Of a stretch of 48,423 nucleotides of DNA, positions 1 through 48,423 are shown one piece after another. A program made the position numbers and the translations under genes. The notes beneath the pieces are model-generated. The model searched no databases and was not told the DNA's origin. It saw only the letters and a program-made list of their open reading frames with translations. This DNA is from Halorubrum yunnanense. GTDB taxonomy: Archaea; Halobacteriota; Halobacteria; Halobacteriales; Haloferacaceae. Numbering within the stretch: position 1 is the first letter of the stretch; every line of letters starts with the position of its first letter. The stretch is from contig NZ_JAODIX010000046.1 in assembly GCF_026586675.1 (NCBI RefSeq), forward strand, positions 1 through 48,423. Direction: 5' to 3'.

Positions 1-186
1 TCAGCAATAATGAGGTTATCTCACGGGCTCACGCTGTGCCGGCTGTCGAGACCTCGGGGTAAACACATACGGGAAATAGAACGACGAACATCATCGTTTG
101 CGAATAGTTTCAGCAATGTCGCGTTAGAGACAGCTCAAAACTGGCTCGAAGCCTTCGCCGTCTACCACAATTCACGCCAAACTTAA
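1..186 (+). pseudogene. 3' end of an IS6-type transposase (partial at window edge)
   Basis: The frame ending in TAA at 184-186 reads REIERRTSSFANSF, then SNVALETAQNWLEAFAVYHN, which matches my recollection of the C-terminal end of haloarchaeal IS6-family DDE transposases, where a conserved RRTSSFSN-type stretch is followed by an ETA..WL..F segment. The catalytic DDE residues would lie outside the window. Codons before about position 60 (peptide RLSHGLTLCRLSRP) resemble the family poorly, so the gene may be decayed as well as cut by the window edge. No complete terminal inverted repeat could be fixed downstream. The family call rests on one C-terminal stretch only. Confidence 0.55.
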
Positions 187-230
187 CGCGACCGATCGTT
201 GGCGGGTTCCTCCGAAACAGTAGTCGATCA

Positions 231-590
231 TTGATAAATGGTTGATACTGGACCGGCGATGAACGCCTCCCCGCTGCCCCTTTGAGTCCCGCCTCGCACC
301 ACCGGAAGACGGTCCTGCTCGCTCACTTCGTTCGCTGCGCGGGCTGCGACTTCCGTGCTCCCGCTCGCGTTGCTCGCGGGGCCGCAACCGCACCTCAGGC
401 CTCCCCAGCCTCGCGGCTCACGACTCGCGGCTCCGCCGCTCGCGTTCGCCGCGTCCAGCGAAAATCGAAGATTCTCTGGCAGCCGGCGCTACGCGCCTCT
501 GGCAGTCGGGCTTCGCCCGACGTTCTCGCACGCGCTCCTCACGTCCTGCGGGCGTTCGGAGGCGCGCGCCACCGCCATCAGTTTATAACT
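231..590 (+). repeat. Dispersed hairpin element, copy E (first hairpin lost)
   Basis: The left end GATAAATGGTTGATAC, the box GATGAACGCCTCC, the box CTGCCCCTTTGAGTCCC at about 273-290 and the right end GTTTATAAC (581-589) match the four other copies in order and orientation. The CTCC box runs directly into the CTGCCCC box, so the first hairpin is missing. The third hairpin is present: ACGTCC (541-546) can pair with GGGCGT (550-555), flanked by GCGCTCCTC and CGGAGGCGCGCGCC. The stretch contains no credible gene. Confidence 0.8.
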
Positions 591-609
591 AGTGGGTCGC
601 CGTCGGCGG

Positions 610-816
610 TCACTCTCGGCTCTCACCTTCAGTGGCCGCACCGTCGCACTCGCCCGGCTCGTCCACTGCGTGGTGCGGGCCGACGGGGCCGTGCGTCGGG
701 CAGACTCCGGCGATGGGGGTGGCGTTGAGACAGCAGGCGCGCTGCCGGCTCGCGATAACTCCCCGAGAAAGGGGCTCACCGCAGCGTCGGCAGTACGACT
801 CCTCGCCGTCGACCAT
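610..816 (-). CDS. Small cysteine-rich protein, putative zinc binder
   Basis: This 68-residue protein starts 3 bases after the stop codon of the P450 gene and is probably co-transcribed with it. It has a CRRC knuckle at residues 9-12 and further cysteines and a histidine in CCLNATPIAGVCPTHG, enough ligands for one zinc site. The last twenty residues are acidic and likely disordered. Small CxxC proteins of this kind are common in haloarchaea, mostly without assigned function. The tight link to the P450 could suggest a partner role, but nothing in the sequence shows electron-transfer capacity. Its coding status rests on position and cysteine spacing. Confidence 0.6.
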   Translation of the reverse strand: MVDGEESYCRRCGEPLSRGVIASRQRACCLNATPIAGVCPTHGPVGPHHAVDEPGECDGAATEGESRE

Positions 817-819
817 CCC

Positions 820-2214
820 TCAGCGCTCGCGGATCCGCATCGGGACCGGGTGGTTCGGGTGCATCGTCAGCGAGCCGCGCAGCGAGAGGTCCGGGCCCTC
901 GTACTCCAGGTCGTACTGCGAGCAGACCTTCGCGAGGATCAGCTTGGCCTCCAGCAGCGAGAACGCCTTCCCGATGCAGTGGCGCGGGCCGCCGCCGAAC
1001 GGGAAGTACGCGAACCGGGGGCGCTGGCTCCGGCGCTGGGGCTCCCACCGGCTCGGGTCGAACGTCTCGGGGTCGTCGTACCAGCGCGGCGAGCGGTGGA
1101 CCACCCACTGCGAGAGCATGAGCGCGGAGCCCTCCGGGATCCGGTACCCGCCGACCTTCACGTCGATCTTCGGCTCCCGGAATACGGTGTAAACCGGGGG
1201 ATACAGCCGCATCGACTCGTTCAGGACGCGCTCGGTGAAATCCATGTCGCGGGCGTCGGCGGCGGTGGGGGGACCGTCCGCCGTCGCCGCCGCGGCCTCC
1301 TCCGCCACGCGCTCCCGCGCTTCGGGGTGGTTCGAGAGCAGGTAGAAGGTGTACGTCAACGCGAGCGCGGTCGTGTCGTGGCCCGCGAGCAGCATCGTCA
1401 CCAGCTCGTCGCGGAGGTTCTCGTCGGTCTGCTCGCCGCGCTCACGGGCGCGCAACAGGACCGAGAGGAGGTCCATCGGCAGGTCGCCGTCGCCGTCTCC
1501 GGCGGGGCCGCGCACGGCGACGCCCTCGGGGCCGGCCGGGTCCACGCTCGGGTCGCGCTCGGTCCCCTGCCGGCGCTCGACGATCCCGTCGATCACGGAC
1601 TCGAGGGTGTCGATGGCGGCGTCGAACTCGCGGTTCTCGCGGGTCGGCACCCAGCTCGGGATCAGGAAGCGGCGCGGGTCGGGCTCGAACCGGGCGCCGA
1701 GCGGCTCCAGTTTCTCTTGGACCGTCTTCACCTCCTCGTCGGTGATGTCGGCGCCGAACATCGCTGAGACGATGATCTTGACGGTGAGGCGGGCGACCTC
1801 CAGCTGGATGTCGACGACGTCGCCGTCGCTCCAGTCCCCGAGCTGCGACTCGGTGTGGTCGACCATCGTCCCCGCGAGCGCCCCGATCCGTCGGTTGTGG
1901 AACGAGGGGTTCGCCAGCTTCCGCTGGCGCTGCCACGTCTCGCCCTCGCTCATGAGGAGGCCGTCCCCGAGCAGGGTGTCCATGGCGTCGTCACCGAACT
2001 GCGGCTTCCGGTAGCGCTCGGCGTCGGCGACGAGGACGCGCTCGACGTCGGCGGGGTTCGTCAGGAGGAAGGTCTCGCGCGGGCCGAGGTCGAACCGAAC
2101 GACGTCGCCGTAGCTGTCGGCGCAGGCGCGCATGAACGAGAACGGGTCGTCGGCGTACTGGCGACCGTTGCCGAAGACGGGGTCGCCGATGGGTCCCGGC
2201 GGCGTGACTGACAT
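820..2214 (-). CDS. Cytochrome P450
   Basis: A 464-residue soluble P450 monooxygenase without an N-terminal membrane anchor. The oxygen-binding I-helix motif AGHDTT is at about residues 277-282, the K-helix ExxR motif reads ESMR, and the heme loop FGGGPRHCIG places the axial thiolate at Cys413. The enzyme class inserts oxygen into organic substrates with electrons from a ferredoxin; no redox partner is encoded nearby. Haloarchaeal P450s of this layout are classed as CYP174, a family whose substrate is not settled, and I assign the subfamily by resemblance only. A disordered Gly/Asp insertion (near residues 225-245) precedes the I-helix. ATG at 2214 gives the usual proline-rich N-terminus. A 33-bp minisatellite separates it from the transducer upstream. 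Confidence 0.93.
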   Translation of the reverse strand: MSVTPPGPIGDPVFGNGRQYADDPFSFMRACADSYGDVVRFDLGPRETFLLTNPADVERVLVADAERYRKPQFGDDAMDTLLGDGLLMSEGETWQRQRKLANPSFHNRRIGALAGTMVDHTESQLGDWSDGDVVDIQLEVARLTVKIIVSAMFGADITDEEVKTVQEKLEPLGARFEPDPRRFLIPSWVPTRENREFDAAIDTLESVIDGIVERRQGTERDPSVDPAGPEGVAVRGPAGDGDGDLPMDLLSVLLRARERGEQTDENLRDELVTMLLAGHDTTALALTYTFYLLSNHPEARERVAEEAAAATADGPPTAADARDMDFTERVLNESMRLYPPVYTVFREPKIDVKVGGYRIPEGSALMLSQWVVHRSPRWYDDPETFDPSRWEPQRRSQRPRFAYFPFGGGPRHCIGKAFSLLEAKLILAKVCSQYDLEYEGPDLSLRGSLTMHPNHPVPMRIRER

Positions 2215-2305
2215 ACGAGAAATAGGGTCTCGTCGAGCTTAAACGTTCGGCGCCGGGGAGAACGACCGAGGCGTGCGGCGGTCGGTTTTCCCTCTGACTC
2301 CTCCG

Positions 2306-2482
2306 CCTCTGCTCCGCCTCCGCCCTGCCTCCGGCCCGCCTCTGCTCCGCCTCCGCCCTGCCTCCGGCCCGCCTCTGCTCCGCCTCCGCCCTGCCTCCGG
2401 CCCGCCTCTGCTCCGCCTCCGCCCTGCCTCCGGCCCGCCTCTCCTCTGCCTCCGGCCCGCCTCTGCCCCGCCTCCGCCCCGC
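2306..2482. repeat. 33-bp GC-rich minisatellite
   Basis: Four near-identical 33-bp units begin at 2306, 2339, 2372 and 2405, each starting CCTCTGCTCCGCCTCCGCC. They are followed by degenerate half-units up to the stop codon of the transducer gene at 2483. The unit is a multiple of three and is strongly purine/pyrimidine biased (pyrimidine-rich on the plus strand). It lies between two minus-strand genes, so it would be in the 3' region of the transducer transcript and upstream of the P450 promoter. Confidence 0.95.
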
Positions 2483-4102
2483 CTACTGTCGGGTGTCCAG
2501 CCGCTCGACGCGCGCGATCAGTTCGTCGACGGCGACCTCCTGCTCGTCGGTCGCCTCGACGATGCGGTCGGTCGCGTCCTCGGTGCGGTCGGAGCGTTCC
2601 CGGACCGCCTCCAGCGACGACGTGAGCTCCTCGACCGTCGCGGCTTGGTCGTCCGTCGTCCGGGCGACCTCGGCGACGCCCGCGGCCGCCTCGTCGACCG
2701 CGTCGGCGATCTCCTCGAGGGAGTCGAGCACCGTCTCGATCTCGGTGCCGGCGTCCTCGATGCGGTCGTGCGAGCGCTCGACGGCGGCGCTCGTCTCGTC
2801 CGACTGCGCCTGGAGCTCCGCGAGGCTCTCCGTGATGTCCTCGGTGTAGCCGCGGGTCTCGTCCGCGAGCTTCTTCACCTCCTCGGCGACGACCGCGAAG
2901 CCGTCGCCGCCCTCGCCGGCCCGGGCGGCCTCGATGTTGGCGTTGAGCGCGAGCAGGTTGGTCTGCTCGGCGACGTCCGAAATCACTTCGATCACCTCCT
3001 CGATGTCGTCCATGCGCTCCGAGAGCGCCCCGACGCTCTCGACCAGCTCGTCGCCGATCTCGACGACGTCCTCGGTCGCCTCGCGGGCGTCCTCGCTGGC
3101 GTCGAGCCCCTCGTCGGCGGCCTCGCTGGCCGCGACCGCGGCGGAGTCGACCTGGTCCGCGGTGGCGGCGACCTCTTCCATGCCGGCGGAGAACGATTGC
3201 ATCTCGGAGACGCTCTCCTCTAACAGCTCGTTCTGCTCGTCGACGTTCTCGGCGATGTCGGCGGCGGCCCCGCTGGCGTCCCGGACCGTGTTGTCGATCT
3301 GACGCGCCTGCTCGTGGACGCTCTCGGAGAGGTTCTCCAGGTTCTCGGCCATTCCGTTGACGACGTCGATGACATCCAGCAGCTCCTCGTCGAGGGTCTC
3401 GCACTCCTCCCGACAGACCGCGCGGGCACCGAGGTTCCCCTCGCCGATCTCCTCGGCCGTGGTCCGGATCTCCGAGACCAGCTCCGTCGTCGCGTCGCGC
3501 TCCTTGACGTTCTCCGTGCGGTCGATGACGATCTCGGTGACACCGACGAGCTCGTCGCCGTCGTACAGCGGGGTCGCCGTGAACTCGATGTGTTTCTCGT
3601 CGCCGTGGCGGTCCACCATCGTGCTGGTGTCGCGGTAGCGGTCCTCTGTCGGACCGCAGCGCTCGACCCCGTACACCTCGTCCGCGCTCTTCGGCGCGTC
3701 GAGGACCTTGTCGGCGAGCGTGTCGGCCCGCCGGCCGTCCGGGTAGAACAGCTCCGAGACGTGAGCGTGGCCGACGGCGTCCTCGCGCTCGGCCCCGGTG
3801 AGCGAGGCGATGGACTCGTTCCACTCGGCGACGTTGCCGTCGGCGTCGAGGATGAACGTCGGGACGCTCGTCGCGTCGAACACCTGCTGGAAGCCCGCCC
3901 TCGCCAGCGTCTCGGCGCGCTCGACGCCGTCCTCCTCGGCGATCGCGAACTCCTCGCCGTCGGCTCCGTTCGTCCGGGTTCCCCCCGCGCTCACTCCGTC
4001 GTTACCGGTCGGACCGTCGACGACGACCCCGCCGTCGGGCACCGACCGCGAGTTCCGATCCCGGCCCAGCACGCGCTGGATCAACTCTCGAACTCCGGTC
4101 AT
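2483..4102 (-). CDS. Soluble methyl-accepting transducer with PAS domain
   Basis: A 539-residue chemotaxis-type signal transducer of the Htr family. It has no hydrophobic segment, so it should be cytoplasmic and sense an internal signal. A PAS domain occupies about residues 65-190 ([20 protein letters not shown]). A HAMP-like linker and a long coiled coil follow, and the conserved signalling hairpin tip contains [19 protein letters not shown]. That tip binds CheA and CheW in this family. The C-terminal coiled coil is very acidic. No che genes are in the window, so it would act with a complex encoded elsewhere. ATG at 4102 is preceded by the AT-rich stretch GAATAGTTAGGAAAAAAC, suitable for a promoter. 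The ligand cannot be read from the sequence; PAS domains may hold heme, flavin or no cofactor. Confidence 0.92.
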
Positions 4103-4236
4103 ATCTGTGTCGTTTTTTCCTAACTATTCTCATAAGCGGTTCCCTCCATTATTCACACGTGATAATTTCGGTCCGGCTCGCTCTCTCCCTCCCCCGCCCG
4201 CAGCGTTCAAACGCGTCCGGCGGCTACCGTGGACCG

Positions 4237-6006
4237 ATGGACGCCGACGCCGTGCGCGAGCGGGCCGCCGCCCTCCCGACCGAGCCCGGCGTCTACCAGT
4301 TCCGAGCGGGAGAGACCACGCTGTACGTCGGTAAGGCGGTCGACCTCCGAGATCGGGTCCGGTCGTACGCGGACCCGCGCTCGGGGCGGATCCGGGGGAT
4401 GGTCGCGCGCGCCGACCGGATCGAGTTCGCGGTCACCGACACGGAGACGCAGGCCCTCCTCTTGGAGGCGAACCTTATCAAGCGGCTCCAGCCCCGGTTC
4501 AACGTCCGGCTCAAAGACGACAAGTCGTACCCGCTGATCGCCCTGACCGACCACCCGGTCCCCCGGATCGAGGTGACCCGCGACCCGGAGGAGGGCGCGG
4601 TCGCGTACGGCCCGTTCACGGACAAGGGCCGGGTCGAGACCGTGGTGAAGGCGATCCGCGACGAGTACCTGCTCCGCGGCTGCTCGGACCACAAGTACGC
4701 GAACCGCGACCGCCCCTGTCTCGACTACGAGATGGGGATCTGCTCGGCCCCCTGTACCGGCGAGATCGACCCCGAGAGCTACGCCGAGGACGTCGCCGCC
4801 GTCCACCGATTCCTGGAGGGCGAGACGGGTGCCCTCGCCGACCCGCTGCGCCGGCGGATGGAGGCCGCCGCCGAGAGCGCGGAGTTCGAGCGCGCCGCGA
4901 ACCTCCGGGACCGCCTCGAGGCGGTCGAGGCGTTCCACGGCGAGGGGGGTGAGGCGGTCAGCGACCGATCGGACGACCGCGCCGTCGACGTGCTCGCGGC
5001 CGCCGTCGAGGGCGACGTCGCCCGCGTCGCCCGGCTCCACAGCGAGCGCGGCCAGCTGGTCGACCGGAGCCGCCACCGACTCGATGCGGCGGCGGTGGGG
5101 GACGGGTCGACCGACGACGGAGGCGGCCCCGACGCCAACACCCCGGCCGCGGTGCTGTCGGCGTTCCTCACGCAGTACTACGCCGAGCGCGAATTCCCGG
5201 ATGCGGTCCTCTTGGCGGAGCGCCCCGCGGACCCGGACGTGGTCGACTGGCTGGAGGCCGAGGGCGTCGCGGTCCGGGTCCCCGGCGCGGGCCGTGAGGC
5301 GAAGCTCGTCGAGCTCGCTCTCAAAAACGCCCGCAAACGCGGGGGTCGCGACGATTCGGTGGGCGCCCTCGGCGAGCGGCTCGGGGTCGGCCGCCCCGAC
5401 CGGATCGAGGGGTTCGACGTGAGCCACGCGCAGGGGACCGCGGTCGTCGGCTCCGACGTCTGCTTCGTCGACGGGAGCGCGGAGACGGCCGACTACCGCC
5501 GGAAGAAGCTCACCGACCGCAACGACGATTACGCCAACATGCGCGAGCTGGTCCGATGGCGCGCCGAGCGCGCGGTCGAGGGCCGCGACGACCGCCCCGA
5601 CCCCGACCTCCTCCTGATCGACGGGGGCGAGGGCCAGCTCGGCGCCGCCCGCGACGCCCTCGCGGAGACCGGCTGGGACGTCCCCGTCGCCGCGCTCGCG
5701 AAGGCCGAGGAGCTGGTCATCACTCCGACCGGCACCCGCCGGTGGGACGACGACGCCCCCGAGCTCCACCTGCTCCAGCGCGTGCGCGACGAGGCGCACC
5801 GCTTCGCCGTCTCCTACCACCAGACCGTCCGGGACGAGGTGAAAACGGTCCTCGACGACGTGCCCGGCGTCGGCCCCGAGACCCGCCGCCGACTCCTCCG
5901 CCGCTTCGGCTCGGTCGAAAACGTCCGGGAGGCCTCTCCCGAAGACCTCACCGACGTCGACGGAATCGGCGACAGGACCGCCGAGACCCTCGGCGAGCGC
6001 TTATAA
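4237..6006 (+). CDS. uvrC: Excinuclease ABC subunit C
   Basis: UvrC makes both incisions in nucleotide excision repair once UvrA and UvrB have located a lesion. The 589-residue protein shows the GIY-YIG nuclease at the N-terminus (GVY 18-20, LYVGKA 29-34), a Cys cluster ([16 protein letters not shown]) as in other UvrCs, a UVR motif that binds UvrB ([19 protein letters not shown]), an RNase H-like nuclease with Asp394, Asp462 and His521 as probable catalytic residues, and a C-terminal helix-hairpin-helix pair ([19 protein letters not shown]). An Asp/Gly insertion lies between the UVR motif and the second nuclease. I chose ATG 4237 because the GIY-YIG domain starts directly after it; an earlier in-frame ATG at 4159 adds a non-conserved leader. 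uvrA and uvrB are not in the window. Confidence 0.96.
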
Positions 6007-6083
6007 CTGAACGGCCGGGAATTCGGCGGCGTCTCCCGCGTCATCAACGATTTATAAGCCGTCTCGTGCAACTCCCCACCGTC

Positions 6084-6659
6084 ATGCGAGCGTTCTTCGC
6101 CCTCGACCTCCCGGACGCCCTCACGCCCGCTATCGCGGACGCACAGGCCGCGTTCGAGGGCGCCGAGGGACTCCGGTTCGTCGACCCCGAGCAGACGCAC
6201 GTGACGCTGACGTTTCTCGGCCAAATCGGCGAGAGCGACGACGACGACACCACTCCCGCCCTCGACGACGTGGTCGCGGCCGGCGAGCGTGCGGTCGCGG
6301 ACGCCGACGTCGACCCCTTCGAGTGCGCCGTCGAGGGGTTCGGCGTCTTCCCGGGCCTCGACTACGTCTCGGTCGTCTGGGCCGGGGTCGGCGCGGGGAG
6401 CGCGGAGCTGACCGCGCTCCACGAGGCGCTTGAGACCGAAACGACCGCGCTCGGCGTCGACCCGGAGGCGCACGACTTCGCCCCGCACGTCACGCTCGCC
6501 CGGATGAACGACGCCCGCGGGAAAGAGCTGGTCCGAGAGATGGTCCGCAAGCGCGACCCCGAAATCGGTCGGTTCGAGGCCGATGCGGTCCGGCTCGTCA
6601 ACTCGACGCTGACCGCCGACGGACCGGTCTACGAAACCGCCGCGTCGTTCGACCTCTGA
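6084..6659 (+). CDS. thpR: RNA 2',3'-cyclic phosphodiesterase (2H family)
   Basis: A 191-residue 2H phosphoesterase, formerly called 2'-5' RNA ligase. Members open 2',3'-cyclic phosphate ends of RNA to 2'-phosphates, and some reversibly join tRNA halves. The two catalytic HxT motifs are present: HVTLTFLG at His39 and HVTLARMN at His135, about 96 residues apart as expected. ATG 6084 is preceded by TTTATAAG at 6050-6057, which fits a promoter for a short or absent leader. It follows uvrC on the same strand by 77 bases but seems to have its own promoter. Confidence 0.93.
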   Translation: MRAFFALDLPDALTPAIADAQAAFEGAEGLRFVDPEQTHVTLTFLGQIGESDDDDTTPALDDVVAAGERAVADADVDPFECAVEGFGVFPGLDYVSVVWAGVGAGSAELTALHEALETETTALGVDPEAHDFAPHVTLARMNDARGKELVREMVRKRDPEIGRFEADAVRLVNSTLTADGPVYETAASFDL

Positions 6660-6684
6660 CGAGTCCCGGTCCCGACACCCCCTC

Positions 6685-6732
6685 ACTCCTCGTCATGCGG
6701 ACTCCTCGCCATGCGGACTCCTCGCCACGCGG
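6685..6732. repeat. Three tandem 16-bp units
   Basis: The unit ACTCCTCGTCATGCGG is repeated head to tail at 6685, 6701 and 6717 with one or two changes. It lies in the 298-base gap between thpR and serA, which otherwise holds no recognisable gene. The remaining part of the gap contains the serA upstream region. Confidence 0.85.
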
Positions 6733-6957
6733 GTACGTGCGGCCGGATGTAGACGGGAGCACCGCCCCGGGGCGGGCGCGTTCGCCGAGCGGGCTCGACG
6801 CGTCTCGACCACCGCTCCGACCGCGATTCGGGTAGACATGAACGAGGTGTTTCCACCCGAAATAGGGGGGACGAAAAAGCACGATCGCGGATCGTATCGG
6901 ACGGCAAAACGGAGCGATGAGGAAAGCGTTAACCTCGCGCCGCAGGTGGGTACCCAC

Positions 6958-8562
6958 ATGAAGGTACTCGTGACCGACCCCATCGCGGACGCGGGGTTGG
7001 ACCGACTCCGAGACGCCGGCCACGAGGTCGAAACGGACTACGAGGTCGAAGGGGAGGCCCTCCTCGACGCCGTGAGCGACGCCAACGCGCTCATCGTTCG
7101 CTCCGGCACCGACGTGAACGAGGACGTCTTCGAGGCCGCCTCCGAGCTCGTCATCGTCGGCCGGGCGGGAATCGGCGTCGACAACATCGACATCGAGGCC
7201 GCCACGGACCACGGGGTCATCGTCGCCAACGCGCCCGAGGGCAACGTCCGGGCCGCCGCCGAGCACACGGTCGCGATGACGTTCGCCGTCGCGCGCTCGA
7301 TCCCGCAGGCGCACGGCCGCCTCCGCGGCGGCGAGTGGGCCAAAGGCGAGTATCTCGGCACCGAGCTGAACAACAAGACGCTCACCATCGTCGGCCTCGG
7401 CCGGGTGGGCCAGCAGGTCGCAAAGCGGCTCGACTCGCTCGGGATGGACCTGGTCGTCTACGACCCGTACATCTCTCAGGACCGCGCCGACCGGCTCGGC
7501 GCCGAGCTGGTCGACGACCTCGACGAGGCGCTCGGACGCGGCGACTTCGCGACGATCCACACTCCCCTCCTCCCCGAGACCGAGGGGATGATCGGCGAAG
7601 AGGAGCTGGCCCAACTGGAGGGCGGCTACCTCATCAACTGCGCCCGCGGCGGCATCGTCGACGAGGACGCGCTCGCGGAGGCCGTCGACGACGGCGTCCT
7701 CACGGGCGCCGCGCTCGACTCCTTCGCCGAGGAGCCGCTCGCCGAGGACTCGCCCCTGCTCGACGTCGAGGGGGTCGTCGTGACCCCCCACCTCGGCGCC
7801 TCGACGGAGGCCGCACAGGAGAACGTCGCGGTCGACACCGCGGCGGCCGTGATGGCGGCGTTCAACGACGAGCCCGTCCTGACGGCGCTCAACGCCCCCT
7901 CCGTCGACGAGACGGCGTTCCCCCGGATCAAGCCGTACATCGCCGTCGCCGAAACCGCCGGGAAGGTCGCCGCGCAGCTGCTCGACGGTCGCATCACCGA
8001 AGTGGAGGCGACCTACGAGGGCGACATCGCCGAGGAGGACGTCGACCTCGTCACCGCGAGCGCCCTGAAGGGCGTCTTCGAGCCGCTCGAGTGGCAGGTG
8101 AACTCGGTGAACGCGCCCCGGCTCGCCGAGGAGCGCGGCATCGAGGTGACCGAGTCGAAGACCCGACAGACCGACGACTTCCAGAGCCTGGTTCGCGTCA
8201 CCGTCCGGAACGGCGACGACGAGATCGCGGTCGAGGGCACCCTGTTCGCCGGCGAGGACGCCCGGATCGTCCGGATCGACGGCTTCCGCGTCGACGCGGT
8301 CCCGTACGGCCACATGCTGGTCGCGCGCAACACCGACGAGCCGGGCGTCATCGGGCTCATCGGCACCGTCCTCGGCGACCACGACGTCAACATCGCCGGG
8401 ATGTACAACGCCCGCGAGACGCAGGGCGGCGAAGCGCTCACCGTCTACAACCTCGATCAGGACGTCCCCGACGCCGCGATCGAGGCCCTGCTCGGCGACG
8501 ACCGGATCATCGAGGTCACCGAGATTACGCTGGACGACGCCGACGAGCGGCCGGCGGAGTAG
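6958..8562 (+). CDS. serA: D-3-phosphoglycerate dehydrogenase
   Basis: SerA oxidises 3-phosphoglycerate to 3-phosphohydroxypyruvate with NAD, the first step of serine synthesis. The 534-residue protein has the long form: a substrate and Rossmann domain with GLGRVG at 146-151, catalytic Arg230 (NCARGGIVDEDAL) and His278 (TPHLGAST), an intervening ASB domain, and a C-terminal ACT domain (about 460-534, RNTDEPGVIGLIGTVLGDHD) that normally binds serine as feedback inhibitor. ATG 6958 follows GCAGGTGGGT, which is purine-rich enough to serve as a ribosome-binding site, and the family's KVLVTDPI start comes right after it. A longer in-frame ATG at 6838 adds unconserved residues. Confidence 0.96.
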   Translation: MKVLVTDPIADAGLDRLRDAGHEVETDYEVEGEALLDAVSDANALIVRSGTDVNEDVFEAASELVIVGRAGIGVDNIDIEAATDHGVIVANAPEGNVRAAAEHTVAMTFAVARSIPQAHGRLRGGEWAKGEYLGTELNNKTLTIVGLGRVGQQVAKRLDSLGMDLVVYDPYISQDRADRLGAELVDDLDEALGRGDFATIHTPLLPETEGMIGEEELAQLEGGYLINCARGGIVDEDALAEAVDDGVLTGAALDSFAEEPLAEDSPLLDVEGVVVTPHLGASTEAAQENVAVDTAAAVMAAFNDEPVLTALNAPSVDETAFPRIKPYIAVAETAGKVAAQLLDGRITEVEATYEGDIAEEDVDLVTASALKGVFEPLEWQVNSVNAPRLAEERGIEVTESKTRQTDDFQSLVRVTVRNGDDEIAVEGTLFAGEDARIVRIDGFRVDAVPYGHMLVARNTDEPGVIGLIGTVLGDHDVNIAGMYNARETQGGEALTVYNLDQDVPDAAIEALLGDDRIIEVTEITLDDADERPAE

Positions 8563-8652
8563 GCGGCAGTCAGCCGCGTCCTCACTCGAGACGGCCGCCA
8601 ACCGCCCGATCGCCGCAGCCTGTCGTTCGCTCGCCGAATCGTTGAACCGCTT

Positions 8653-8844
8653 TCACGACCCGATCGCGGCCTCCCGAAGCGACTTGCCGTCCTCCGTCGA
8701 CAACGATCCGAACCCCTCGCGCCAATCGCCTTCGCTCTCGTCGATCAGCCGATCGATGACGTCAGTGAAGCTCTCGTTGTCCCGCTTTCGCGCGCGAAGG
8801 CGCTCATACACCCCCTCCCGAACGCCGATCGTCTTGGTGGGCAT
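8653..8844 (-). CDS. VapB-like antitoxin without toxin
   Basis: A 63-residue protein that starts MPTKTIGVREGVYERLRARK and continues ESFTDVIDRLID. This is the pattern of archaeal VapB-type (UPF0330) antitoxins, which have an N-terminal DNA-binding part followed by a toxin-neutralising tail. In the family the next gene encodes a PIN-domain RNase (VapC). Here only about 90 bases separate its stop from the convergent serA stop, and no PIN gene lies on either side, so it is an orphan. It sits 65 bases downstream of thrC on the same strand. Its leader is a TG/CA-rich simple sequence (about 8847-8874). It may be a remnant, or a stand-alone regulator. Confidence 0.75.
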   Translation of the reverse strand: MPTKTIGVREGVYERLRARKRDNESFTDVIDRLIDESEGDWREGFGSLSTEDGKSLREAAIGS

Positions 8845-8909
8845 CGCGTGTTTGTGTCTGTGTTTGTGTGTGTGAAATGTAGCGGGGAAGCCGCGCACGG
8901 ACAGTTCGA

Positions 8910-10193
8910 TCAGCCGTGCAGGTGGTCGAGCACCGCCTCCACGTCGTTCGGGACCGGTTCGGGGTCGCCGCCGGCCTCGTAAGCGGCCTCGGGGTCCTTC
9001 AACAGGTGGCCCGTCGTCAGGCAGACGACCCGCTCGTCGTCGTCGACGACGCCGGAGCGCCGGAGCTTCTTCAACCCGGCGACGCTCGCCGCGGAGGCGG
9101 GCTCGACGCCGACGCCCTCGGCGGCGAGGTGACGCTGCGCCGCGGTGATCTCGTTGTCGCTGACGGCGACGGCGGTGCCGTCGGTGTTGCGGATCCCGGG
9201 GATCGCCTTCGGCGCGTTGACCGGGTTGCCGATGCGGATCGCGGTCGCGCGCGTCTCGACGTCCTCCCACCGGCGGATCTCGTCGTTCCCCTCCTCGACC
9301 GCCTCGACCATCGGCGCGGCGCCCTCGGCCTGAACCCCGGTCAGCTTGGGGACCTGTTCGACGTCGAGCGCGCCCGCCTGGACGAGCTCGCGGAATCCCT
9401 TATAAAGCGCCGAGGTGTTGCCCGCGTTGCCGACCGGGAGCACGATCCGGTCCGGGAAGGTCCCGTAGTCGGCGTAGAACTCCTCTAAGATCTCGAAGCC
9501 GATCGTCTTCTGTCCCTCCAGGCGGAACGGGTTCAGGGAGTTGAGCAGGTACGCCTCGCCGCGCGCGGCGAGCTCTTGGACGATGTCGAGGCAGGCGTCG
9601 AAGTTGCCGTCGACCTCCAGGATCCGGGCGCCGTGGAGGCTCGCCTGCGCGACCTTCCCGGCGGCGACCTTCCCTGCGGGGAGGAGCACTAGCGTCTGCA
9701 TGTCGCCGCGCCCGCCGTAGGCGGCGAGCGCGGCCGAGGTGTTCCCGGTGGACGCGCACGCGAGCGCGCCGACGCCCAGCTCCTTGGCGACCCGGACGCC
9801 GACCGTCATCCCCCGGTCCTTGAACGAGCCGGTCGGGTTCATCCCCTCGTGTTTGATCCGGAGCGCGTCGACGCCGACTGCCTCCTCGATCCGCGGGACG
9901 CGGTGGAGCGGCGTGTCGCCCTCAGGAAGCGTGACGCCGAGGTCGAAGGGGAGCGCCTCGCGGTAGCGCCAGACGCCGCGGTCGGGGCCGTCGGCGGAGG
10001 CGCCGGACCCGAACTCGTCGAACGTCGGCGGGTCGGCGTACCGGACTTCGAGCAGCCCGTCGCACTCGTCGCAGGTGTACCGGACGTCCTCGAAGGGGGC
10101 GAACGTCTCGTCGCACTCGATGCAGGCGAGCCACGTCCCGTCGTCGGCGCAGTCGGGCGCCGCCGGGGCCGGGGCGTCGATGGCGAGATTCAT
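8910..10193 (-). CDS. thrC: Threonine synthase
   Basis: A PLP enzyme that converts O-phosphohomoserine to threonine. The 427-residue protein begins with a zinc-ribbon knuckle (Cys24, Cys27, Cys41, Cys44) found in many archaeal ThrC sequences. The PLP lysine is Lys125 in SFKDRGMTVG, and a Gly/Asn cofactor-phosphate loop follows (LPVGNAGNTSALYKG). The length is normal. It is transcribed on the minus strand, followed after 65 bases by the antitoxin gene. No other threonine gene is near. The start at 10193 puts the zinc knuckle at the expected distance. Cysteate synthase is a paralogous alternative but less likely in a halophile. Confidence 0.94.
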   Translation of the reverse strand: MNLAIDAPAPAAPDCADDGTWLACIECDETFAPFEDVRYTCDECDGLLEVRYADPPTFDEFGSGASADGPDRGVWRYREALPFDLGVTLPEGDTPLHRVPRIEEAVGVDALRIKHEGMNPTGSFKDRGMTVGVRVAKELGVGALACASTGNTSAALAAYGGRGDMQTLVLLPAGKVAAGKVAQASLHGARILEVDGNFDACLDIVQELAARGEAYLLNSLNPFRLEGQKTIGFEILEEFYADYGTFPDRIVLPVGNAGNTSALYKGFRELVQAGALDVEQVPKLTGVQAEGAAPMVEAVEEGNDEIRRWEDVETRATAIRIGNPVNAPKAIPGIRNTDGTAVAVSDNEITAAQRHLAAEGVGVEPASAASVAGLKKLRRSGVVDDDERVVCLTTGHLLKDPEAAYEAGGDPEPVPNDVEAVLDHLHG

Positions 10194-10316
10194 TACGTCT
10201 CTGTCCGTGCCGCCGCGGCTTAAGACGGGCGGTCCGAACGGACGTTGCCGTGCGTGCGCTTCGAGGCGAACCGGTTCGGCGTGCGGGCCCCCCGGACCGA
10301 GGCGAGCCGACCGCCC

Positions 10317-10532
10317 TCAGTCGATGATGATCTCTGAGCTGTCCTCGGAGTCGTCGGGGCCGGAGCCGAGCCGGTCCTGATAGCGCTCGATCCAGTCGGC
10401 GAAACAGTCGGGACAGAGCCGCTGGGTGTCGATGTTCGCCCCGTCGACGCTCAGTCGGACGGTCCGCGAGAGCGCGTCCGTCGTCGGCTCGCCGCAGCCG
10501 TCGCAGGGCCCGGTCGTCGGCGCGTCGCTCAT
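10317..10532 (-). CDS. Small two-knuckle zinc protein
   Basis: A 71-residue protein with CDGCGEP near residue 10 and CPDCFADWIERYQDRL near residue 40, two CxxC knuckles that can form one zinc site. The C-terminus (DDSEDSSEIIID) is acidic. This is a conserved haloarchaeal small-protein type with no known function. It stands alone between thrC and upp on the minus strand, and GGCTCTTAAAAGTACG upstream (10545-10563 region, reverse strand CTTTTAAGAG) could carry its promoter. Confidence 0.8.
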   Translation of the reverse strand: MSDAPTTGPCDGCGEPTTDALSRTVRLSVDGANIDTQRLCPDCFADWIERYQDRLGSGPDDSEDSSEIIID

Positions 10533-10608
10533 ACCGATCGGTCGCGGGGACGGCTCTTAAAAGTACGTCGGCTGAGCGAACCCGGGCCGCCCGCGGCGCC
10601 TCGCGGCC

Positions 10609-11286
10609 TCAGACCGTTCGGAACGCGCGGTCTCCCGCGTCGCCAAGCCCGGGGACGATGAACCCGTCGTCGTCGAGCCGGTCGTCGATGGCGACCGTCA
10701 GCAGGTCTGCCTCGGGCACCTGATCGCTCACGCGGACGAGCCCGTCGGGGGCTGAGACCGCCGAGAGGACGAACAGGTCCTCGAAGTCGCCGGCCTCCTC
10801 GAGGACGTGGCCGAGCACTGCGCACATCGTCGACCCGGTCGCGAGCATCGGGTCCGCGAGGATGACGGTGTCGTCGGGACCGATCTCGGGCAGCTTCACG
10901 TAGTCGATGGTGATCGGGAACTCCCCGTCGTCGGTCATCCCGGCCGCCTCGTCGCGGCCGGCGGAGATGACGCCCTGCTTCGCCCGCGGGAACGCCTTCA
11001 GGAGCCCCTCAACGAACGGGGTCGCGGCTCGGAGGACGTTGATGATGACCACGTCGTCGAGCCCCTTCACGCGCTCGCCGGTCGTCTCCTGGAGGGGCGT
11101 CGTCACCGGGACGTACTCCGTCTCCATCGCCCCGTCGATGATCTCGTAGCCGCAGATCCGACCGAGCTTCACGAGCCCCTTCCGGAAGGCGACCTGCTCG
11201 GTCTCGACGTCCCGGAGCCGCGAGAGGGTGTCCTTCGCCAGCGCGTGCGTGATGAGGTGCGCGTCGTCGCGGTCTTCGATCGTCAT
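10609..11286 (-). CDS. upp: Uracil phosphoribosyltransferase
   Basis: Upp salvages uracil by joining it to PRPP to give UMP. The 225-residue protein carries the PRPP loop [10 protein letters not shown] at 145-154 and the C-terminal uracil-binding region [15 protein letters not shown]. The length is typical of archaeal Upp. ATG at 11286 is preceded on the minus strand by CGTTTTAAGCC about 30 bases upstream, a plausible TATA element. Directly upstream of that lies a 27-bp minisatellite (11338-11497), which may influence promoter structure. Confidence 0.95.
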
Positions 11287-11337
11287 TGTCGGGAGAGGGG
11301 CCGCGCTCGGCTTAAAACGTGGCGAACGTCCGCCGTC

Positions 11338-11497
11338 GCGCCGTTCGGCGCCCCCTTCGTTCCGGCGCCGTTCGGCGCCCCATTCGTTCCGGCGCCGTTC
11401 GGCGCCCCATTCGTTCCGGCGCCGTTCGGCGCCCCATTCGTTCCGGCGCCGTTCGGCGCCCCATTCGTTCCGGCGCCGTTCGGCGCCCCCTTCGCCT
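11338..11497. repeat. 27-bp minisatellite upstream of upp
   Basis: About six tandem 27-bp units start at 11338, 11365, 11392, 11419, 11446 and 11473. Each begins GCGCCGTTCGGCGCCCC and ends TTCGTTCCG. Each unit contains the self-complementary GGCGCCGTTCGGCGCC, so the array can fold into a row of short hairpins. It fills the space between the stop codon of the small membrane protein (11503) and the upp promoter. Confidence 0.95.
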
Positions 11498-11502
11498 CGG
11501 AC

Positions 11503-11718
11503 TCACCGCAACACCACGAGGTACGTCGCGGCGAAGATGATCAGCGCGAGCGTCGCGACGTTCGGCGCGGTGAACCCGGCGATCCCGATCCGGTCGAGCC
11601 CCCAGACGACGGTCAACGCGAACACCCCCGACAGGAGCCCGTTCATCAGGAGGATCAGCCGCGGGTCGCCCTCTGATTCCTCTATCCCCTCGCGGATCCC
11701 TTTCTGCTCCTCGCTCAT
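11503..11718 (-). CDS. Small two-helix membrane protein
   Basis: A 71-residue protein with a charged cytoplasmic start (MSEEQKGIREGIEESEGDPR) and two hydrophobic helices, LILLMNGLLSGVFALTVVWG and VATLALIIFAATYLVVL. It resembles small conserved haloarchaeal membrane proteins; no function can be assigned. It is the gene upstream of upp on the minus strand, separated from it by the 27-bp minisatellite. Confidence 0.78.
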   Translation of the reverse strand: MSEEQKGIREGIEESEGDPRLILLMNGLLSGVFALTVVWGLDRIGIAGFTAPNVATLALIIFAATYLVVLR

Positions 11719-11777
11719 GGGGAATATCCGGGGAGACCGGCACTTAGCTCTTTGTCCGTGGGGCCCGTACAGCTTCC

Positions 11778-12104
11778 ATGGATATCGAGGTGCGCGTTCG
11801 CAACCGACACGGCGACCGGGTGGACCCCGTCCCGTTCCTCGTCACCGCCGGGCTCGCGTTCGCGTTCGCGCTCTCGTTCGGGCCGCTATACGGCCTCGCG
11901 TACGGCCTCACGCTCCCGACGTCGCTGGCCGCCTCGACGCTGACGTTCGCGGTCGCGGCCGCGATCGCCTACCACCGGCTCGTCCGCTGTGCCCCCCCGC
12001 TCGACGCCGGTCCGCTCCCGCCCGGCCCGCGAGTCGAGCGGCTGCTGTACGCCGGTGCGGCGTTCGGCGTCCTCATCGTGGCGCTCACCGTCCCGCTGCT
12101 GTGA
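11778..12104 (+). CDS. Small three-helix membrane protein
   Basis: A 108-residue protein with three predicted membrane helices: about residues 22-42 (PFLVTAGLAFAFALSFGPLY), 48-68 (LPTSLAASTLTFAVAAAIAY) and 89-108 (LLYAGAAFGVLIVALTVPLL). A charged N-terminus (MDIEVRVRNRHGDRVDP) precedes them. It is divergent to the 71-residue membrane protein at 11503-11718 with 59 bases between, room for two compact promoters. I do not recognise the family beyond its conserved haloarchaeal look. Confidence 0.75.
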   Translation: MDIEVRVRNRHGDRVDPVPFLVTAGLAFAFALSFGPLYGLAYGLTLPTSLAASTLTFAVAAAIAYHRLVRCAPPLDAGPLPPGPRVERLLYAGAAFGVLIVALTVPLL

Positions 12105-12196
12105 GTCCCCGCCCGAGCTTCCCCCATCGCCCGCGGCTGTGCGCCGCGTTCACACAGCACCGGGAGAATAAGATGCCCGAACTCGTATGGTTGTTT

Positions 12197-12436
12197 ATGG
12201 GAATTCTCGACACGGTGACGGACATAATGGGGGAATCGACCCAGCGCGCTCCGGACACCGCCGGCGACGACGGCTCCAAGGGCTCGTACTGGTGCGACGA
12301 CTGCGGCGTGCGGGTCCGGGACGTCGAGGTCGACGCCGAGGGGCTCGACCGCGACGCCGACGGGACGCCCGCGTGCCCCGACTGCGGCGAGTCGATGCGG
12401 TTCGAGCGCGCGAGCGGGAGCGGCTGCGCCTGCTGA
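12197..12436 (+). CDS. Small zinc-ribbon protein
   Basis: A 79-residue protein with two CxxC knuckles, YWCDDCGVRV and ACPDCGESM, forming a probable single zinc ribbon, and a terminal CAC. The N-terminal MGILDTVTDIMG may be an amphipathic helix. ATG 12197 is preferred over ATG 12173 because the AT-rich GAGAATAAGA at 12163-12172 lies about 27 bases upstream, the spacing of a haloarchaeal TATA box with a leaderless transcript. The function is unknown. Confidence 0.78.
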   Translation: MGILDTVTDIMGESTQRAPDTAGDDGSKGSYWCDDCGVRVRDVEVDAEGLDRDADGTPACPDCGESMRFERASGSGCAC

Positions 12437-12476
12437 GACCGGCGCCGCCCACGCTCCGGCGGTCCCATCCTCTGTT

Positions 12477-13736
12477 TTAAGCCTCGCGGAGCGCCAGCTC
12501 CGCGCCCTGCTCGGTCGGGAAGGGGGTCTCCCCGCCGACCGCGCCCTCCTCGAAGCCCGCCCATTCCTCGTCGGTGACGAGCGCGTCGTCCAGGCGCTCG
12601 CGGATCGCCGTCTCGTCGATCCCCGTGCCGATGACGACGTACTCGGTCAGGCGGTCGCCGTGCTCGTCGTCCCAGTCGAGCTCCGGTCGGTTCGAGCGCA
12701 GCATGTCGCGCTCGACCGACGGCAGGCTCGCGATCCACGGCCCCAGCGCCGTGACCCGGACGGACGCGCCGGCCTGCCCGACCTGTTGACGCTGGTCCGT
12801 GCCTGCGACCCACAGCGTTCCCTTCGAACGGACGACCTCGGGAGGGAGGTCGCGCAGGACGGCAGCGCTCCGCTCCGGGTGGAACGGCCGCCGCCGGCGG
12901 TAGGTGAAGGAGCTGACCCCGTACACCTCGTCCGGGTGGCGGTGGTCGTGGTCACCGTGGTCGCTCTGGTCGTCCCCGCCATTCTCTCCGTCGTCGTGGC
13001 CGTGACCGCCGTGATCGTCCGCCAGCGCCCGCTTCCATCCGGGCAGGTCGCCGAGCTCGCTCGCGTCGAACAGCCCGACGTCGAGGATCCGGTCGGGGTC
13101 GACCGCGGAAAACTCCGCGACGACCGTCTCCGCGTCGGGTTGCAGGGCGCCCACGAGCTCGATCGCCTCGTCCATCTCCGCGTCGGTACAGAGGTCGGCC
13201 TTGTTACACACCACCAGGTTCGACACCTCGACCTGCTCGACGAGGAGGTCGGAGAGCGGGCGGGCCTCCTCGTCGTCGTCCGCGGCGACGCGGCGCTCAG
13301 GGGTCCCCTCGCCACCGAAGGCGTCGAGGAACCGCCGCGTGTCGATCACGGTCACCAGCGCGTCGACACGGTAGCGGGCCGCCGCGCGCGACTCGGTGGT
13401 GAACAGCCGCGCGACCGGCGCGGGCTCGGAGATGCCCGACGACTCGACGACCAGGTTATCGAAGGATCGCTCGTTCGCGAGCCGCACTACGACGGTCTCC
13501 AAGTCGTCTTGGAGCTCGCAGCAGATACAGCCGTTCGACAGCTCCGTGACGCCCTCGACGTCGACTTCCGACTCCTCGGCGATCAGCTCGGCGTCGACGT
13601 TGACGTCGCCCATGTCGTTGACCAGCACCGCGACGTCGCGCTCCCCGGCGTTTCGGAGGAGGTGGTTCAACAGCGTCGTCTTCCCGGCCCCGAGGCTCCC
13701 CGAGAGCACGGTCACCGGAATCCGATCGTCGTCCAT
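12477..13736 (-). CDS. COG0523/CobW-type metal GTPase with His-rich loop
   Basis: A 419-residue G3E-family GTPase. It shows the P-loop GSLGAGKT (13-20), the metal-binding CxCC motif (Cys70, Cys72, Cys73 in SNGCICCEL), the guanine motif NKAD (178-181) and a C-terminal CobW_C domain. Residues 242-267 contain seven histidines and many acidic residues (DDHGGHGHDDGENGG, then DHGDHDHRHPDE), typical of zinc or cobalt chaperones. Members deliver metal to target enzymes with GTP hydrolysis. No cobalamin or zinc-uptake genes are adjacent, so the metal and client are open; zinc is the most common for His-rich members. The start at 13736 puts the P-loop at its usual place; longer frames add Arg/Pro-rich non-conserved residues. 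Confidence 0.92.
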   Translation of the reverse strand: MDDDRIPVTVLSGSLGAGKTTLLNHLLRNAGERDVAVLVNDMGDVNVDAELIAEESEVDVEGVTELSNGCICCELQDDLETVVVRLANERSFDNLVVESSGISEPAPVARLFTTESRAAARYRVDALVTVIDTRRFLDAFGGEGTPERRVAADDDEEARPLSDLLVEQVEVSNLVVCNKADLCTDAEMDEAIELVGALQPDAETVVAEFSAVDPDRILDVGLFDASELGDLPGWKRALADDHGGHGHDDGENGGDDQSDHGDHDHRHPDEVYGVSSFTYRRRRPFHPERSAAVLRDLPPEVVRSKGTLWVAGTDQRQQVGQAGASVRVTALGPWIASLPSVERDMLRSNRPELDWDDEHGDRLTEYVVIGTGIDETAIRERLDDALVTDEEWAGFEEGAVGGETPFPTEQGAELALREA

Positions 13737-13906
13737 GCGGGTCGGTCGGCGTGTGGCCTCTTCAACGTCGCGGCGGCGGAACCGACCTCCCTCCTCGCGC
13801 ACATCGCCCGTCTCGAGCGCGCTCGTCGCCTGTGTCGGCGGTCGCTCCCTCTCCGCGTTCGTCGGAAGCCGACACGTTGATACGTCGCGCCCGCGCACCG
13901 CCGACC

Positions 13907-14122
13907 ATGTTCCAGTACGTGTCGGCGGTGGGAATCGTGGCGATCGTGATGACCTCCCTGATGGTCGTCGCGATGCTGTACCTCGTCTGGGACGCGCTCG
14001 ACGGGGACGCACACGCGCCGACCCCCGACCAGAGCGAACAGCCGGAGCTCGACGACGGCGAAGAGGCGACCGACTCGGACGAGCCGCAGGCCGAGCTGAC
14101 CGCCGACGGCAACTCGGCCTGA
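13907..14122 (+). CDS. Small single-helix membrane protein
   Basis: A 71-residue protein with one N-terminal membrane helix (FQYVSAVGIVAIVMTSLMVV, then AMLYLVWDAL) and an acidic, disordered tail. It would be anchored with the tail on one side of the membrane. It is divergent from the GTPase gene. I do not recognise a family. Confidence 0.65.
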   Translation: MFQYVSAVGIVAIVMTSLMVVAMLYLVWDALDGDAHAPTPDQSEQPELDDGEEATDSDEPQAELTADGNSA

Positions 14123-14241
14123 TCGCGCCTCAGTCCGGCCGATCGCCCGACCGCTTCCGATCCTCCGACCGCTAACCGCTCCCGACCGCCCGGCGCCCGA
14201 CCGCGACAGCTTTTAACATACCCCGACCGTCACGACCGATA

Positions 14242-14538
14242 ATGACAGTCGCAGACCGGATCGAGCGGTTCCGAGCCACCTTCGAGGAGTGGCTCCGCGG
14301 CCTGTACCACGGGATGGTCACTCACGCGGCCTACGAGAAGATCGAAAAAGAGGCCGAGGACACGGAAGACGAGTTCATGCTCGCGTGTTTCCCCGACGCC
14401 TTCGGTATCCCCTCGCCGGTCTCGTACTACACCGCCGAGCTGCTCCCGTACCTCGAAGACGAGTTCGAAGCGTGGGAGCGGCGGCTGTGGGACCGCGAGA
14501 GCCTCATGGAACGGAAGGGCCAGCAGTACCACTTCTGA
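14242..14538 (+). CDS. 98-residue partner of ArsA-type ATPase
   Basis: A 98-residue, mostly helical, charged protein (MTVADRIERFRATFEEWLRG) with a conserved-looking core DEFMLACFPDAFGIPSPVSY and a C-terminus FEAWERRLWDRESLMERKG. Its TGA stop overlaps the ATG of the next gene (TGATG), so translation of the two is coupled. There is no membrane segment or metal site. TTTTAACATA at 14212-14221 gives a promoter about 26 bases before ATG 14242, suggesting a leaderless message. The coupling suggests it acts with the ATPase, for example as client adaptor or regulator; that is inference. Confidence 0.85.
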   Translation: MTVADRIERFRATFEEWLRGLYHGMVTHAAYEKIEKEAEDTEDEFMLACFPDAFGIPSPVSYYTAELLPYLEDEFEAWERRLWDRESLMERKGQQYHF

Positions 14539-15515
14539 TGGAGCAGTTCGTCTTCTTCGGCGGGAAAGGTGGCGTCGGCAAAACCACCGTTTCGTGCGCG
14601 TACGCGCACCGCTGTGCGAACGCCGGGCTGCGGACGCTCGTCGTCTCGACCGACCCGGCCCACTCGGTGTCCGACGTGTTCGGTCAGCAGTTCGGCGATG
14701 ACCCGGAGTCGGTCGACGGGCTCGACGGGCTCGACGCGATGGAGATCGACCCCGAAGACGAGATGCAGCGACACCTCCAGGAGATCCGCGAGGGGCTCTC
14801 CGAACAGGTGTCGACGGCGATGGTCTCGGAGATCAACCGGCAGCTGGAGATGTCGCACGGCACGCCGGGGGCGTACGAGTCCGCGCTCTTCGACGCGTTC
14901 GTGGGCGTGATGCGCGAGGAAAGCGAGCCGTACGACCGCGTCGTCTTCGACACCGCCCCGACCGGGTCGACCCTGCGGCTGCTCGGGCTCCCGGACTTCC
15001 TCGGCGACTGGATCGACCGACTGCTGTACAAGCGCAAGCAGTCGATCGACCTGTTCGAAAAGGCCGCGATCGGCGACGCGGAGCCGCGACGGCTGATGGA
15101 CGGCGACCCGGTCCTAGAGCGGCTCCAGCGCCGCAAGGAGTTCTTCGAGTTCGCCGGCGACACGATGCGAAACGACGCCGCCTTCTACCTCGTCTTGAAC
15201 CCCGACCAGCTGTCGGTCAACGAAACGGCCCGGGCGGTCGAGGGCTTCACCGAGCGCGACCTCCGCGTCCGCGGGCTCGTGGCGAACAAGCTCACCCCGT
15301 CGCCCGAGGCGCACGAGGAGGGGCGGGGGGCCAGCTACCTCCGAGACAAGGTTGCGACCGAGCGCGAGCGGCTCGATCAGGTCCGCGAGGAGTTCGACCC
15401 GCCGCTGGTCGCCGAGATCGAGTCGCGGACCAGCGAGGTCCGCGGCGACGTGCTCTCGGAGGTCGCCGCAGCGCTTGACGTTGAGACCGGAGAGCCGGTG
15501 AGCGCGCGCCAGTAA
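14538..15515 (+). CDS. ArsA/Get3-family ATPase
   Basis: A 325-residue single-domain ATPase with the deviant Walker A GKGGVGKT (9-16), the signature DTAPTGSTLRLL starting at residue 138, and a C-terminal AAALDVETGEPV. It has one nucleotide-binding half, as in Get3-type proteins; arsenite-pump ArsA has two. Get3 homologues in archaea are thought to bind tail-anchored membrane proteins, and no ars gene is nearby, so targeting is more likely than arsenic transport. It is translationally coupled to the 98-residue gene before it. Confidence 0.9.
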   Translation: MEQFVFFGGKGGVGKTTVSCAYAHRCANAGLRTLVVSTDPAHSVSDVFGQQFGDDPESVDGLDGLDAMEIDPEDEMQRHLQEIREGLSEQVSTAMVSEINRQLEMSHGTPGAYESALFDAFVGVMREESEPYDRVVFDTAPTGSTLRLLGLPDFLGDWIDRLLYKRKQSIDLFEKAAIGDAEPRRLMDGDPVLERLQRRKEFFEFAGDTMRNDAAFYLVLNPDQLSVNETARAVEGFTERDLRVRGLVANKLTPSPEAHEEGRGASYLRDKVATERERLDQVREEFDPPLVAEIESRTSEVRGDVLSEVAAALDVETGEPVSARQ

Positions 15516-15677
15516 GAATCAAGAGAAAAATAGAGAAATAAATACCCAATCAGGTGAAACGAACCTGTTCGGGGCGCCCCTTTTCGTGCTTTCTTCGTTT
15601 GAATCGGGTAACTATCACGGTTGAAGATAATACTTAATACGCTGTTTCCAAACCGGCAATACGAGGCAGGGGAACTT

Positions 15678-17567
15678 ATGACAAGTGTAATTTGGATCAC
15701 AGTTGCAGTGTTGAGTACATTCACAATCGGATACATGGGGTACTCGCGGTACCTTTCGCAGTTCGTCGAACTCGACGCCGAGACCGAGACCCCGGCGCAC
15801 AAATATGAGGACGGACAAGAGTATGTTCCGTCGAAGAAACCGGTGCTACTCGGGCACCACTTCTCGAGTATCGCTGGCGGTGCGCCGATCGTCGGCCCGA
15901 TCACGGCCGGTGCCGTGTGGGGCTGGGTTCCCGCGCTGCTGTGGATCGCAGTCGGTAACCCGCTGATGGGGTCGGTCCACGACTTCGTCGCGCTGTCGAG
16001 TTCGCTGCGGCACGAGGGGAAGTCGATCGGCTACATCATCGGTCAGTACGTGGGCGAGCGCGGCAAGGACATGCTGCTGTGGTTCGCGTTCCTCACGATC
16101 ATCCTCGTCGTGGCGGTGTTCGCCCTCGTGGTGGCCATCGTCTTCGACGCGTTCCCGCAGGTGACGACCGCGAGCTCCGTGTACATCGCGCTCGCGCTGG
16201 TGTTCGGCGTCTACCTGTACCAGCTGAACGGCCCGTTCATCCCGGGGACGGTCCTGTTCGTCGCCGCCGTCTTCGGTGGCGTCTGGCTCGGTATCGAGTT
16301 CCCGTTCGCGCTGTTCCCGGCGGTCGGTGACGCTTCGTACCCGGCCGGGACGCTCGTTCTCGCCGACGCGTTCGGGCTCGGGAGCGGTCAGTGGATCCCG
16401 GGCTCCTCGGCCGTCGCGATGAACCCGAACCGGGCGGCGTGGGTTCCGATCATCATGCTGTACGCCGGGATCGCGAGCGCGCTCCCGGTGTGGACGCTCC
16501 TTCAGCCGCGTGACTACCTCTCGTCGTTCCTCCTGTACACGGGCGTCGGGGGCGCGCTGCTGGCGATCATCGTCGGCACGGTGTTCGGCACGTCCGCGGA
16601 GCCGCTCGTCATCGCCGACTCGATGGGTGCGTTTAACGGCTTCTGGGGCGTCGAGGGGGCCGGCCTCGCACCGCTGTTCCCGCTGTTGTTCATCACCATC
16701 GCCTGCGGGACGATCAGCGGGTTCCACTCGCTGGTCTCCTCTGGCACGACGGCCAAACAGCTCGACAAGGAGACCGACGCCCGGCTGATCGGCTACGGCG
16801 GGATGCTCGGCGAGGGGCTACTCGCCTCGGTCGCGCTGTCGACGCTCGCGGTCGCCGGGTTCGCCGACCCCGCCGGGGGTATCGGCGCCGCGCTGCCGAA
16901 CTTCGCGACCGGCGGCGGCATCATCCTCACCAGCCTCGGCCTGCCCCAGTCGTTCGGGGCGCCGTTCATGGCGCTGGTGCTCGTGAGCTTCCTGCTCACG
17001 TCGACCGACACCGCCGTCCGCCTCGGCCGCTACATGATGGAGGAGATCGTCGGGGTCCCGACCGGAGACACGGCCTCCGGCTTCGAGAACCTTAGCAACG
17101 GTCCGCGCGCGGCGCTCGCGAGCCTCGCTCGCGGCCGCTACACCAACCCGCTTGTTCAGGCGATCCCGGCGTATCTGATGGTCATCTCCGGCGAGTGGCT
17201 GACGCTGTGGGCGCTGTTCGGCGGCGCTAACCAGCTGCTCGCAGCGCTCGCGCTGCTGACCGCCACCGTCTGGCTGGCCAACTGGGACGACTCGAAACAG
17301 CTCGTCTCGACCGGGGTCCCGATGGCGATCATGACGACGATCACCGTCTTAGGGCTCTCCTGGCTGGCGTTCTACAGCAACCTGTACCAGAACCTCATCC
17401 AGGGAGGGGCCGAGGGCTTCAGCTCCATCGCGTCGGCGGTCGTCCAGATGGTGCTGGCGTTGGTCCTCATCTACCTCGCCCTCTCGCTGGTACGGATCGG
17501 CTACAAGAACATCCAGTCGGCCCGCGGCGGGACCTCCGGCGCAGCCGTCGAACCGAGCGACGACTGA
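15678..17567 (+). CDS. cstA: Carbon starvation protein CstA family permease
   Basis: A 629-residue integral membrane protein with well over a dozen hydrophobic helices. The family hallmark HHFSSIAGGAPIVGP is at about 60-74, and SGFHSLVSSGTTAKQ is also conserved. CstA proteins import peptides or pyruvate, mainly under carbon limitation; the substrate here is not readable. ATG 15678 follows AGGCAGGGGAACTT, a fair ribosome-binding site. The 162-base upstream region is AT-rich compared with its surroundings (AAAAATAGAGAAATAAATAC), unlike most gaps in the window, so the gene may have a regulated promoter. The gene stands alone. Confidence 0.93.
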   Translation: MTSVIWITVAVLSTFTIGYMGYSRYLSQFVELDAETETPAHKYEDGQEYVPSKKPVLLGHHFSSIAGGAPIVGPITAGAVWGWVPALLWIAVGNPLMGSVHDFVALSSSLRHEGKSIGYIIGQYVGERGKDMLLWFAFLTIILVVAVFALVVAIVFDAFPQVTTASSVYIALALVFGVYLYQLNGPFIPGTVLFVAAVFGGVWLGIEFPFALFPAVGDASYPAGTLVLADAFGLGSGQWIPGSSAVAMNPNRAAWVPIIMLYAGIASALPVWTLLQPRDYLSSFLLYTGVGGALLAIIVGTVFGTSAEPLVIADSMGAFNGFWGVEGAGLAPLFPLLFITIACGTISGFHSLVSSGTTAKQLDKETDARLIGYGGMLGEGLLASVALSTLAVAGFADPAGGIGAALPNFATGGGIILTSLGLPQSFGAPFMALVLVSFLLTSTDTAVRLGRYMMEEIVGVPTGDTASGFENLSNGPRAALASLARGRYTNPLVQAIPAYLMVISGEWLTLWALFGGANQLLAALALLTATVWLANWDDSKQLVSTGVPMAIMTTITVLGLSWLAFYSNLYQNLIQGGAEGFSSIASAVVQMVLALVLIYLALSLVRIGYKNIQSARGGTSGAAVEPSDD

Positions 17568-17644
17568 GCCGTCCCTCCGCGGATTCGGGGTGCCGTTTCC
17601 TTTTATCAAACGCTCGTCAAAAGCGGCGCGTCGACGCGCTCCGA

Positions 17645-18283
17645 TCAGGCGTCGCGGGAGATCTCGCCGAACGGCGGGTCCGCCTTGTCGCCCGTGGGGG
17701 CGATCGCGATCGCCGTGACGGCGTCGCCCCCGGCCCGAACTCGGGCCCGTTCCAGTTCGACGTCGGTCCCGTCGCCGGTCGCGGTCGCCGTCGCGCTCTC
17801 GGCCCCCGTGCCGAGCACCGTCCGCGACTGCCCGTCGGTCCAGTCGGAAACCGACGAGACGCTCGCGCCGGTCGCGAGCTCTACCGCCCGCGCGGCCGAG
17901 ACGCCGGTGATCGGGTCACGGACGACTTCCGGCTGTTCGATCACCGCCACGGCCGGCGCGGTGACGACCCCGAAGCGCCGCCCGTCATCGGCGGCGTAGC
18001 CGCGCCGGAAGACGGTGGCGATCACCTCGCGGGTGTTCGAGATCTGGACGTCGCCGGACAGGTCGACCGTGATCGAGGTGGTCACCGTCGTCTCGGCCGA
18101 GATGGTCTCCTCGTACCCCCGCTCGGCGGCCGCAGCGTCCGGGAGGAACGCCGGCCGCTCGGCGCGAGCCTCGATGGGTTCCGGTTCCTCCGGCAGCAGC
18201 GCGCACCCGGCGGTCGCCGTCGCGGCGCCGGTCACCGCGGCGAGGAGCGCGCGCCGAGAGCGGGGGGAGCGAGTCCGGCGCAT
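17645..18283 (-). CDS. Tat-exported lipoprotein, DUF6517-like
   Basis: A 212-residue secreted protein. The N-terminus has a twin-arginine (PRSRRALLAA), a hydrophobic stretch and a lipobox ending in Cys27 (TATAGCALL), so it should be exported folded and lipid-anchored outside the cell. The body contains beta-rich segments (TTVTTSITVDLSGDVQISNT). It resembles haloarchaeal DUF6517 proteins; the function is unknown. It is the last gene of a three-gene minus-strand run, 6 bases after the 208-residue gene. Confidence 0.8.
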   Translation of the reverse strand: MRRTRSPRSRRALLAAVTGAATATAGCALLPEEPEPIEARAERPAFLPDAAAAERGYEETISAETTVTTSITVDLSGDVQISNTREVIATVFRRGYAADDGRRFGVVTAPAVAVIEQPEVVRDPITGVSAARAVELATGASVSSVSDWTDGQSRTVLGTGAESATATATGDGTDVELERARVRAGGDAVTAIAIAPTGDKADPPFGEISRDA

Positions 18284-18289
18284 CGGAGA

Positions 18290-18916
18290 TCACCGCCAGA
18301 ACCGCTTCGCGAACCGGGAGAGGAACCCCTCGTCCGGTTTTTCGACGGGTTCCCACAGCCGGAACGCGCCGGAGACGTCCGCGGCCTCGCTGGCGACGAG
18401 CGCCTCGTCGTCGGGCGCGACGACGACCAGATTCACCTCGTAGTGCCCGTAGTAGCCGAGCTTCAGCAGGGTGCGATCCCGGAACCCGTCGACGAACTCG
18501 ACCACATCGTCGGGGATCCGGTCGGCGACGAGGACGAAGGTGACGTCGGTGCCGAAGTGTTCCTCGTTCGGCGTGATCCGCTCGTCGGCGACCCGGTGGC
18601 CGACGTCGACGAGCCGCTCCAGCTCGCCCACCGTCGGGTTCGCTACGCGGCGCGCGAACAGGTGTTCCATGATGTCGTGGTCGGCGTAGCTCAGCGCCGG
18701 GTGGAAGAACTGCTTCTGGTTGCGCATCCGCATCTCTCCCGCGAACTCGAACCGCTCGCCGTGGACGACCACGTCTCGCTCCAAGTCGTAGCTGTACATC
18801 AGGCGGTCGGAGACGCGGTCGAGGTACTCGTCGTCGTAGTCAGGGACTGCCTCTCGGATTTCCTCCGGGAGCTCGCCGGGGTCGCGGCGGTCGTCCCCGC
18901 TGGCCGTCTCACTCAT
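18290..18916 (-). CDS. Conserved haloarchaeal cytoplasmic protein
   Basis: A 208-residue acidic protein without membrane segments or recognised motifs. Its middle (GEMRMRNQKQFFHPALSYAD, then HDIMEHLFARRV) and C-terminal beta strands (DVTFVLVADRIPDDVVEFV) look like a folded domain. Its start overlaps the end of the cupin gene by 8 bases and its stop is 6 bases before the lipoprotein gene, so all three are one operon. No function assigned. Confidence 0.78.
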   Translation of the reverse strand: MSETASGDDRRDPGELPEEIREAVPDYDDEYLDRVSDRLMYSYDLERDVVVHGERFEFAGEMRMRNQKQFFHPALSYADHDIMEHLFARRVANPTVGELERLVDVGHRVADERITPNEEHFGTDVTFVLVADRIPDDVVEFVDGFRDRTLLKLGYYGHYEVNLVVVAPDDEALVASEAADVSGAFRLWEPVEKPDEGFLSRFAKRFWR

Positions 18917-19289
18917 CGTCCGGGTCGTAGGCGACCGCGTCGTCGTCGGCCGGCGGCGCGCCGATCGCGAGGACGGTCACGGGGGCGTCAGCGTCGGCCG
19001 GGTTGTACGCTCGCTGCGGGCTCTCGGAGTCGACCACGAACAGGTCGTCCGCGGGCACCTCGACGGTCCCCTCGGGCGTCTCAACCCAGAGCGTCCCGTC
19101 GAGGACGTAGAACGCCTCCTGTTGGGTCTCGTGGTAGTGGTACGCGAGCGGGAGCTGCTCGCCGGGCTCGGCGCGGAACCGGTTGACCGCCGCGGCGTCG
19201 AGGCCTCCCGGCTCGGAGAGCTTTCGGCACTCGCAGGGGCGGTCGGGCTTCGGCTCCACCGAGTCCGTGTCGACGACGCGATATCCCAT
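18909..19289 (-). CDS. Cupin-domain protein
   Basis: A 126-residue single cupin. The first cupin motif is YHYHETQQEAFYVLDG with His51, His53 and Glu58 as metal ligands; the second motif is reduced (ESPQRAYNP), lacking a clear histidine. A CEC near residue 20 is unusual. Small cupins may be sugar isomerases, dioxygenases or sensory modules; the loss of the second-motif histidine leans away from a standard enzyme. It is the first gene of the three-gene operon. Confidence 0.85.
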   Translation of the reverse strand: MGYRVVDTDSVEPKPDRPCECRKLSEPGGLDAAAVNRFRAEPGEQLPLAYHYHETQQEAFYVLDGTLWVETPEGTVEVPADDLFVVDSESPQRAYNPADADAPVTVLAIGAPPADDDAVAYDPDDE

Positions 19290-19446
19290 GTGAACTCATT
19301 TCACGGAGCGGTTGAAAAGCTCGTCGGGGCAACGTCGGACCGACATCGGCCGGTTCCACGTCGGACGTTTCCGGTCGAAAAACGCCGCAGCGGTGCTAAC
19401 GCCGGGTTTTAAGTCAGTCAAACACGAACATTCGATACAGATACAC

Positions 19447-19680
19447 ATGTCCGACGAAGAGATTCAAACGGAGGCGTGCGGACGGTGTTCGATGTCGACC
19501 GTCGTCGGCGCGGTGAACGGCGACAAGGACCCGGAGGAACGCACCGATCACGACCCGTTCGCGGGCGAGCGTATCGAGGTCGACCAGTCGTCGCTCCGGC
19601 GGATCTCGCCGGGAGGGTTCCTCAGCGACCTCAAAGAGCGGGCCGACGAGCTGGGTCGCCGACTCTCGTACGGGAAGTAG
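19447..19680 (+). CDS. Small conserved protein with CGRC motif
   Basis: A 77-residue protein starting MSDEEIQTEACGRCSMSTVV, with a single CxxC and a C-terminal helix (LKERADELGRRLSYGK). One CxxC can bind zinc only as a dimer, or could be redox-active. ATG 19447 lies about 40 bases after TTTTAAGTCAG. No function recognised. Confidence 0.7.
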   Translation: MSDEEIQTEACGRCSMSTVVGAVNGDKDPEERTDHDPFAGERIEVDQSSLRRISPGGFLSDLKERADELGRRLSYGK

Positions 19681-19736
19681 GCGACGCGCTCGGTCGGAGA
19701 GACTTATAAGCGTTCGTTTCATATGGGGCCCACGCG

Positions 19737-20423
19737 ATGGAAGAGAGCATCTCCGGCTTCAAGATGCGCGGGGACTGGGGTGACGTCGTCGAACACGGCG
19801 AGCGGATCGCCTTAGCGCTCCGCGAGACCGGCGCCGACGACGACCCGTTCTACGAGTACGACGACTGGCGCCCGAAGTCCCACGAGCGCATCGACGAGGA
19901 CGTGTCGGCGAAGACCGCCGAGCAGGCCTCCGTCGCCGAGGGCGAGGGCGAACAGGCCGGCAAGACACCCGGTGATGACCTCCAGACGGCCGGCGAGAAG
20001 CTCACCGAGTCCTACGAGCAGGTCGAGGAGAACGACACCGAGAGCGCCGTGGAGAGCTGGGGGGAGTCGATCGGTCACGTCGCCCGCGCGGCCGACTCGG
20101 CGAGCCGCAAGGCGCTCCGGAAGGTCGAAGACACGGTGTACCGGAACGTCATGACCCAGATGGCCCCGTACTACTTCGACAACGAGCTCGTCAGCGCCAA
20201 CATCCAGGAGGTCGGCCGCGGCGAGGACGGCGAGACGTTCGAGTTCGAGGTGAACGTCAACGACGACGAGCTGAAAGACGACGTGAGCGACATCCTCGCC
20301 GAGTACGAGTCCGAGATCGACCGCTGGCACGTCGAAACGGAGAAGCGCACGGACGACGTCGCCGCCGCCGAGGGCGTCGAGCCCCCGGAAGAGGAGGGCG
20401 GCCCGGACTCGACGATGACGTGA
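19737..20423 (+). CDS. DUF5828-like acidic haloarchaeal protein
   Basis: A 228-residue acidic, mainly helical protein. The N-terminal block MEESISGFKMRGDWGDVVEH and the central block RKALRKVEDTVYRNVMTQMA are the most ordered; between them is an acidic linker. The C-terminal block FEFEVNVNDDELKDDVSDIL is beta/alpha. I recall this pattern as the haloarchaeal DUF5828 family, without known function. CTTATAAGCG at 19703-19712 is about 27 bases upstream and provides a TATA box for a leaderless start. Confidence 0.8.
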   Translation: MEESISGFKMRGDWGDVVEHGERIALALRETGADDDPFYEYDDWRPKSHERIDEDVSAKTAEQASVAEGEGEQAGKTPGDDLQTAGEKLTESYEQVEENDTESAVESWGESIGHVARAADSASRKALRKVEDTVYRNVMTQMAPYYFDNELVSANIQEVGRGEDGETFEFEVNVNDDELKDDVSDILAEYESEIDRWHVETEKRTDDVAAAEGVEPPEEEGGPDSTMT

Positions 20424-20475
20424 CCCGCGAGCGCGGCACGCACGGTTTTAATTCGAGGACCCGCGAAGAGAGGGT

Positions 20476-20736
20476 ATGACAGAGGTACTCCGGGTCGAGG
20501 CCGGCGAGCTGTCGGCCGACGAGATCATCGACGCCCTCAACAACGGCCGCCGGATCCTCGTCGACGTCGAGGTCGCAGGCGGCCGCCACGAGGTCGTGCT
20601 CCGCTACGACGGCGAGACGTACCACTGCGACACGCCGACGAACCTCCACCGCCACGCCGAGGAGGCCGAGATGCGCGGCTGTCTCGACCGGATGGGGTAC
20701 GCCGGCGGCGGGACCGAGGCCGACAGCGGCGACTGA
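20476..20736 (+). CDS. Small conserved haloarchaeal protein
   Basis: An 86-residue protein with an alternating beta pattern (RRILVDVEVAGGRHEVVLRY) and the segment TYHCDTPTNLHRHAEEAEMR. A His/Cys cluster (HCD, HRH) could bind metal. TTTTAATTCG upstream at 20445-20454 fits a promoter. It is one of four consecutive plus-strand small genes (19447-21191). Function unknown. Confidence 0.75.
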   Translation: MTEVLRVEAGELSADEIIDALNNGRRILVDVEVAGGRHEVVLRYDGETYHCDTPTNLHRHAEEAEMRGCLDRMGYAGGGTEADSGD

Positions 20737-20813
20737 CTCGCCCCTGCCGTCGCCCCGCCTCGCTCTCCCACCGCGATGCCGGCTTTTAACCCGGCCGCAG
20801 TCGAACGGCGCCC

Positions 20814-21191
20814 ATGAGCGACCCCGAGATCGAGGACCTCGTCGGCGACGTCTCTCCCTCGTTCGAACACGTGCTCTCCTGCGTGTTCGGCATCCGCGAC
20901 CACGAGAGCCGCACCTACCTGACGCTGCTCGATCACCCGGGAAGCACCGTCGCCGAGCTCGCCGAGACACTCGACCGGGACCGGTCGAACGTGAACCGCT
21001 CGCTGTCGACGCTGCGCGACAAGGGGATCGTCGAGCGCCGCCGCCGGCTGCTCGACTCGGGCGGGTACGTCTACCAGTACACCGCGATTCCGGTCCCGGA
21101 GGCCAAAGCCCGGCTCCACGACGCGCTCGACGAGTGGGTGGAGGGCGTTCACGGGGCGATCGACGCGTTCGACCCGGACGACCGGGAGTGA
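20814..21191 (+). CDS. TrmB/MarR-like winged-helix regulator
   Basis: A 125-residue single-domain transcription factor. The helix-turn-helix is around residues 35-75 (STVAELAETLDRDRSNVNRS, then LSTLRDKGIVERRRR), followed by a wing (LLDSGGYVYQYTAIP) and a C-terminal helix likely for dimerisation. It lacks the sugar-binding domain of full TrmB proteins. CTTTTAACCC at 20784-20793 is about 25 bases upstream. The target is unknown. It ends 4 bases from the convergent S9 peptidase remnant. Confidence 0.87.
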   Translation: MSDPEIEDLVGDVSPSFEHVLSCVFGIRDHESRTYLTLLDHPGSTVAELAETLDRDRSNVNRSLSTLRDKGIVERRRRLLDSGGYVYQYTAIPVPEAKARLHDALDEWVEGVHGAIDAFDPDDRE

Positions 21192-21195
21192 GCGC

Positions 21196-23328
21196 CTACT
21201 CCTCGCCGGCGTCCGTCTCGCTCTCCGCCGCCCCTCCCTCGCCGCTCCCGGCGCTCAGCCCCTCCCCGTCCAGACGGTCGAGCGCCCGCGGCGCGTCGTG
21301 GTGCTCGGAGTAGCCGTCGAACCAGCGCCCGATCCGCTCGATACGGTCCACGACGTGTCCGGGCTCGCCCGAGCGCGAGAGCTCGTGGCCCTCGCGCGGG
21401 TAGCGCACGAATCGCGTGTCGACGCCGTTCTTCCGGAGCATCCGGTGATACAGCTCCGCCGTGCAGATCGGCGTCCGCGTGTCGTCCTCGCTGTGGATCA
21501 GCAGCGTCGGCGTGTCGACCCCGTCGGCGTGCCCGGTCGGCGACTGCTCCCAGAGCCACCCCGGCTCCTCTGACGGGACGGTGTCGAAGTCGCCCTCCAG
21601 CAGCTTGTACGCGGCGTCGGTCGAGCCGTAGAAGCCGGTGAGGTCGTAGACGCCGCGTTGGGAGACGGCCGCGCGGAAGTAGTCGGTCTGCCCCACCGCC
21701 CACGCGGTCATGAATCCCCCGAAGGAGCCGCCGGTGACGAAGGCGTTCGTCCCGTCGACGTACGGGCGCTCGGCGACCGTCTCCACCCCGGCCATCACGT
21801 CCGAGAGGGTGACCGCGCCCCAGTCGCGCTCGATCGCCTGCATGAACGATTCGCCGTAGCCGGTCGAGCCGCGGGGGTTCGACCAGAAGACCACGTAGCC
21901 GCGCGCCGCGAGCGTCTGGAACTCGTGCCACATCGTCCCCGCAGTCGACCACATCGCGTGGGGGCCGCCGTGGATCTCGACCGCGAGGGGGAACGCCTCG
22001 CCTTCGCTTCCCTCGCCGTCCGGGTCGAACCCCGGCGGCGTCAGCACCCACCCCTGGATCTCCGCGCCGTCCGACTCGAACCGGACCTCCTCCGGCTCGC
22101 CGACCGCGCGCTCGGCGAGGTAGTCGCCGTTCAGATCGGTGAGCCGCGCCGTCTCGCCGCGCCACGCGTCGTGCGCGAAGACGTCGCCCGGGTGGTCTGA
22201 CTCGCTGGCGGCGAACGCGACGGTCACCTCGTCCGGGCCCGCGCCCTCGTCGCCGCCGACCGTCGCCCCGGAGACGGTCCCCGGCCGGACGAGCCGCTCG
22301 GGGGCCGCGCTCCCGTCGGCCGGGACGTGCCACAGCGCCGTCCTCCCCTCGTCGGGGGTCGCGAAGAACAGCGTCGCGTCGTCGGGGCCCCACTGCGGCG
22401 CGGCCTCGTAGCCGAGCCCGCGGTCGATCTCGCCGGTGAGGTCGGTCACCTCGCCCGTCTCCCGGTCGACAACTCGGAGGTCGACCGGCTGCATCGATAT
22501 CTGCTCCGGCTCGGCGTGGGTGAACGCGACCCGGCCGTCGGCGGTCGCCGCGAGCGCGGCGCCCCACCCGGTCGTCGCGTGAACGCGTTCGGTCTCGCCC
22601 GTCTCGAAGTCGTGTGCGCGGATCGCGATCTCCACGGCGTCGTCCGGGTCGTCGCCGACCTCCTCGGCGACCTAGAGGGTGTCGGCGTCCCCCCAGTCGG
22701 GCGCGGCGAAGTCGGCGTCGCGGTCGGTCACCCGCTCGACGCCTTCGGCGGGGTCGGGCGCCGCCGCGCCCTCGACCGTCGCGTCCGCGTCGACGACGTA
22801 CACGCCCGACCGGCGACCGTCGAAGTACCGCTGACCGGACCGGTAGACGGTCCGATCGACGACGCGGGGGTCGGGACGCTCCTCGGGCTCGTACTCCTCC
22901 GAGACCGACAGGTCGCGGTCCGCCTCCCGGTCCTCCGCGGTCGGCGACTGCACGAAGGCGATCCGCTCCCCGTCGGGCGACCAGGCCACCTCGGAGACGC
23001 CGCCGACGACGTCGGTGACTCGCCGGGCCTCGCCCCCGTCGACCGGGAGCACCCACAGCTGCTGACGGTCGTCGTCGGCGCCCCGCGTCGAGGTGAACGC
23101 GATCCGCTCGCCGGACGGGCTCCAGCGCGGCTCCGCGTCGGAGCCCTCGGCGAGGGTCAGCCTGCGGGGGTCGCCGCCGGCGATGTCGACGACGTACACC
23201 GTCGACTCGTACTCCTCGTCGTCGGTCGGCTGGCGTCGCAGGAAGGCGACCCGGTCCCCGTCGGGCGAGATCCGCGGGTCGGCGGGCGTCGCGATGTCGT
23301 GGTAGTCGGCCGCGGTGACACGCTCCAT
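21196..23328 (-). pseudogene. S9-family peptidase interrupted by an in-frame TAG
   Basis: The frame encodes a 710-residue prolyl oligopeptidase-type enzyme: an N-terminal beta-propeller (repeats such as EPRWSPSGERIAFTSTRGA and EVAWSPDGERIAFV) and a C-terminal alpha/beta hydrolase with Ser535 (GGSFGGF), Asp616 (HSEDDTRTP) and His648 (REGHEL). A single TAG at 22672-22674 cuts it after residue 218 (WGDADTL). The frame stays open on both sides, so one base change, most simply TAC (Tyr) to TAG, explains it. A new ATG at 22635 could give a 479-residue C-terminal product that keeps the catalytic domain but lacks part of the propeller. Alternatives are a sequencing error or read-through; no suppressor tRNA is visible here. 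Confidence 0.9.
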
Positions 23329-23407
23329 GGGGAGGGGTCGACCGCCCCGGGCAGAAGCCGTCGGGAGCCGGAAAGCCGGGCGGCCGTGGCGAGGCGGCGC
23401 CGTCCCG

Positions 23408-24016
23408 CTACTCGCCCCCGTTGTCGACCGCCAGCGTCACGCCGTCGCCGTCGACGGTCGCGCCCGCGGCGCACACTGGGTGCTCGAAGTCGGCGCCGAG
23501 GACCTCGGTCGCGGCCGCGCCCGCCTCGGGGACGTCGGCCTCGGCCGCCGCGAGAGGGTACGACTCCGGGGCGTCGGTCTCGTAGGTGGCCGCGATCGTC
23601 GGCTCGTCGACGGTCTCGACGAGCAGGGCGTCGCGGCGGACGACGCCGATCGTCGCCGTCTCAGCGCCGACGACTCCTGCGATTCGCGGCGTGTCGTAGT
23701 CGTCCTTCTCGAAGTCTAGCGCGAGCAGCGGGGTCGCCAGCGCGTCGCGGGCGGGGTACCCGAGCTCCAGTTTCTCCGCGATCGGGTCGACGTGCGAGCC
23801 GTTGCCGACGACCGCGAGCGGCTCGTCGGTCGGCGTCCGGACCTCGCGCGCGCAGTTGTACGAGACGTACGGGTTGTCCGTCTCGGGCGCGTCCGGCGTC
23901 GGGCCCACCGTGAGGGTCCCATCGCGGTCGAGCACGCGCCGGTTCGGGAACGAGCGCGAGGAGACGCGGTAGGCGCCGATTCCGGGAGCGACGACGACGA
24001 ATCGTCCGACGTACAT
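23408..24016 (-). CDS. purO: Archaeal IMP cyclohydrolase
   Basis: PurO closes the ring of FAICAR to IMP, the last step of purine synthesis in many archaea, unrelated to bacterial PurH. The 202-residue protein starts [20 protein letters not shown] and contains [16 protein letters not shown] and an early NGSHVDPI segment, as in this family. The length is normal. It is minus-strand, 79 bases upstream of the S9 peptidase frame, with no other purine gene present. Confidence 0.93.
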
Positions 24017-24190
24017 ACAGCTTCGTGGCTATTCGGGCGAGTAAAGCGCGTCGATATACGCACGTACGTCCATCAGTACGGAGTCGGTCGCGGTCGGGGC
24101 GTCGCCCTCGTCGCCGCCTGTGAACCCGTGACAGAGGGCCGGCGACGCGCAACGCTTACAAACACCCACAGGTTATCGATGGGTACGCGT

Positions 24191-24263
24191 AGTCCATTGG
24201 GGTAGTGGCCAATCCTGAAGCCTTCTGGGGGCTTCGACCCTGGTTCGAATCCAGGATGGACTA
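24191..24263 (+). tRNA. tRNA-Gln (CTG anticodon)
   Basis: A 73-base cloverleaf. The acceptor AGTCCAT (24191-24197) pairs fully with ATGGACT (24256-24262), discriminator A. The anticodon stem AAGCC/GGCTT holds the loop TTCTGGG, giving anticodon CTG. The T-arm is CCTGG-TTCGAAT-CCAGG. CCA is not encoded and no intron is seen. ATG-poor flanks and GCTTACAAAC about 40 bases upstream may serve as promoter. Confidence 0.96.
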
Positions 24264-24445
24264 TTCTCGCGGCCCGTCCGCGTTCCGCCCCAGACGAGAG
24301 GGCACGCTTCGCTGACGAGGGCTCCTTCGCGTGGATCCTCCCGTTCGAGTGGTTCCCCTCGACAAACCGTTTCTTCTGGAGACACAACCCGGCTACGTAC
24401 TGCGGTTTCCAGTAGAAACTAGGGGGTACGTGCGTTCCCACTCGA

Positions 24446-25036
24446 TCATTTCTCGACATCCAGCAGCGCGACGCGCTCGCGAACGACATCGGCCAGGTCG
24501 CCGGCCGTCGCCGCGAGCTCGCTGTCGGAGACGTCGTAGAACGCCCTGACTCGCTCCGCGTCGAACTCGGCCGTCGCGTCCGCGGCCGTCGTCATCTCTC
24601 CGAGCGCCGCGACGGCCGCGTCAAGGTCCGCGGAGGGTCGGCCCGCACCGGGCACCCCACCGAAGTCGGCGACGACCACGACGGCGCGCTGCTCGCCCCC
24701 GGAGACGCCGAGCGTCAGCGCCCGGTCGATCTGTCGGCGGCCGGCCGCGTACAGCAGGACCTCGACGCCCGGGTCGCGCGCGACGGCCTCGCCGCGAGCG
24801 ATCGCGCGGGCCGCGAGGCGGGTCGCCGCGCTGAGGTGGTCGTCGGAGACGACGAGGTCGGCGTCGAACGCCTGAACGACCGCGCCGGTCTCGGTACCGA
24901 TCTCGTCGAGCCGGGAGAGAAAGGCGTCGAGGTCGTCGATGACGACCGTCCCCCGAACGAGGCGATGGGGCGGAGTCGGCGGGTCCGCGAGCCCGTCGCC
25001 CGCGGCGTCGTCACGGCCGACGGCATCGCCGCTCAC
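24446..25036 (-). CDS. cgi121: KEOPS complex subunit Cgi121
   Basis: A 196-residue protein with [40 protein letters not shown] and [20 protein letters not shown], the conserved pieces of Cgi121/TPRKB. In KEOPS, which makes the t6A modification of ANN-decoding tRNAs, Cgi121 binds the tRNA 3' end and stimulates Bud32/Kae1. The start overlaps the stop of hel308, so the two are co-translated. The other KEOPS genes are elsewhere. Confidence 0.9.
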
Positions 25037-27492
25037 TCGAAATCACCCAGGCTCGCCTGTCCGTCACCGCTCTCGTCGGTCCCGGAGCCGGCGGTCGCCG
25101 CCGCCGAGGCCGACTTGTCCGGCCGCACGTCGTCCATCGACGGGTCCTCGCGCCCCGCGTGTTCGAGGATCCGCTCGGCGGTGCGCTCGCGGCCGCGGAG
25201 CGCGCCGAGCACGACCGCCTTGTCGGCCTCGCGGAGGTCGGCGCGGGTCTCGACGCCGGCCTCGTACAGGCGGCGGGCGCGCTTCCGGCCGACGTTGCGG
25301 ACGCCGGCCAGATCCAGGAGCTCCTCGCGGACGCCGTACTCGATCCGCTTGCGCGCCTCGCGGACCGCGACGACGACGTCGCCGTCGACGCCCTCCACGT
25401 CGCGCGCGAGCGTCTCGGCCGCGCGGAGCAGCCACTCGGCGGTGTCGACCTTCCCGCGGATGTCGCCCGGGCCGACGCCGTACCGCTCCGTGATGCGGTC
25501 TTCGTCGACCTCGTTCGCCCAGTCCTCCAGGAGGCGGGCCGTCTTCAGCGACGCGAGCCAGTCCTCGAAGCGCACGTCCTCGTACTCGGAGGGCACGTCG
25601 CCGAGGAACTCCGCCTCGCGCTCGTAACAGAGCTCGGTGTACTCCTCGCGGTCCCCGGACTTCAGGTAGAGCTCGTACATGTCGGGGGTTCGGCTGACGA
25701 GGTGATAGAGGCCGAGCGGAGTGACTTCGGGCGACGAGGCGTCGCCCTCGCTCGCGCCGTCCGCGGCGGCCTCCGTCTCGCCCTCCTCCCCGTCCTCGCC
25801 GGCCCGTGTGTACGTGCCGAATCCGGGCTCGTCGCCGTTCTCGTCGGCGGTCCTGACGAACTCGCCGGCGTCGCCCGTTTCGTCGAGGGCCCCGCCGTCG
25901 CCACTGACCGACCGCACCCCGTCTATCATCTCGGCCGCGCTCATCGGGTCGAGGTAGAGCCGGGAGACGGTGTGGCCGATCCCGGTCGCGGTCAGGCTCT
26001 CGCTCCCGCCGTCGCGGTCGCGCTCGACGAAGCCGTTGACCCCGAGGTAGTCGAGGACGGTGTCGGTGACGGCCGCGAGCCGCCCCTCGTCGTCGGTCTG
26101 GGTCGCGTAGAGGGTGTTGTCGAGGAACGAGAGGAGGCCGTCGCGCGTCGAGGCGAACCCGGAGGCGACCGTGGCGAGCACGTGGGTCCGGAGCGCGGGC
26201 TCGGCGGCGAGCTTCGACCGGACCGGCTCGGGGTCGGCCCAGAGGTACCGCTCGAACAGCTCCTCTTTGGTGTCCGCGTCGTTCGCGAGCAGGACCGCCT
26301 CGCCGTACGGGTCGAGCCCGGGCCGCCCCGCCCGGCCGCACATCTGGTGGATCTCCAGCACGTCGAGGGGCTTCATCCCGCCGAAATCCCCGTCGTACCG
26401 GCGCCAGTCGCGGACGATCACCCGGCGGGCGGGGGTGTTGACGCCGGCGGCGAGGGTGGGGGTCGCGGAGATGCACTTGATGAGGCGGTCGCGGAACGCG
26501 TCCTCGACGAGCGACCGGTGCTCGCTCGCGAGCCCGGCGTGGTGGAACGCCGACCCCTGTGCGACCGCGTCGGCGAGGTCCTCGGAGGTGTCGGTGTCGG
26601 AGACGCCCCGGATCTCCTCGGCGAGCTCGCGGAGGGAGTCCCGCTCGTCGTCGGTGAGCCGCGAGTCGGTGACGTCGGTGAGCTTGCGGGCCGACGACTC
26701 GGCGTTGCGCCGGGAGTTGACGAAGACGAGCGAGGAGCCGCCCTGCCCGTCCTCCTCGGTGTCGAGCGCGTCGGCGACGAGCCGGGCGGTCTGGTCCTCG
26801 CCGCGCTCGACGGGCACCTCGCGCTTGCTCCCGTCGGCGAAGTCGATCGCGTTGCCGAAGTGGACGCCGGTTCGGAGGTCGATGGGTCGCCAGTCGGACT
26901 CGACCAACTCGGCGTCGAGCCACTCGGCGATGACGTTCGCGTTGCCGACGGTCGCCGAGAGGGCGACCGTCTGGAGCCCGGGGTTCACCTTCCGGAGCTT
27001 CGCGAGCGTCACTTCGAGGGTCGGGCCGCGGTTCGGGTCGTCGACGAGGTGGACCTCGTCGCTCACGACGCAGGTGAGGTCGTCGATCCACGGCGCGCCG
27101 TTCCGGATCAGCGAGTCGACCTTCTCCGAGGTGGCGACGATGACGTCGCGCGTGGCGAGCCACTCGCCGTCGGACTCGTAGTTGCCGGTGGAGACGCCGA
27201 CGGTGACCCCGTGGTCCTCCCAGCGCTCGAACTCTGTCTTCTTCTCGCTAGCGAGCGCGCGCAGCGGGACGATGTACAGCGCCTTGCCGCCGCGCTCGAT
27301 CGACGAGAGCATGGCGAGCTCGGCGATCAGGGTCTTTCCGGAGGCCGTCGGGACCGCGGCGACGAGGCTCTCGCCGTCGACGACGCCGGCCTCGACGGCG
27401 GCCGCTTGGGGCGGGTACAGCTCGGCGACGCCCTCCGCTTCGAGCGCCTCGCCGACGCCCGCGGGGAGCCCGGAGAGCGAACTCGGTTGCAT
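25033..27492 (-). CDS. hel308: ATP-dependent DNA helicase Hel308
   Basis: An 819-residue superfamily 2 helicase that unwinds lagging strands at stalled forks, 3' to 5'. A Q-motif-like [12 protein letters not shown] lies near residue 25, Walker A PTASGKT at 48-54, a DEVH box ([10 protein letters not shown]) and motif [18 protein letters not shown] Ski2-like winged helix and ratchet follow, then a helix-hairpin-helix region near the C-terminus ([20 protein letters not shown]). A long acidic insertion (about residues 530-585, [16 protein letters not shown]) is an elaboration of this protein. It is the first gene of an operon with cgi121. Confidence 0.95.
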
Positions 27493-27575
27493 TACCGGAG
27501 GGTGGGTCCCGACCCGATTTAAACCGTCGGAACGGCGCGATAGCGCGGAGCGGGCGGGGACCCTCAGTGGCCGGG

Positions 27576-28172
27576 CTACAACTCTCCTTTCGTGCTCGGC
27601 GTGTCGCTGCGGCGCTCGTCGAGCCGCGTCGCGTCGTCGAGCGCCCGCGCGAGCGCCTTAAAAAGGGCTTCCACCTCGTGGTGGGCGTTGTCCCCTCTCT
27701 CGACTGCGGCGTGGAGCGTCAGACCGGCGTTGTGCGCCAGCGATAGCGCGAAGTGGTCGGCCATAACGCTCGTGAACTCGCCGACCGACTCCTGGGAGAA
27801 CTCGCCCGAGAAGTCGTAGTACGGGCGCCCGGCCACGTCGACGACGACGCTTGCAACCGCCTCGTCGAGGGGGACCCGTCGGTCGGCGTAGCGCCGAATG
27901 GCTCGCTTCTCGCCGAGCGCCTCGTCGAACGCCTCGCCGAGGCAGATCGCCACGTCCTCGACCGTGTGGTGGTCGTCGATCTCGGTGTCGCCGTCGCACC
28001 TGACGGTCAGGTCGAAGAGGCCGTGCTTGGCGAACGACGCCAGCATGTGGTCGAAAAAGCCGATCCCCGTGTCGACCTCGCTGTCGCCGTCGCCGTCGAT
28101 CGCGAGGGTGAGCTCGATCGTCGTCTCGCTCGTTTCGCGGGAGACCGCGGCCGTCCGGTCGTGCTCGCTCAT
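27576..28172 (-). CDS. hisB: Imidazoleglycerol-phosphate dehydratase
   Basis: HisB dehydrates imidazole glycerol phosphate to imidazole acetol phosphate in histidine synthesis. The 198-residue, monofunctional protein has the manganese-binding motifs [27 protein letters not shown] and [15 protein letters not shown]. The length is normal. It is transcribed on the minus strand in the same direction as hisA, but the two are separated by 453 bases that hold dispersed element C. The right end of that element puts TTTATAAA 60 bases before the ATG, so hisB may depend on a promoter supplied by the element. Confidence 0.96.
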
Positions 28173-28228
28173 ACCGGCCCCTCGCGGCGGATTCGTAAGT
28201 CGGTTGCGGGTGTGGGAGAGGGGTGGTT

Positions 28229-28236
28229 TTTATAAA
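28229..28236 (-). promoter_or_regulatory. Putative hisB TATA box within element C
   Basis: TTTATAAA at the right end of dispersed element C, read on the minus strand, lies about 57 bases before the hisB ATG. Transcription would start near 28205 and leave a leader of about 33 bases. The same box closes the other intact copies, so it belongs to the element rather than to hisB. Confidence 0.5.
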
Positions 28237-28598
28237 TGGGCTGTGCGGTGGCGCGCGCCTCCGAGCGGTCGCCGCCGGCGACCGCGAGGAGCGCGTGCGA
28301 GGGAGTCGGCCACTCGGAGCGAAGCGGAGAGTGGCCGACGAGGCTGGGGAGGCGTGAGGCTGCGGTCGTTGTGCGGGGTGGGAATCAAAGGGGCAGTCGC
28401 GCTCGGCGAACCCCAGCGAAGCAAGGACCACAGGGAGCGAGCAACGCGAGCGATCGAGGACCGCAGCGAGCTGTGGGAGCCGAGCGCGGCTGGGGCTTTG
28501 GAGATGTTCGTCACCGACCCACAGTCAGCTATTTATAAGCGATCGGCTGGGTCTTTGGAGGTGTTCCCTGTTGATCCGCAATTACTCATTTATAAATG
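28229..28598 (-). repeat. Dispersed hairpin element, copy C
   Basis: Complete copy on the minus strand. Its left end is duplicated: one TATAAATG-CACCTCCAAAGACCCAGCC unit at about 28545-28598, then a second, closer to consensus, at about 28496-28540. Hairpin 1 pairs 28394-28407 with 28479-28492, hairpin 2 pairs 28305-28315 with 28329-28339 (GTCGGCCACTC/GAGTGGCCGAC), and hairpin 3 pairs 28265-28273 with 28277-28285 (GCGGTCGCC/GGCGACCGC). The right end is TTTATAAA at 28229-28236. It fills the gap between hisA and hisB; there is no credible gene in it. Confidence 0.88.
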
Positions 28599-28625
28599 AA
28601 CAGCGGCAGAATCACATTCTGATGA

Positions 28626-29366
28626 TTAAACCTCGTCCGCCGCGTCCTGCGCCTCCCGCAGCGTGAACTCCCCTTCGTACAGTGCGGTCCCGACCACGAC
28701 CGCGGCCGCACCGGCCTCTTTCAACGCAACAACGTCCTCGACGCTCGCCACCCCGCCGGAGGCGATAACCGGAATATCCACGGCCTCGACCACGCTCTCC
28801 ACCGGCCCCCGATCGATCCCCTCCAGCTGCCCCTCGACGTCGACGTCGGTAAATAAGATTGCGCCCGCGCCCAGCTCCTCGTACCGGGCCGCGGCCTCGG
28901 CGGGGTCGAGGCCGGTCCCCTCCGTCCACCCGCTTACGACGACCTCGCCGCCCTTCGCGTCGAGGCTGACCACGACGCTGTCGGGGTGCGTCTCGTCGAT
29001 CTCGGCGACGATATCGGGCGTCTCGATCGCCGCGGTGCCCAGAATCACCCGATCGAGCCCCAGATCGAGGAGCTCACGCGCGCCCGCCGCGGCCCGGATG
29101 CCGCCGCCGAGCTGGAGGCCGACCTCGTTCGGGACGTGCTCTACGACCGCCTCGATCGCGTCGGCGTTGACGCGCTCGCCCTCGAACGCGCCGTCGAGGT
29201 CGACGAGGTGGAGCGTCTCCGCGCCCGCGTCGATCCAGCGCTCGGCGGCCTCGACCGGGTCGCCGTAGCGCTTGCCCGTGCCGCGCTCGCCGCCGACCAG
29301 CTGGACGACCTCGCCGTCCTGTACGTCGACCGCCGGGATCACCTCGAACTCGGAGAAGCCGCTCAT
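28626..29366 (-). CDS. hisA: ProFAR isomerase HisA
   Basis: HisA isomerises ProFAR to PRFAR in histidine synthesis. The 246-residue TIM barrel begins EFEVIPAVDVQDGEVVQLVG with the catalytic Asp in AVDVQDG. LVDLDGAFEG and the phosphate loops LQLGGGIRAAA and IASGGVASVEDV are also present. The length is typical. It is followed downstream, after element C, by hisB. Confidence 0.96.
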   Translation of the reverse strand: MSGFSEFEVIPAVDVQDGEVVQLVGGERGTGKRYGDPVEAAERWIDAGAETLHLVDLDGAFEGERVNADAIEAVVEHVPNEVGLQLGGGIRAAAGARELLDLGLDRVILGTAAIETPDIVAEIDETHPDSVVVSLDAKGGEVVVSGWTEGTGLDPAEAAARYEELGAGAILFTDVDVEGQLEGIDRGPVESVVEAVDIPVIASGGVASVEDVVALKEAGAAAVVVGTALYEGEFTLREAQDAADEV

Positions 29367-29458
29367 ACCCGCTCGGAGTCGCGGGCGGGGATTAAACGGG
29401 TCGGTTCGTGGGGCGGCTCACGCGCCGCGGTCGCCGCCGTGCCGGCTCGCCGGGCGCC

Positions 29459-30280
29459 TCATTCCACCGAGACGATCAGCGCGGATATCTCCTCGTCGAA
29501 CGCGGCGGGGTCGGTCGCGAGCGCCCCGGCGGTCTCCGCGTCGGCGATTGACTCCACGACGGTCTCACCGTCGACCCCGAGCGAGAGCGCGTCGCCGATG
29601 ACCTCCGTGATCGCCTCGGACGGGAACGCACCGCCCGCGACGAGCACGTCGGTGCCGTTATGCCAGACCGCGAGCCGCGCCGTGACGCCAACGGCGTCGT
29701 CGACCGCCGTCGTCGAGCCGTCCGGCAGGGGGACCTCCCCGTCGAGCGCGAACTCCCCCTCGAACCGCCACGCGGTCGCCGTGTGGCCGCCGGTCACCGT
29801 CGTGGTCCCCTCGTCGACCTCTTCGAGGCCCTCGATCCCGGCGTTCCGGAGCTGCGCGCGGAACGCGTCGACAGCGGCCGTCTCCACCTCCGCCATCAGC
29901 CGGTCCCGACCGACGCCGGCCGGGAGCCCGTCGAGCGCGGGCCGGAGGTCGATCCGAGTCGCGAAGAAGACGACCGGCGAGCCGCTCGCGCCGAACGTCT
30001 CCGCGAGCGCCTCGGCGACGGAGACGTACTCGTAGATCAGCGTGCGTTCGAGCGCGCGCACCGTCACCGGGCCGTACGCCCGTTCGAACACCGTGCTCTC
30101 CGACTCGTCGAGGAGCCGCCAGCCGTCGTCGATCCGGTCGCTCGTCACGGTCGGCTCCGGCACCGGGCCGTCGCGGGTGCCGAGACACCCCGCGAGGCCG
30201 AGGGCCGCGGCGCTCGCGCCCGCGGCGAGCAGTCGGCGGCGCGTGGCTCCGCTCTCGTCTCCCGTCGGCGAGTCGTCCAT
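29459..30280 (-). CDS. Tat lipoprotein of unknown function
   Basis: A 273-residue exported protein with a twin-arginine start (GATRRRLLAAG), a hydrophobic core and a lipobox ending in Cys32 (LGLAGCLG). The body has alternating strands (ITVTGGHTATAWRFEGEF-like pattern) and the C-terminus DEEISALIVSVE. It resembles the DUF6517 lipoprotein at 17645-18283 in general plan but not clearly in sequence. It is divergent to thiB with 139 bases between. Confidence 0.78.
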   Translation of the reverse strand: MDDSPTGDESGATRRRLLAAGASAAALGLAGCLGTRDGPVPEPTVTSDRIDDGWRLLDESESTVFERAYGPVTVRALERTLIYEYVSVAEALAETFGASGSPVVFFATRIDLRPALDGLPAGVGRDRLMAEVETAAVDAFRAQLRNAGIEGLEEVDEGTTTVTGGHTATAWRFEGEFALDGEVPLPDGSTTAVDDAVGVTARLAVWHNGTDVLVAGGAFPSEAITEVIGDALSLGVDGETVVESIADAETAGALATDPAAFDEEISALIVSVE

Positions 30281-30390
30281 ACGGGTCCGCTGCCCACGCC
30301 GCCGTAAATCGGTGTCGTCGCGGCTATCGGGAACGATACTTCCGTGGCCGACTCGCCGCCTTCCCCCTCGCCGTCGCCGACACGGATCCC

Positions 30391-30418
30391 TTATAATCAC
30401 TCGGTATAACAACCGAGT
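30391..30418 (+). promoter_or_regulatory. thiB promoter with perfect inverted repeat
   Basis: TTATAAT at 30391-30397 sits about 26 bases before the thiB ATG at 30420, as in a leaderless haloarchaeal promoter. Between them the 7-base arms ACTCGGT (30399-30405) and ACCGAGT (30412-30418) form a perfect inverted repeat with a 6-base spacer, ending one base before the ATG. A repressor bound there would cover the transcription start. It may be the operator of a thiamine regulator such as ThiR; that assignment is inference. Confidence 0.6.
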
Positions 30419-30419
30419 A

Positions 30420-31700
30420 ATGGCAGACGACACGGACGCGACCATCGACTCGGACCCGAGCGATCGACAAGCGCTGTCGCGGCCCGACCCCTCGACCCGG
30501 CGCCGGTTTCTGGCGCTCGGCGGCGCGGCGGGCGCCCTGGCGCTCGCGGGCTGCAGCGCGCAGCAGACCGGCGACGACGGGGGCGACGGGTCAGACGGGG
30601 AGGACGGAAGCGACGGGTCGGACGGCGACGGCGGCTCCGACGGAGAGGACGGCTCCGACGGCGACGACGAGGAGACCCCAACCCTGACGGTCGCGACGTA
30701 CACCAGCTTCATCGACGCGCCCTCCGTGAGCCCGGGCGAGTGGCTCAAAGAGGAGTTCGAGTCGCGCGTCGACGCCGAGCTGGAGTGGGCGACGCCCGAC
30801 AACGAGTTGAACTACTACGTCGAGCGCGCCGCCTCGGGCGTGTCGGTCGACGCCGACCTCTACGTCGGGCTCACGACCGGGGACCTCGTCCGCGTCGACG
30901 ACCAGCTCGACGACGCTCTGTTCGCTGAGCGGGGCGAAGTGGACGGGTTCGACGCCGTCCGCGAGGGGCTCCTCTTCGACCCGTTCGACCGGGCGATCCC
31001 GTTCGACACCGGCTACGTGAGCCTCGTCTACGACGGTACGACGACTGAGGCGCCCGAGACGTTCGACGGCCTGCTCGCCGACGACCACAGCGGGGCGCTC
31101 ATCGCGCAGAATCCCGGCGGCTCGTCGACCGGACGCTCGTTCCTGCTGCACACGATCCACCGGTTCGGCGACGGCGGCGTCGCGGGCGACGGGGACGAGG
31201 AGACCGTCGCGGGCGACGACGGCGACCCCGACTACGACTACCTCGACTACTGGGCGGACCTCCAGGCCAACGACGTGCGGGTGCTCGGCTCGTGGGACGA
31301 CGCGTACACCGCCTGGAGCAACGGCGAGGCGCCGATGGTCGTCTCCTACTCGACCGACCAGGTGTTCGCGGCCGACGCGGGGGAGGACCTCGAACAGCAC
31401 CGGATCCGCTTCCTGAACGACCAGGCGTACGCGAACCCCGAGGGGATGGCCGTCTTCGCCGACGCCGACGAGCCGGAGCTCGCCCGCGAGTTCATGTCGT
31501 TCGTGCTGGAGCCGGAGGTGCAAGGCGAGATCGCTCAGCGCAACGTCGCGTTCCCCGCGACCGACACCGCGACGCTCCCGGACGACTACGCCGAGCTCGC
31601 GAAGGAGCCGGCCGACCCGGTGACGTTCACGTACGATGAGCTCCAGGGCTCGGTCGGCGAGTGGATCGACGCCTGGGAGCGGCAGTACGCCGGGAACTGA
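30420..31700 (+). CDS. thiB: Thiamine ABC transporter, substrate-binding lipoprotein
   Basis: A 426-residue Tat-exported lipoprotein: RRRFLALGG, then ALAGCS with Cys45, then a Gly/Asp/Ser spacer (about 51-85) that should hold the domain off the membrane. The binding domain matches ThiB: TLTVATYTSFIDAP, PFDTGYVSLVYDG, GSWDDAYTAWSNGEAPMVVS, and the C-terminal VGEWIDAWERQY. It would capture thiamine or its phosphates outside the cell. It heads the thiBPQ operon, 7 bases before thiP. A shared inverted repeat lies over its start. The match to E. coli ThiB includes the conserved aromatic positions. Confidence 0.92.
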   Translation: MADDTDATIDSDPSDRQALSRPDPSTRRRFLALGGAAGALALAGCSAQQTGDDGGDGSDGEDGSDGSDGDGGSDGEDGSDGDDEETPTLTVATYTSFIDAPSVSPGEWLKEEFESRVDAELEWATPDNELNYYVERAASGVSVDADLYVGLTTGDLVRVDDQLDDALFAERGEVDGFDAVREGLLFDPFDRAIPFDTGYVSLVYDGTTTEAPETFDGLLADDHSGALIAQNPGGSSTGRSFLLHTIHRFGDGGVAGDGDEETVAGDDGDPDYDYLDYWADLQANDVRVLGSWDDAYTAWSNGEAPMVVSYSTDQVFAADAGEDLEQHRIRFLNDQAYANPEGMAVFADADEPELAREFMSFVLEPEVQGEIAQRNVAFPATDTATLPDDYAELAKEPADPVTFTYDELQGSVGEWIDAWERQYAGN

Positions 31701-31707
31701 GGGCCGC

Positions 31708-33528
31708 GTGTCCGACGCCAGCCGCGGCGCCGCCGGCGGTCGTCACACGCTCCACGACCGGATCGAAGGACGTCTCCGCGGGCACCTCCTAACCGCGCTC
31801 GCGGTCGTCACGAGCGTGACGCTCGTCGTCGCCTTCTACTACCCGGTCGGCACGGTCCTGATCGAGGCGGTCGTCGTCGACGGCGCGGCCACGCTCTCGG
31901 TGTTCGCCGCGGTGCTGCGCGACCCCTTTTATTTCGGGGAGCTCGCCCGGCTGTTCGCGGGCGAGTCGCCGCTCGCGGTCGCGCGCGCGCTCCTCGGGCC
32001 GGACCGTCGGCTCGGGATCGTCGGGTTCACCGCGTATCAGGCCGCGCTGTCGACGGTCGCCAGCGTCGCCTTGGGGCTCCCCGCGGCGTACCTGCTCGCG
32101 CGCTTCGAGTTCCCCGGCCGCCGGACGCTGCGGTCGCTGACGATCGTCCCGTTCGTCCTCCCGTCGATCATGGTCGCGGTCGGTTTCGTCGCCACGTTCG
32201 GGACCAACGGGACCCTGAACGCCGCCCTGTCGACGCTCGGTCTCCCCCGCGTCGACCTCATGTTCACGCTCCGCGCGGTCGTGATCGCCCACGCCTTCTA
32301 CAACGCGCCGCTCGTCGCTCGAGTGACGACGGCGGCGTGGGAGTCGGTCGACGCGCGCGCGGTCGAGACCGCCCGGAGTCTCGGCGCGGGACCGGTCCGG
32401 GCGTTCTTCGACGTGGTCGCGCCACAGGTGTACCCCGCCGTGCTGACGGGGGCGGCGCTGACGTTCGTCTTCACCTTCGGGACCTTCCCTATCGTGCTCG
32501 CGCTCGGCGGGTTCGAGCTGGCGACGATCGAGGTGTTCGTCTACCACCTCGTCCGCGACCTGAGCTACGCCGAGGCGGCCGCGCTGGCGATCGTCGAGCT
32601 GGTCATCTCGCTCGGGGTGCTCCTCGCGTACCTGCGCTACGAGGCGCGCAACACGGTCAGCGCGCGGGGCGCTCGCCCGCTCCCGCGCAGGTCGCTGCTC
32701 CCTTCGGCCCCGACCGCGAGGGAGCTCCTGCCGCGTCTCGGCCTCGGCGCCTACGCCGTCGCCGTGGGGGTCCTCTTCCTCGCGCCCATCGCCTCGATGG
32801 TCCTCGCGAGCGTCACGGGCGGCGACGGCGCGCTCACGCTGGAGCACTACCGCTTCCTCGTTGACCGCCAGCAGACGGGGGCGGCGTTTCAGGTGCGGCC
32901 GTGGCCCGCGATCCGCAACTCGCTGGCGTTCGCGTCGGCGTCGACGCTGCTCGCGCTCCCGATGGGCGTCGTCGTCGCGGTGCTGACGACCCGGCGGTAC
33001 CGCGGGCGGACGCTGGTCGACGCGGCCGCGATGGCGCCGCTCGCCGTCTCCGGAATCGTCGTCGGGCTCGGGCTCCTGCGCGGGCTCGTCTTCGGCGTCG
33101 AGGTCGCGGGGTGGCGGATCGCGGCGTCCGGCGCGATCGCCATCGTCGTCGCACACGCGGTCGCGGGCTACCCCTTCGTCGTCCGGACGGTTGCGCCCGG
33201 GCTGGAGGGGCTCGACCGCTCGCTGATCGAGTCGGCCCGCGCGCTCGGTGCGTCGCGGGCACGGGTGATCCGCGACGTGGAGCTCCCGCTCGTGTGGCCC
33301 GGCGTCGTCGCGGGCGCGGCGTTCGCGTTCGCCATCTCGATCGGCGAGTTCACGGCGACGGTGGTGCTCGCGACCGGGGGCGACGCGTACACGATGCCGG
33401 TCGCCATCGAACGGTTCATCGGGCGTCGGCTCGGACCGGCGACTGCGATGGGCGTCGTCCTGCTTGTCGTCACCGGGCTCAGCTTCGTCGTCATCGAGCG
33501 GCTGGGAGGTGAGACCAGTGGGCTCTGA
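31708..33528 (+). CDS. thiP: Thiamine ABC transporter, permease
   Basis: A 606-residue permease with two tandem halves, each with a binding-protein-dependent transport domain and an EAA-type loop (ESVDARAVETARSLGAGPVRAF and ESARALGASRARVIRD-type signatures, here shown in part). It therefore forms the whole membrane channel by itself, as in ThiP. The start is taken as GTG 31708, 7 bases after the thiB stop; the in-frame ATG at 31636 would overlap thiB by 65 bases and reads as a low-complexity leader. The stop overlaps thiQ. Confidence 0.9.
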   Translation: MSDASRGAAGGRHTLHDRIEGRLRGHLLTALAVVTSVTLVVAFYYPVGTVLIEAVVVDGAATLSVFAAVLRDPFYFGELARLFAGESPLAVARALLGPDRRLGIVGFTAYQAALSTVASVALGLPAAYLLARFEFPGRRTLRSLTIVPFVLPSIMVAVGFVATFGTNGTLNAALSTLGLPRVDLMFTLRAVVIAHAFYNAPLVARVTTAAWESVDARAVETARSLGAGPVRAFFDVVAPQVYPAVLTGAALTFVFTFGTFPIVLALGGFELATIEVFVYHLVRDLSYAEAAALAIVELVISLGVLLAYLRYEARNTVSARGARPLPRRSLLPSAPTARELLPRLGLGAYAVAVGVLFLAPIASMVLASVTGGDGALTLEHYRFLVDRQQTGAAFQVRPWPAIRNSLAFASASTLLALPMGVVVAVLTTRRYRGRTLVDAAAMAPLAVSGIVVGLGLLRGLVFGVEVAGWRIAASGAIAIVVAHAVAGYPFVVRTVAPGLEGLDRSLIESARALGASRARVIRDVELPLVWPGVVAGAAFAFAISIGEFTATVVLATGGDAYTMPVAIERFIGRRLGPATAMGVVLLVVTGLSFVVIERLGGETSGL

Positions 33529-34651
33529 CCCGCAGCGTCCCGCCGGCGACGCCGGCGGGTCGCCCGACCCCGACGCGCCCCCCGCGGTCGAGCTCGACGG
33601 CGTGACGAAGCGCTACGGCGACACCGCCGCCGTCGACGACGTGACCCTCCGGGTGCGCGAGGGGGAGTTCTTCACGCTCGTCGGCCCCTCGGGCTGCGGG
33701 AAGACGACGACGCTCCGGCTGATCGCGGGGTTCGAGGAGCCCTCCTCGGGCGCCGTCCGATTCGCCGGCGAGTCGGTCGCCGGCGTGCCCCCCGAGGACC
33801 GCGACGTGGGCGTCGTCTTCCAGAACTACGCGCTGTTCCCGCACATGACCGTCGGCGAGAACGTGGGCTACGGCCTCAACTTCGCCGACCCGCCGGAGGG
33901 GGTCACCCGCGACGAGCGCGTCGCGGAGCTGCTCGAGCTGGTCGACCTCCCCGACGCCGCCGACCGCGAACCGGAGAGCCTCTCCGGCGGGCAGCGGCAG
34001 CGCGTCGCGATGGCGCGGGCGCTCGCGCCGGGTCCAGACCTCCTCCTCCTCGACGAGCCGATGAGCGCGCTCGACGCGCAGCTCCGCGAGCGTCTCCGGG
34101 TGCAGGTCCGGCGGATCCAGTCGGAGCTCTCGATTACGACCGTCTACGTCACCCACGATCAGGAGGAGGCGCTGGCGATCTCCGACCGCGTCGCGGTGAT
34201 ACGCGACGGGACGCCCGAGCAGGTCGCGCCCCCGCGGACGGTGTACCGGGAGCCGGCGACTCGGTTCGTCGCCGAGTTCGTCGGCGACAACAACGTCCTC
34301 GCGGGACGGGTGGTGGACGCGGAGGGGAGCGAGAGCGACGGCGCACCCCGAACCGTCGCCGTCGACGTGGGCGGGGAGCCGCTCCGGATCGAGACGGACG
34401 GCGCGGTCGATACCGCCCCCGGCGACCGTCTCACCTTCTGCGTCCGGCCCGAGTACCTCCGGATCGGCGAGGGGGAGAGCCGGCTCGCCGCGACCGTCGA
34501 AAACGCGGAGTTCCTCGGGGAGACGACTCGCGTGACTCTCGACTGGGGCGGGCGCGACCTCGTGGTCCGGACGCGCGATCCCCTCTCCGGCGAGGTCGTC
34601 GTCGGCTTCGATCCCGAGGACGCGCACGTGATCAGTGTCAACGAAGCGTGA
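33518..34651 (+). CDS. thiQ: Thiamine ABC transporter, ATP-binding protein
   Basis: A 377-residue ABC ATPase. Walker A is GPSGCGKT (56-63), the Q-loop FQNYALFPHM, the signature LSGGQ (155-159), Walker B LLLLDEP and the H-loop His213. A C-terminal TOBE-like domain (about 245-377) follows, longer than E. coli ThiQ and closer to PotA/CysA-type ATPases. GTG 33518 is chosen because GGGAGGTGA sits 6 bases upstream, the clearest ribosome-binding site in the window. It overlaps thiP by 11 bases. Its partners define the substrate. Confidence 0.9.
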   Translation: MGSDPQRPAGDAGGSPDPDAPPAVELDGVTKRYGDTAAVDDVTLRVREGEFFTLVGPSGCGKTTTLRLIAGFEEPSSGAVRFAGESVAGVPPEDRDVGVVFQNYALFPHMTVGENVGYGLNFADPPEGVTRDERVAELLELVDLPDAADREPESLSGGQRQRVAMARALAPGPDLLLLDEPMSALDAQLRERLRVQVRRIQSELSITTVYVTHDQEEALAISDRVAVIRDGTPEQVAPPRTVYREPATRFVAEFVGDNNVLAGRVVDAEGSESDGAPRTVAVDVGGEPLRIETDGAVDTAPGDRLTFCVRPEYLRIGEGESRLAATVENAEFLGETTRVTLDWGGRDLVVRTRDPLSGEVVVGFDPEDAHVISVNEA

Positions 34652-34659
34652 CGGACGGG

Positions 34660-35070
34660 ATTTATCAGCGACCGCTGCGGTGGCGTCGCCGGCGCTACGC
34701 GCCGGCTGCAAGCGAGAGCTTCGCTCTCGCCCTGCGTGCCTTCGAGCGGCCGGCAGGCCGCGAGTTGCACGCGCGAGGTCGCCGGACTACGTCCGGCTGC
34801 CAGAGGGACCTTCGGTCCCTCGCTGGAGTCGCGAGCGCAGTGGGCGACCGAAGGGAGCCCCGAGCGAGCGACGAGGTTGTGGAGGTGCGAGGCTGTGCGG
34901 TGCGGGTGGGACTCAAAGGGGCAGTCGCGAAGACGAAGGCGCGCGACGTAAGGACCACAAGGAGGGAGCGGTAGCGACCGACTGAGGACCGCAACGAGCG
35001 CACCGAGTCGTCGCGACTGGGGCGTTGGAGGCCTTCACTGCCGAATCATCGGCAACGACCGATAAAAATC
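34660..35070 (-). repeat. Dispersed hairpin element, copy D
   Basis: Minus-strand copy. The left end is TTTTATCGGTCG near 35070, then GTGAAGGCCTCCAACGCCCCAG. Hairpin 1 pairs 34922-34934 with 35005-35017 (12 of 13 positions). The box CTGCCCCTTTGAGTCCC is at about 34905-34923 on the reverse strand. Hairpin 2 pairs GTCGC 34828-34832 with GCGAC 34868-34872. Further palindromes follow (GCGAGAGCTTCGCTCTCGC). The right end is TTTATC at 34660. It fills the convergent gap between thiQ and the 85-residue gene, and no gene is visible in it. Confidence 0.82.
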
Positions 35071-35100
35071 GATTCCCCCCGACGCGCCGGTCCCGCGGTT

Positions 35101-35358
35101 TCACTTCCAGTGCCAGAAGTCGTTTCCGTCCTCCTCGACGGGGTCGGTCCGCGCCTGCAGGTCGGCGACGTCGTCGGCGGTCGGTTCGTGGTCGTCCGGC
35201 AGCGACTCCATGCACTCGAAACAGAGGAAGAACTCGGAGCCGTCGGTCAGCTCCAGCGTCAGTCCCTGCGTCGACTCGAACGCGAAGTTCCACAGGTCGC
35301 CGATCCCGCCGGCGATCCTGACGGACCGCTCGCAGACGTCACAGGACTCCGAGGCCAT
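35101..35358 (-). CDS. Small zinc-binding protein
   Basis: An 85-residue protein with CDVCERS at residues 6-12 and CFECMES near 47-53, two CxxC knuckles for one zinc site, and a conserved GGIGDLWNFAFES between them. The C-terminus (DPVEEDGNDFWHWK) has two tryptophans. This is one of the conserved haloarchaeal small zinc proteins; function unknown. Confidence 0.82.
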   Translation of the reverse strand: MASESCDVCERSVRIAGGIGDLWNFAFESTQGLTLELTDGSEFFLCFECMESLPDDHEPTADDVADLQARTDPVEEDGNDFWHWK

Positions 35359-35414
35359 ACGAACCGGTTGCGGCTCCGCGCGCTAATGCGTGTCGCCGTC
35401 ATACGTTGGCGACC

Positions 35415-35543
35415 GCGTACAAATGGCTGACAGCAGCTTGGTAGTGAACATCTCCAAAGCCCCAGCCGCGATTTCCGCTCGCTTCGCTCGCGGAAATCGC
35501 GGCTGCCCCTTTGAATCCCGCCCGACCGCGACTCCACAGCGCC
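35415..35543 (+). repeat. Dispersed hairpin element, copy A (short)
   Basis: Plus-strand copy with left end TACAAATGGCTGAC, box GTGAACATCTCCAAAGCCCC, and the most perfect hairpin of the family: AGCCGCGATTTCCGC (35464-35478) pairs with 35490-35504 without mismatch around a TCGCTTCGCTC loop. The box CTGCCCCTTTGAATCCC follows. The copy ends at the CACAGCGCCTCACGCC segment, where the stop codon of the APC permease (35544-35546) is formed by the element's TCA. Hairpins 2 and 3 are absent. Confidence 0.85.
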
Positions 35544-37916
35544 TCACGCCTTCGCGTCTTCGTCGTCGCCGCCCTCGTCAATCTCCGGCGTCGAGGGCTC
35601 GGGGCTGACGCCGGTGTCGGCGGGCGTCTCGTCGGTCTCGACGATGTCGTTCGCCCGTGCCCCGCTGCCGAACAGCCGGTCGAACACCCCGCGGTCGCTG
35701 CGCTTCTCGGCGAGCAGCACGGAGCACTCCACGTCGCCGAGCACGTCCAACACGAGCGACCCGCTGACCAGCCGCGAGAGCAGCCCCTTCTGCGTCGCGC
35801 CGATGATCAGCATCGTGGCGTCGCGCGTGGCGCGGCCGATGGCCGCCTCGACGTCGCCGCCCTCGACCCGCATCGTCGCGTCCGAGAGGTCGTGCTCGGC
35901 GGCCCACTCGGTGAGGAACCGCTGGCCCGCCGCCTCGTCGTCGGCGACGTGCAGGAGGGTGACCTCGCCGTCGAACTCTACCTGGAGCATCTTCGCGACT
36001 GCCCCGGATAGGTCCGAGGCCGGGCCGCCGGCGGTCGGCACCAAGATCCGCGAGGGGTCGAAGCCGCGGTCGCGGAACACCAGGAAGTCGGAGGGGAGCG
36101 AGTGCGCCAGCTCGTCGACGGCGGACTCCGCACGCCCCGGCGCCCCGTGGGAGTCCTCGCCCCAGCCCATCACCGTGAGGTCGGCGCCGTAGGTGCGGGC
36201 CGCGTCGAACACCTCCTCGAACACGCGGTGCGAGAGCACGACGTGCGTCTCCACGTCGACGCCGAACGTCTCGGCGTCGTCGCGAGCCTGGTCCAACAGC
36301 CCGTGCGCCGCCTCGTGGGCGCCGCGATCGCGGGCCGCCTCCAGCGACGTCTGGTCGGGCACGTTCGCGATGTTGACCGCGACGACGGTCCCGTTCCGCT
36401 GTTTGGCGATGGCGGAGGCGAGCGTGATGAGGTGCTCCTCGGTCGCCGGGTTCGCGAGCGGCACCATCACCCGGTAGTCGTCCCCGCTCGGCTGGACCGA
36501 CGTGGCCGCCGACACGGCGGCCTTCGGCAGGTCGTCGGACCGGTCGAGGATCCACGCGCCCAACACGCCGCGCGACTCCACCTTCCCGCGGGCGTACAGC
36601 AGGTACCAGAGCAGCGCGAAGGCGACGAGCCCCCCCGAGATCGCGATGATCCGCGGCTCGATGTAGACGATCAGCGCGAACGACGACAGCGCGCCAACAA
36701 TCGGGACGACGGGGTAGAAGGGGACCTCGAAGTCGGGGTCGTACCCCTCGACCCCCGACTCGCGCATCACAATGAGCGCGATGTTGAGCAGCCCGTAGAC
36801 GATGAGGTGGAGCACGGATCCCATCGCCGACAGCGACTCGACGCCGCCGGCGACGAGGAAGACGATGATGAGCGCGCCGGTGAGCGCGATCGACTTGTAC
36901 GGGGTGCCGAACCGCTCGTGGATCTCGTTGAGGTTCGGGGTGACGATCTTCTCGCGACCCATCGCGAAGTTGATCCGCGAAGAGGAGAGGATCGACGCGT
37001 TCGCGGAGGAGGCGGTCGCGAGCAGCCCGCCGATCAGGAGCATGCCGGCGCCGAGGGCGCCGAGCGAGTAGCCGAACACCTGGTAGTTGCCGAAGAGGAG
37101 ACGCGCGGCGTCGACGACCGCGGTCTCGTTGTTCGCGACGAGGTCGGTCGGCACAGCCGCGAGCAACACGACGAGGAACAGCGCGTACACGAGCGTGACG
37201 ATGACGACCGAGCCGAGGACCGCGAGCGGGAGGTTGCGCCCGGGATTCTTGATCTCCTCGGCGACCGAGGTGATCTGGACGAACCCGAGATACGAAACGA
37301 AGATGATACCCGTCACCGGGAGCACCTGACTCGTCGTGCCCGGCGGCGCGATCGGTCGCAGCGACTCCATGTCGGCGTTCAGCATGCCGACGACGGTGAA
37401 CACCGCGAGGATCCCCAGAAGCGACATGACGATGACGATCTGGAGCCCGCCCGTCTCCTTCGCGCCGAAGTAGTTGACCGCGATGAAGAGCAGCGCGCCC
37501 CCGAGCCCGATCACCTGCGCGGCCTCCAGCGTCACCGGACCGAGTCCGACCGTGCCGAGCCCGACGAGCGCGTTGACGTACTCGCCGAAGCCGTACATGT
37601 AGAAGGCGGAGGCGAACGCGAGCCCGAGCCAGTTCGCCCAGCCCGCGATCGAGCCGAACATGGGTCCGAGCGCCCGGTTGACGTAGAAGTACGCGCCGCC
37701 GGACTTCGGCATCGCCGTCCCGAGCTCGGAGGCCGACAGCGCCGTGAACAGCGCGATGACGCCGCCGAGGACGAACGTGGCCGCCGCGAGGGGGCCGGCC
37801 CTTGCGACCGCGGTGCCGGGCAGCACGAAGATCCCGGCCCCGATCATCGTCCCGATCCCGATCGTGAGCGCCGCGAGCGGGCCGAGGTCCTTCGCGAGCT
37901 CCTCCTCGCCGCTCAC
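35544..37916 (-). CDS. APC-superfamily amino acid permease with two UspA domains
   Basis: A 790-residue fusion. About residues 1-450 form a 12-helix APC transporter ([20 protein letters not shown] at the unwound first helix). Residues about 480-620 and 625-755 are two universal-stress-protein domains with ATP-type loops ([40 protein letters not shown]). Such fusions are frequent in haloarchaea, and the Usp part is thought to regulate transport. The substrate is unknown; glutamate or cationic amino acids are possible. The acidic tail ends at a stop supplied by element copy A. It is divergent from the aminotransferase with about 196 bases between. Confidence 0.9.
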
Positions 37917-38112
37917 GCCGGTCCACCTCGGACGGTTGTGACTCTCCGGGCGCGTGTCATACGCGTCCTCTCTCCTCGTCTCGTATAAAGCCGGCTGATC
38001 CGGGCAACGGCGCCGTCTCCCTCGTCGGCGCCACCAACGCCGGTCCCGTTTTCGAGCGTATCACAAGGACCATACCGTCTCGCGACCCGATACGATCTAT
38101 CAGGTGGATCCC

Positions 38113-39222
38113 GTGACGAAGAAACGCGAATACCGAGACGACTACGACGACAAGACGCTGTACATCCCAGGCCCGACCGAGGTCCCCGACGACGTGATCG
38201 AGGCGATGACGGAGTCGACGTTCGGGCACCGGATGGACCGGATGACCGATCTGTACACGACCATCGTCGAGGACACGAAGGAGTTCCTCGGCACCGATAA
38301 CGACGTGATCATCCTCACGGCCTCCGGCACGGAGTTCTGGGAGGCGTCGACGCTGAACCTCGTCGATGAGCGCGTCCTCGTGCCGACCTGCGGGAGCTTC
38401 AGCGAGCGGTTCGCCAACGTCGCGGAGCGCCTCGGCAAGGACGTCACCCGGCTGGAGTACGAGTGGGGCGAGGCGGTCAAACCCGAGGACGTCCGCGAGG
38501 CGCTCGACGCCAGCGACGAGGGGTACGACATGGTCGCGGGCGTGATGAACGAGAGTTCGACCGGCGTCCGCAACCCGATCGAGGAGATGGGCGACGTGAT
38601 CAGTGAGTACCCGGACACCTACTTCGCCGTCGACGCTGTCTCGTCGCTCGGCGGCGACTACGTCGACATCGACGAGCACGGCATCGACGTCATCTTCGCG
38701 TCCACGCAGAAGGCGTTCGCGATGCCGCCAGGGCTTGCGGTGTGCGTCGTCAGCGACGACGCCTACGACCGCGAGGCCGAGAAGGGCGACTCCTCGTGGT
38801 ACGGCGGCTTCCGCCGCGCCATCGACTACTACGACCGCAAGGGCCAGACCCACTCGACGCCCGCCATCCCGATCATGTTAGCGTACCGCAAACAGATGAA
38901 ACGGATGCTCGACGAGGGCCACCGCGCCCGCGACGAGCGTCACCGCGAGATGATGGCGTACGTCCACGACTGGGCGGACGAACACTTCGCGATGTTCCCC
39001 GAGGAGGGGTACGAGTCGCAGACGGTCGCCTGCATCGAGAACACGCGGGGGATCGACGTCGCCGCGACGATCGAGGAAGTCAGCGAGGAGTACGACATGG
39101 CCTTCTCGAACGGCTACGGCGACATCGCCGAGGAGACGTTCCGGATCGGCCACATGGGCGAACACACCGTCGAGAGCGTCGAGGAGCTCACCGACGCGAT
39201 CGAGGACGTCGCGGACCTGTAG
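38113..39222 (+). CDS. Class V aminotransferase (alanine/serine-glyoxylate type)
   Basis: A 369-residue PLP enzyme of the alanine-glyoxylate/serine-pyruvate aminotransferase group. The start of the fold is TLYIPGPTEVPDDVIEAMTE, the cofactor Asp is in YFAVDAVSSLGG and the PLP lysine is Lys200 (STQKAFAMPPG). GTG 38113 is preferred because homologues start with a T-K-R-E-Y-like stretch; GTG 38104 adds three residues. Substrates may be serine, alanine or phosphoserine, and a role in glycine/serine metabolism is likely. Confidence 0.9.
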   Translation: MTKKREYRDDYDDKTLYIPGPTEVPDDVIEAMTESTFGHRMDRMTDLYTTIVEDTKEFLGTDNDVIILTASGTEFWEASTLNLVDERVLVPTCGSFSERFANVAERLGKDVTRLEYEWGEAVKPEDVREALDASDEGYDMVAGVMNESSTGVRNPIEEMGDVISEYPDTYFAVDAVSSLGGDYVDIDEHGIDVIFASTQKAFAMPPGLAVCVVSDDAYDREAEKGDSSWYGGFRRAIDYYDRKGQTHSTPAIPIMLAYRKQMKRMLDEGHRARDERHREMMAYVHDWADEHFAMFPEEGYESQTVACIENTRGIDVAATIEEVSEEYDMAFSNGYGDIAEETFRIGHMGEHTVESVEELTDAIEDVADL

Positions 39223-39239
39223 CGCGGCCGCTCCGGTCG

Positions 39240-39584
39240 TTATTTAAGAGGTCGGCCGTCCGACCCCGGCTCGACCAGGTCGATCCGGTACCGCCGCCCG
39301 CCGGCCTCCGTCTCCTCGACCGCGACGACGACGAACGAGTGGGCGCCGACGTCGACGATGTCGCCCGGCGAGAGCGGGCCGTCCGGGCCGGGCTCGCCGC
39401 GTCGCCGGCGGTTCCGGCGGGCTCGCTCCGAGTCTTGGTCCTCGTCTCCCGTCTCCTCCCCCACGACGCCCGCATCGACGCCGATGACGGCGCGCTCGAC
39501 GTCGATCGCGCGATTCCAGAACGCGTCCGAAGGGGGGTGCGGACCCAGCAGCTCCGCGAGTTCGGCTCGTCCGAGTCGCTTCAT
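39240..39584 (-). CDS. Conserved haloarchaeal protein, last gene of TPR operon
   Basis: A 114-residue protein. An N-terminal helical part (MKRLGRAELAELLGPHPPSD) is followed by a basic linker with RARRNRRRR and a C-terminal small beta domain (SPGDIVDVGAHSFVVVAVEE). The basic linker is odd for an acidic proteome and may bind nucleic acid. It lies 10 bases after the DUF424 gene. No family recognised. Confidence 0.72.
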   Translation of the reverse strand: MKRLGRAELAELLGPHPPSDAFWNRAIDVERAVIGVDAGVVGEETGDEDQDSERARRNRRRRGEPGPDGPLSPGDIVDVGAHSFVVVAVEETEAGGRRYRIDLVEPGSDGRPLK

Positions 39585-39594
39585 ACGTCCACGC

Positions 39595-39936
39595 TCACAG
39601 CCAGAGCAGTTGTGCGTGTCGGGTCTCCGCGACGTCCAGCACCGTCTTCTCGTCGACGAGCCCGGCCTCGACCGCGACGTCGACGGCCTCGGTTCCGACG
39701 ATGTTGGCGACCTGTGCGCGATGGAGTCCGGCGACCACCGCCTCGGCGCTCGCCTCCACGGCGTCCTCGCCGCCGTAGAACTCCTCGGTGACCTCGAGCG
39801 TCATGGGGCCGTCCTCGTACGTCTCGCCGAGGCAGTCCGCGTCGCAGACGGAGACGAGCGTCCCTTCGGCGGTCTCGCGCTCGCGGAGGAGCATCCCGGA
39901 AGCCGTGTCGTCGCTCTCGGCGTCCCGGTCGCCCAT
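39595..39936 (-). CDS. DUF424 protein
   Basis: A 113-residue member of the archaeal DUF424 family: VSVCDADCLGETYEDGPMTL, then FYGGEDA and VANIVGTEAVDVAVEAGLVD. The function is not established; it co-occurs with translation genes in several archaea as far as I recall. The ATG follows directly on the TAG stop of the TPR gene (TAGATG), so it is translationally coupled. A second ATG 14 codons on is also possible. Confidence 0.85.
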   Translation of the reverse strand: MGDRDAESDDTASGMLLRERETAEGTLVSVCDADCLGETYEDGPMTLEVTEEFYGGEDAVEASAEAVVAGLHRAQVANIVGTEAVDVAVEAGLVDEKTVLDVAETRHAQLLWL

Positions 39937-40821
39937 CTAAAAGCCCTCGGGTCCCTCGCCCCGGAGCTCGCGCTCCGGCTCTTCGCGTTCGACGTCCCGC
40001 CCGCCCGCGCCGGGCCGTCCCCCGGCTTCGGGTCGGCCGCCCTGGCGAGCCTGCCCGCCCGGCCCGGGGGCCTGGCCCGTCTGCTCTTCGATCATCTGTC
40101 CCTCCGCCTCGCGCCGGATCTCGTCGGCGCGGTCGGCGACCTCCTCGGCCTGCTCGTGCTCGCCCGCCTCCTCGAGGGCGCGCGCCTTCTCCTCGAGGAC
40201 GCCCGCGCTCCGGTAGCCGAGGCGGATCGCGTTGTCGAAACAGGTGACGGCGTCCTCGGCGAGCCCCCGCTCGACCAGCATGAAGCCGCGGTTGTACCAC
40301 GCTTCGGCGAAGCGCGGGTCGGTCTCGACGGCGCGCTCGGCGTGTTCGAGCGCCTGCTCGCTGCGGCCGAACTCCCAGAGCGCGTACGCGAGGTTGGTCT
40401 CGGCGGTCGCGGCGTGTTCCGACGAGTCGTCGATCCGCAGCGCCTCCTCGTACGCGCCGATCGCCTCGTCGTACTCCTCCAGTTCGGCGTGGGCCGCCCC
40501 CTTGTTCACCCAGGCCTCTTGGGCCTCAAGCGAGTCATCCTCGGCGAAGTGGGCGGCGCGCTCGAAGGTCTCCGTCGCCTCCTCGAAGCGGTTGATCCCC
40601 ATGTACGAGAGCCCCACGTCGACCAGGCGCTCCACGTCGATGGCGTCGCTTTCGACGTTCCGCTTGTCGAGGATGTCGGTGAGGACGCGGGAATCGACGG
40701 GGTCGACCGTGTTCGGGTCGGCGTCGATCTCCTCGGGGTCGAGGGTGAACTCCTCGTAGCCGGCGTCGACGCCCTGCCCGGCGGAGAACTCGTGGCGGTC
40801 GTCGTCGCGTTTCTCGGTCAT
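39937..40821 (-). CDS. Tetratricopeptide-repeat protein
   Basis: A 294-residue cytoplasmic protein with five or so TPR units (DVGLSYMGINRFEEATETFE, AYEEALRIDDSSEHAATAET, EQALEHAERAVETDPRFAEA, AWYNRGFMLVERGLAEDAVT). The C-terminal tail is rich in Gly, Arg and Pro (PGPGGQARQGGRPEAGGRPG), resembling an RGG-type low-complexity tail. TPRs mediate protein contacts. I prefer the ATG at 40821 (MTEKRDD) over 40842, as the former starts the acidic conserved part. First gene of a three-gene run with DUF424. Confidence 0.85.
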   Translation of the reverse strand: MTEKRDDDRHEFSAGQGVDAGYEEFTLDPEEIDADPNTVDPVDSRVLTDILDKRNVESDAIDVERLVDVGLSYMGINRFEEATETFERAAHFAEDDSLEAQEAWVNKGAAHAELEEYDEAIGAYEEALRIDDSSEHAATAETNLAYALWEFGRSEQALEHAERAVETDPRFAEAWYNRGFMLVERGLAEDAVTCFDNAIRLGYRSAGVLEEKARALEEAGEHEQAEEVADRADEIRREAEGQMIEEQTGQAPGPGGQARQGGRPEAGGRPGAGGRDVEREEPERELRGEGPEGF

Positions 40822-40928
40822 ATACTCGGTTTTGACGGTCACGACGCGTAAGGGTTGCGTCGAGAGGCGGACGACTACGCAGTTGGTACCGACGACGCGG
40901 CGAACTCACCCGAATCTCCGGTCGATTA

Positions 40929-41242
40929 TCTATAAATGACCGACTTTTCCGCGGTGAAGATCTCCAAAGCCCCAGCCGTGAGGCGTGCGCACGCTCGCTG
41001 CGCTCCTCGGTCGCTCACTTCGTTCGCTCCCTGTGGTGCTTAGCGTCGCCTGCCCACGCCTCACGGCTGCCCCTTTGACTCCCACCCGACCGCACCGCAC
41101 AGCACCTCACACCTCCCCAACCTCGCCGCTCGCTCGGGGCTCCCTTCGGTCACCCACGTCGCTCGCGGCGTCCCTCGCACGCGCTCCTCGCGGCCTTCCG
41201 GCCGCTCGGAGGCGCGCGCCATCGCACCGTCTGTTTATAAAT
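40929..41242 (+). repeat. Dispersed hairpin element, copy B (complete)
   Basis: The plus-strand reference copy. Left end TATAAATGACCGAC (40931), box GTGAAGATCTCCAAAGCCCC. Hairpin 1 arms are 40974-40987 and 41055-41068 (14 of 14 pairs), box CTGCCCCTTTGACTCCC. Hairpin 2 arms are CGCCGC 41124-41129 and GCGGCG 41165-41170. Hairpin 3 arms are GCGGCC 41190-41195 and GGCCGC 41200-41205. Right end TTTATAAA 41234-41241. It lies in the divergent gap between the TPR and HTH genes. A further TTTATAAACC follows at 41267. Bases 40822-40928 hold nothing else recognisable. Confidence 0.9.
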
Positions 41243-41387
41243 CGCCGTGACGCCTTGTCGCGATTTATTTATAAACCACATTGCCGTCGCCGAGGCGATG
41301 TCGCTCGCTACGCGCTGCTATCAACCGTTTTCCGGGGATTCTTCGGCCCGTCTCGGTCGTGAGCGAATCCTGCCCCGGTGCCGGTCG

Positions 41388-41397
41388 CTTATATGTG
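41388..41397 (+). promoter_or_regulatory. TATA box of the ParB-like gene
   Basis: CTTATATGTG lies about 25 bases before ATG 41417, giving a leaderless transcript. It is separate from the TTTATAAA boxes of element B. Confidence 0.55.
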
Positions 41398-41416
41398 TAC
41401 AACGGGAGATGGATGT

Positions 41417-42082
41417 ATGAACGAGGACTCCCGCGCGGACCGACGCTCCCCCGTCGGCGAGCCCGTCGTCCGGGCCGACCCCGAGGTGACGGGCGAGCGG
41501 GCCGCGGAGGCCGTCGGCTTCGACCCCGACGAGCCCGAGAGCGTGGCCGACGCGGCCGAAACGGTGGCCCGCTTCGCGGCCGGCGACGTCGGCGACGAGG
41601 ACAACGTGTTAATGCTGCGCGGGGCGGCCGCGTGCGCGGCGCTCGTCCGCGGCGTCGGCTCTTATAAAGCGGCCGCCGAGCGCGCGGGCGACGACGTCTC
41701 CGTGGCGTTCATCCGCAAGTGGGCCCGCGTCCACGACCTGCCCCAGGCGATCCGGCGCCAGGTCGCGAGCGGCCGGATCGCGCCGAGCGCGGCGAAACAC
41801 GTCGCGCGCCTCGGCGGCGCCGACCGCTACCTCCTCGCGTGGGCGACCATTGACGGCGGCCTCACCGTCCGCGAGGTGCGCTCCATCGCCTCCGCCGTCA
41901 ACGACGGGGCCGACGTCGAGAGCGCGGTCCGCGAGGCCGGCGTCGAGCTCGGCGACCTCGGCGTCCGGCTCCCCCTCGACACCTACGCGGAGCTCCGGCG
42001 CCGCGCCTCGAACCGGAACGTTGAGCCCGGCGCCCTCGTCGCCCGCGCGCTCGACGACTACTTCGCCGCCGACCCCGAGTAG
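41417..42082 (+). CDS. ParB-like helix-turn-helix protein
   Basis: A 221-residue DNA-binding protein. Residues about 90-170 (VSVAFIRKWARVHDLPQAIR, QVASGRIAPSAAKHVARLGG, WATIDGGLTVREVRSIASAV) follow the helical DNA-binding pattern of ParB/KorB. The N-terminal ParB nuclease/CTPase domain is absent, and no ParA is adjacent. The C-terminal piece (LPLDTYAELRRRASNRNVEP) may be a ribbon-helix-helix-like dimer domain. It overlaps the convergent M20 peptidase gene by 25 bases. It is a conserved haloarchaeal type and probably a regulator. Confidence 0.82.
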   Translation: MNEDSRADRRSPVGEPVVRADPEVTGERAAEAVGFDPDEPESVADAAETVARFAAGDVGDEDNVLMLRGAAACAALVRGVGSYKAAAERAGDDVSVAFIRKWARVHDLPQAIRRQVASGRIAPSAAKHVARLGGADRYLLAWATIDGGLTVREVRSIASAVNDGADVESAVREAGVELGDLGVRLPLDTYAELRRRASNRNVEPGALVARALDDYFAADPE

Positions 42083-43392
42083 TCCTCGCCGAACCGGCCG
42101 ACCGCGGCCGCGATCGCCGCCCGCGCCTCCTCGACCTCGCTCCACGCGACCGTCTCGTCCGGGTCGTGCGCCTCCAGGATGTCGCCTGGGCCGAGCAGCA
42201 CGGTCGGGATCCCCGCCGCCACGTAGTGCCGGGAGTCCGCGCCGTAGGTCCCGCCCGTGGGCTCCGGATCCGGGAGGCCGGCGTCGACGAGCCCCGCCCG
42301 CGCGGCCTCGACGATCGGCTCGTCGACCGCGACCTCGCTCGCCTCGAACTGCACCGAGAACCGCTCGAACGTCGGCGGGTGTTCGCGCAGCCACGGGTCT
42401 CCGGCGACGACCTCGTCGAGCCGCGCGCGGAACGCCGCCTCGACCTCGTCGACCGTCTCGCCCGGCGCGACCCCGATCCGGAACTCGGCCGCGAGCGTCG
42501 CCGGCACCGTCGACGCCCACGAGCCGGCCTCCACGGTCCCGCAGACGACCGGCCACGGCACCGGGAACTCCTCGTACAGGGGATGGGTCACCGATTCGCC
42601 CCGCTCGGTCTCTAACTCCATGAACGCCTGCCGGATCGCCTCGAATCGCGGGAGGACGTCCTCGCCGCGCCACGGCGTGGCGGCGTGCGCGCTCCGCCCG
42701 GTCAGCTCCAGCCGCGCCATCAGCGACCCTTCCGTGGCGACGACCGGGCGCAGCTCGGTCGGCTCCGCCACGATCGCCGCGTCGCGCTCGAAGGGGTACG
42801 GGTTCGCGAGCGCCGCGGTCGCCGCGCCGTACCCGCCGTCCTCCTCGCCCGCCACCGCCTCGACGACGACACGCAGCCCGCCCGCCGGGAGGGCGAGTTC
42901 CCCGGCTTCGACGGCCTCTCTCACGTCGAGCGCCGCGCCCACGCACGCCGCGACCCCCGACTTCATGTCCGCCGCGCCGCGGGCGGTGAGGGTGTCGCCG
43001 GCGCCGTCGATACCGTCGCCGTCGGTGTCCGTCCGCCCCCACGCCGGCTCGAAGGGGTCGCTCGACCACTCCGCGGGTTCGGCCGGTACCACGTCGATGT
43101 GGCCGTTGAGGACGATCGCTGGGACGGAGTCTGCGGGATCGCTCGCGTCGGCCACCTCGCCGAGTTCGAGCACGCCGCCGACGCTCCGGCGCCCCGCCAC
43201 GTCCGCCTCCCCCAAATCGTCCGGGAAGGACGGGTGCTCGGCGAGGATCGCGGGGTCGGCGTTCCACGCGTCCGTCTCGAAGCCGAGGTCGTCGAGTCGG
43301 CCCTCGACGAAGTCGGCCGCGGCCGCCTCCCTCCCGGCGGTGGAGGGGAACCGACAGAGGTCGGCGGCGAACGCGCGCATGTCGAAGTCCAT
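42058..43392 (-). CDS. M20-family metallopeptidase (ArgE/DapE type)
   Basis: A 444-residue zinc amidohydrolase. Metal ligands are His98 and Asp100 (LNGHIDVVP), Asp142 (GAADMKSG), Glu183/Glu184 (AGEEDGG), and a C-terminal His in DILEAHDPDE. A dimerisation domain lies at about 210-330. Family members cleave acetyl or succinyl groups from amino acids or dipeptides; the exact substrate is unclear. ATG 43392 gives the usual start; a longer frame to 43455 is Arg-rich. Its 3' end overlaps the ParB-like gene. Confidence 0.92.
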   Translation of the reverse strand: MDFDMRAFAADLCRFPSTAGREAAAADFVEGRLDDLGFETDAWNADPAILAEHPSFPDDLGEADVAGRRSVGGVLELGEVADASDPADSVPAIVLNGHIDVVPAEPAEWSSDPFEPAWGRTDTDGDGIDGAGDTLTARGAADMKSGVAACVGAALDVREAVEAGELALPAGGLRVVVEAVAGEEDGGYGAATAALANPYPFERDAAIVAEPTELRPVVATEGSLMARLELTGRSAHAATPWRGEDVLPRFEAIRQAFMELETERGESVTHPLYEEFPVPWPVVCGTVEAGSWASTVPATLAAEFRIGVAPGETVDEVEAAFRARLDEVVAGDPWLREHPPTFERFSVQFEASEVAVDEPIVEAARAGLVDAGLPDPEPTGGTYGADSRHYVAAGIPTVLLGPGDILEAHDPDETVAWSEVEEARAAIAAAVGRFGEDYSGSAAK

Positions 43393-43503
43393 GCCCCCGG
43401 CGACGCGGGCGGTCCGGAAATCGCTTCGGATCGATCGGAGCGACCCTCGCCGCACGCGGTTTCTAAACGTTTATCCGTGGTCTCTTCCTACTAATTCGCG
43501 TCT

Positions 43504-43577
43504 GGGCCGGTAGCTCAGTTAGGGAGAGCGTCCGGCTTTTAACCGGACGGTCGGGGGTTCGAATCCCTCCCGGCCCG
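43504..43577 (+). tRNA. tRNA-Lys (TTT anticodon)
   Basis: A 74-base cloverleaf. The acceptor GGGCCGG (43504-43510) pairs with CCGGCCC (43570-43576), discriminator G. The anticodon stem TCCGG/CCGGA holds the loop CTTTTAA, anticodon TTT. The T-loop is TTCGAAT. CCA is not encoded. Its 3' end is repeated several times downstream. Confidence 0.97.
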
Positions 43578-44178
43578 TTTTCCTGCGACCGCCGGGAGCA
43601 GTGAAAACGCCAGAGGGATTCGAATCAGGGAACGGAGCGAAGCGGAGTGACCGTGGTTCGAATCCCTCCCGGCCCGCTGTACCGCCGCGAGCAACATCGC
43701 GAGCGGCGGTGCTGTGCTGAGGGAGGGTTCGAACCAGGGAGCACGCAGCGCCGAGCGAAGCGAGGCGACCGTGCGAGTGGGGTTCGAATCCCGTCGCACC
43801 CGTTCCCTTCACTTCGTTCGGTCACGGGCGCGACTGGCTCCACGCTCGCTTCGCTCGCGTGGATCCCTCCCGGCCCGCTGTACCGCCGCGAGCAACATCG
43901 CGAGCGGCGGTGCTGTGCTGAGGGAGGGATTCGGAACCCTGCCAGAGGCAGCCCGCGCAGCGAAGCGAGCAGGAACCTCTGGCTTTGGTTCGAATCCCTC
44001 CCGGCCCGTTTTCCTGCGACCGACGGGAGCAGTGAAAACGCCAGAGGGATTCGAACCAGGGAGCACGCAGCGCCGAGCGAAGCGAGGCGACCGTGCGAGT
44101 GGGGTTCGAATCCCGTCGCACCCGCTCCCTTCACTTCGTTCGGTCACGGGCGCGACTGGCTCCACGCTCGCTTCGCTC
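43578..44178 (+). repeat. Mosaic array of tRNA 3'-end copies
   Basis: The last bases of tRNA-Lys, TCGAATCCCTCCCGGCCCG, recur at 43655-43676 (complete), 43861-43877 (partial) and 43987-44008 (complete). A second tRNA-like end, TTCGAATCCCGTCGCACCCG, occurs at 43783-43802 and 44105-44124. Inverted T-arm pieces (AGGGATTCGAA) lie at 43614, 43731 and 44044. The spacers are themselves repeated: 43577-43630 matches 44008-44061, 43676-43727 matches 43877-43928, and 43728-43857 matches 44051-44178. There is no gene in the array. Confidence 0.88.
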
Positions 44179-44184
44179 TTCGGA

Positions 44185-44194
44185 GCGAAAAAAC
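44185..44194 (-). terminator. T-run after the PGF-CTERM gene
   Basis: On the minus strand TTTTTT follows about 30 bases after the stop of the PGF-CTERM gene and is next to a CGCTC/GAGCG hairpin with a TTCG loop. T-runs terminate archaeal transcription. Confidence 0.45.
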
Positions 44195-44222
44195 GGAGAA
44201 TGCGGTGGTCGAACGGGGCTGT

Positions 44223-45227
44223 TCAGTCGTTGCGACGCGTCGCGAGCAGCGCGGCCGCGACGAGCGCGACGAGCGCGACGAGCGGACCGAAGCCGGGGAC
44301 GTCGAGGATGCTGGAGTCGTCGTCCTCGCCGTCGGTACCGTCGTCACCGTCGGCACCATCGTCGCCGTCGGCACCGTCGTCACCGTCGGCACCGTCGTCA
44401 CCGTCGTCGCCGTCGGCCGCGAGGACGGTGATCGTGCCGGTCACGCTGTCGTCTGACGTCTCGACGACGAGGTCATACTCGCCGGGCTCGACGTCGACGG
44501 TGGCGTCGGTGAACTCGACGGTGGTCGTCTCGTCTCCGTCGAGCTCGACCGACTGCGTGCCGATCGTCTCGTCGCCGACGCGGAGGTCGACGTCCTGGGT
44601 GTCACCGGAGATCCCGTCGGACTCGAGCTCCGCGCTGACGGTGATCGACTCTCCCTGCGTCACCTCTGTCGACGCCGGGTCGAGGTTCGAGACGAGGAAG
44701 TCGGCGGCGAGCGAGCCACCGCCACCGCCGCCACCGCCGCCTCCTCCGGCGGTGTCGTCGCCGTCGTCGCCGCCGTCGCCGCCGTCGCCGCCATCGTCAC
44801 CGCCGTCGCCGCCGTCACCGTCTTCGAACGCTCCGGCCGGGAATACGAGGCTCTCCTCGTAGACGCCCGGTTCGAGAGCGTACGTCGACTCCGACTGCGG
44901 TCCGTCCGCAGAGCCGATGTGGAATCGAACTTCCTCGCCGGCGTTGCTGTCGACGCGTAGCTTGTCGTCGGTCGCGTCACCGCCACCGAACTGTCCGGCA
45001 GTCTCGACGGTGATCGACCCTTCGACGGACGTGTCACCGTTCTCATCGATGGCGACCGCATAGATCGTCGTGTCCACCGGGGCAGCAGCGCCGTCGGCGT
45101 CTTCGACCGAGCCGTAGAACGACGCCGGGTCACCCGGTGGCGACTCCTGCGCCGTCGCTACTGCTGCACCGCCGGTCACGACGGCCAAGGCGATCATCGC
45201 GACGACCAACGTGTGTTTGAGCGTCAT
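44223..45227 (-). CDS. PGF-CTERM-anchored surface protein
   Basis: A 334-residue secreted protein. It has a signal peptide (LVVAMIALAVVTGGAAVATA), an N-terminal domain, a Gly/Asp hinge (about 140-172, ending in a run of glycines), a beta-sandwich domain with a CARDB-like pattern (STEVTQGESITVSAELESD), a second Asp/Gly repeat spacer (GADGDDGADGDDG), and a C-terminal VPGFGPLVALVALVAAALLA followed by RRND. The PGF motif, helix and basic tail are the archaeosortase signal, so the protein should be cleaved and lipid-anchored. It starts 30 bases after the larger surface gene, probably in one operon. Confidence 0.9.
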   Translation of the reverse strand: MTLKHTLVVAMIALAVVTGGAAVATAQESPPGDPASFYGSVEDADGAAAPVDTTIYAVAIDENGDTSVEGSITVETAGQFGGGDATDDKLRVDSNAGEEVRFHIGSADGPQSESTYALEPGVYEESLVFPAGAFEDGDGGDGGDDGGDGGDGGDDGDDTAGGGGGGGGGGGSLAADFLVSNLDPASTEVTQGESITVSAELESDGISGDTQDVDLRVGDETIGTQSVELDGDETTTVEFTDATVDVEPGEYDLVVETSDDSVTGTITVLAADGDDGDDGADGDDGADGDDGADGDDGTDGEDDDSSILDVPGFGPLVALVALVAAALLATRRND

Positions 45228-45257
45228 TTGAGTGTGGTTGTTGATTTGTCTATTCTA

Positions 45258-48200
45258 TTATACCACATTCACGCTATCCCCAGTACTGGCCGTACTCGAG
45301 TATCCCGGCAGGACGATCTGCCGGCTGTCGTTCTCGTAGAGGTATACGTAGTAGGCTGCGTGGTTCTCAACTGTGTCGTCGTTGTCCAGCTTCGTCCCGG
45401 GTAGGGATTTCAGCTGGACGTCGGTGACATCAGTTTCTGGGCCGTTCTCAATGGCCAAGTCCTCGTCGAGAGTGATTGTGGAGCTGCTGATATTGTAGTT
45501 CGATCCAACGATATGCCAGCCCTCGCCCATATCGACGCTGCCGACGTTGGTCTGCGGACCGCTACGGTCCTCGTCGTAGGCGAATCCGTACTCAGCGCCG
45601 TCGGATTCGGCGTTGACGAACAGCGCGTTGTGGACGCGCTGGACCTGCCCTGCCGGGCTGTAGGACCCGAAGTCTTCCGCGTCTTCAGCGGCATCAGCGT
45701 CGTAGTACGTCACGTCACTGATGTTGTCACCGGCAACGAACTCACCGGGCATCGGCTGCGAGGTGAGCGCCCAGCCTTCGTCCTGCGTGAAGGCCTCGTG
45801 GACGTAGGTGACGTTCTGCGTGTTGGTAACTTCAGCGCCCGCAACGTCAACGGTCACTTCGCTGCCGACCTCAACATTACCTTGATCGATATCACCAGGT
45901 GTAGTGATGTCGACCGTCGCGGAATCACTGAACCGGTTCGGCGACACGTCGAAGGATTCACCGCCGATTTCGACATCAACATCGTCGCTTGCGTCGATAA
46001 CTTTCGTTCCGTTATCGTCAGCGAAGCCGGTAACTGTTACTGTCGGGTTGCCTGTCTTATCGACATCGGTGCCGATCAGTTCAGTGTCTATCTCGGTGCT
46101 CTCGACGGTCGCGAGGTCACCAGCGATCTCGTTGCTGACTTCATCGGTGCTGTCGTCAGCCTGGAGTGCTGCACCGTTGTCACCCTGGATGTCGACACTT
46201 CCAGGTTCATCTATCGTCAGCACTGCATCCTCAAGGTTATCTCCTGCTCTGACTGCAGAGGAGGCTGACCCAGAGGTCGAGGTGAATTCGACAGCAACTT
46301 CGTTACCCTGAACCGCAACTATCTCATCACCAGCCTGGAACTCGATAGAAACATCTGGTGTGTTGGACTCGAATTTGAGTCCGCTAACGTCGTCAGAACC
46401 GACTTCATCAACATTTTGGTCGAAAGCGAGTACGATCTCACCGTTTCCATTATCAGCGTTGTTCACATCGACATCGTCGACAGTCGCGTTCATTAGCTGC
46501 GGTGATGGTGAGAGCGGATTCGTCACGCTGACAGTCTCGTCAAGTGCAACAGCACTTGAACCGGATGCATCGACTGAAGCTCCGTCAGCATCAGCGTAGC
46601 TGAGCGTGATACCCCTGTCAGTATCACTGAAGCCCGGATCGAGAGTCAGCGAGAACTGGTCTGCATCGCCATCATCATTGATACCATTCAGTTCAGCGGT
46701 CGTGCCACTGAGAGTGAAGGCATCATCATTGCCTGGCGCGACTACGTCTTCGCTGTAGGTTAGCTGAATGTTCGATTCAGTTTCAGTAACATCCGTAATG
46801 AACGGCTGGATGTTGTTCGTTACGCTTTCAGTGGTGAACTGTGACGGCTGTTCGTCCTGCGCATTGAGGAGTGCGCCCGATGGCGTGTAATCGATTGTCA
46901 CACCCGTCGAGGAGTCAACATTGTTCGGCTCGTTGACAACAGAGCCGGCGGACGTGTGATCGTTACCGTTATTGAAGACGACTGTGTCTCCGTTTTTGAT
47001 CTCTTCGAAGGCGTCCTCCTCAAGCGAGATCGCAGTTCCACTGGTGTCGAATTCCGAGACAACTTCGGACGGTGTGCCAGCGCGGCTGATATCCTCGGTG
47101 AACGTCACGTTGAGGTACTGGCCACGCTCGCTCAGCTCTGCCGTGATACCGACGTTGTTCGCAACGTCTTTGTCACTGAAGGTTCCAACTGGTTCTTCAG
47201 TACCACTGGCAGCGATGAACGGTTCTGCCTCGTCACCGCTTGGACCGCTCGCACCGCCCTTATTGTACGTCAGTGCCCCGCTAAGATCTGCAGTCGACGG
47301 TACATCCGTTGAACCACCGTCTTCTGGGCCAAGGTTCAGAACGATCGTGTCCCCGCTATGGCTCGACAGATTTCGGACGCGGTACGTAGTACCTCCAACA
47401 TCTTGAAGTGTGAATGCGTCAGTCACCGCACTGTCGATATTCCCGCTACCGACATCGGTCTGAACATCTTCGGTGAACGTGACTCTCAGTTGATCCGGGT
47501 TCTCGTCGGTCACTTCGGCCGATTCAAGCGTCGGAACAACGTTGTTCGACGCGCCGGTATTGATTGCTTCCGTACTGACGCCGGCCAGCGACTGGATGGC
47601 GTCACTACCGCTTGAGTACTTAAGCGTCAGGTCACCGTCACCGGCTTCAACTGCTTCGCTCAGCGTGATCGTTACCTCAGCATTACCGTTATCAATGCTA
47701 ACGTCGTCAGTGATCGTCGCGTCAGTGCCACTGAGGGTGAAGCCATCAGTGGGATTGTCATCTCCTTGTTCAAGCGCAGCGTTGCTGTCGCCGTCATCGA
47801 AGGTCACCACGAGTTCATCTCGCGGATCTGCGACCGTTGCACCCGTGATGTTCGGTGCGATGGTATTGGACACAGCACCGCTGCTGACTGCAACCGTTTC
47901 TCCGCTTGAGGTGGAGATGAGGTCGCCCGTTGCTGCAGTATCGTCATAACTCAAATCATCGAAGTCGTCTGCAGGCTGGACTTCGGGATCAACTCCAACG
48001 ATAACTTGGTCTTGCTCTCCGGCATCGGCGTTCTCGACAACAGTTGTGTTGGAACTGTAAGTACCGAAGGTGAATACGCCACTACCATCGAACGAACTTG
48101 CCTGAGCGTCGATCTCCTCGCTGAAGGTGACGACGAGCTCCGGTCGGTCGTCATTAGTGACCTCCGCAGATTCGAGTGTCGGGAAGGTGTTCCCTTGGAC

Positions 48201-48401
48201 ACTCTCATCTTTTGAGGTGGAGAGTGCAGGAACATCCGAGTCGCTTTGCAGAACGACCACGTCGTCGCTGCTGGTCGTTTCGCCGCCATTATCTGCTGCA
48301 CCCTGATAATCGACGGTTAGCTCGTCCGTACCGATTGAACTGTTGATGTAGCCATGCCTTGTTGAACGCAAGACTGCGTCGGGGTAGGGTCGATAACTCA
48401 C
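45258..48401 (-). CDS. Large repetitive surface protein, 5' end probably displaced
   Basis: A 1047-residue acidic, Thr/Ser/Asn-rich protein with at least six related Ig-like units (PTLESAEVTNDDRPELVVTF, PTLESAEVTDENPDQLRVTF, NITGATVADPRDELVVTF, FITDVTETESNIQLTYSEDV). Each starts with a 'V..P.L..A.V' strand and ends 'ISLxY.G'-like, as in SwmB-type surface repeats. Many N-x-S/T sites are present. No signal peptide or C-terminal anchor is seen. The reading frame starts at GTG 48401 with SYRPYPDAVLRSTRHG, unlike the rest, and an in-frame TGA lies at 48414-48416. The true N-terminus is probably lost; see the IS finding. GC content is visibly lower than in the other genes. Confidence 0.8.
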   Translation of the reverse strand: MSYRPYPDAVLRSTRHGYINSSIGTDELTVDYQGAADNGGETTSSDDVVVLQSDSDVPALSTSKDESVQGNTFPTLESAEVTNDDRPELVVTFSEEIDAQASSFDGSGVFTFGTYSSNTTVVENADAGEQDQVIVGVDPEVQPADDFDDLSYDDTAATGDLISTSSGETVAVSSGAVSNTIAPNITGATVADPRDELVVTFDDGDSNAALEQGDDNPTDGFTLSGTDATITDDVSIDNGNAEVTITLSEAVEAGDGDLTLKYSSGSDAIQSLAGVSTEAINTGASNNVVPTLESAEVTDENPDQLRVTFTEDVQTDVGSGNIDSAVTDAFTLQDVGGTTYRVRNLSSHSGDTIVLNLGPEDGGSTDVPSTADLSGALTYNKGGASGPSGDEAEPFIAASGTEEPVGTFSDKDVANNVGITAELSERGQYLNVTFTEDISRAGTPSEVVSEFDTSGTAISLEEDAFEEIKNGDTVVFNNGNDHTSAGSVVNEPNNVDSSTGVTIDYTPSGALLNAQDEQPSQFTTESVTNNIQPFITDVTETESNIQLTYSEDVVAPGNDDAFTLSGTTAELNGINDDGDADQFSLTLDPGFSDTDRGITLSYADADGASVDASGSSAVALDETVSVTNPLSPSPQLMNATVDDVDVNNADNGNGEIVLAFDQNVDEVGSDDVSGLKFESNTPDVSIEFQAGDEIVAVQGNEVAVEFTSTSGSASSAVRAGDNLEDAVLTIDEPGSVDIQGDNGAALQADDSTDEVSNEIAGDLATVESTEIDTELIGTDVDKTGNPTVTVTGFADDNGTKVIDASDDVDVEIGGESFDVSPNRFSDSATVDITTPGDIDQGNVEVGSEVTVDVAGAEVTNTQNVTYVHEAFTQDEGWALTSQPMPGEFVAGDNISDVTYYDADAAEDAEDFGSYSPAGQVQRVHNALFVNAESDGAEYGFAYDEDRSGPQTNVGSVDMGEGWHIVGSNYNISSSTITLDEDLAIENGPETDVTDVQLKSLPGTKLDNDDTVENHAAYYVYLYENDSRQIVLPGYSSTASTGDSVNVV

Positions 48402-48423
48402 GGTTTCACGGTGTCAGAGACTG
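48352..48423. mobile_element. Possible IS end at the window edge
   Basis: At about 48352 the surface-protein sequence gives way to GCCTTGTTGAACGCAAGACT, which continues to the edge. The CCTTGTTGAAC start resembles inverted-repeat ends of several IS families. The peptide encoded across it is unlike the surface protein. No transposase is visible in the remaining 70 bases. Confidence 0.4.

Follow-up and report, generated by a model that had tools for sequence, protein, structure and literature searches.

The window that we analysed is a stretch of 48,423 nucleotides from Halorubrum yunnanense, the source genome of which (G000) comprises 3.17 Mb in 116 contigs. A tRNA-Lys(TTT) gene on the forward strand is followed directly by an array of tandem units of 75–131 nt each. 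We write S for a spacer hairpin, i for an inverted T-arm, L for the second hairpin, T for a copy of the tRNA-Lys 3' end, t for a T-arm copy with an Arg-like acceptor end and rA for an Arg-type module; the features are as follows.

43504–43577, + strand: tRNA-Lys(TTT), the array anchor (ARAGORN and Rfam RF00005, 70.6 bits)
43578–43612, + strand: unit 1, spacer hairpin S1 (CTGC-GA-CC..GG-GA-GCAG, tandem G.A; from sequence and tandem-GA test)
43613–43624, + strand: unit 1, inverted T-arm GAGGGATTCGAA (from sequence comparison)
43625–43654, + strand: unit 1, hairpin module L1 (TCAGGGAACGGAGCGAAGCGGAGTGACCGT)
43655–43676, + strand: unit 1, exact copy of the tRNA-Lys 3' end (shuffle-controlled match)
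43677–43721, + strand: unit 2, spacer hairpin S2 (CCGCCGC-GA-GC..GC-GA-GCGGCGG; from sequence and tandem-GA test)
43722–43733, + strand: unit 2, inverted T-arm, variant
43734–43780, + strand: unit 2, hairpin module L2
43781–43802, + strand: unit 2, T-arm copy with Arg-like acceptor end GTCGCACCCG
43803–43861, + strand: Arg-type module rA, its GA strand on the opposite strand
43862–43877, + strand: shortened copy of the tRNA-Lys 3' end (GATCCCTCCCGGCCCG)
43878–43922, + strand: unit 4, second S2 (100% repeat at offset 201)
43924–43935, + strand: unit 4, inverted T-arm with one mismatch
43936–43986, + strand: unit 4, hairpin module L3 (GCCAGAGG..CCTCTGGC)
43987–44008, + strand: unit 4, exact copy of the tRNA-Lys 3' end (shuffle-controlled match)
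44009–44043, + strand: unit 5, second S1 (offset 431)
44044–44055, + strand: unit 5, inverted T-arm
44056–44102, + strand: unit 5, second L2 (offset 322)
44103–44124, + strand: unit 5, T-arm copy with Arg-like acceptor end
44125–44178, + strand: second Arg-type module, truncated, where the array ends

The module order is thus S1-i-L1-T, S2-i-L2-t, rA-T(short), S2-i-L3-T, S1-i-L2-t, rA(truncated), and a canonical unit reads, 5' to 3', an S hairpin, the exact reverse complement of the T-loop and the T-stem 3' strand, an L hairpin and a copy of the tRNA 3' end. The original prediction had described three direct repeats of the tRNA-Lys end with inverted T-arm copies between them and spacers in a changed order, and all of this stood up to controlled comparison. 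The last 20 nt of tRNA-Lys(TTT) recur exactly at 43657–43676 and 43989–44008, and a third, shortened copy (ATCCCTCCCGGCCCG) ends at 43877, while 100 dinucleotide-shuffled versions of the window contained no match to the 20-nt end at three or fewer mismatches. The inverted T-arm occurs at 43613, at 44044 and, with one mismatch, at 43924, and gave six matches in total against 0.32 expected. The repeats at offsets of 201, 322 and 431 cover 66 nt of S2 (100% identity), 132 nt of L2-rA (98%) and 76 nt of S1 (97%), respectively. On the minus strand, the array (43519–44165) yields overlapping spurious open reading frames with GREGFEP and GRDSNPR motifs that will probably be taken for hypothetical proteins, which bears on annotation. 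Downstream, also on the minus strand, lies a gene for a 334-aa protein (44223–45227) with a run of 9-nt repeats (44316–44423), followed by a gene for a repetitive protein of 1047 aa, probably a surface protein (45258–48401).

We compared the tRNA-Lys(TTT) locus of the source genome with that of 34 congeners, in a collection with a single genome for each species. Every one of the 34 carries modules or decayed remnants in a differing mix of S and L, with both flanks conserved. An S hairpin stands directly after tRNA-Lys in nearly all of them, and the same S1 recurs in six (G002, G007, G008, G012, G017 and G023); in most, the 3' end is present in one to five copies, and two (G031 and G034) retain decayed remnants only. 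The 1.5 kb upstream of tRNA-Lys is about 87–93% identical in the closer pairs and the downstream gene 88–96% identical among genomes; in 14 genomes this gene starts only 193–408 nt behind tRNA-Lys, and the modules in between differ almost every time. Assembly from short reads can collapse or chimerise repeats, and an array produced by repeat misassembly had to be considered. However, 30-odd independent assemblies show an array of this kind following tRNA-Lys, and among them are single-contig or near-complete genomes (G026, G018, G015, G019 and others), so that we regard the chance of an artefact as negligible.

The Lys loci contain six types of S and five of L in many pairings, so that S and L assort freely with the joint at the inverted T-arm; the module joins are located at T-arm copies. 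One congener (G026) has amplified a single unit in tandem, giving four units spaced 111 nt apart, and in Halorubrum sodomense (L165) one L is inverted between inverted T-arms. The Arg-type modules within the Lys arrays document exchange between tRNA loci, the rA module also standing behind tRNA-Arg(CCT) and tRNA-Arg(CCG) of the source genome. Recombination clearly builds and reshuffles the array, which supports the original prediction in part; repeated integration and loss of integrase elements, the agent that it proposed, found no support, as set out below.

A search for other tRNA loci with the same spacers had been proposed with the original prediction, and further loci with such units were found. 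In the source genome, the terminal 19 nt of the tRNA recur about 60–410 nt downstream of Arg-CCT, Leu-CAA, Leu-TAA, Lys-CTT, Lys-TTT, Met-CAT, Val-CAC, Val-TAC and the Asp pair, and upstream only where the second full tRNA-Asp gene stands. With the Trp and Leu-TAG loci, which bear units as well, about 11 of some 42 tRNA genes are occupied, and every canonical unit has the order described above: S, reverse complement of T-loop and T-stem, L, tRNA end. A copy of the T-stem 5' strand was considered for the inverted arm and rejected: the arms read GAGGG/AAGGG and the 5' strand GGGGG/GAGGG, so the arms are true reverse complements. An orphan array (L042, C37:32256–32440, minus strand) has a Pro-type tRNA end (GGGCGGTCCCA) with no tRNA in front; it lies about 4.9 kb downstream of tRNA-Pro(TGG), whose T-arm differs, and it looks as if the tRNA-Pro locus had been split or replaced there.

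For the wider distribution we used a first pattern free of tRNA acceptor information (TTCGAANCAGGGARCG..GGTTCGAATC), and a scan over 84,980 bacterial and archaeal species returned 100 stretches, all with haloarchaeal titles. In the first 80 loci, 75 of 82 matches lay 36–273 nt behind a tRNA on the same strand, comprising 17 kinds of tRNA, and the 3' copy was nearly always the end of the tRNA in front; several of the seven remaining matches are contig edges, displaced tRNA halves or, in one case, an inverted unit. A second, hairpin pattern (GATTCGAA..GGTTCGAATC) matched 58 of 72 haloarchaeal genomes and none of 224 other Halobacteriota genomes, the reversed pattern used as control gave no match at all, and an exact-match pattern for the Val-TAC and Gln-TTG units was found in 33 of 145 haloarchaeal genomes from 21 genera; since the searched loci were partly chosen by pattern, such class-wide percentages depend on the pattern, while the own-genome and Lys-locus sets were chosen without one. 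Haloferax species are among the bearers of units, at the Val-CAC, Pro-CGG and Arg-CCT loci. Unit length over the loci ranged from 30 to 204 nt, with a median of 110. Phage and plasmid DNA searched with the Lys array gave no match. The pattern scans of IMG/VR contained a single genuine unit, behind a tRNA-Glu (L083), further listed matches being unrelated sequences or viral tRNA genes. Within what was searched, the cassette family is restricted to haloarchaea.

The copied segment has sharp borders. Identity between the copy and the adjacent tRNA is 93–100% over positions -1 to -22 (G52 to the discriminator), falling to 24% at -23 and to about 40–57% just past the discriminator; two G's of the copy may belong to L instead of the tRNA, in which case the tRNA-derived part spans 17–22 nt. 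Compared with a control of other tRNAs, the inverted arm scores higher only in the T-stem (arm positions 3–6) and not in the acceptor. At mismatches between a copy and its tRNA, the arm mostly agrees with the tRNA (14 versus 3 cases), which fits a shared origin and is no proof of insertion. Compensatory change between an arm and its own copy, at which the Met and Leu-CAA cases had hinted, was rejected on the larger set, which pointed the opposite way (3 versus 14). It had also been suggested that the copies keep a possible RNase Z cut site, from which short hairpin RNAs could be released. This is unsupported, because the copies of the acceptor 3' strand have no 5' partner inside the units (best 7-nt complement 5.14 versus 5.36 in shuffled sequence), and a minihelix substrate, with the acceptor stem stacked on the T-arm, was accordingly discarded.

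Could each copy be an old att site from which a full-length element has since been deleted? Archaeal elements are known to use the stretch from T-loop to 3' end as an att region (PMC8371274), a Haloglomus SNJ2-family element has a 17-nt core at G57–73, and a direct copy flush with the tRNA terminus, as at the att sites of tRNA-targeting tyrosine integrases, is present in the units (the -1 to -22 identity). Like such sites (SNJ2, HF2 and SSV types), the units are direct, tRNA-restoring 3'-end copies stacked at one locus. Unlike such sites, they have no integrase element between the copies, and the copied piece is about 22 nt long, the att cores being 13–57 nt in the cases that we read and 8 to >100 bp in archaea elsewhere (PMC8371274). 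Real integration events also looked different. In the source genome, an integrase element sits in tRNA-Leu(TAG) with a core of about 57 nt: on one contig (C60) the intact tRNA is followed by element DNA, and on another (C34), at the other end of the element, a tRNA copy from the anticodon region to the 3' end is followed by the Leu-TAG cassette, which is on the chromosome side. The same order, with the cassette outside the element, was seen in Haloglomus (SNJ2-family integrase, 17-nt core) and in H. coriense, so that units lay outside the element at all three attR sites read. The attP regions of four viruses of the SNJ2 family (SNJ2, Halfgib1, Harhisp1 and Humcor2) have no T-arm copy and neither S nor L in their arms, and no element-side module was found at integrase-adjacent tRNAs of the genus (Gly-TCC, Thr-GGT, Glu-CTC, Leu-TAG). 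Integrase-like genes stand in just 4 of 100 unit loci, no tyrosine-recombinase gene is listed on the window contig (C58), and the searches of mobile DNA gave one viral match and none in phage or plasmid. On the strength of the attL/attR comparisons in the three genomes and the four viral attP regions we rejected integrase scars as the main cause and consider this origin, which the original prediction had favoured, very improbable. SNJ2-family integrases occur in Halobacteria only (PMC8371274), a range that the units appear to share, and one of them has a T-loop core, which is only a hint of a possible link. Several haloarchaeal integrase elements have in common, close to their att cores, a motif resembling GCCGTCTTGCGATT, seen both beside tRNAs (L108, L111, L117, L118, L127) and in the attP of SNJ2 (L254/L259), Halfgib1 (L260) and Harhisp1 (L261); it is possibly an integrase arm site.

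The hairpins themselves carry a strand-specific signature. In 82 of 121 S segments, 5'-GA-3' stands opposite 5'-GA-3' within the hairpin, compared with 6 of 121 on the opposite strand and 4.6 in shuffles; most other dinucleotides gave counts of 0–7, and the higher counts of CG (24) and GC (21) are probably a register effect. The pairs flanking the GA vary (G-C, C-G, A-T, T-A) while the GA is kept. Among 20 aligned L modules, 96.7% of cells are paired and three of the six pairs show changes on both sides; the paired cells, the double-change cells and the covariation score all exceed those of 500 of 500 shuffles. The hairpin formed by inverted T-arm, L and T-arm copy is likewise structured, with sequence-variable, covarying stems. 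Plain folding energies of the L modules gave a mean z of only -0.72, probably an underestimate, as tandem G.A is scored as an internal loop. In 161 of 194 segments the GA lies on the strand of the tRNA; of the opposite-facing exceptions, 27 in number, most are the Arg-type module and one is the true L inversion of H. sodomense. Tandem sheared G.A pairs are stable in both RNA and DNA, and the natural reading is that the constraint acts on a single strand, either RNA or folded DNA. In Rfam, only the tRNA itself passes the gathering threshold, other matches being far under the cut-off, and GA hairpins outside the units showed no consistent placement behind genes in the genome (9 versus 12). Hairpins with GCGAACGAAGTGAGC occur in near-identical intergenic copies (CTATAGGCGCTAAGCCCCCGTCCTCAAGGAGCGAACGAAGTGAGCGAGTAGGGCGGGGATACAGCGCC; L295, L298, L303, L306, L307, L308, L312), which look like an IS605/TnpB omega-RNA. 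A second dispersed family of intergenic hairpins, of about 70 nt (GCAGGCGACGCAAGCACCGCAGGGAGCGAACGAAGTGAGCGACCGAGGAGCGCAGCGAGCGTGCGCC), is found on both strands (L294, L297, L300, L301, L304, L309, L310, L311, L313).

Covariation and sense orientation would fit a transcribed RNA equally well, and for this reason a functional trailer is the main rival to an origin by insertion: the tRNA transcript would continue into S and L, the hairpins of which would shield it, end it or aid its processing, with selection keeping the hairpins and the T-arm pairing. The placement of S immediately behind the tRNA in nearly every congener agrees with such a role, as does the recurrence of a similar GA hairpin in intergenic copies presumed to be omega-RNA-like. 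However, most tRNAs of the source genome lack units and their presence is patchy, the Arg-type module is oriented the opposite way, the acceptor 3'-strand copy is without a partner and has no obvious use in an RNA, the arms ignore changes in the unit's own copy, and no Rfam family matches. We therefore think this explanation possible, if on balance unlikely.

The near-palindromic T-arm sequence, the joins at T-arm copies, the tandem amplification in G026 and the chimaeric copies with Arg-like ends could all be accommodated by enzyme-free rearrangement, that is, template switching at the T-arm palindrome together with gene conversion with the adjacent tRNA, S and L being spread by homologous recombination. 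Slippage alone, though, would not stop at the discriminator, and the same sharp ends are found over about 20 kinds of tRNA; the same L1 module behind 17 kinds would require repeated import, and in the other Halobacteriota scanned, whose tRNAs are similar, units are absent. To us this makes an enzyme-free origin rather improbable.

Our preferred reading, to which we would give somewhat less than an even chance, is that the array is one case of a family of gene-less haloarchaeal cassettes that enter tRNA genes exactly at the 3' end and are later reshuffled at T-arm repeats. The canonical cassette consists of an S hairpin, an inverted T-arm, an L hairpin and a copy of tRNA bases 52–73. A new S-invT-L cassette would insert precisely at the segment from T-loop to discriminator and duplicate it, leaving the tRNA intact, and resident cassettes would then swap S and L halves, and sometimes invert, by recombination at the T-arm repeats. 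Plain target duplication does not account for the tailored inverted T-arm within the insert. The strand-specific hairpin suggests that the substrate would be a folded single strand, and the likeliest agent may be a putative recombinase, restricted to haloarchaea and acting in trans. Our searches found no cassette enzyme, circular form or mobile copy, the sole IMG/VR contig having its unit behind a tRNA-Glu.

Several known systems share features with the units. REP/BIME and MITE/PATE-like elements are likewise short, intergenic, non-coding, strand-specific hairpins in tandem or mosaic clusters, and the units share with REP/BIME a strand-specific palindrome with a conserved mismatch motif (GA, 82 versus 6 of 121), but the units stand at tRNA 3' ends, their arms and end copy are tailored to the tRNA and they have no fixed terminal sequence. 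Casposon or CRISPR-like insertion also produces a fixed-length duplication at a tRNA 3' end, of 14–15 nt for Cas1-type enzymes as against about 22 nt here, but the units have an inverted target piece inside the insert. Integron arrays (attI, attC), in which cassettes ending in a structured, sequence-variable hairpin site follow a fixed anchor, have the same topology, and the hairpin of inverted T-arm, L and T-arm copy would be the counterpart of that recombination site; here the cassettes are gene-less, the anchor is a tRNA and no integrase was found nearby (tyrosine recombinases in only 4 of 100 loci). A gene-less integron-like system, with the tRNA 3' end as docking site, folded single-strand, tRNA-tailored hairpins as sites and a haloarchaea-specific recombinase, is a more speculative version of our preferred reading that we hold to be quite unlikely.

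Prophage-derived partial copies of tRNAs (PMC3119063) and tRNA fragments that arose through integration (PMC9897764) are on record, and a search of the open-access literature, with subscription journals outside its coverage, found no description of such cassettes. The feature stands behind about a quarter of the tRNA genes of the source genome and, by the strict pattern, in about four fifths of the sampled haloarchaea. It singles out tRNA 3' ends as places where non-coding DNA turns over fast and in modules with no visible element, which bears on the site choice of integrases and on the role of tRNA trailers, and the origin of stacked tRNA fragments becomes testable in the genetically tractable Haloferax.
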